A DNA stretch of 23,625 bases from a virus: positions 1 through 23,625 of IMG/VR virus record IMGVR_UViG_3300031629_000084. The stretch is one strand, 5' to 3'. Position 1 is the stretch's first letter. Each line of letters begins with the position of its first letter. The translations under genes and the position numbers were made by a program. A model generated the notes under the pieces. It made no database searches and was not told the DNA's origin. It worked only from the letters and a program-made list of their open reading frames with translations. Below are positions 1 to 23,625 of the stretch, one piece after another.

Positions 1-264
1 AAAGCACAGATAGCATTCACTAGATGTCCTGTAGGTAATTGGGAAAGGGAGAACGACCTAACCAAAGACCAACTTAGTATATTGAAACGATTGCTAAATC
101 AAATCGGTTCAGATAAGATAAACCATACCGACAACATAGGGGTTACAAATCTATACAATGAAATCTTTGGAATGAATAAGAAGGTTTCTAAATGTGGTAC
201 TTGTGTAGCACAGACAATAAAAGAATTAAAGGAAGTATTGAGTAGTTATGAAGATAGAAAATAG
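1..264 (+). CDS. Truncated phage protein of unknown function (C-terminal 87 residues)
   Basis: The frame is open from base 1 to the TAG at 262-264, so the gene begins outside the window; the TTG at 82 is internal and is not the likely start, because upstream residues (…FTRCPVGNWEREN…) read as normal protein. The visible part is charged, with a C-terminal Cys pair in KCGTCVAQTIKELKEVL followed by a predicted helix. A lone CxxC plus the upstream Cys of TRCPVG could bind a metal, but this is inference. The stop lies 17 bases inside the next gene, so the two are probably co-translated. I do not recognise the family. Its place just before ParB, HNH and terminase genes suggests a packaging-side or late-operon accessory protein. 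Confidence 0.6.
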   Translation, partial: KAQIAFTRCPVGNWERENDLTKDQLSILKRLLNQIGSDKINHTDNIGVTNLYNEIFGMNKKVSKCGTCVAQTIKELKEVLSSYEDRK

Positions 265-697
265 AAGAATAAGCGAGTTAAAGTTTGCAGAGTATAATCC
301 ACGAACGATTAACAAGAAGCAATTTAAGGATTTAAAAGCAAGTTTAAAGAAGTATAGTTTAATTGATCCAATCATTATAAACTCTTCTAAGGATAGAGAG
401 AACATTATCATAGGAGGACATCAACGCTCACGTGCTTGGCTTGAATTAGGAAACGATACAATATTATGCGTAGTACTGGACTTATCTTTAGCAGATGAGA
501 TGGAGCTTAATTTACGCTTGAATAAAAACGGAGGTAAATTTGACGATGATTTACTCTTGAACTATTTCGATGAAGAACTATTATTTGAAGTAGGGTTTAC
601 AGTAAACGATTTAAACATTAACCTCGACAAGTACGAAGACAATACTTTAGCAGAAGAAACTAAAGATGTTTGTGAGTGCTGTGGAGAAAAACTATAA
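248..697 (+). CDS. ParB/Sulfiredoxin-fold nuclease-like domain protein
   Basis: A 149-residue protein with the ParB N-terminal domain layout: an NPR motif at residues 17-19, a helix (KQFKDLKASLKKYSLIDP) and the signature IIIGGHQRSRAWLELG at 53-68, the box II-type GGHQR segment that binds nucleotide in ParB-like proteins. It ends in a CxCC group (CECCGEKL). There is no helix-turn-helix centromere-binding domain of full ParB, and no fused DNA methyltransferase, which often follows this domain in phages. It therefore is unlikely to act in plasmid-type partitioning; a role in DNA binding, nicking or regulation near packaging genes is inference. The ATG overlaps the preceding gene by 17 bases. Domain assignment is good, function open. 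Confidence 0.8.
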   Translation: MKIENRRISELKFAEYNPRTINKKQFKDLKASLKKYSLIDPIIINSSKDRENIIIGGHQRSRAWLELGNDTILCVVLDLSLADEMELNLRLNKNGGKFDDDLLLNYFDEELLFEVGFTVNDLNINLDKYEDNTLAEETKDVCECCGEKL

Positions 698-699
698 CT

Positions 700-780
700 A
701 TGACAATACCGATAATAATATTTTTTACAGTAGTATTCACCTCGATATTGGTGGAGAAGTATATCAGACAGAATCCATGA
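700..780 (+). CDS. 26-residue single-span membrane peptide
   Basis: A short reading frame starts at ATG 700, two bases after the ParB-like gene stop (TAA 695-697), and ends in TGA 778-780, which overlaps the ATG of the HNH gene in an ATGA arrangement. The peptide begins MTIPIIIFFTVVFTSILVEK, a hydrophobic run of about 16 residues, followed by a short basic tail. It fills exactly the gap between two real genes and resolves which start the HNH gene uses. Tight coupling at both ends and a clean membrane span support a real gene, but the length is so small that chance cannot be excluded. No function is assigned. Confidence 0.45.
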   Translation: MTIPIIIFFTVVFTSILVEKYIRQNP

Positions 781-1037
781 GAAAGCATACCAAAACCTAC
801 CTAGAGTTCTTTAACTTTGATGAGTTGGACTATATCCCTTGCGAGGTATGTCATTCACCTGCTCAAGACATTCACCACATCGAGGCTCGTGGCATGGGAG
901 GGAGTAAGTTAAAGGATTACATCGGTAACCTACAAGCAGTGTGCAGACCTTGCCACATCAAGTACGGAGATAAGAAACAATTCAAGGATATGTTAATCGA
1001 AATACATATTAATTATATGGAAAAGTATGGGAACTGA
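777..1037 (+). CDS. HNH endonuclease, packaging-associated
   Basis: An 86-residue HNH nuclease. The zinc-binding pairs are C22-x2-C25 and C56-x2-C59, with the HH pair at 33-34 and Asn51 completing the H-N-H metal site, and His60 directly after the second pair. The frame is open further upstream (a TTG at 666), but ATG 777 is preferred because it overlaps the stop of the 26-aa gene and gives the compact size usual for these phage proteins. Small HNH proteins next to terminase genes are known in phages such as HK97, where gp74 stimulates terminase cleavage; the position directly before small and large terminase fits that role. It overlaps the next gene by 11 bases. A selfish homing enzyme is the less likely alternative. 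Confidence 0.85.
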   Translation: MRKHTKTYLEFFNFDELDYIPCEVCHSPAQDIHHIEARGMGGSKLKDYIGNLQAVCRPCHIKYGDKKQFKDMLIEIHINYMEKYGN

Positions 1038-1383
1038 AGAACAGAATCGCACTAAATTAGCTAAAGTGCAGATGCTTAAAGCATTAGAGAAAACGCTAGG
1101 TATTGTTACAGGTGCTTTGAAGATAGCTGAAGTAGGTAGGTCGCAGTATTACAAGTGGTTGAGGGACGATGAAACCTTTGCTGCTAAGGTTAAAGCAATG
1201 GACAACTTAGTATTAGACTTTGCAGAGAGCAGCTTAATGAAGCAGATAAAAGAGGGTAATCATTCAAGCACTCAATTCCTGCTTAAGAATAAAGGAAAGA
1301 TTAGAGGGTACGGTGATAAGTTAGATATTACCAGTAACGACGAAACGATTAAAATACATATAGACCTTGGAGATAAGTCCTGA
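1027..1383 (+). CDS. Putative terminase small subunit
   Basis: A 118-residue basic protein located directly between the HNH and large terminase genes, the standard place for the small subunit that recognises phage DNA and loads it onto the large subunit. The segment TGALKIAEVGRSQYYKWLRDDETF (about residues 28-51) reads as a helix-turn-helix with recognition helix RSQYYKWL, typical of terminase small subunits that carry the phBC6A51-type HTH. A helical oligomerisation region follows (LDFAESSLMKQIKEG), then the GYGDKLDITS stretch commonly seen at the C-terminus of this family. The ATG overlaps the HNH gene; the 3' end overlaps terL by 17 bases. Assignment rests on HTH plus position. Confidence 0.8.
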   Translation: MGTEEQNRTKLAKVQMLKALEKTLGIVTGALKIAEVGRSQYYKWLRDDETFAAKVKAMDNLVLDFAESSLMKQIKEGNHSSTQFLLKNKGKIRGYGDKLDITSNDETIKIHIDLGDKS

Positions 1384-2677
1384 ATTCACGAGTAAGCAGA
1401 AGGATTGTTTAAGATACCTCTTCGATGATTCCACTAATGAAGTTCTATTTGGTGGAGCTGCTGGAGGTGGTAAGTCTTGGGTTGGTTCTGCTTGGCTTGT
1501 GACTATGTGTTTAAGGTATCCTAAGACACGATACTTAATGGGAAGGTCTAAGTTAGATGCATTAAAGAAAACCACATTAAATACATTCTTTGAGGTGTGT
1601 GGTGCTTGGGGTTTAAAGAGTGGAGAACATTATACTTTCAACGGTTCATCTAACATCGTTACATTTAAGAACGGTTCAGAGATAATACTTAAAGATTTAT
1701 TCTTATACCCATCAGATAGAAACTTCGATAGTCTTGGTTCATTAGAGATTACAGGAGCATTCATTGATGAGGTTAATCAAGTAACATACAAGGCGGTAAA
1801 TGTAGTGCAGTCTAGAATCAGATATAAGCTAGATGATTACGGAATCATTCCAAAGCTTCTAATGACTTGCAACCCTGCTAAGAATTGGGTTTATACAGAG
1901 TACTACAAACCTGCTCAATTAGGTACATTAAAAGACTATCGTAGGTTTATCCCTTCATTAGTAACAGACAATAAATTTATATCAAAGCATTATGAGAAGC
2001 AGCTATCGAAGCTTGATGAAGTTTCTAAGCAACGTCTTCTATTTGGGAATTGGGAATACGATGCTTCTTCTGATTCGCTTATTAACTATGACAGTATATT
2101 AAACCTATTCGATAACAAAGGAGCAGAAGGCGAGAAGTATATCAGTTGTGATGTTGCTCGTATGGGAGAGGATAAATCTGTCGTGATGTTATTCGAAGGG
2201 CTTCAGGTAGTAATGATTAAGACGTTTGATAAGAATACGATTACAGAGTTAGCTGAATACATTAGAGAACTACAGAAGAATCACCAAGTTAAGCTGTCTA
2301 ATATTATCGTCGATAGTGATGGTGTTGGTGGTGGTCTTCAAGATGTACTCAGATGCAAGGGGTTCATTAACAACGCATCACCAATTAAGAAGGAGAACTT
2401 TCAGAACCTTAAAACTCAATGCTATTATAAACTTGCAGACTTAATTAATAAAGGGCAGATAGGTATAACCATTCGTGATGTAGATACACGCAAACACATA
2501 ACCGAAGAACTAGAGCAGGTTAGAACTAAGGATATAGATAAGGACGGAAAGCTGAAGATAGTTCCTAAGGACGTGGTTAAGTCTGTGATAGGTCGTTCTC
2601 CTGATTACTCCGATGCTTTAGCGATGAGAATGTTTTATGAGGTTAAGCCTAAAGTTGGAAGGTACGCAGTTCGTTAG
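1367..2677 (+). CDS. terL: Terminase large subunit (ATPase-nuclease)
   Basis: A 436-residue DNA packaging motor. The N-terminal ATPase has a Walker A GGAAGGGKS at residues 29-37, a Walker B with catalytic glutamate in AFIDE (131-135) and a coupling motif LLMTCNP (164-170). The C-terminal RNase H-like nuclease shows acidic residues in YISCDVA (Asp262), NIIVDSDG (Asp316/Asp318) and SPDYSDAL (Asp413/Asp416). Length is normal for the family. The start is a TTG at 1367: an in-frame stop sits at 1361-1363 and there is no ATG before the Walker A motif, so a non-ATG start overlapping terS is required. After the stop there is a 35-base spacer without an evident promoter or terminator. Confidence 0.95.
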   Translation: MEISPEFTSKQKDCLRYLFDDSTNEVLFGGAAGGGKSWVGSAWLVTMCLRYPKTRYLMGRSKLDALKKTTLNTFFEVCGAWGLKSGEHYTFNGSSNIVTFKNGSEIILKDLFLYPSDRNFDSLGSLEITGAFIDEVNQVTYKAVNVVQSRIRYKLDDYGIIPKLLMTCNPAKNWVYTEYYKPAQLGTLKDYRRFIPSLVTDNKFISKHYEKQLSKLDEVSKQRLLFGNWEYDASSDSLINYDSILNLFDNKGAEGEKYISCDVARMGEDKSVVMLFEGLQVVMIKTFDKNTITELAEYIRELQKNHQVKLSNIIVDSDGVGGGLQDVLRCKGFINNASPIKKENFQNLKTQCYYKLADLINKGQIGITIRDVDTRKHITEELEQVRTKDIDKDGKLKIVPKDVVKSVIGRSPDYSDALAMRMFYEVKPKVGRYAVR

Positions 2678-2712
2678 TTATACAAAACAAACATTTTAAG
2701 ATTATTAAATAG

Positions 2713-3315
2713 ATGAAGTTAAACATTCCAACAGACTTGAGTGAGATTACATTAGGGCAGCTACAATCTCTTACTAAATTAGAAGCTAGTGAACTGAATG
2801 AACTCGAACTACAGAAGCAAACGATTGAACTGCTAACCAATGCAGACAGGAGTATTATAGATCAGATTAAGTTAAACGACTTGAATGATGTGTATGGTAA
2901 ACTGCTAGGCTTATCCAAGTCAAGCGATAAACTTCACCAACTTATTTCTATCAATGGGGTGCAATATGGATTTCATCCTAACCTTTCGGAGATAAGTACG
3001 GGTGAATTTGCTGATTTAGACACCCTATGCCAAGACTTTAACGACAATTTGCACCTTATTATGGCTATATTATACAGACCTGTAGAGAAAGAAGCTGCTG
3101 GTAAGTATAGTATTGAGGCTTATGACGGTGATGTAGATGAAAGAGCTAGGTTATTCAGGAAGAATATGAAGGCAAATGTGGTTAATTCTGCATTAGTTTT
3201 TTTTTGGACTATCGGAAACGACTACTTGAGAGATTCGCTAACCTCTTTACAGGAGGAACAGGCGACCAAAAGCAGCAAAGCTTCGGTAAGAAGTGGGGTT
3301 GGTATTCAATACTAA
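2713..3315 (+). CDS. Tail assembly chaperone, unshifted product (gpG-like)
   Basis: A 200-residue acidic, helical protein. The core YGFHPNLSEISTGEFADLD… LHLIMAILYRPV … KYSIEAYDG resembles proteins that I associate with Bacteroidota siphophage tail operons; the shape (about 140-200 residues, frameshift near the 3' end, before tail genes) matches the lambda G/GT-type tail chaperone that keeps tape measure protein soluble and recruits tube subunits. Codons 162-164 lie in a run of nine T (3197-3205), where a -1 slip yields the longer form described separately. The zero frame ends at TAA 3313-3315. It is separated from terL by 35 bases. The chaperone role is inference from layout and the frameshift, not from a recognised motif. 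Confidence 0.6.
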   Translation: MKLNIPTDLSEITLGQLQSLTKLEASELNELELQKQTIELLTNADRSIIDQIKLNDLNDVYGKLLGLSKSSDKLHQLISINGVQYGFHPNLSEISTGEFADLDTLCQDFNDNLHLIMAILYRPVEKEAAGKYSIEAYDGDVDERARLFRKNMKANVVNSALVFFWTIGNDYLRDSLTSLQEEQATKSSKASVRSGVGIQY

Positions 3316-3428
3316 TGAGTTTATGTAGTGAAGATTTATTAAAGTTAGATGAAGCTACAAAGATAAGCATAGAACAAGCGTTTACCTTCATGAGTTACAA
3401 ACGAGATCAAGACAGAATAAAGAAATGA
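2713..3428 (+). CDS. Tail assembly chaperone, -1 frameshift product (gpGT-like)
   Basis: The -1 frame is open from 3186 to TGA 3426-3428. If ribosomes slip back one base on T TTT TTT (3198-3204), residues 1-164 of the upstream frame join 74 residues beginning LDYRKRLLERF, giving about 238 residues. The added part contains FGKKWGWYSILMSL followed by an acidic helix and a basic end (SYKRDQDRIKK), which reads as real protein. No ATG precedes the WGWYS segment in that frame; the first ATG (3315, in a TAATG with the zero-frame stop) would lose it, so fusion explains the frame better than an independent gene. In lambda the T part binds tape measure or tube protein; the same is inferred here. A sequencing error in the T run is an alternative. 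Confidence 0.55.
3197..3205 (+). other. Programmed -1 frameshift slippery site (nine T)
   Basis: Zero-frame codons are GTT TTT TTT TGG, so the heptamer T TTT TTT at 3198-3204 has the canonical X XXY YYZ phase for a -1 tandem slip. The direction matches the open downstream frame. A possible short stem, CCTC with GAGG around a TTTACAG loop, lies about 40 bases downstream, but it is weak as a stimulator. Confidence 0.55.
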
Positions 3429-3880
3429 AAACATTCAAAGCAGTAGTAAACCAATTTAAGGATATTTGTGAAGCACATAAACAGCTGAACTCTTTTTCCT
3501 TTGGTGATATATTCGAAGTAGATTTAAGTAATGAGATGAACTTTGCAAAGGCTCATTTAATAGAGCAACCTGCAACGATAAACAATAGAGATTTCGTATT
3601 CACGTTTGACTTGCTTGTTATGGATTTAGTGGCAGCAGATGGCTCTAATGAACCCGATGTATTGAATGACACCTTCTTGATAGTATCAGACATTTATAGA
3701 GAGTTTAAAAACGGTATAGCAAAATCAACTTCACCGATGACTTCTAGAGATTTCGTGGTAAGTGATAGTATAACCTGTGAACCATTTACAGACAGGTTTG
3801 AGAATCTATTAGCAGGTTGGAAGGCAACTATCTCAATTACAGTACCATCACACAATAACGCTTGTAACAGTCCAATTTAA
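3425..3880 (+). CDS. Tail/neck structural protein of unknown exact role
   Basis: A 151-residue protein that starts in an ATGA overlap with the frameshifted chaperone stop and ends in a TAATG overlap with the next gene. It has a mixed alpha/beta pattern: an N-terminal helix (TFKAVVNQFKDICEAH), a central strand region with FVFTFDLLVMDLV, and a C-terminal stretch DRFENLLAGWKATISITVP ending in CNSPI. That tail (a D-R-F-…-GW-x6-V-P, then a late Cys) is what I remember from proteins in the same place in Bacteroidota siphophages. Size and position between the chaperone and the gp10-like gene are compatible with a tail terminator or completion protein, but no diagnostic motif supports that. Real gene, weak function. 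Confidence 0.55.
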   Translation: MKTFKAVVNQFKDICEAHKQLNSFSFGDIFEVDLSNEMNFAKAHLIEQPATINNRDFVFTFDLLVMDLVAADGSNEPDVLNDTFLIVSDIYREFKNGIAKSTSPMTSRDFVVSDSITCEPFTDRFENLLAGWKATISITVPSHNNACNSPI

Positions 3881-4404
3881 TGGCTGCATTTGATTATGAT
3901 AAAACAAATAAAGCCTTGCGAAAGTTTGGTCTTGATGTCGTTATTCGTGCTGCAAGTTTATTACAATCTAGAAAGCGTGGTTACGATACTGGTCGTCTGT
4001 ATAAGTCAATGGACTCAGACCTTCAAGTAGCAGCGAATAGCATCAGTTTAAAATTCAAGATGGAAGATTACGGTCTTGCGATTGATAAAGGTAGAAAGCC
4101 AAGTAGTTCAGGAAGTGGTTCTGAATTATACCCTAAGATATTAGAATGGGTAAAGAGGAAAGGGTTAAGGCCTAGAAACTCAAAAGGTCAGTTTCAGGCT
4201 TGGAAGAATAAAGAAAAACAACAACGAGGTATTGCATATGTAGTAACTCGAAAGATAAATAGATTTGGATATGAAGGAACTAACTTCTTTACTGACGCGT
4301 TTGCAATGAAGTATAAGAAGCTTCCTCGAGTATTAGTAAAAGCTTTTGGATTAGATGTAGAATCTTTTCTATCTCAAACAATAGACGAAGTAAATAAAAA
4401 GTAA
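3880..4404 (+). CDS. HK97 gp10-like head-tail/tail completion protein
   Basis: A basic 174-residue protein. The segment YGLAIDKGRKPSSSGSG, followed by YPKILEWVKRKGLRPR, has the pattern of HK97 gp10-like/tail completion proteins (a strand ending in …D-x-GR-x-P…, then a helix with W and KG). A second conserved-looking part is IAYVVTRKINRFGYEGTNFF, where this family normally has an R-G-x-x-P/GxxFF turn before the last helix. Proteins of this kind sit at the head-tail junction or tail end in siphophages. The start overlaps the previous stop (TAATG) and the stop overlaps the next start (TAATGG), so the group is translationally coupled. The function call is by pattern and position only. Confidence 0.6.
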   Translation: MAAFDYDKTNKALRKFGLDVVIRAASLLQSRKRGYDTGRLYKSMDSDLQVAANSISLKFKMEDYGLAIDKGRKPSSSGSGSELYPKILEWVKRKGLRPRNSKGQFQAWKNKEKQQRGIAYVVTRKINRFGYEGTNFFTDAFAMKYKKLPRVLVKAFGLDVESFLSQTIDEVNKK

Positions 4405-5957
4405 TGGCAACAACGGTAACAAGTCCTAACTATTGGACGCTAACATTAACGAGTAATACTGCAAGTACATTCAACTTCAAATTTGTGGTTGATATAACTA
4501 TCGGCGGTGTTGTAGTAGCTCGTATTAAACAACCTAAGAACATCAACGGTTCAGCTCATATGTCTTTTGAAAAGATAGTGAAGAACTACATTGATATATC
4601 TCAGAAGCATAAGAATACAATTACAGGTACTCAATACGATTCTATTCACTTGATGCCACAAAACATACCTAACCCAAGCGGTTCTACATTCAATGACTAT
4701 ATTGCTTCTAAAAATAGTGGCGACCTTAGAACGGTTCTGTTTGAGTTCTATGAAGAGTATTCAAGTACATCAGGAGGAGCTATTACGGTAAACGCTTCAG
4801 GTGCTTCTGATATTACTAAAGCATTAATTAACTTTGCAGATAGCTGGGAGGATCAAAAGACGTTTGACTTGACTGAGTTTGATTTTGATGCACAAGCAAC
4901 ACCTTCACAATTCATTACTGATAGACCAACGGATACCACAAATCAAAACGATTTAGAGGGTAAGATAGCACAATTAACGAGTGCGAATGACTACCAGACT
5001 ATGGCGTTGTTCAATGAAGATTCTACCTACTTCAATACTGAGAATGGGAGATTCTTGTATAAGTTTTATGAAGATAGACCTTATACTTATGGAGCAAACG
5101 ATAACCATGTAGGTATTATATCGGTACAGAATAATAGTGCAGCTGGTTCGGAAACACCATCATCATCTAATACAGAAGATGAATATTTAATATACTTAGC
5201 CTGTGGTGGTGCTAACGTTATGAATATGAAATACGACTTGTACGGAGGGTATCAACCTACGGCAAGCATTAAGTATTATACTATTCAATATATAAGTACA
5301 AATCATACGGCTAGTACTACTTACATCACTTCAGCAGAAATAAAACAAGGCGAATACATTCAGATAATAACGGTAGGAACAACTGATTATACAACGATAG
5401 GTGCTGCTGATAATAATGCAGGGACTCTATTCTACGCAACAGGATCAACTGTGGGTACTGGAATAAGTCGAGCGTATGAATACGCACATTTATCTAAAAC
5501 ATACTTATTTGAAATGGTAAGCGATGCAAATTGCAACTCATCAAAATACGCAGGTAAGAATTTAGCTTGGAAGAATAAGTATGGTGTTTGGGATTACTAC
5601 TATTTCGATGGGGCTTCATCTGATAAAGAGAACTTTAAGCGTTCAACACAGAGAGAGAATGTGGCAGGTTCATGGAATGCTACAGCGTTCACAATAGATA
5701 CGTTTGAGCGTGGAAGGATTGACAAGGTAGAAGGTAATAAACTAACCACCATCAATACTAGATACATCGGCGAGGAATGGAACGAGCATTTCAAAGGCTT
5801 ACTTATGAGCAACGAAGTACAAATTATCGAAGGAGGTAAGTCTTATCCTGTAAATATTAAGAACAACGCTTTAGATATTAAGACTAATCTAAACGACAAG
5901 CTAGTTCAGTACACTTTCAACTATGAATATTCACACGCATTAAAATCTAGGGTTTAA
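4404..5957 (+). CDS. Large tail structural protein with an inserted TDYTxIGA domain
   Basis: A 517-residue beta-rich protein between the connector-like gene and a tail-tip protein. The N-terminus (WTLTLTSNTASTFNFKFVVDI) and the helix FEKIVKNYIDIS look like the start of tail or baseplate proteins of Bacteroidota phages, and the end (GGKSYPVNIKNNALDIKT… YTFNYEYSHALKSRV) is the usual closing beta segment. Residues about 313-358 (5340-5477) form a small domain, GEYIQIITVGTTDYTTIGAA followed by NNAGTLFYATGSTVGTG. It matches a widespread phage virion module that I know as Y-x-I-x3-G-T-T-D-F/Y-T-x-I-G-A-…-F-x-A-T-G-x-G-T-G. A distal tail or tail-tip role is likely; exact role unknown. Confidence 0.65.
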   Translation: MATTVTSPNYWTLTLTSNTASTFNFKFVVDITIGGVVVARIKQPKNINGSAHMSFEKIVKNYIDISQKHKNTITGTQYDSIHLMPQNIPNPSGSTFNDYIASKNSGDLRTVLFEFYEEYSSTSGGAITVNASGASDITKALINFADSWEDQKTFDLTEFDFDAQATPSQFITDRPTDTTNQNDLEGKIAQLTSANDYQTMALFNEDSTYFNTENGRFLYKFYEDRPYTYGANDNHVGIISVQNNSAAGSETPSSSNTEDEYLIYLACGGANVMNMKYDLYGGYQPTASIKYYTIQYISTNHTASTTYITSAEIKQGEYIQIITVGTTDYTTIGAADNNAGTLFYATGSTVGTGISRAYEYAHLSKTYLFEMVSDANCNSSKYAGKNLAWKNKYGVWDYYYFDGASSDKENFKRSTQRENVAGSWNATAFTIDTFERGRIDKVEGNKLTTINTRYIGEEWNEHFKGLLMSNEVQIIEGGKSYPVNIKNNALDIKTNLNDKLVQYTFNYEYSHALKSRV

Positions 5958-8227
5958 TGGTACAGATAATAGCATATTCACAAGATGGTGGTGATGCCAC
6001 TTACTTAGATTTGGGAGCTATAAGCATCAAAGCTACCTACTCGAGTAAGGAGATACAAGATATAACCTCTCAAAAGAGTAATTATACCCATAACATTACG
6101 CTACCGTATAGTAAAACTAACAATGATTTCTTTGCTCACTATTACGAAGTGAATGTCGATGGTGCGTTTAGGGCAGATGTTAAGGCTTCGTGTTCTATTT
6201 ACGTAGATTCAAACCTACAATTTGAGGGATATTTACAATTATTAAGAGTTGACAACCTAAAAGAGAACTATACCGTTATCTGTTATGGTGATATAGCCAA
6301 CTTAGCTACTGAATTAGGAGAATCAAAGCTGAATGATTTAGATTTATCTAAGTACAATCACCTATTGTCTGCTAGTAATATAGCTGCAAGTTGGTTAGGG
6401 CTAACTCCTTACGTAGGTTCACAGCCTAACGGTAATGAGATACTATACCCTATCATTGATTACGGTCAAGGGTACAACGGCAACACGCTGAATACTGAAG
6501 CAGGAGCAATCAAGCCACGTAATCTAAAGCCATCTATCAGAATCAAAACATTATTAGACGAGATAGTAGGTAATTCAGGCTATACTATAAACTCTACATT
6601 CTTAAACTCTACATTCTTTACAAGTCAGTATATGACTTTGGGCGGTGAAGTGGAAGGAGCTGTTACTAGTAATACAGATGGGTTTAAAGTTGGAATGACT
6701 ACCGACCAAGACTTTGGTTCTTCTACAACAGACGCAGTAAGTTTTAATGACGAAACTACAGCGAGTGGTTATTATGACACTAATGGGAATTTTAATACAA
6801 CGAGTAAAGCTTATGTAGTTCCTGAAGCAGGAAACTACGTATTAAAGGTTCAACTGGTTGCTGAAGTTACCGATTTCATAACCACTCCTTCTAGTTATTT
6901 TAAACTAATAAAGAATGGTTCTGAAGTATCTGGAGTTGGTAGCGTATTAATACCTGCGACTTTAGGTACAGACGTGTTTACGGTTACATTTAGCAGTGTT
7001 ACATTTGCTCAAAATGATTTAGTAACGATTGGTTCAGATGTAGGTTCTGGAGTTGATATTACTATACATACATCAGCTACAGTAAACAGCGTTTTGTTCG
7101 ATTCATTCTTTCAACTTGTATCTGTACCTGAGGCAGTTGAAGGTGGTACGGTAGATTTAGGAGCAGGAAATAACTTACTATCTAAAGACAAACAAGTTGA
7201 TTTCATTAAATCTATATTCTCAAGGTATAATCTAATTGCTGAAAGTGATAAGACTATCACTAACCAACTGAATATTGAGCCAATACAAGACTACAGAGAT
7301 GCGGGAACTTCTAAAGATTGGACTGATAAATTAGATGTTTCTAAGAGTATATTAATAGAGCCGACAAGTAAGTACAGAAAGGCAGAGATTAACTTAACAG
7401 ACAAAGAAGATAAGGATATAAATAACGAGGACTGGCTAGATGTTAAGGGGTCGATTTACAACTCTCACAACTTTCCTTTTTACGGAGATTTCGGAACTGG
7501 TTCTTTGGAAGTACCAACGATATTCTCAAGCTTTGTTCCTGATAAAGTTCCAAATAGTAAGATGTTTATCACTAAGCATTACAAAGATAAAGACGGAGTT
7601 CTTGAAGCTGTAACAACTAAGCCAAAGCTATTCTATTATTCAGGACTAAAGAACCTCCCTCCTTCATCTTATTTCAAGTTGATGAATGAACCTGCAGACA
7701 CTTACACAACGGTTGAAGGTTATCCTTTCTGCCATCATTATTCTATGGCTGGGAGTTCTGTTGTTTCAACTGATACAGATATAAGATTCAAGAGTGGATC
7801 GGTTAAATCTCAATCTGACATTGTAGAAACACAAACTACGAACGATGTCTATACAAACTACTGGAGTAAGTCTTTGAATAATATATACAACAAAGACGCT
7901 AGGGTTATGAGTGCTTACTTCTATTTAGATAGTCAAGACATAGCAGACTTTAAATATAATGATAAGGTATTTGTAAAGGATTCTTATTGGTTAATTAATA
8001 AGATAGATAGTTATGCGATGGGTGTAGGTAGTTCGACTAAAGTGGAGCTTATAAAGACAATTGAAACTCCTGACGATAGCGTCTGTGTATTAACTCCTTA
8101 CTCTTATAATTATGACGGATCAACTACATGGAAAGATTCAGGAGGTTCTACCGTATCTGTTACTGCTAAGTGCTGTGAGTCGCAAGGTCTTATATATATT
8201 AATCATGTATGTTATTGGAGCAAATGA
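5957..8227 (+). CDS. Tail-tip/baseplate protein with cysteine C-terminus
   Basis: A 756-residue protein. Its N-terminus (DLGAISIKATYSSKEIQDIT, then SNYTHNITLPYSKTNNDFFAHYYEVNVDGAF) is the pattern I know from large Bacteroidota siphophage tail proteins: a strand, an SxxYT(x)N(x)xLPxSKxNN motif and a DGGF-like turn, probably related to the tail-hub/baseplate fold. The middle (about residues 215-390) is rich in Thr, Ser and Gly and beta-like, and may be an inserted carbohydrate-binding or Ig-like domain. The end has Cys739-Cys740 and Cys752-Tyr-Trp, a small disulfide- or metal-capable cap. It overlaps the previous gene by one base and the next in ATGA. Position before the tape measure and after another large tail protein supports tail-tip assignment; receptor binding is possible. 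Confidence 0.65.
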   Translation: MVQIIAYSQDGGDATYLDLGAISIKATYSSKEIQDITSQKSNYTHNITLPYSKTNNDFFAHYYEVNVDGAFRADVKASCSIYVDSNLQFEGYLQLLRVDNLKENYTVICYGDIANLATELGESKLNDLDLSKYNHLLSASNIAASWLGLTPYVGSQPNGNEILYPIIDYGQGYNGNTLNTEAGAIKPRNLKPSIRIKTLLDEIVGNSGYTINSTFLNSTFFTSQYMTLGGEVEGAVTSNTDGFKVGMTTDQDFGSSTTDAVSFNDETTASGYYDTNGNFNTTSKAYVVPEAGNYVLKVQLVAEVTDFITTPSSYFKLIKNGSEVSGVGSVLIPATLGTDVFTVTFSSVTFAQNDLVTIGSDVGSGVDITIHTSATVNSVLFDSFFQLVSVPEAVEGGTVDLGAGNNLLSKDKQVDFIKSIFSRYNLIAESDKTITNQLNIEPIQDYRDAGTSKDWTDKLDVSKSILIEPTSKYRKAEINLTDKEDKDINNEDWLDVKGSIYNSHNFPFYGDFGTGSLEVPTIFSSFVPDKVPNSKMFITKHYKDKDGVLEAVTTKPKLFYYSGLKNLPPSSYFKLMNEPADTYTTVEGYPFCHHYSMAGSSVVSTDTDIRFKSGSVKSQSDIVETQTTNDVYTNYWSKSLNNIYNKDARVMSAYFYLDSQDIADFKYNDKVFVKDSYWLINKIDSYAMGVGSSTKVELIKTIETPDDSVCVLTPYSYNYDGSTTWKDSGGSTVSVTAKCCESQGLIYINHVCYWSK

Positions 8228-8364
8228 TAAACGAAGTTATAAAAGGTATTTGTCAAGGCAAAATAAAACCTAGCAAAGAGAATGAGATAGCGTTTGGATT
8301 GAATGAATATCCGAAGAGTATTAAACAAGCATTGAAACTATTTAAGAAGTTATGGAAGAAGTAA
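8224..8364 (+). CDS. 46-residue basic protein of unknown function
   Basis: The ATG at 8224 overlaps the preceding TGA (ATGA), and the stop at 8362-8364 lies inside the tape measure gene start at 8352. The peptide is basic: MINEVIKGICQGKIKP, then ENEIAFGLNEYPKSIKQA and a Lys-rich amphipathic end (FKKLWKK). It fills the only gap between two structural genes and has tight junctions at both ends, so I consider it a true gene. No family is recognised; a tail assembly helper is inference from position. Confidence 0.6.
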   Translation: MINEVIKGICQGKIKPSKENEIAFGLNEYPKSIKQALKLFKKLWKK

Positions 8365-10085
8365 GATTGGACTTAGTAGCTAATGTGGAAAAGGCTGTTA
8401 AGGAACTCGAAGAGGTTAAGAAGGTTCTTAATGACGTAAAGGATAAACAGGACGAAGCCACCAAAGCACAGGAGGAGGCAGCTAAAGCTGCAGCAGCAGC
8501 AGCTAAAGCTAACAAGCGATCTGCTAAAGCGTTAAAAGGATTAGCTAAAGGCTTCAAAGGTGTTGGTTTAGCTATGAAGGCTGCAGGTATTGGATTGGTT
8601 TTGGGTTTATTAAGTAAGCTAAAAGAAGTACTAGAGCAGAATCAGACGGTTATGGACTTAATATCTACTGCGACTAATACGTTGAGCGTGGTATTTAATC
8701 AAGTTTCAACTGTAATATCTGACGTATATGATAGCGTAACTAAATCAAGCGAAGGATTCGAGGGGTTAGGTAAGGTTCTTAAAGGAGTAATGACCTTATC
8801 ACTTACACCGATGAAGTTAGCTTTCTACGGAATCAAGGCAGGAATACTTGCGTTGATGATTGCTTGGGAAGATTCGTTCTTAGGTGGTGGAGATGAGGAT
8901 AAAATAGCTTCACTTAACGCTTCATTAGCAGAAACTAAACAAAGTCTAATAGACGTTAAAGATGATGGCTTAGAGGCTGTAAAAAATATAGGTGAAAATA
9001 TAGTTGAAGCAATCACAGAAGTAGTTGCTGCTGTAGATATTATAGTAAAGGAAGGACAGGAAGGTTTAGAGAAGATAGACATTAAAAAAGCATTTGAAAC
9101 TGGTGGCGAATTAACCAAATTAAGAAATGAGGTTAAACTATTAGAAGCTGATCAAAATGCTTTAATGCTTACATATCAAACACAAGCAGAACTACAACGA
9201 CAAATTCGAGATGATGAGAGTGCGACAATAGCAAATAGGAAGGCAGCAAACGAAGAGCTTGGTGTTATCTTGAAAAAGCAGTTAGCAGATGAAACAGCTT
9301 TAGCACAGAAGAAAGTTGATTTAGCACAACTAGAAGCAGATTTAAACGCTGATAATATTGATTTACAAGTAGCTTTAAAATTAGCTAAGACTGAATTAAT
9401 AGATATTAACGAGAGGATAACAGGTCAAGAATCAGAGCAGAAAACAAATCAAAACGCTTTACTAAGAGAGGAGCTTGACTTGACTAATGAACTTGCTTTA
9501 GTTGGAGCGACAAACAGAGAGCTTGAATTAATAGAGTTAGATATATGGTATAAGACTAAGTTAGAACTAGCTAGAAAATCAGGTGAAGACACTACAGCGA
9601 TAGAAGAAGAGTTTGCTCGTAAGAAAGGACTTATTGCAGCAGGTGAGCGTGATGCTAAGATAGCGGCAGCTAGTGCAGTAATCGGTGCAATGGGTAAACT
9701 AGCAGGAGATAATAAAGCCTTCGCTGTTGCAGGTGCTACTATTGATACTTATGCAGCAATCGCAGGACAACTGAAAGCCTTTGCAGGTGTTCCAGTTCCT
9801 GGTTATGCAATAGCTCAAGCAGTAGCAACGGGATTAGTAGGTCTTTCAAATGTTAAAAAGATATTATCAACTGATGTGTCTGGTGGTTCTGTAGGTTCAG
9901 CTCCTAGTATCGGATCAGTTGGCGGTAGTATTGCAGCTTCAGTTCCTGCTCAAACAGGTTTAGGCGATGTAATAGATACCATTAACGGACAAGGACAGCA
10001 ACCAGTACAAGCATACGTAATATCACAAGAAGTAACAGACAGCCAAGAGGCTCAAGCATATATTAATAACCAAAGAACCCTATAA
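8352..10085 (+). CDS. Tail tape measure protein (short)
   Basis: A 577-residue, mostly helical protein. Residues 10-60 form a coiled coil with an Ala-rich run (AAKAAAAAAKANKRSAKALK), followed by a Gly-rich hydrophobic segment (FKGVGLAMKAAGIGLVLGLL) and a second one around 145-170, all typical of tape measures that are packed in the tube lumen and later meet the host membrane. Residues 240-420 are long charged heptads. The C-terminal part AFAVAGATIDTYAAIAGQLK … IAQAVATGLVGLSNVKKI is a segment I know from Bacteroidota phage tape measures. By the usual rule of about 1.5 angstrom per residue, the tail would be roughly 85 nm (inference). It starts 12 bases inside the 46-aa gene. Confidence 0.8.
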   Translation: MEEVRLDLVANVEKAVKELEEVKKVLNDVKDKQDEATKAQEEAAKAAAAAAKANKRSAKALKGLAKGFKGVGLAMKAAGIGLVLGLLSKLKEVLEQNQTVMDLISTATNTLSVVFNQVSTVISDVYDSVTKSSEGFEGLGKVLKGVMTLSLTPMKLAFYGIKAGILALMIAWEDSFLGGGDEDKIASLNASLAETKQSLIDVKDDGLEAVKNIGENIVEAITEVVAAVDIIVKEGQEGLEKIDIKKAFETGGELTKLRNEVKLLEADQNALMLTYQTQAELQRQIRDDESATIANRKAANEELGVILKKQLADETALAQKKVDLAQLEADLNADNIDLQVALKLAKTELIDINERITGQESEQKTNQNALLREELDLTNELALVGATNRELELIELDIWYKTKLELARKSGEDTTAIEEEFARKKGLIAAGERDAKIAAASAVIGAMGKLAGDNKAFAVAGATIDTYAAIAGQLKAFAGVPVPGYAIAQAVATGLVGLSNVKKILSTDVSGGSVGSAPSIGSVGGSIAASVPAQTGLGDVIDTINGQGQQPVQAYVISQEVTDSQEAQAYINNQRTL

Positions 10086-10086
10086 A

Positions 10087-10674
10087 ATGAGAGTAGTAGA
10101 ATTTGTAATAAACGAGGAAGAAGATGATTTCGGAGTATTCGCAATTAGTCTAGTAGATAAACCTGCGATAGAAGAAAACTTCAGATACTTTTCAGAAGAG
10201 AAGCAAACCTTTGCGACCGTAGATACGGATGAGCGTATTGTAATGGGTGCAGTTATGATTCCTGATTTAGAGATTATTCGAGTAGATGAGAACGGAGAAA
10301 AGTATAAATGCTTCTTTTCTAAGGAAACAGTGAAAAGAGTAAGCCAATTATATATGCTTAATTCTAAGCATCAAAACGCAACGATTGACCATGCAAGAAC
10401 GGTGAATGGAATCACTACAATAGAAACGTGGTTAGTAGCTGATACCAAGCACGATAAGACACAAGCGTTTGGGTTAAGTTATCCAGTAGGCACGTGGGTT
10501 GCGACTATGAAGATAGACAACGAGGACATATGGCAGAACTATATCAAAGAGGGTGTAGTTAAAGGTTTTTCTGTGGAGGGATACTTCAACGAAAAGAAGC
10601 AAGAGATGAGTGAAGATTCTACTTTAGCAGCTATCCGTCAAATCATTATGGAAGATGAAAACGCAACAAACTAG
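10087..10674 (+). CDS. XkdF-like prohead protease
   Basis: A 195-residue protein with the opening VVEFVINEEEDDFGVFAISLVDKPAIEENF, characteristic of the XkdF-type domain of phage head genes, including the SLVDxPAI motif near residues 21-28. A candidate catalytic His102 is in NATIDHAR and a candidate Ser162 in VVKGFSVEGYF, the H…S arrangement of HK97-like (U35/S78-type) prohead proteases; the third residue is not obvious. Its role would be to trim scaffold and capsid during head maturation. It is directly followed by the acidic scaffold-like and capsid genes. The start lies one base after the tape measure stop. The C-terminal acidic helix (residues 172-195) may serve as a targeting tail. Confidence 0.75.
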   Translation: MRVVEFVINEEEDDFGVFAISLVDKPAIEENFRYFSEEKQTFATVDTDERIVMGAVMIPDLEIIRVDENGEKYKCFFSKETVKRVSQLYMLNSKHQNATIDHARTVNGITTIETWLVADTKHDKTQAFGLSYPVGTWVATMKIDNEDIWQNYIKEGVVKGFSVEGYFNEKKQEMSEDSTLAAIRQIIMEDENATN

Positions 10675-10701
10675 TTTTAATTGTATTATAAAATAAAGAA
10701 C

Positions 10702-11289
10702 ATGGAAACATTGAAGAAGATTAAGGTCTTACTAGGTATGGTGGAGGAAGTAACTCCAGTAGAATTAGAAGAGGCAAAAGAGCAAATGAAGTTCGAAGAG
10801 TTAGCTTTGGAAGATGGTACTATCGTTAGTGCTGATTCTCTTGAAGTTGGTTCTGCTGTATTCATTATGGTCGAAGAAGAAAAGCAACCTTTGCCAATTG
10901 GTGAATATGCTTTAGCTGACGGATCTCTTTTAGTTGTAGTTGAGGAAGGTATCATTGCCGAAATCAAAGCAGCAGAAGAGAAAGTTGAAGAAGAAGTAGT
11001 TGAAGAGGAAATGGCTACAGAAGACAATTCTAAGTCAGCACTTATCGAAGCTATCGGAGTTCTTGAAAACTTAGTACAGGAGTTTAACTCTATCAAAGAG
11101 GAATTTGCATCTTTAAAAGTAGAAGCAAAAGAAAACGCTGTTAAGGTTGAAGAGTTCGAAGCAGTAGGTGAAGAAGTTAAACCAAATCCAGAAGGTAACT
11201 TTAGTTCAACGGTAAGTTTAACATCAGTAGAGTTTGGTAAATTATCAGCTCAAGGTAGAGTACAGTATTTAATTAACAAAAATAAATAA
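10702..11289 (+). CDS. Head scaffold-like acidic protein
   Basis: A 195-residue very acidic protein just before the major capsid gene. It holds two DG-type beta repeats: LEDGTIVSADSLEVGSAVFI and, after a short linker, YALADGSLLVVVEEG, a layout I know from scaffold proteins of Bacteroidota siphophages. A Glu/Val-rich region (EKVEEEVVEEEMATED) leads into a coiled coil (about 120-155), and the end KLSAQGRVQYLINKNK is basic, as expected for a capsid-binding tail. The ATG at 10702 is chosen over the in-frame TTG at 10681 because the latter gives YYKIKN residues with no homology-like character and no clear ribosome site. It is probably digested by the upstream protease during maturation (inference). 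Confidence 0.65.
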   Translation: METLKKIKVLLGMVEEVTPVELEEAKEQMKFEELALEDGTIVSADSLEVGSAVFIMVEEEKQPLPIGEYALADGSLLVVVEEGIIAEIKAAEEKVEEEVVEEEMATEDNSKSALIEAIGVLENLVQEFNSIKEEFASLKVEAKENAVKVEEFEAVGEEVKPNPEGNFSSTVSLTSVEFGKLSAQGRVQYLINKNK

Positions 11290-11295
11290 AAGATT

Positions 11296-12192
11296 ATGGC
11301 AGATTCGTTAACGAAACTATATGCAGGTGAAGAGGCTGCAGGTTTCATTTCAGCATCACTATTAAGTGGTGAAACATTAGCAAAGGGAAACATTACAGTT
11401 TTACCTAACGTAACTTACAAAGTAAACCTAAAGTCTTTTGACTTATCGGCTTCTTCTGTAGTGGATGCAACTTGCGACTTTACAGATGCAGGTGATATTA
11501 CTTACGTTGAAAAAGCATTAACTCCAGATAACTTTGGACTTAACAAAGAGATGTGTAAGAAAGATTGGCTTTCAACTTATGCAGGTTCTCAAATGAGAGC
11601 AGGTTTAGATGGTACTTTACCAGCTAACTTCCAAGAGTATATCATCGGTCATGCAGGTGCTTTAGTAGGTCAACAAGTTGAGAAATCAATTTGGCAAGGT
11701 GCTACTGGAACAACTGGGCAATTCGATGGATTCCAAGCTTTATGTTTAGCAGATGCAACAGTTGTAGATGTTACTGCAACAACTTTATCAGCAGCAAACA
11801 TCGTTGCTGAATTAGGAAAAGTTCGTGATGCTATCAAGGACGCTAACTACGGTCAAGAAGATTTAGGTATCTACATCGGTACTGCTGCAATGAAATTCTA
11901 TATTTCAGCACAAGCTGCTTTAGGTTACCAAGACCAATTTCACGTTGGAGTTTCAGAAGCTAACTTTGAAGGTACTAAATTGATTTTAGCACCAGGTATG
12001 TCAGCTAACAAAATGATTGCAGCACGTTCAACTAACTTATTCTTCGCAACCGACTTAGCTTCGGATATGGCAGAGGTAAAAGTAATTGATATGACTGAAA
12101 ATGATGGTTCAGATAACGTACGTTTAGTGATGAAGTGGAACGCAGGTGTAGGTTTTGCAACTGGTTCGGACATCGTTTATTACAACGCATAA
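11296..12192 (+). CDS. Major capsid protein
   Basis: A 298-residue protein directly after protease and scaffold. The motif YVEKALTPDNFGLNKEMCKKDW (about residues 74-95) is a marker I associate with HK97-fold capsid proteins of Bacteroidota phages, followed by EYIIGHAGALVGQQVEKSIWQGA, the helix resembling the long spine helix region, and late beta segments (NLFFATDLASDMAEVKVIDM … VRLVMKWNAGVGFATGSDIVYYN). Codons are uniform (GCA, GGT, TTA), as for a highly expressed gene. Spacing to scaffold is six bases. A hairpin follows the stop, which may tune transcript levels relative to the tail tube gene. Confidence 0.85.
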   Translation: MADSLTKLYAGEEAAGFISASLLSGETLAKGNITVLPNVTYKVNLKSFDLSASSVVDATCDFTDAGDITYVEKALTPDNFGLNKEMCKKDWLSTYAGSQMRAGLDGTLPANFQEYIIGHAGALVGQQVEKSIWQGATGTTGQFDGFQALCLADATVVDVTATTLSAANIVAELGKVRDAIKDANYGQEDLGIYIGTAAMKFYISAQAALGYQDQFHVGVSEANFEGTKLILAPGMSANKMIAARSTNLFFATDLASDMAEVKVIDMTENDGSDNVRLVMKWNAGVGFATGSDIVYYNA

Positions 12193-12203
12193 CATTAACT
12201 TAT

Positions 12204-12227
12204 AGAGGGGGTTTAAACGCTCCCTCT
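12204..12227 (+). terminator. Hairpin after the major capsid gene, possible weak terminator
   Basis: AGAGGGGG (12204-12211) pairs with CTCCCTCT (12220-12227) with one mismatch, loop TTTAAACG. The downstream sequence is only moderately T-rich (TATTTAAATAAA), so termination would be partial, or the hairpin may protect the 3' end of the capsid transcript. Confidence 0.5.
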
Positions 12228-12247
12228 TATTTAAATAAAAAAGAAAT

Positions 12248-12826
12248 ATGGCTTGTTTAGTAGCAAACGGTAGAGCTTTGGAATGTCGAGAGAGTATCGG
12301 TGGTATAAGAAACATTTACTTTGTGAACAACAATGTAATGGGTGCTTATACGATTGATGTAGATGGGGAATTAGATGACTTAGGAGCTGCTAGTGCATCT
12401 TACAAGTACGAATTAAACCCTCAATCTTCAGACTTTGACGAAGCGATTACAGTTTCAGAAGAAAACGGAACGGTATTTTATGAGCAAACTATTAATTTAG
12501 CTTTGCCTAATTTATCAAAAGATGCATTAAAGAACTTGAAATTACTTGCACAAGGTAGATTTCAGATTTTTGTAGAAGATAACAACATCAATGAAGCTAC
12601 AGGCTTCGGTGATTTGTATCTTGCAGGTGCTTATAATGGAATGACTGTTACAGGTGGTAACATTGGACGTGGTAAAGCGTTTGGAGATATGAGTGGTTAT
12701 AACATTGCATTGGTAGGTAGAGAGCAAAGAGCTGCTTTATCAGTTGTACCAAGTGCAGTCGTAGCAGATACAATCTTCGGAGGTCTTACAACTTCAGGAA
12801 ACAGACCAACAATAGTTACTTCGTAA
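12248..12826 (+). CDS. Major tail tube protein
   Basis: A 192-residue beta-rich protein. The pattern ECRESIGGIRNIYFVNNN near the N-terminus, YKYELNPQSSDFDEAITVSE, GTVFYEQTINLALPNLSKDA, then FQIFVEDNN and a late GNIGRGKAFGDMSGYNIALVGRE is the order of motifs I know from tail tube subunits of Bacteroidota siphophages (…F-Y-E-x-x-V-x-L…, …A-x-G-D-…-G-Y-x-x-x-x-x-G-x-E). It polymerises around the tape measure to form the tube. It stands between two hairpins, 12204-12227 and the strong terminator at 12851, so it can be expressed at a level of its own. No promoter of good quality was found in the 55-base upstream spacer. Confidence 0.75.
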   Translation: MACLVANGRALECRESIGGIRNIYFVNNNVMGAYTIDVDGELDDLGAASASYKYELNPQSSDFDEAITVSEENGTVFYEQTINLALPNLSKDALKNLKLLAQGRFQIFVEDNNINEATGFGDLYLAGAYNGMTVTGGNIGRGKAFGDMSGYNIALVGREQRAALSVVPSAVVADTIFGGLTTSGNRPTIVTS

Positions 12827-12850
12827 AAAGAAATTATAATTTAATATCAA

Positions 12851-12878
12851 AGCCTTCCCTAATCGGAGGGCTTTTTTT
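12851..12878 (+). terminator. Rho-independent terminator after the tail tube gene
   Basis: AGCCTTCC (12851-12858) pairs with GGAGGGCT (12865-12872) including one G-T pair, loop CTAATC, and is followed by an uninterrupted T run to 12878. This is the strongest terminator in the structural region and probably ends the capsid/tube transcript. Confidence 0.85.
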
Positions 12879-12932
12879 AGTTAAAAGAAAAACAAAACGC
12901 TTATTTTTAGATTATTATAAAAGACACACATT

Positions 12933-13190
12933 ATGCCAACGAATTTAATAGTAAGACAAGGAACAACAGGAGTAGTAGTTACTCCTAGCGATGCAGTAGA
13001 TATAACTGGATCAACAGCCAATACACCTGCTGCATTGTTTGTAGGAACAGGTGGTAATATTGATGTAATCACTTTAGGTGGTTCTACTCTATTGCTAAAG
13101 AATATTGCTGACGGTACTTTCTTACCAATACAGGTAACAAGAGTAAAAGCAACGCTTACAACTGCATCGGACATAGTAGCTATATTTTAA
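12933..13190 (+). CDS. Small virion-associated protein
   Basis: An 85-residue beta protein, MPTNLIVRQGTTGVVVTPSD … GGNIDVITLGGSTLLLKNIA … GTFLPIQVTRVKAT ending DIVAIF. The end pattern G-T-F-L-P-I-Q-V-T-R-V…T-A-S-D-I-V-A is one I know from small proteins next to capsid or head genes in Bacteroidota and other phages, where they are found in virions or act as spike/decoration pieces. It lies after the strong terminator at 12851-12878, so it must be reached by read-through or a promoter in the 60-base AT-rich spacer that I could not identify. Three bases separate it from the next gene, suggesting a functional pair. Confidence 0.6.
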   Translation: MPTNLIVRQGTTGVVVTPSDAVDITGSTANTPAALFVGTGGNIDVITLGGSTLLLKNIADGTFLPIQVTRVKATLTTASDIVAIF

Positions 13191-13193
13191 GGT

Positions 13194-14033
13194 ATGATTA
13201 ATATCATACAAAATACAATTGGTGCTTTAGCTCGAAGAGGTTCTGCAGCTCCATCCTTTACAGGCTTACTAGACACTTACTCAGGTGCATCAGTAGGTTA
13301 TTCGCTTAGACGACTTAGAACTGCTTATAGTGGTAATTGCGTTAAAGTTAGACGAGCATCTGATAGCACTGAGTTAGATATTGGATTTGTAAATAACGTG
13401 TTAGACACTGCAAGTTTAGCCACGTTCTGTTCAGGAACTGATGGGTTTGTTTCGATTTGGTATGACCAAAGTGGAAATGCTAAACCGATGTTTAATACCT
13501 CGGCATCAAGGCAGCCAAAGATTGTGACTAGTGGTTTGATATTATTGGAAAACGGAAAACCTATATTAACGTCTGATGGCTCTACTAGTGGAATGACATC
13601 TGATTATATAGCAGATTCTGGAGTTTCGGCAAAAGGCTTGTTTATTGTCACTAAAAGAAATTCAAGTGCAAATCAATGTATATTAGGCTCTTACTCTGAT
13701 GGTAATAATATGAATTACCTATTGAACAGTAGCTCAACTTCCACTACAGTGAATCTAAATGTTGCAGTTACAGCTCAGAAACTTAATGGGAGTGCTTGGG
13801 TATATACGAATAGAATTGATGTTTATACAGACTTAGCTAGTCAATCAATCATTTCAGCAAATGCTGTGTATAGTTTTGGAGCTGACCCAACTGATGCTTT
13901 AAGTTTAGGTTATAGATATACATCGCCTGTTAATTTTGAAATGACTAACATGCAAGAGCTTGTTATCTTTGAAAATCAAACAGACCAAGCAGCAAAAGAA
14001 ACGGCTATTAATTCATTCTATAACGCATACTAA
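13194..14033 (+). CDS. Virion protein with arabinofuranosidase B/LamG-like domain
   Basis: A 279-residue protein. From residue 28 it reads YSGASVGYSLRRLRTAYSGN … VRRASDSTELDIGFVNN … GFVSIWYDQSGN (WYDQSGN at 89-95), then RQPKIV and ENGKPILTSDG. This order matches the N-terminal part of the alpha-L-arabinofuranosidase B catalytic family (ArabFuran-catal; …R-A-…-Y-S-…-V-x-R-A-S-D…, …Y-D-Q-S-G-N…), a jelly-roll lectin-like fold also found in phage tail and head fibres. The second half contains LamG-like strands and ends in a helix (AAKETAINSFYNAY). I see no clear catalytic pair, so a sugar-binding role, as receptor-binding or head fibre protein, is more likely than hydrolysis. An N-terminal 25-residue part probably anchors it to the virion. 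Confidence 0.6.
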   Translation: MINIIQNTIGALARRGSAAPSFTGLLDTYSGASVGYSLRRLRTAYSGNCVKVRRASDSTELDIGFVNNVLDTASLATFCSGTDGFVSIWYDQSGNAKPMFNTSASRQPKIVTSGLILLENGKPILTSDGSTSGMTSDYIADSGVSAKGLFIVTKRNSSANQCILGSYSDGNNMNYLLNSSSTSTTVNLNVAVTAQKLNGSAWVYTNRIDVYTDLASQSIISANAVYSFGADPTDALSLGYRYTSPVNFEMTNMQELVIFENQTDQAAKETAINSFYNAY

Positions 14034-14035
14034 CT

Positions 14036-14239
14036 ATGTACTACACAGGGACTAAATTAAAGTGCGAGAATTACAATAAGAAGGTAACTTTAAGCGAGGG
14101 TTATAGTGGCTCTACAACTAGATGGTCTGACGTTGTAACGCATAAAGATGGTAATAGATTTGCTATAATTAAGCACGAGAATTATAGTGATGAGATGGAC
14201 TTGATAGAATTAACGGACGATTGGTTTGAAACGATATGA
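14036..14239 (+). CDS. 67-residue protein of unknown function
   Basis: Starts two bases after the preceding stop and ends in an ATGA overlap with the next gene. The sequence is charged with aromatic residues (YYTGTKLKCENYNKK … DVVTHKDGNRFAIIKHENYS … LIELTDDWFETI) and looks like a small alternating beta-strand protein. Coupling on both sides makes it a likely real gene. Family not recognised. Confidence 0.6.
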   Translation: MYYTGTKLKCENYNKKVTLSEGYSGSTTRWSDVVTHKDGNRFAIIKHENYSDEMDLIELTDDWFETI

Positions 14240-14415
14240 TTAAGATAGATAAACTTAGAAGCACGTATCTTATAACACTAACGGAGAACGGAGAGATTAA
14301 ACTCCAAACTCAGAGAGATGATTACAAGGTAGCTAAAACCTACGCTAAGGAATTAGGCAAGAAAAACAAAGTTAAAGTTAAGGACAATGTTAAAGTTAGC
14401 AACATCACAGAGTAA
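14236..14415 (+). CDS. 59-residue basic protein of unknown function
   Basis: The ATG at 14236 overlaps the previous TGA; the stop TAA is at 14413-14415. The peptide starts MIKIDKLRSTYLITLTENGE and continues with a Lys-rich part (AKELGKKNKVKVKDN). It fills the only gap before the 132-residue gene and overlaps it by 29 bases. Strand-turn-helix pattern, high charge, no recognised family. The junction geometry is the main evidence that it is translated. Confidence 0.5.
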   Translation: MIKIDKLRSTYLITLTENGEIKLQTQRDDYKVAKTYAKELGKKNKVKVKDNVKVSNITE

Positions 14416-14785
14416 TACAGTTCACTTATCATTAGAAGAAAATTCCTCTAATGCATTTGATAACTACTATTTACTTATATTTACTAATCTACAGACACGA
14501 ATTAGTGAAGCGAAAGTGGTAACTAAGGGCGATGTGAATGCAAGGTCGGTGGCTTTAACTTTCAATGTAAACACAGGAGCAGAACCTAAATATACAATGC
14601 AAGAGAACAGCTTCTTTTCTTACGATGTATATGAACAAACTAGCTCAAGCAATACAGACATTGCAGATTCAAGCGTGTTAGGATTAAGAGAAACAGGAAA
14701 AGCTTGGGTAAACGGAACGAGTGAAGTGGTTTACGTTAAACAAGCAGAAGCAAATAATACTAATTCAGTATATTTAAAAGTATGA
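14387..14785 (+). CDS. Putative structural protein upstream of the portal
   Basis: A 132-residue protein, MLKLATSQSNTVHLSLEENS … NYYLLIFTNLQTRI … FNVNTG, with FFSYDVYEQTSSSN and a closing segment LGLRETGKAWV … VYVKQ. I associate this combination (L-x-E-x-S at the start, yLLxFTN, then YxVYEQ and a late …ETGkaxV…) with a beta-sandwich protein that is often next to head or tail genes in Bacteroidota phages. It ends in an ATGA overlap with the portal gene, so it is probably part of the head/neck assembly. Its exact role is unknown. Confidence 0.55.
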   Translation: MLKLATSQSNTVHLSLEENSSNAFDNYYLLIFTNLQTRISEAKVVTKGDVNARSVALTFNVNTGAEPKYTMQENSFFSYDVYEQTSSSNTDIADSSVLGLRETGKAWVNGTSEVVYVKQAEANNTNSVYLKV

Positions 14786-16755
14786 GTTTCAAAGTTATAA
14801 ATTTCGCATCTATAAACACCCCGAAAGCGGTGGAAAGTCCTGCAAAGGATTGGGTTGCATATGGTGAAGATAACGATTATTTCACTTATCTCATTGATAG
14901 GTGTAATGGTTCAGCTGTTTCTAATGCTATTATCTCAAGTGTAAGCGACCAAATCTACGGAGAGGGCTTATCTGCTACGAATAGCAATAAGAAGCCGTTA
15001 GACTTCGCTAAAATGCGTACCATATTTAAGGGTGAAGATTTAAGAAGGGTATCTGGTGACTTGAAAAAGTTAGGAATGGGTGCTTTTAATGTGATTTGGA
15101 ACAAGGGAAAGACGCAAATTCTACGATCAAAACACATACCGATGCAGAACCTACGACCTGAGAAGGCTACGGATGGGGAAATCAAGGCTTGGTATTACTC
15201 TGACAACTGGAGCGAGTACAGAAAAGAGAAGTATAAACCTCGTAGAATAGAAACCTTTACAGGTGCTAAGGGTGAAGACTCTCAAATACTAGTAATTGCT
15301 CCGTATTCAGCAGGGTTCTTTTACTTCAGTCCTGTTGATTATGTAGGTGCTTTAGCTTGGTCAGAGATAGACGAAGAGATTGCTAACTATCATAAAACTA
15401 ATATACAGAACGGCTTCGCTCCTACAATGCTTGTTAATTTTAACGCAGGTTTACCTACGGAAGATGAGCAACAAAAGATAGAGAGTGCTATAGAACGCAA
15501 ATTAATAGGTACAGGTGGAAAGAAATGGCTTACATCATGGAACGATGACCAATCTACTGCTACTACAATCGAAACAATACCTATTTCAGAGGCTTCAGAG
15601 CAGTACAAGTTTCTATCTGAAGAAGCTACACAAAAGATTCTAATAGGTCATAAGGTTACAAGTCCAATGCTTTTCGGTATTAAGGATTCAGCAGGGTTAG
15701 GTAATAACGCAGACGAGATTAAAACAGCTTCACAGTTGTTTGATAACATCGTTATTAAGCCATTTCAAAATATCGTTATCGAAGCAGTTAATTCTGTGCT
15801 ATTAGTAAATAACATAGTACTTGATTTGTATATTAAGACCTTACAACCGATTGAGTTTGTAGATACAGAAGGATTGAATACAGATGAAGTAGAAAAAGAA
15901 ACAGGTATTGAATCAGATGACGATATTATTGATGCACCAGACACTGCTGAGATAGAGCAAGTAGATGCATCATATAACGGTGCTCAGATTAGTTCGGCTA
16001 TTGATATAATTGCAAAAGTACAAGAGGGTATATTAACGCAATCACAAGCGATCACATTCTTGATTCAGTTCTTACAGTTACCTGAAGCTATTGCTAGAGG
16101 TTTTTTTAGTGATACGCAGATACAAACTAACTTAGCTGAGATGTTTGATAAGAAAACAGACTGTGAGAACTTTTCAAAGGAGGAAGAAAAAGAGGATTTT
16201 AAGATAGCTGCTGAGCTTATCGGAATGGGTGAGGAGTTGAGCAGCGATGAATGGGAATTAATATCTGAAGAAGATGCTGAGGAACATGAAGAACTAGAAG
16301 CCTTTGAGTTTGCTAGTACAGGAACAGCAAGACCTAACGCAAAGAGTGAACAGGATAAGACTATAAACGGTTTTATGTATAAAGTTAGATACTCTTACGC
16401 TCCGTTAAAAGCAGGTTCTAATAGTAGAGAGTTCTGCCGTAAAATGGTAAGTGCTGATAAGCTTTACAGAAAGGAAGATTTAATTGCTATGGGCGACAAA
16501 GCTGTAAATGCAGGTTGGGGAAAAGATGGTGCTGATTTCTATTCCGTTTGGAAATATAAAGGCGGAGGTGGATGCCATCATAAATGGAAAAGAAAGACTT
16601 TCAAGAGTACTATTAAAGTAGATGTTAAAAGTCCTTTAGCACCAACGATAAGCACAAACAAATCGGACAAAGAAGGCTATAGAATACGCAACGACAAAGA
16701 TGTTGCAATGAAGCCTATCGATATGATTAATAAAGGATTTATAAAGAAAAGATAA
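14782..16755 (+). CDS. Portal protein with additional C-terminal domain
   Basis: A 657-residue protein. Residues 1-370 show the portal pattern: VAYGEDNDYFTYLIDRCNGS at about 26-45, ISSVSDQIYGEG, a stem region LAWSEIDEEIANYHKTNIQNGFAP (about 193-216) and the VTSPMLFGIKDSAGLGNNAD motif near 293-312, which is typical of portals that I know from Bacteroidota phages. It forms the dodecameric ring through which DNA passes. After an acidic linker (460-515), residues 530-610 form a separate domain, YKVRYSYAP … FCRKMVSADKLYRKEDL … DFYSVWKYKGGGGCHHKW (Cys598, His599, His600, Trp602), resembling a minor-head or zinc-binding module. It overlaps its neighbours by ATGA and TAATG junctions. Portal call solid, C-terminal domain role unknown. 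Confidence 0.85.
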   Translation: MSFKVINFASINTPKAVESPAKDWVAYGEDNDYFTYLIDRCNGSAVSNAIISSVSDQIYGEGLSATNSNKKPLDFAKMRTIFKGEDLRRVSGDLKKLGMGAFNVIWNKGKTQILRSKHIPMQNLRPEKATDGEIKAWYYSDNWSEYRKEKYKPRRIETFTGAKGEDSQILVIAPYSAGFFYFSPVDYVGALAWSEIDEEIANYHKTNIQNGFAPTMLVNFNAGLPTEDEQQKIESAIERKLIGTGGKKWLTSWNDDQSTATTIETIPISEASEQYKFLSEEATQKILIGHKVTSPMLFGIKDSAGLGNNADEIKTASQLFDNIVIKPFQNIVIEAVNSVLLVNNIVLDLYIKTLQPIEFVDTEGLNTDEVEKETGIESDDDIIDAPDTAEIEQVDASYNGAQISSAIDIIAKVQEGILTQSQAITFLIQFLQLPEAIARGFFSDTQIQTNLAEMFDKKTDCENFSKEEEKEDFKIAAELIGMGEELSSDEWELISEEDAEEHEELEAFEFASTGTARPNAKSEQDKTINGFMYKVRYSYAPLKAGSNSREFCRKMVSADKLYRKEDLIAMGDKAVNAGWGKDGADFYSVWKYKGGGGCHHKWKRKTFKSTIKVDVKSPLAPTISTNKSDKEGYRIRNDKDVAMKPIDMINKGFIKKR

Positions 16756-17252
16756 TGGCAGCACTATTTTGCAACGAAGATAAATTAAAGAGTTCTACAG
16801 CAATCAATTACAACGTAGATACTGCATTCTTGTTACCTTTTTTAAAGATAGCACAAGACAAGAATATGCAGGTAATATTGGGAACTGACTTATACAGAAA
16901 GTTAGAAGCTGATATTGTTGCTGGAACTATTACAGGGAACTACAAGGTGTTAATAGATGACTACGTGCAGGATAGTATTATTCATTATGCATTAGTTGAA
17001 GCTTTGCCTTTCCTTTCCTTCCAGATCAAGAACGGTTCTGTTACACAAAAGAATAGCGAGAATGGAACGGCTGCTAACAAGAGCGACATCAACTGGTTGA
17101 TACAGAAAGAACGTGATACAGCAGAGTTCTACGGTCAAAGGATAGTTGATTATCTATGTGAGAACTCAAGCTTGTTTCCTGAGTACTCAAGTAATTCAGG
17201 CGCAGATATGAGTCCGATTTCTAATGCTTACAATACAGGTTTAAGAATATGA
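16755..17252 (+). CDS. Head-tail connector (DUF6712-like)
   Basis: A 165-residue, mostly helical protein: ALFCNEDKLKSSTAINYNVD, then IAQDKNMQVILGTDLYRKLEADIVAGTITGNYKVLIDDYVQDSIIHYALVEALPFL. This order (LKxxTxIxxNVD …, Q…LGTxLYxKL…, …Y..LL.DYI…) fits the connector family known as DUF6712 in Bacteroidota phages, which is comparable with gp6-like adaptors below the portal. It follows the portal immediately (TAATG) and precedes lysis genes, thereby ending the head module. The last 30 residues are Ser/Asn-rich and probably disordered. Confidence 0.7.
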   Translation: MAALFCNEDKLKSSTAINYNVDTAFLLPFLKIAQDKNMQVILGTDLYRKLEADIVAGTITGNYKVLIDDYVQDSIIHYALVEALPFLSFQIKNGSVTQKNSENGTAANKSDINWLIQKERDTAEFYGQRIVDYLCENSSLFPEYSSNSGADMSPISNAYNTGLRI

Positions 17253-17317
17253 TGTACAAGCCAAAGAAGAAGAACATAAAAAAGCTATTAATATATTTAA
17301 GAAGTGTAAATGTATAA
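17249..17317 (+). CDS. 22-residue basic leader peptide (uncertain)
   Basis: The ATG at 17249 overlaps the connector stop in ATGA; stop TAA at 17315-17317 lies inside the next gene start (17310). The peptide begins MMYKPKKKNIKKLLIYLRS, strongly basic. It may be a short coupling peptide that carries ribosomes to the holin-like gene, rather than a functional protein. Confidence 0.3.
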   Translation: MMYKPKKKNIKKLLIYLRSVNV

Positions 17318-17459
17318 AGATTTAATTGAAACAAATTTAGTAAATACAGCAGCTATCGGAATAAGCTTCGCAGATATTAACGGACTTCTAACGGCTATCG
17401 TATTGATTACGGCAGCAATATATAACATCAAGAAGATAGAGAATGAGCAGAAGGATTAA
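17310..17459 (+). CDS. Small holin-like membrane protein (49 aa)
   Basis: ATG at 17310, stop TAA at 17457-17459. The peptide has a polar start, MYKDLIETNLVNTAAIGISF, then a transmembrane segment INGLLTAIVLITAAIYNIKK and a charged C-terminal tail (KKIENEQKD). One-span proteins of this size directly before the endolysin are common holins or spanin-like helpers in phages. It overlaps the endolysin gene by 17 bases, which couples their translation. The holin role is inferred from topology and location. Confidence 0.55.
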   Translation: MYKDLIETNLVNTAAIGISFADINGLLTAIVLITAAIYNIKKIENEQKD

Positions 17460-17805
17460 GCACTTTGAACCAAGCGAGTTCACCTGTAACGGAGTAGAAT
17501 GTTATAACCTAATGAGCGACAAATTGCTTGAAGGTTTAGAGGTTGCTCGATGCCTTGCAGAAATTCCCTTTCATATTAACTCCTCTTGGAGAGATAGCAA
17601 CGTAAACCAAATGGCAGGGGGGAAACCTAATTCAGCTCATTTAAGGGGTAACGCTGTAGATATAGCTTGTGCTAATAGTTACGATAGACATATCATTTTG
17701 AACGCTTGTATAGATGCAGGATTTACTCGTATCGGTATAGGCAGCACGTTTATCCATGTAGATGTAGATCAAGAGCTACCTAACAATGTAATTTGGACTT
17801 ACTAA
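17443..17805 (+). CDS. Peptidase M15 family endolysin
   Basis: A 120-residue protein of the M15 (peptidase M15_3/VanY-like) type: HFEPSEFTCNG at the N-terminus, INSSWRDSNVN (Arg50 region), the zinc signature SAHLRGNAVDI with His66 and Asp73, and FIHVDVD with His105, the third zinc ligand. These metallopeptidases cleave peptidoglycan stem or cross-bridge peptides. No signal peptide is visible, so release through a holin is expected, and small membrane genes lie on both sides. There is no extra wall-binding domain. The length is normal for compact phage lysins. Confidence 0.9.
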   Translation: MSRRIKHFEPSEFTCNGVECYNLMSDKLLEGLEVARCLAEIPFHINSSWRDSNVNQMAGGKPNSAHLRGNAVDIACANSYDRHIILNACIDAGFTRIGIGSTFIHVDVDQELPNNVIWTY

Positions 17806-17806
17806 T

Positions 17807-17944
17807 ATGACAGGCTTCGAGATAGGAATAGGATTTTACACAGGTATCTTAGCGGGTATTTGGACAGATAAGTTTGGGGACGGATACAAAACTTGTATAT
17901 ACCTTCCATTTATTTTTATTGAATTTAACACATATTATGAGTGA
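17807..17944 (+). CDS. 45-residue membrane protein in the lysis cluster
   Basis: ATG at 17807, one base after the endolysin stop; stop TGA at 17942-17944, overlapping the next gene (17937). The peptide has two short hydrophobic parts, FEIGIGFYTGILAGIW and YLPFIFIEF, separated by a charged turn (TDKFGDGYKT). I know short proteins with a GFyxGi…YLPFi pattern from lysis regions of Bacteroidota phages. Probably a membrane-associated lysis accessory protein; the exact role is unknown. Confidence 0.5.
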   Translation: MTGFEIGIGFYTGILAGIWTDKFGDGYKTCIYLPFIFIEFNTYYE

Positions 17945-18095
17945 ATTTTTAGCAGCACACTGGGGAGTTCTATTGGTAAGCCTAATGGCATTTGTCAAGA
18001 TTATAGTAGATTTGACAGCAACCGAAAAGGATAATAAAATCTTTGGTTACATAGACAGTTTTATTAGCTACTTTTTAATAAAGAAAAAGAAATGA
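17937..18095 (+). CDS. Holin-like membrane protein with LTATEKDNKI motif (52 aa)
   Basis: ATG 17937 is chosen over the TTG at 17874, since the upstream part overlaps the previous gene and reads as noise. The protein has one transmembrane segment (WGVLLVSLMAFVKIIVDL), then TATEKDNKIFGYIDSF and a Lys-rich end (FLIKKKK). The L-T-x-T-x-x-D-D/N-x-I motif after a membrane span is recurrent in small phage membrane proteins of lysis cassettes. It ends in an ATGA overlap with the next gene. A holin or antiholin function is plausible but unproven. Confidence 0.55.
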   Translation: MSEFLAAHWGVLLVSLMAFVKIIVDLTATEKDNKIFGYIDSFISYFLIKKKK

Positions 18096-18304
18096 ACCCT
18101 TTATGGGCGAAAGGCATCTTAACGGTTATACCTGAGATGTTCAAAGACGTAAAAGGAAAGTGGAGCAGTAAGAGAACTGTGAGTGGTGTATTAGCCATCG
18201 CAGCAGTAACTCAAATAGATTCTAATGGTATCACTTGGCAAACCTTAGTTTTAGCAGCCATTGCTATAATACCTTTATGTTTTAGCGTATTCGAGAAAAA
18301 GTAG
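18092..18304 (+). CDS. Putative holin (70 aa, two membrane segments)
   Basis: Starts in an ATGA overlap at 18092. An amphipathic N-terminal helix (ILTVIPEMFKDVKGKW) is followed by the SSKRTVSGVLAIAAVTQI segment and a second hydrophobic one, WQTLVLAAIAIIPLCFSVF, ending EKK. The SKRTVSGVL boundary and the second span that closes in a basic tail are typical of phage holins with two spans. The lysis cluster ends here: within a few bases the -7 box of a new promoter begins. Confidence 0.6.
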   Translation: MNPLWAKGILTVIPEMFKDVKGKWSSKRTVSGVLAIAAVTQIDSNGITWQTLVLAAIAIIPLCFSVFEKK

Positions 18305-18312
18305 TATATTTG
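18305..18312 (+). promoter_or_regulatory. Bacteroidota-type promoter -7 box (TATATTTG)
   Basis: TATATTTG at 18305-18312, exactly TAnnTTTG, 20 bases before the phosphoesterase ATG and starting one base after the holin stop. No good -33 TTG is seen at the usual spacing. It marks the switch from late to early/replication type genes. Confidence 0.6.
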
Positions 18313-18331
18313 TCAAAACAAAACATAAGTT

Positions 18332-19423
18332 ATGTCAAAGAAGAGCAACAGATTTCGATTAAAAGATGCTGAAATTGATTTAATAAAACAGCACAGAGCA
18401 AACACCCTAGACAATCTTAACGGAAATTCATCACTTGACATACATCTCATTGAGAGAGGTATCGACAAGAAGGATGTTGTATCTGTTAAGCATTGGCAAA
18501 ATATGGGAGGAGAGCTTCGGTTCTCTATAGTTACCAAAGATGGTCAAGGTGGGTTTGATGAAGGTGGTATGTTCGAAAGGTTAAACACTTTTATCGAAGG
18601 ACACGCTCCAAGTTATCCAAAAGCACCTAAGAACGACAACGGTACACACCTGCTAGTTATCAACCCTGCAGATATTCACATCGGTAAGTATGCAAATGCA
18701 GAAGAAACAGGTGAAGAGTATAATACAGACTTAGCAGTTGCTAGAGTGATCGAAGGTGTTCAGGGATTAATAGACAAATCTAAAGGCTTTGAAATTGAAA
18801 AAATACTCTTTTGTATTGGTAATGATATTCTGCATATTGATAACGTTTATAATCAAACCACTGCAGGTACTGCACAAGATTGTGATGGTAAATGGTGGGA
18901 ACACTTTGAAATAGCTTTACAATTATACGTTAAATGTGTGGAGATGTTAAGAGAGATAGCCCCTGTTGATTGTGTACACTCAATGAGTAATCACGATTAT
19001 CAATCAGGATTCCATTTAGCTCACGCATTAAAGGCATGGTTTAGATTAGCAGACGATGTAAATGTAGATGCAGGAGTAAGTCATCGTAAGTATTACAAGT
19101 ATGGTGCTAACCTTATAGGTTTAGAGCATGGAGATGGGGCTAAAATGGATAACCTCCCTATGTTAATGGCACACGAGAAACCTCAAGAGTGGGCAGAAAC
19201 TAAATATCGTTATTGGTATCTTCACCATTTACATCACAAAGTTAAATACAAGTGGAGAGATGCTAAAGATTTCATTGGTGTAACCGTTGAATATCTTAGA
19301 AGTCCTAGTTCAGCCGATTCATGGCACTCACGAAAAGGGTTTACTGGAAGCCCTAAAGCAGTTGAAGCTTTTATTCATTCCAAGACGCAAGGTCAAGTCG
19401 CAAGACTCACACACTTCTTTTAG
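18332..19423 (+). CDS. Calcineurin-like metallophosphoesterase
   Basis: A 363-residue protein with the phosphoesterase motifs in order: PADIHIGKY (Asp114, His116), CIGNDILHID (Gly163-Asn164-Asp165), MSNHDY (Asn220-His221-Asp222), LEHGDGA (His266, Asp268) and LHHLHH (298-302), giving the two-metal site. Residues 1-70 precede the catalytic domain and include a helical part (RLKDAEIDLIKQHRANTLDN) that could be a DNA-binding or regulatory extension. Mre11/SbcD-like nucleases, UDP-sugar and nucleotide phosphatases share the fold, so the substrate is unknown; the position in front of replication genes favours a nucleic acid or nucleotide substrate. It has its own promoter at 18305 and a terminator at 19436. 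Confidence 0.8.
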   Translation: MSKKSNRFRLKDAEIDLIKQHRANTLDNLNGNSSLDIHLIERGIDKKDVVSVKHWQNMGGELRFSIVTKDGQGGFDEGGMFERLNTFIEGHAPSYPKAPKNDNGTHLLVINPADIHIGKYANAEETGEEYNTDLAVARVIEGVQGLIDKSKGFEIEKILFCIGNDILHIDNVYNQTTAGTAQDCDGKWWEHFEIALQLYVKCVEMLREIAPVDCVHSMSNHDYQSGFHLAHALKAWFRLADDVNVDAGVSHRKYYKYGANLIGLEHGDGAKMDNLPMLMAHEKPQEWAETKYRYWYLHHLHHKVKYKWRDAKDFIGVTVEYLRSPSSADSWHSRKGFTGSPKAVEAFIHSKTQGQVARLTHFF

Positions 19424-19435
19424 TTAAGTATCAAA

Positions 19436-19463
19436 GGGTTGCAGAAATGTAGCTCTTTTTTTA
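19436..19463 (+). terminator. Rho-independent terminator after the phosphoesterase gene
   Basis: AGGGTTGC (19436-19443) and GTAGCTCT (19450-19457) pair with three G-T pairs around the loop AGAAAT; T run to 19463. Confidence 0.75.
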
Positions 19464-19517
19464 TGCTTTGTAGCTTACTTATTATACTATTTATTAGTAC
19501 ATCTCAAAAAGAAGTAT

Positions 19518-19525
19518 TATCTTTG
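19518..19525 (+). promoter_or_regulatory. Bacteroidota-type promoter -7 box (TATCTTTG)
   Basis: TATCTTTG at 19518-19525 fits TAnnTTTG, located between the terminator at 19436-19463 and the ATG at 19550. The leader after it is A-rich. Confidence 0.65.
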
Positions 19526-19549
19526 TAGGGAACTAAAAAACTAGAAACT

Positions 19550-19729
19550 ATGGAATACACTTACGAATTTGAATACACAGATAGTGATGGAGATGAATAC
19601 TCATCTGACCAATACACAAGCCTTGCAGATTGCAGAGGAGAAATAAGAAGCTTAAAACTTACTGGTTATGTTATTACAAGAACATTCAAGTATTTAGATG
19701 ATAATTATAAAGGAACTTTTAACTATTAA
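19550..19729 (+). CDS. 59-residue acidic protein of unknown function
   Basis: ATG 19550, stop TAA 19727-19729; the first gene after the promoter box at 19518. The protein starts MEYTYEFEYTDSDGDEYSSD and continues with a helix (LADCRGEIRSLKL) and a strand-rich C-terminus rich in Tyr. Very acidic, small, early-type. The same size and similar acidity as the following gene suggest a pair of small regulatory or anti-host proteins, but this is only inference. Confidence 0.6.
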   Translation: MEYTYEFEYTDSDGDEYSSDQYTSLADCRGEIRSLKLTGYVITRTFKYLDDNYKGTFNY

Positions 19730-19739
19730 AACTAAAACT

Positions 19740-19919
19740 ATGAGATACGTTATTTATGATGTAGATGCAGATGAAGGTCAAGAATACATAGGTATTGATA
19801 TGTCAAGAACAGATGACATTGACAACGCTGAACACTTTGCAAGCCATACAGCTGCACAAATACAGATTGACCAGAGTGGTACATCTTCAATGATTGTAAT
19901 AGACACATACGATGAATAG
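19740..19919 (+). CDS. 59-residue acidic protein of unknown function
   Basis: ATG at 19740 is preferred over an in-frame ATG at 19698, which would lie inside the previous gene. The protein begins MRYVIYDVDADEGQEYIGID and ends in DTYDE, with an alternating strand-helix pattern. No motif is recognised. Its stop overlaps the next gene by eight bases. Early promoter and acidity suggest a host-takeover type protein, as inference. Confidence 0.55.
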   Translation: MRYVIYDVDADEGQEYIGIDMSRTDDIDNAEHFASHTAAQIQIDQSGTSSMIVIDTYDE

Positions 19920-20340
19920 GGATTTGAAAGGTATTAGCAACCTCATAGAGGACATCACGAAAGATATTGATGGATTAGTATTGGACGGTGATTTATACGC
20001 CATAGAGGCTATCGTATTAGCTAAGAAGTTCGAGGGTGCTGCGAAGCATTTAAAAGATAGCTGGGAAGATGAGGCTCTAGTAGTAACTGAATCTTGGAAG
20101 GGTGAATCTTTCGCAGGATACACAGCAACGCAAAAGGACGGATCAAGAAGGTACAGCTTCAAGCATCTGGATAAATGGAATGAAGTAAACGAGTACAAGA
20201 AAGATTTAGAATTAGCTTTTAAAAGCTCTTACTTACAAGCACAAGAGGGAAACATTATAGTTGATGAAGACGGTGTTGTAGTTCCACAAGCTGAACCAAT
20301 CAAAACAAAACAAAGTATTGTATTAACTAGAATTAAATAA
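19912..20340 (+). CDS. 142-residue protein of unknown function
   Basis: A helical N-terminal half (ISNLIEDITKDIDGLV … AIEAIVLAKKFEGAAKHLKD) followed by a central GESFAGYTATQKDGSRRYSF segment, HLDKWNEVNEYKKDLELAFK and a C-terminal beta piece with DEDGVVVPQAEPIKTKQSIV. The final part resembles endings of phage proteins from early regions that I have seen without function. It overlaps the previous gene by eight bases and belongs to the same promoter unit. No terminator follows; the next unit begins with its own promoter box at 20373. Confidence 0.6.
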   Translation: MNRDLKGISNLIEDITKDIDGLVLDGDLYAIEAIVLAKKFEGAAKHLKDSWEDEALVVTESWKGESFAGYTATQKDGSRRYSFKHLDKWNEVNEYKKDLELAFKSSYLQAQEGNIIVDEDGVVVPQAEPIKTKQSIVLTRIK

Positions 20341-20372
20341 GCTATAAATTAGCATATACCAAAAAGAAGGTT

Positions 20373-20380
20373 TATATTTG
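20373..20380 (+). promoter_or_regulatory. Bacteroidota-type promoter -7 box (TATATTTG)
   Basis: TATATTTG at 20373-20380 in the 62-base spacer before the gene at 20403. A perfect TAnnTTTG; no clear -33 TTG. It would drive the replication-type group 20403-22209. Confidence 0.7.
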
Positions 20381-20402
20381 CATCAAACAAAACAGAGAAA
20401 CT

Positions 20403-20621
20403 ATGAGAACACTACTTGAAAGATTGAAGCCCGAAGTTAGAGATAGATTAAATTTATCTTATAAGGATTATCCTACTACTTGTGGGGATTTAGAAAGCTC
20501 TATGAATGTAAGCGTATCTTTTATTCAGCTAACAATGAACGAATGTTTAAACTTACTTAACATGACATCAAAAAAACCATTATCATTCGAGAATGTTGAA
20601 TCTTTATTTGAATCAAACTAA
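20403..20621 (+). CDS. 72-residue protein of unknown function
   Basis: First gene after the promoter at 20373. The sequence reads MRTLLERLKPEVRDRLNLS, then YPTTCGDLESSMNVSVSFIQ and a helix MNECLNLLNM. It is helical and might hold a small HTH (SMNVSVSFIQLTMNECL), but this is not diagnostic. One base separates it from the next gene. Confidence 0.6.
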   Translation: MRTLLERLKPEVRDRLNLSYKDYPTTCGDLESSMNVSVSFIQLTMNECLNLLNMTSKKPLSFENVESLFESN

Positions 20622-20622
20622 C

Positions 20623-20829
20623 ATGGGAAAGCTAAAAGAATTATTTTTAAGAGGTCAAGCTGATGTAATGAGTGTTGACGACATGAGAATAGAGCAGATG
20701 AACAACGAATTTGCTAGACATTGCGAACTATCTCAAGAATGGAATGCAGGAGAGCGTTCACCAGTAACACGATCAATCCTAGAATGGGAACATTTAGGAG
20801 AACCAACTAGAACTAGAAACGATGGATAG
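20623..20829 (+). CDS. 68-residue protein of unknown function
   Basis: ATG at 20623 follows the previous stop by one base; an in-frame TTG at 20593 would overlap that gene and is less likely. The protein (MGKLKELFLRGQADVMSVDD … EFARHCELSQEWNAGERSP) is helical at the start and polar at the end. Overlap of eight bases with the next gene supports co-translation. No family recognised. Confidence 0.55.
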   Translation: MGKLKELFLRGQADVMSVDDMRIEQMNNEFARHCELSQEWNAGERSPVTRSILEWEHLGEPTRTRNDG

Positions 20830-21196
20830 AGGAAAGATAGCAGAGTTGTACAAGAAGTATGACCTAGCAAAAGAGGACATCTACAAGCACCAACATTACC
20901 TTATAATCTCAAGGTCTGGAATCGATAAAATACAAGCGATAGAAGGAATCAAGATAGCTTATGAAGTTATTAAATGTGAAACAAACTTCTGCGTTATTAA
21001 GGCAACGACTAAGGATTTAGAAACTTTCGGAAGTGCTATTAAAGGAGTCTCATTTAAAGACGGTAACACAAACTCTTGGTACGTTATGGAGATGGCAGAA
21101 AAGAGAGCCATGAGTAGGATAGTATTAAAGGTTTGTGGATTCTATGAACTAGGTGTATTTGGTGAAGATGAGAGTGAAGACTTTAAACGCAAATAA
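20822..21196 (+). CDS. Conserved phage replication/recombination-region protein
   Basis: A 124-residue protein: KIAELYKKYDLAKEDIYKHQ, then YLIISRSGIDKIQAIEGIKI, a strand region (FCVIKATTKDLETFGSA) and the strong motif YVMEMAEKRAMSRIVLKVCG, ending in FYELGVFGEDESEDFKRK. The family is one I know from Bacteroidota phage replication regions without an assigned function. The beta-rich core followed by a helix with A-E-K-R-A-x-S-R recalls the shape of Rad52/Red-beta/Erf-type single-strand annealing proteins (K-R-A-…), and the neighbour at 21880 is ssDNA-binding-like, so an annealing-related role is possible. This is a hypothesis, not a call. Confidence 0.6.
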   Translation: MDRGKIAELYKKYDLAKEDIYKHQHYLIISRSGIDKIQAIEGIKIAYEVIKCETNFCVIKATTKDLETFGSAIKGVSFKDGNTNSWYVMEMAEKRAMSRIVLKVCGFYELGVFGEDESEDFKRK

Positions 21197-21197
21197 C

Positions 21198-21416
21198 ATG
21201 AACGAAAAAGGAAGAGGATGGACACCTCAAACGAAGTTGCAAGTGTTGTTCTTTAGCACTTACACAACGAAGAAAGCAGCGAGCGTTAATATGGGGGTTA
21301 CAGTTACAACCCTACGCTTGTTGTTTGGTAAAGAAGATAGATTCACTTACAGCCAACTTAAACAACTATCAAAAGATAGTGATGTAAAACTAACAGACAT
21401 AATCAAACTAATATGA
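21198..21416 (+). CDS. Small putative HTH protein (72 aa)
   Basis: ATG at 21198 is one base after the preceding stop; the TTG at 21153 inside that gene is rejected. Starts MNEKGRGWTPQTKLQVLFF and ends with FTYSQLKQLSKDSDVKLTDI. The segment TTKKAASVNMGVTVTTLRLLFGKEDRFTYSQLKQLSKDS reads like a Cro/CI-type helix-turn-helix followed by two helices, so DNA binding is likely but not certain. It overlaps the DnaA-like gene by four bases (ATGA), suggesting related work in replication control. Confidence 0.5.
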   Translation: MNEKGRGWTPQTKLQVLFFSTYTTKKAASVNMGVTVTTLRLLFGKEDRFTYSQLKQLSKDSDVKLTDIIKLI

Positions 21417-21889
21417 AAGAGCAATATTTTGAAAAGCTAATTACGCATTCAGCAAAGATAAACAAAACATTTGCAGGTGCTTTACTAGATAAGGGAAGAC
21501 AACAGTTTGACGTTGAGTCAAGAAATATGTGTTACAATATATTAAGAAAATTGAATTGGAGTTTACCAGACATTGGCAATAGATTCAACAGAGGACATGC
21601 AACGGTTATAAATGGAATTAAGAATCACGACATTGCTTATGCGAGAGGTGGGTACTATATGGACAACTATGACGACTTAGTTATAAGGATGGCTGACAAT
21701 ACCGAGATGGAAAAGATTGAAAACACTAACTACATCGAAAAGAATAGAATCAAGTTCGAGTTACTAGAAGATTCAAACGTAAAGCTAAAGGAAGAGCTAT
21801 TCGATATTAAGAAAACAACAAGGCTTTTATTACGATCAATCAAAGAACAACAATCATTAACCAATTTATTAAACAAATCATGCAGTTAA
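21413..21889 (+). CDS. DnaA domain IV-like DNA-binding protein
   Basis: A 158-residue protein. Residues 35-72 read ESRNMCYNILRKLNWSLPDI, then GNRFNRGHATVINGIKNH, matching the DnaA C-terminal domain IV (…R-x-x-A-…-L-…-S-L-P-x-I-G-x-x-F-…-R-D-H-T/A-T-V-…). HATV corresponds to the DnaA signature DHTTV that reads the DnaA box; Asp is replaced by Gly. No AAA+ ATPase domain is present. Residues 107-155 form a coiled coil (KFELLEDSNVKLKEELFDIK) that may dimerise it. It could mark the phage origin, or compete with host DnaA. It lies between a putative HTH gene and an ssDNA-binding-like gene with overlaps of 4 and 10 bases. Confidence 0.75.
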   Translation: MKEQYFEKLITHSAKINKTFAGALLDKGRQQFDVESRNMCYNILRKLNWSLPDIGNRFNRGHATVINGIKNHDIAYARGGYYMDNYDDLVIRMADNTEMEKIENTNYIEKNRIKFELLEDSNVKLKEELFDIKKTTRLLLRSIKEQQSLTNLLNKSCS

Positions 21890-22209
21890 AAGGAACAGTT
21901 ATCGAGATTAAGGAAGTGCAAGTTATTTCCGACAAGTTTAAGAAGCAAGAGGTTATTCTTAAACAGGAAGGTGTAGAGTATGACGCTGACATTCCTATCG
22001 AGTTTATACAGGACAAAGGAATAGAGCTTGTGAATGGCTTAAAAGTAGGTCAGTCGTACGAAATAGACATTAACATAAGCGGTAGAGCTTGGAAGGATAG
22101 ATACTTCGTCAGCTTGAAAGGTTGGAAGGTTGCAGAAGCATCTGAATCTACTGAATCTACAAGAAGAGCAATAGCTGCAGATGATGGAGCTGATGCCTTC
22201 CCCTATTAA
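21880..22209 (+). CDS. DUF3127-type ssDNA-binding-like protein
   Basis: A 109-residue OB-fold-like protein: MQLKGTVIEIKEVQVISDKF, KKQEVILKQEGVEYDADIPI, then VGQSYEIDINISGRAWKDRY and FVSLKGWKVAE. The order (LKGxVIEI…, KQExVL…, VGxxxxIxxxIxGRxWkdRYFxxLkgWKI) fits DUF3127, a Bacteroidota family replacing SSB in some phages. The C-terminal tail after a Ser/Thr-rich linker ends DDGADAFPY, an acidic-aromatic tip like the D-D-x-P-F tail of SSB that recruits partners. It is the last gene of the unit and is followed by two hairpins. Confidence 0.8.
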   Translation: MQLKGTVIEIKEVQVISDKFKKQEVILKQEGVEYDADIPIEFIQDKGIELVNGLKVGQSYEIDINISGRAWKDRYFVSLKGWKVAEASESTESTRRAIAADDGADAFPY

Positions 22210-22211
22210 AC

Positions 22212-22228
22212 GAGTATTAGATATACTC
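22212..22228 (+). repeat. Short inverted repeat after the DUF3127 gene
   Basis: GAGTAT (22212-22217) and ATACTC (22223-22228) around TAGAT, three bases after the stop. No T run follows, so it is more likely an mRNA end structure or protein-binding site than a terminator. Confidence 0.4.
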
Positions 22229-22243
22229 AAATGGTTAAATTTA

Positions 22244-22272
22244 GAGGCACTTTAATAGGTGCTTCTTTTTTT
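22244..22272 (+). terminator. Rho-independent terminator of the replication unit
   Basis: GAGGCAC (22244-22250) pairs with GTGCTTC (22259-22265) with one G-T pair, loop TTTAATAG, followed by T run 22266-22272. Confidence 0.85.
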
Positions 22273-22289
22273 ATACCAATAATTCTATA

Positions 22290-22297
22290 TATATTTG
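22290..22297 (+). promoter_or_regulatory. Bacteroidota-type promoter -7 box (TATATTTG)
   Basis: TATATTTG at 22290-22297 between the terminator and the PP-loop gene at 22313; A-rich leader follows. Gives the PP-loop gene its own transcript. Confidence 0.7.
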
Positions 22298-22312
22298 TAA
22301 AAACAAACAACT

Positions 22313-23155
22313 ATGAAAACAGTAAATTCTTTAAGTGGTGGTAAATCTTCAAGTTATATAGCTTTAAATTACCCAGCAGACTTCAATGTGTTTAGTTTAG
22401 TTAGAACGAACGATAAAGCATGTATCTATCCTGACGCTAAAGTTAGACAGATTGTAAGTGATAAGATTGGTCGAGAGTTTGTTGGTACTACTGAGCAGGA
22501 CGATATAATAAAAATAATGCTTCAGCTATCGGAAACAGTAGATATTGATTGGGTGACAGGAGAAACATTCGAGGATATTATAGACATGAAAGGTGGTTAC
22601 CTTCCAAACTTGATGGTAAGGTACTGTACAACCCACTTAAAAATGTTACCTATATTCGATTATTGGAAGGAAAACATTAATGAAGTATGCGATATGCGTA
22701 TTGGATTCAGGAAAGGAGAGGAGAGAAGGAAAATTAATATGCTTAATAAATTAAATTCTAATGGTTATGAAGAAATAAAGATTGTAACAGATAGCAGCGG
22801 ATCTAGAAACAAGTGGGGGATGGTTGAATGGAGAAAACCTAGTTTCCCTTTAATAGATAATGGAATAAATAATAAAGACATTCAAGATTACTGGGCTAAT
22901 AATACAGAAATTAATTTCCCTAAAGGGTATTACAATAACTGCGTAGGTTGTTTTCATAGAAATCCAATGTTTTTAAATAAGATGAGCCAAGAACATCCAA
23001 ATAAAATTGATTGGTTCGCTAAAATGGAGAAACAAAACACACCTAATACATTTCGTAAAGATGTAACTTATAGCGAAATCATTAAATACAAGCCTCAGAT
23101 AGAGTTATCGTTTGAAGATTTTAAAGAATGTGATAGTGGGTTTTGTGGTCTTTAA
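22313..23155 (+). CDS. PP-loop ATPase, PAPS reductase-like, with cysteine clusters
   Basis: A 280-residue protein. It opens with the PP-loop SLSGGKSSS (SGGKSS at 8-13), typical of N-type ATP pyrophosphatases (PAPS reductase, tRNA thiolases, DndC, QueC). Further motifs are RYCTTHLKMLPIFDYW (Cys105), IGFRKGEERRK, RKPSFPLID, NNCVGCFHRNP (Cys210, Cys213) and FKECDSGFCGL (Cys273, Cys278). RYCTTHLK corresponds to the conserved C-T-x-x-x-K of PAPS reductase-like families, and the two Cys pairs could hold Fe-S or zinc. PAPS reductase-like genes are common in phages, with a role in nucleic acid modification or sulfur metabolism; the substrate cannot be read from sequence. It has its own promoter at 22290; the end of the transcript may be the T run 23166-23174. 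Confidence 0.75.
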   Translation: MKTVNSLSGGKSSSYIALNYPADFNVFSLVRTNDKACIYPDAKVRQIVSDKIGREFVGTTEQDDIIKIMLQLSETVDIDWVTGETFEDIIDMKGGYLPNLMVRYCTTHLKMLPIFDYWKENINEVCDMRIGFRKGEERRKINMLNKLNSNGYEEIKIVTDSSGSRNKWGMVEWRKPSFPLIDNGINNKDIQDYWANNTEINFPKGYYNNCVGCFHRNPMFLNKMSQEHPNKIDWFAKMEKQNTPNTFRKDVTYSEIIKYKPQIELSFEDFKECDSGFCGL

Positions 23156-23175
23156 TAGTTCCTCCTTTTTTTTTG

Positions 23176-23183
23176 TATATTTG
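23176..23183 (+). promoter_or_regulatory. Promoter of small RNA unit 1 (TATATTTG)
   Basis: TATATTTG at 23176-23183 directly after a nine-T run. The 19 bases 23172-23190 (TTTGTATATTTGACTAACA) recur at 23341-23359 with two changes, so this is a repeated promoter module. Confidence 0.65.
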
Positions 23184-23187
23184 ACTA

Positions 23188-23301
23188 ACAGTAGTATCTA
23201 CGTTACGATAGTTAGAGCTATCACATAACGCACCAGAGATGCTCTTCTCATTTAGGAATCTCTACAAGTAGCAATGACGATTGTGAAAAGTCCTTTTTTT
23301 T
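23188..23301 (+). ncRNA. Candidate structured small RNA 1
   Basis: No reading frame of note follows the promoter at 23176, but folding elements do. CGTTA (23201-23205) pairs with TAACG (23226-23230), with inner GATAG/CTATC (23207-23211 and 23218-23222) around TTAGAG. AGAGAT (23235-23240) pairs with ATCTCT (23258-23263). A short GCAAT/ATTGT stem (23271-23275 and 23280-23284) and T run 23294-23301 close it. The start is estimated from the -7 box. It is not a tRNA: no T-arm signature and no acceptor stem. Expected length about 114 nt. Confidence 0.5.
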
Positions 23302-23324
23302 ATACATATTAGTATAATTATTAG

Positions 23325-23352
23325 TTTGAATGAATACTTATTTGTATATTCG
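23325..23352 (+). promoter_or_regulatory. Promoter of small RNA unit 2 (TTTG, 16 bases, TATATTCG)
   Basis: TTTG at 23325-23328 and TATATTCG at 23345-23352, 16 bases apart. The -7 box differs from TAnnTTTG in one base, but it lies in the repeated module shared with 23172-23190. Confidence 0.55.
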
Positions 23353-23356
23353 TCTA

Positions 23357-23419
23357 ACATAACTAAATTTTTAATACTACCACTAAAACCCTCATTGTCA
23401 CGTGAGGGTTTTCTTTTTT
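23357..23419 (+). ncRNA. Candidate short RNA 2
   Basis: Between its promoter and the terminator at 23385-23419 only about 28 bases of leader remain, with no start codon frame worth calling. The product would be a roughly 60-nt RNA that consists mostly of the terminator hairpin with loop TTGTCACG. It may be a decoy/regulatory RNA or only a promoter-proximal attenuator. Confidence 0.4.
23385..23419 (+). terminator. Strong rho-independent terminator of unit 2
   Basis: AAAACCCTCA (23385-23394) and TGAGGGTTTT (23403-23412) pair perfectly over 10 bases; loop TTGTCACG; then CTTTTTT. The A-rich 5' arm could also work on the minus strand. Confidence 0.85.
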
Positions 23420-23433
23420 ACATTAACATTAGA

Positions 23434-23460
23434 TTGTTTAACATATTATTTGTATATTGC
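23434..23460 (+). promoter_or_regulatory. Promoter of small RNA unit 3 (TTG, 16 bases, TATATTGC)
   Basis: TTG at 23434-23436, TATATTGC at 23453-23460 with the same 16-base spacing as in unit 2, and the same TATTTGTATATT context. The -7 box is imperfect (TTGC for TTTG). Confidence 0.5.
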
Positions 23461-23464
23461 ACCC

Positions 23465-23546
23465 ATCGAGTAGAGGCGATACTTATAACATTTTTACAAA
23501 AAACCTATTTCAGCGAGCCCTCTACCTCCTGAGATAGGTTTTTTTT
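23465..23546 (+). ncRNA. Candidate kissing-loop small RNA 3
   Basis: Hairpin 1: ATCG (23465-23468), loop AGTAGAGG, CGAT (23477-23480), at the predicted 5' end. Hairpin 2: AAAAAACCTATTTCA (23498-23512) with TGAGATAGGTTTTTT (23530-23544), 15 base pairs with one G-T pair, and a 17-base loop. GTAGAGG (23470-23476) of loop 1 is the exact complement of CCTCTAC (23519-23525) in loop 2, so the loops can kiss. Hairpin 2 also acts as terminator. The RNA ends 18 bases before the next gene start, so it may be either a stand-alone RNA or a leader attenuator. Confidence 0.5.
23498..23546 (+). terminator. Terminator hairpin of unit 3 with loop complementary to upstream hairpin
   Basis: A 15-bp stem followed by T to 23546. 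The long 17-base loop is unusual for a terminator and carries CCTCTAC at 23519-23525. Confidence 0.75.
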
Positions 23547-23564
23547 ATACCAAATAGTTAAATT

Positions 23565-23625
23565 ATGAAAATCAAATCCGTATTAAGTCAGGGAGCGTTT
23601 TGGCAAATCAATAAGTCATTAGCTC
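23565..23625 (+). CDS. Start of a replication-type gene (truncated by window end)
   Basis: ATG at 23565, 18 bases after the unit 3 T run; the frame is open to the end of the window. The 20 visible residues begin MKIKSVLSQGAFWQINK. The phrase …FWQ(I/V)NK… at the N-terminus is something I recall from replication initiator or replisome organiser-like proteins in Bacteroidota phages, but 20 residues are too few to call. No promoter lies between the terminator at 23498-23546 and this ATG, so expression would need read-through of that hairpin or a promoter overlapping it. Confidence 0.5.
   Translation, partial: MKIKSVLSQGAFWQINKSLA

Follow-up and report, generated by a model that had tools for sequence, protein, structure and literature searches.

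Covarying complementary loops in two hairpins mark a family of candidate attenuator leaders in front of phage replication and endonuclease genes

Can two hairpins that lie side by side in front of a phage gene pair with each other through their loops, and what would such pairing do for the gene behind them? The question arises at positions 23465 to 23546 of the viral record IMGVR_UViG_3300031629_000084, in a stretch of 23,625 nucleotides (here called the window) where two hairpins with exactly complementary 7-nt loop segments can be read from the sequence. The parts of the locus are as follows.

23449 to 23460, plus strand: promoter-like box TTTG-TATATTGC, of the Bacteroidetes -7 type TAnnTTTG, imperfect in the window
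23465 to 23480, plus strand: 5' hairpin H1, with stem ATCG (23465-23468)/CGAT (23477-23480), read from sequence; all four stem pairs covary among 30 members
23469 to 23476, plus strand: loop of H1, AGTAGAGG, read from sequence
23470 to 23476, plus strand: kissing sequence K1, GTAGAGG, the exact complement of K2; seven covarying pairs
23481 to 23497, plus strand: linker of 17 nt, single-stranded in folding
23498 to 23546, plus strand: predicted intrinsic terminator hairpin T, with an 8-nt loop and a T8 run, from sequence and folding (A-tract and 5' arm, 23498-23517; loop CCCTCTAC, 23518-23525; 3' arm, 23526-23544; T run, 23539-23546)
23519 to 23525, plus strand: kissing sequence K2, CCTCTAC, in the loop of T, the exact complement of K1; supported by covariation
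23565 to 23625, plus strand: start of the downstream gene, which leaves the window at its end; replication initiation, O-like (PHROG 678, E 7e-19; tblastn to phage replication proteins)

The complementarity on which the original prediction was built is confirmed in the sequence. GTAGAGG in the loop of H1 and CCTCTAC in the loop of T would form seven Watson-Crick pairs, and each occurs once on its own strand in the 23.6-kb window. The terminator loop had been described as 17 bases long but is actually 8 nt, closed by three further pairs (GAG/CTC), and in both hairpins the 8-nt loop consists of one unpaired base followed by the seven paired bases. RNA folding of the 89-nt leader (z = -6.0) placed T in the minimum free energy (MFE) structure, and the short H1 was weak by itself. 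With its stable hairpin and U run, T has what is expected of an intrinsic terminator, as predicted from sequence and folding. The element also lies where it had been placed, behind the promoter-like box and ahead of a gene; the ATG of this putative replication-initiation gene is 19 nt past the end of the leader, and H1 is predicted to be the 5' end of the transcript. A complete 268-amino-acid homologue of the downstream protein is present in contig L006.

We then asked whether the element recurs elsewhere. An exact 16-mer search returned identical and near-identical leaders, together with two loci (L005 and L014) that have the 5' hairpin of the window and a different terminator that still carries CCTCTAC. 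The pattern GAGTAGAGGC N28-58 CCTCTAC matched 83 viral stretches, and in several dozen of them both stems and a T run are present, mostly with an ATG nearby; this set was picked for one loop sequence and is uninformative on loop covariation. Pattern matches of the L018 kind were excluded because they have no terminator, and L077 was excluded as structurally weak. Homologues were found in several dozen viral contigs and in the cultured Bacteroides phage B40-8, which has one leader ahead of a Rha gene with the loops CCGCCAA/TTGGCGG, predicted to start just upstream of 28402 and to stop near 28495 in NC_011222; phage BF702P1 has the same leader, and BF766P1 has a version with one mismatch. The records are mostly metagenomic viral contigs, several of them interrelated, and locus counts are not counts of independent events; the numbers of different loop pairs given below (11 and 16) are a better measure.

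Most members are inferred to infect Bacteroidetes, on the grounds of their promoter type and because related genes or leaders occur in Flavobacterium and Bacteroides phages. The GTAGAGG form was absent from 395 Bacteroidota genomes (2 pattern matches, both unlike the leader and fewer than in the reversed control), and this absence, with other loop types outside the search, points to a phage element rather than a host one. In the genome-contig scan, none of the matches listed and read showed both stems. Rfam 15 gave no match at gathering, either for the window or for 12 member loci, only sub-threshold ones (maximum E 5), BLASTN of the region against annotated phages gave chance matches only, and we found no description of the element in open-licence papers. 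As judged from sequence, the element is a widespread regulatory RNA family in Bacteroidetes phages that is missing from Rfam 15.

If the two loops pair, homologous loci should change them together. A generic scanner for a hairpin and a terminator with complementary loops gave 53 matches on the viral loci, compared to 4 each for the reversed non-complement control and for shuffled sequence; its matches on the minus strand were mostly mirror images or weak. Because the scanned loci were partly picked for one loop type, we consider the two blind tests, gene-anchored and loop-free, to be the stronger evidence. For the gene-anchored test, viral relatives of the protein encoded downstream of one leader (L019) were collected with the RNA ignored, which yielded 32 loci with an upstream region. 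All 32 had a leader with complementary loops, some of them ahead of an interposed gene, and 11 different loop pairs were represented (GTAGAGG in 9 loci, GTGCGAG in 7, GTACGAG in 6, GTCGCAG and GTAGGAG in 2 each, and six singletons, three of which are paired at 6 of 7 positions).

For the loop-blind test, viral contigs were searched with one terminator scaffold whose loop was left free (N8). Each of the 22 loci retrieved matched its upstream hairpin at 7 of 7 positions. Only two loop types occurred on this scaffold, GTAGAGG/CCTCTAC and GTCGCAG/CTGCGAC, each ahead of several different genes, and the replication-gene types MNTGQ/MNIGQ and MKYQ were each seen with both. Thus the varying loops of homologous loci stay complementary in both tests, as the kissing-loop idea of the original prediction demands. 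Single comparisons show the same behavior. L216 and L218 are near-identical in this region and differ in the 5' hairpin (in L218 also in the H1 stem), in part of the linker and in the terminator loop; 3 of 7 paired loop positions have changed and the match is kept. In phage G021, two leaders have the 5' stem in common and different loops, yet each loop is matched.

Covariation in both stems and in the loop-loop helix, the check proposed with the original prediction, was quantified in an alignment of 30 distinct members at the pairing positions only. We found 97.6% of cells paired, compared to 64.0% in shuffled alignments, and two-sided (compensatory) changes at every one of the 14 pairs, the seven between the loops among them. 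The covariation score was 0.905, compared to 0.208 for shuffled and at most 0.173 for slid versions. All seven pairs of the loop-loop helix covary, with 98.6% of cells paired and no G-U, as expected of a kissing loop. Since the stem arms of the alignment were picked for pairing and one loop recurs in many rows, it is the gene-anchored and loop-blind tests that carry the case for the helix between the loops. Of 16 different loop pairs, 13 are complementary at seven positions and 3 at six, again with no G-U, and the 5' loop has the consensus GUNNNRG, approximately, with a free middle. The tips of the two hairpins match each other despite their changing sequence, which indicates that the match itself is under selection.

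What genes lie behind the leader? By profile and tblastn matches, a replication initiator typically occupies the first or second position. The initiators of other members match PHROG 428, 186, 4707 or 270, with support from tblastn to phage replication proteins, and a DnaB-like helicase lies behind the initiator in L222 and L230. The second downstream group consists of homing endonucleases (NUMOD4-HNH and GIY-YIG), which sometimes sit between the leader and the initiator. Not every HNH relative has a leader, and L330, whose replication gene is closely related to that of the window (82% identical), lacks one; the element is therefore not essential. A near-identical leader in L015 is followed by a different small gene and then by an HTH-type protein.

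Several features of the surrounding DNA were recorded. In the window, an upstream stretch (23172-23310) has a promoter-like box TTTGTATATTTG and, behind it, a segment of about 125 nt with a T8 end; the preceding gene (22313-23155) reads like a phosphoadenosine phosphosulfate reductase, and gene and segment both appear to be inserted, as they are missing in L004 and L007. At 23341-23419, a second promoter-like box precedes a short segment with a terminal terminator (AAAACCCTCA...TGAGGGTTTT), which has no kissing partner. Phage G021 (L266, L267) is T4-like, with a gp32-like gene near its two endonuclease leaders. In place of the Bacteroidetes box, these leaders have a common AT-rich upstream block with TATTTATA (which is TATAAATA on the opposite strand), and the host of this phage is probably different.

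The position of the leader was equally regular. T ended 2 to 20 nt before the ATG in 45 of 47 members, and a TAnnTT(TG/GC/CG) box ended 9 to 30 nt upstream of the 5' loop in 41 of 47. The original prediction had offered two readings, a stand-alone regulatory RNA and a leader of the following gene. The leader reading is favored and the stand-alone RNA disfavored, because the gap from T to the ATG leaves no space for a second promoter and because the downstream genes are mainly of two kinds. Together, these comparisons demonstrate, at the level of sequence, that both hairpins and the helix between their loops exist, that the element is placed as a leader, that certain gene types recur behind it and that loop specificities are discrete.

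T was formed in the MFE structure of all 47 members analyzed and is strong alone (about -15 to -31 kcal/mol). K1 and K2 are 39 to 59 nt apart, and the longer linkers of other members usually contain a small hairpin. No conventional antiterminator was seen in the member folds, which leaves the loop contact as the sole conserved interaction with T that we found. By a rough geometric estimate, the ratio of available to needed linker length for kissing in cis with T closed is 1.01 ± 0.33. Some variants of this architecture were seen. Six leaders (L045, L049, L050, L078, L079 and L267) have an AGTA/GAA internal loop between the lower stem and the three apical pairs of the terminator hairpin; it resembles the sarcin-ricin (loop E) motif, occurs in unrelated lineages, is reversed in L005 and L324, and may orient the terminator loop for kissing. 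Upstream of position 2001 in L324 lies a variant with an 8-nt match (GTTCTCAC/GTGAGAAC) and a wider 5' loop, ahead of a NUMOD4-HNH relative, which the scanner missed. In L233 and L235 an extra hairpin with a T run follows the promoter-like box and precedes the kissing leader, so that two tandem terminators may lie ahead of the gene.

Because T is strong and present in all 47 MFE structures, and the loop helix is the only conserved contact found, we propose that these phage-gene 5' leaders are transcription attenuators gated by the loop-loop helix, a reading to which we give somewhat better than even chances. RNA polymerase would start at the promoter box and transcribe H1, a short linker and then the terminator just ahead of the start codon. 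With the terminator directly against the start codon, expression of the gene would depend on read-through, and the seven Watson-Crick pairs between the two loops would set how often read-through occurs. The loop match probably controls transcription of the genes behind the leader in this way. We are more tentative about the direction of control, which we put well below even chances. In cis, H1 may catch the emerging terminator loop, delay closure of the base of T and favor read-through; in trans, a leader once released may bind nascent leaders of its own loop type and bring termination back. Such competition would amount to dosage feedback on replication and to interference among phages of the same type. 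It could equally be that kissing with both hairpins formed stabilizes termination.

One potential alternative is that nothing is switched: T would shield the gene from upstream transcription, and kissing would stabilize T or protect the terminated RNA. The 8-nt loops with their flanking pairs suit a kissing complex that is complete while both hairpins stay closed, and tight control of expression is known for homing endonucleases (PMC2988022). However, T alone is already so strong that selection would have little to gain, and neither discrete loop types nor orthogonal loops in one genome are explained, which makes a pure stabilizer or insulator unlikely. The orthogonal loops are those of four phages (G014, G015, G016 and G021) that have two leaders each. 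Their loops do not cross-pair; the 7-mer duplex energies are -8.5 to -10.7 kcal/mol for cognate pairs versus -4.3 to +0.4 kcal/mol for cross pairs. G014, G015 and G016 (L296, L282 and L299) each have two NUMOD4-HNH genes, each gene with its own leader type, and their second leader type has a common framework with a loop pair that differs per phage (GGACGAG, GTACCAG and GGTGAAG).

The orthogonal loops of all four two-copy genomes agree with a role for cross-pairing, as do the discrete loop types found on a single scaffold, with the caveat that, among so many loop types, two leaders in one genome would often differ anyway. From this orthogonality and from the allelism of loop types, leaders of one loop type probably compete in trans. 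A fuller version would be an RNA-only specificity system in lytic phages, in which the loop types of replication and endonuclease leaders are interchangeable, with pairing in cis and, within a type only, cross-repression in trans; we regard this version as speculative and rather doubtful.

Could the trans partner be some other RNA? A terminated transcript of about 85 nt might act as a stand-alone phage small RNA on other RNAs, with its position before a gene being incidental, and a promoter box of its own, a 5' hairpin and a terminator do make a complete small-RNA gene. However, extra copies of K1 or K2 as a separate trans partner were not in excess within 3 kb of the leaders (12 observed versus 18.1 expected), and an incidental position agrees poorly with a terminator 2 to 20 nt ahead of the ATG in 45 of 47 members and with replication and endonuclease genes behind it. 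We consider this explanation quite improbable. A CTCTAC at 23260, in the upstream segment of the window, was rejected as an extra copy since it is missing in the relatives L004, L007 and L015.

Control could also be exerted after read-through, with translation of the read-through mRNA, and not termination, as the target of the terminated leader or the kissing complex. The base of the hairpin is near the start codon, and there is a precedent in the prophage RNA IsrK, a terminated leader that activates its own read-through mRNA in trans (PMC4825925). A proper U run behind T argues against this idea, and an unsystematic look among the members noticed no conserved base pairing of the leader with the start region; we judge it very unlikely. 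GTAGAGG...CCTCTAC does make an inverted repeat at the DNA level, but that it serves for binding of a protein dimer or for DNA looping is scarcely credible, since each half sits in a hairpin loop with an independently covarying stem, the spacing ranges from 39 to 59 nt and the repeat sequence changes freely.

The proposed attenuator can be placed beside known systems. In phage P4, a leader-derived RNA pairs with leader sequences and causes premature termination of the replication genes (PMC4825925). The P4 CI RNA with seqA-seqC of this satellite phage is the closest in logic, having complementary elements in the untranslated leader of a replication operon that act via termination; P4 uses a processed antisense RNA and two target copies in a lysogenic satellite, whereas here there is one loop pair, both partners are in hairpins, and one of these is the terminator. 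Position and genes fit a replication-operon leader with premature termination (termination here being predicted), and the separate antisense element with additional leader target copies found in P4/c4-type systems has no counterpart in the copy counts given above. Systems of this type also act in trans as prophage immunity, on which the observation here is the absence of the GTAGAGG form from the 395 Bacteroidota genomes. Plasmid attenuators of the pT181/pIP501 type also have a terminator just ahead of a replication-initiator gene and loop-loop RNA control. The layout of terminator before initiator is common to both; in those plasmids the partner is an opposite-strand counter-transcript, and here the proposed partner is a hairpin in the same leader. 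ColE1 RNA I and RNA II form fully paired 7-bp loop-loop helices of changeable specificity; they are two RNAs that control a primer in trans, unlike the two loops within one leader described here.

IsrK of prophage Gifsy-1 likewise exists in two forms, a short terminated RNA and a read-through mRNA, of which the short one acts in trans (PMC4825925). The likeness lies in a phage leader with short and read-through forms, which are predicted in our case; the difference is that IsrK acts on translation, for which we noticed no such pairing. Leader hairpins of T4 homing endonucleases (I-TevI, mobE and segB) are RNA structures that limit endonuclease expression (PMC2988022), but they sequester the ribosome-binding site, whereas the hairpin here is a predicted intrinsic terminator whose loop has a kissing partner. 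The put-type cis antitermination RNA of phage HK022 has a conserved sequence recognized by RNA polymerase; no such sequence is apparent here, as both stems and both loops vary freely with pairing kept.

The family sits at the gene that starts phage DNA replication and forms a natural collection of orthogonal kissing-loop leaders with one loop pair apiece. It offers a clean test case for whether pairing of another loop with that of a terminator hairpin is able to govern termination. That one scaffold carries two loop types, and that pairs within a genome are orthogonal, raises the question of RNA-only interference between phages. If the RNA-only system is real, it would combine copy-number feedback with exclusion of same-type competitors and would favor new loop pairs as escape types, and the loop types would then resemble the incompatibility groups of plasmids.
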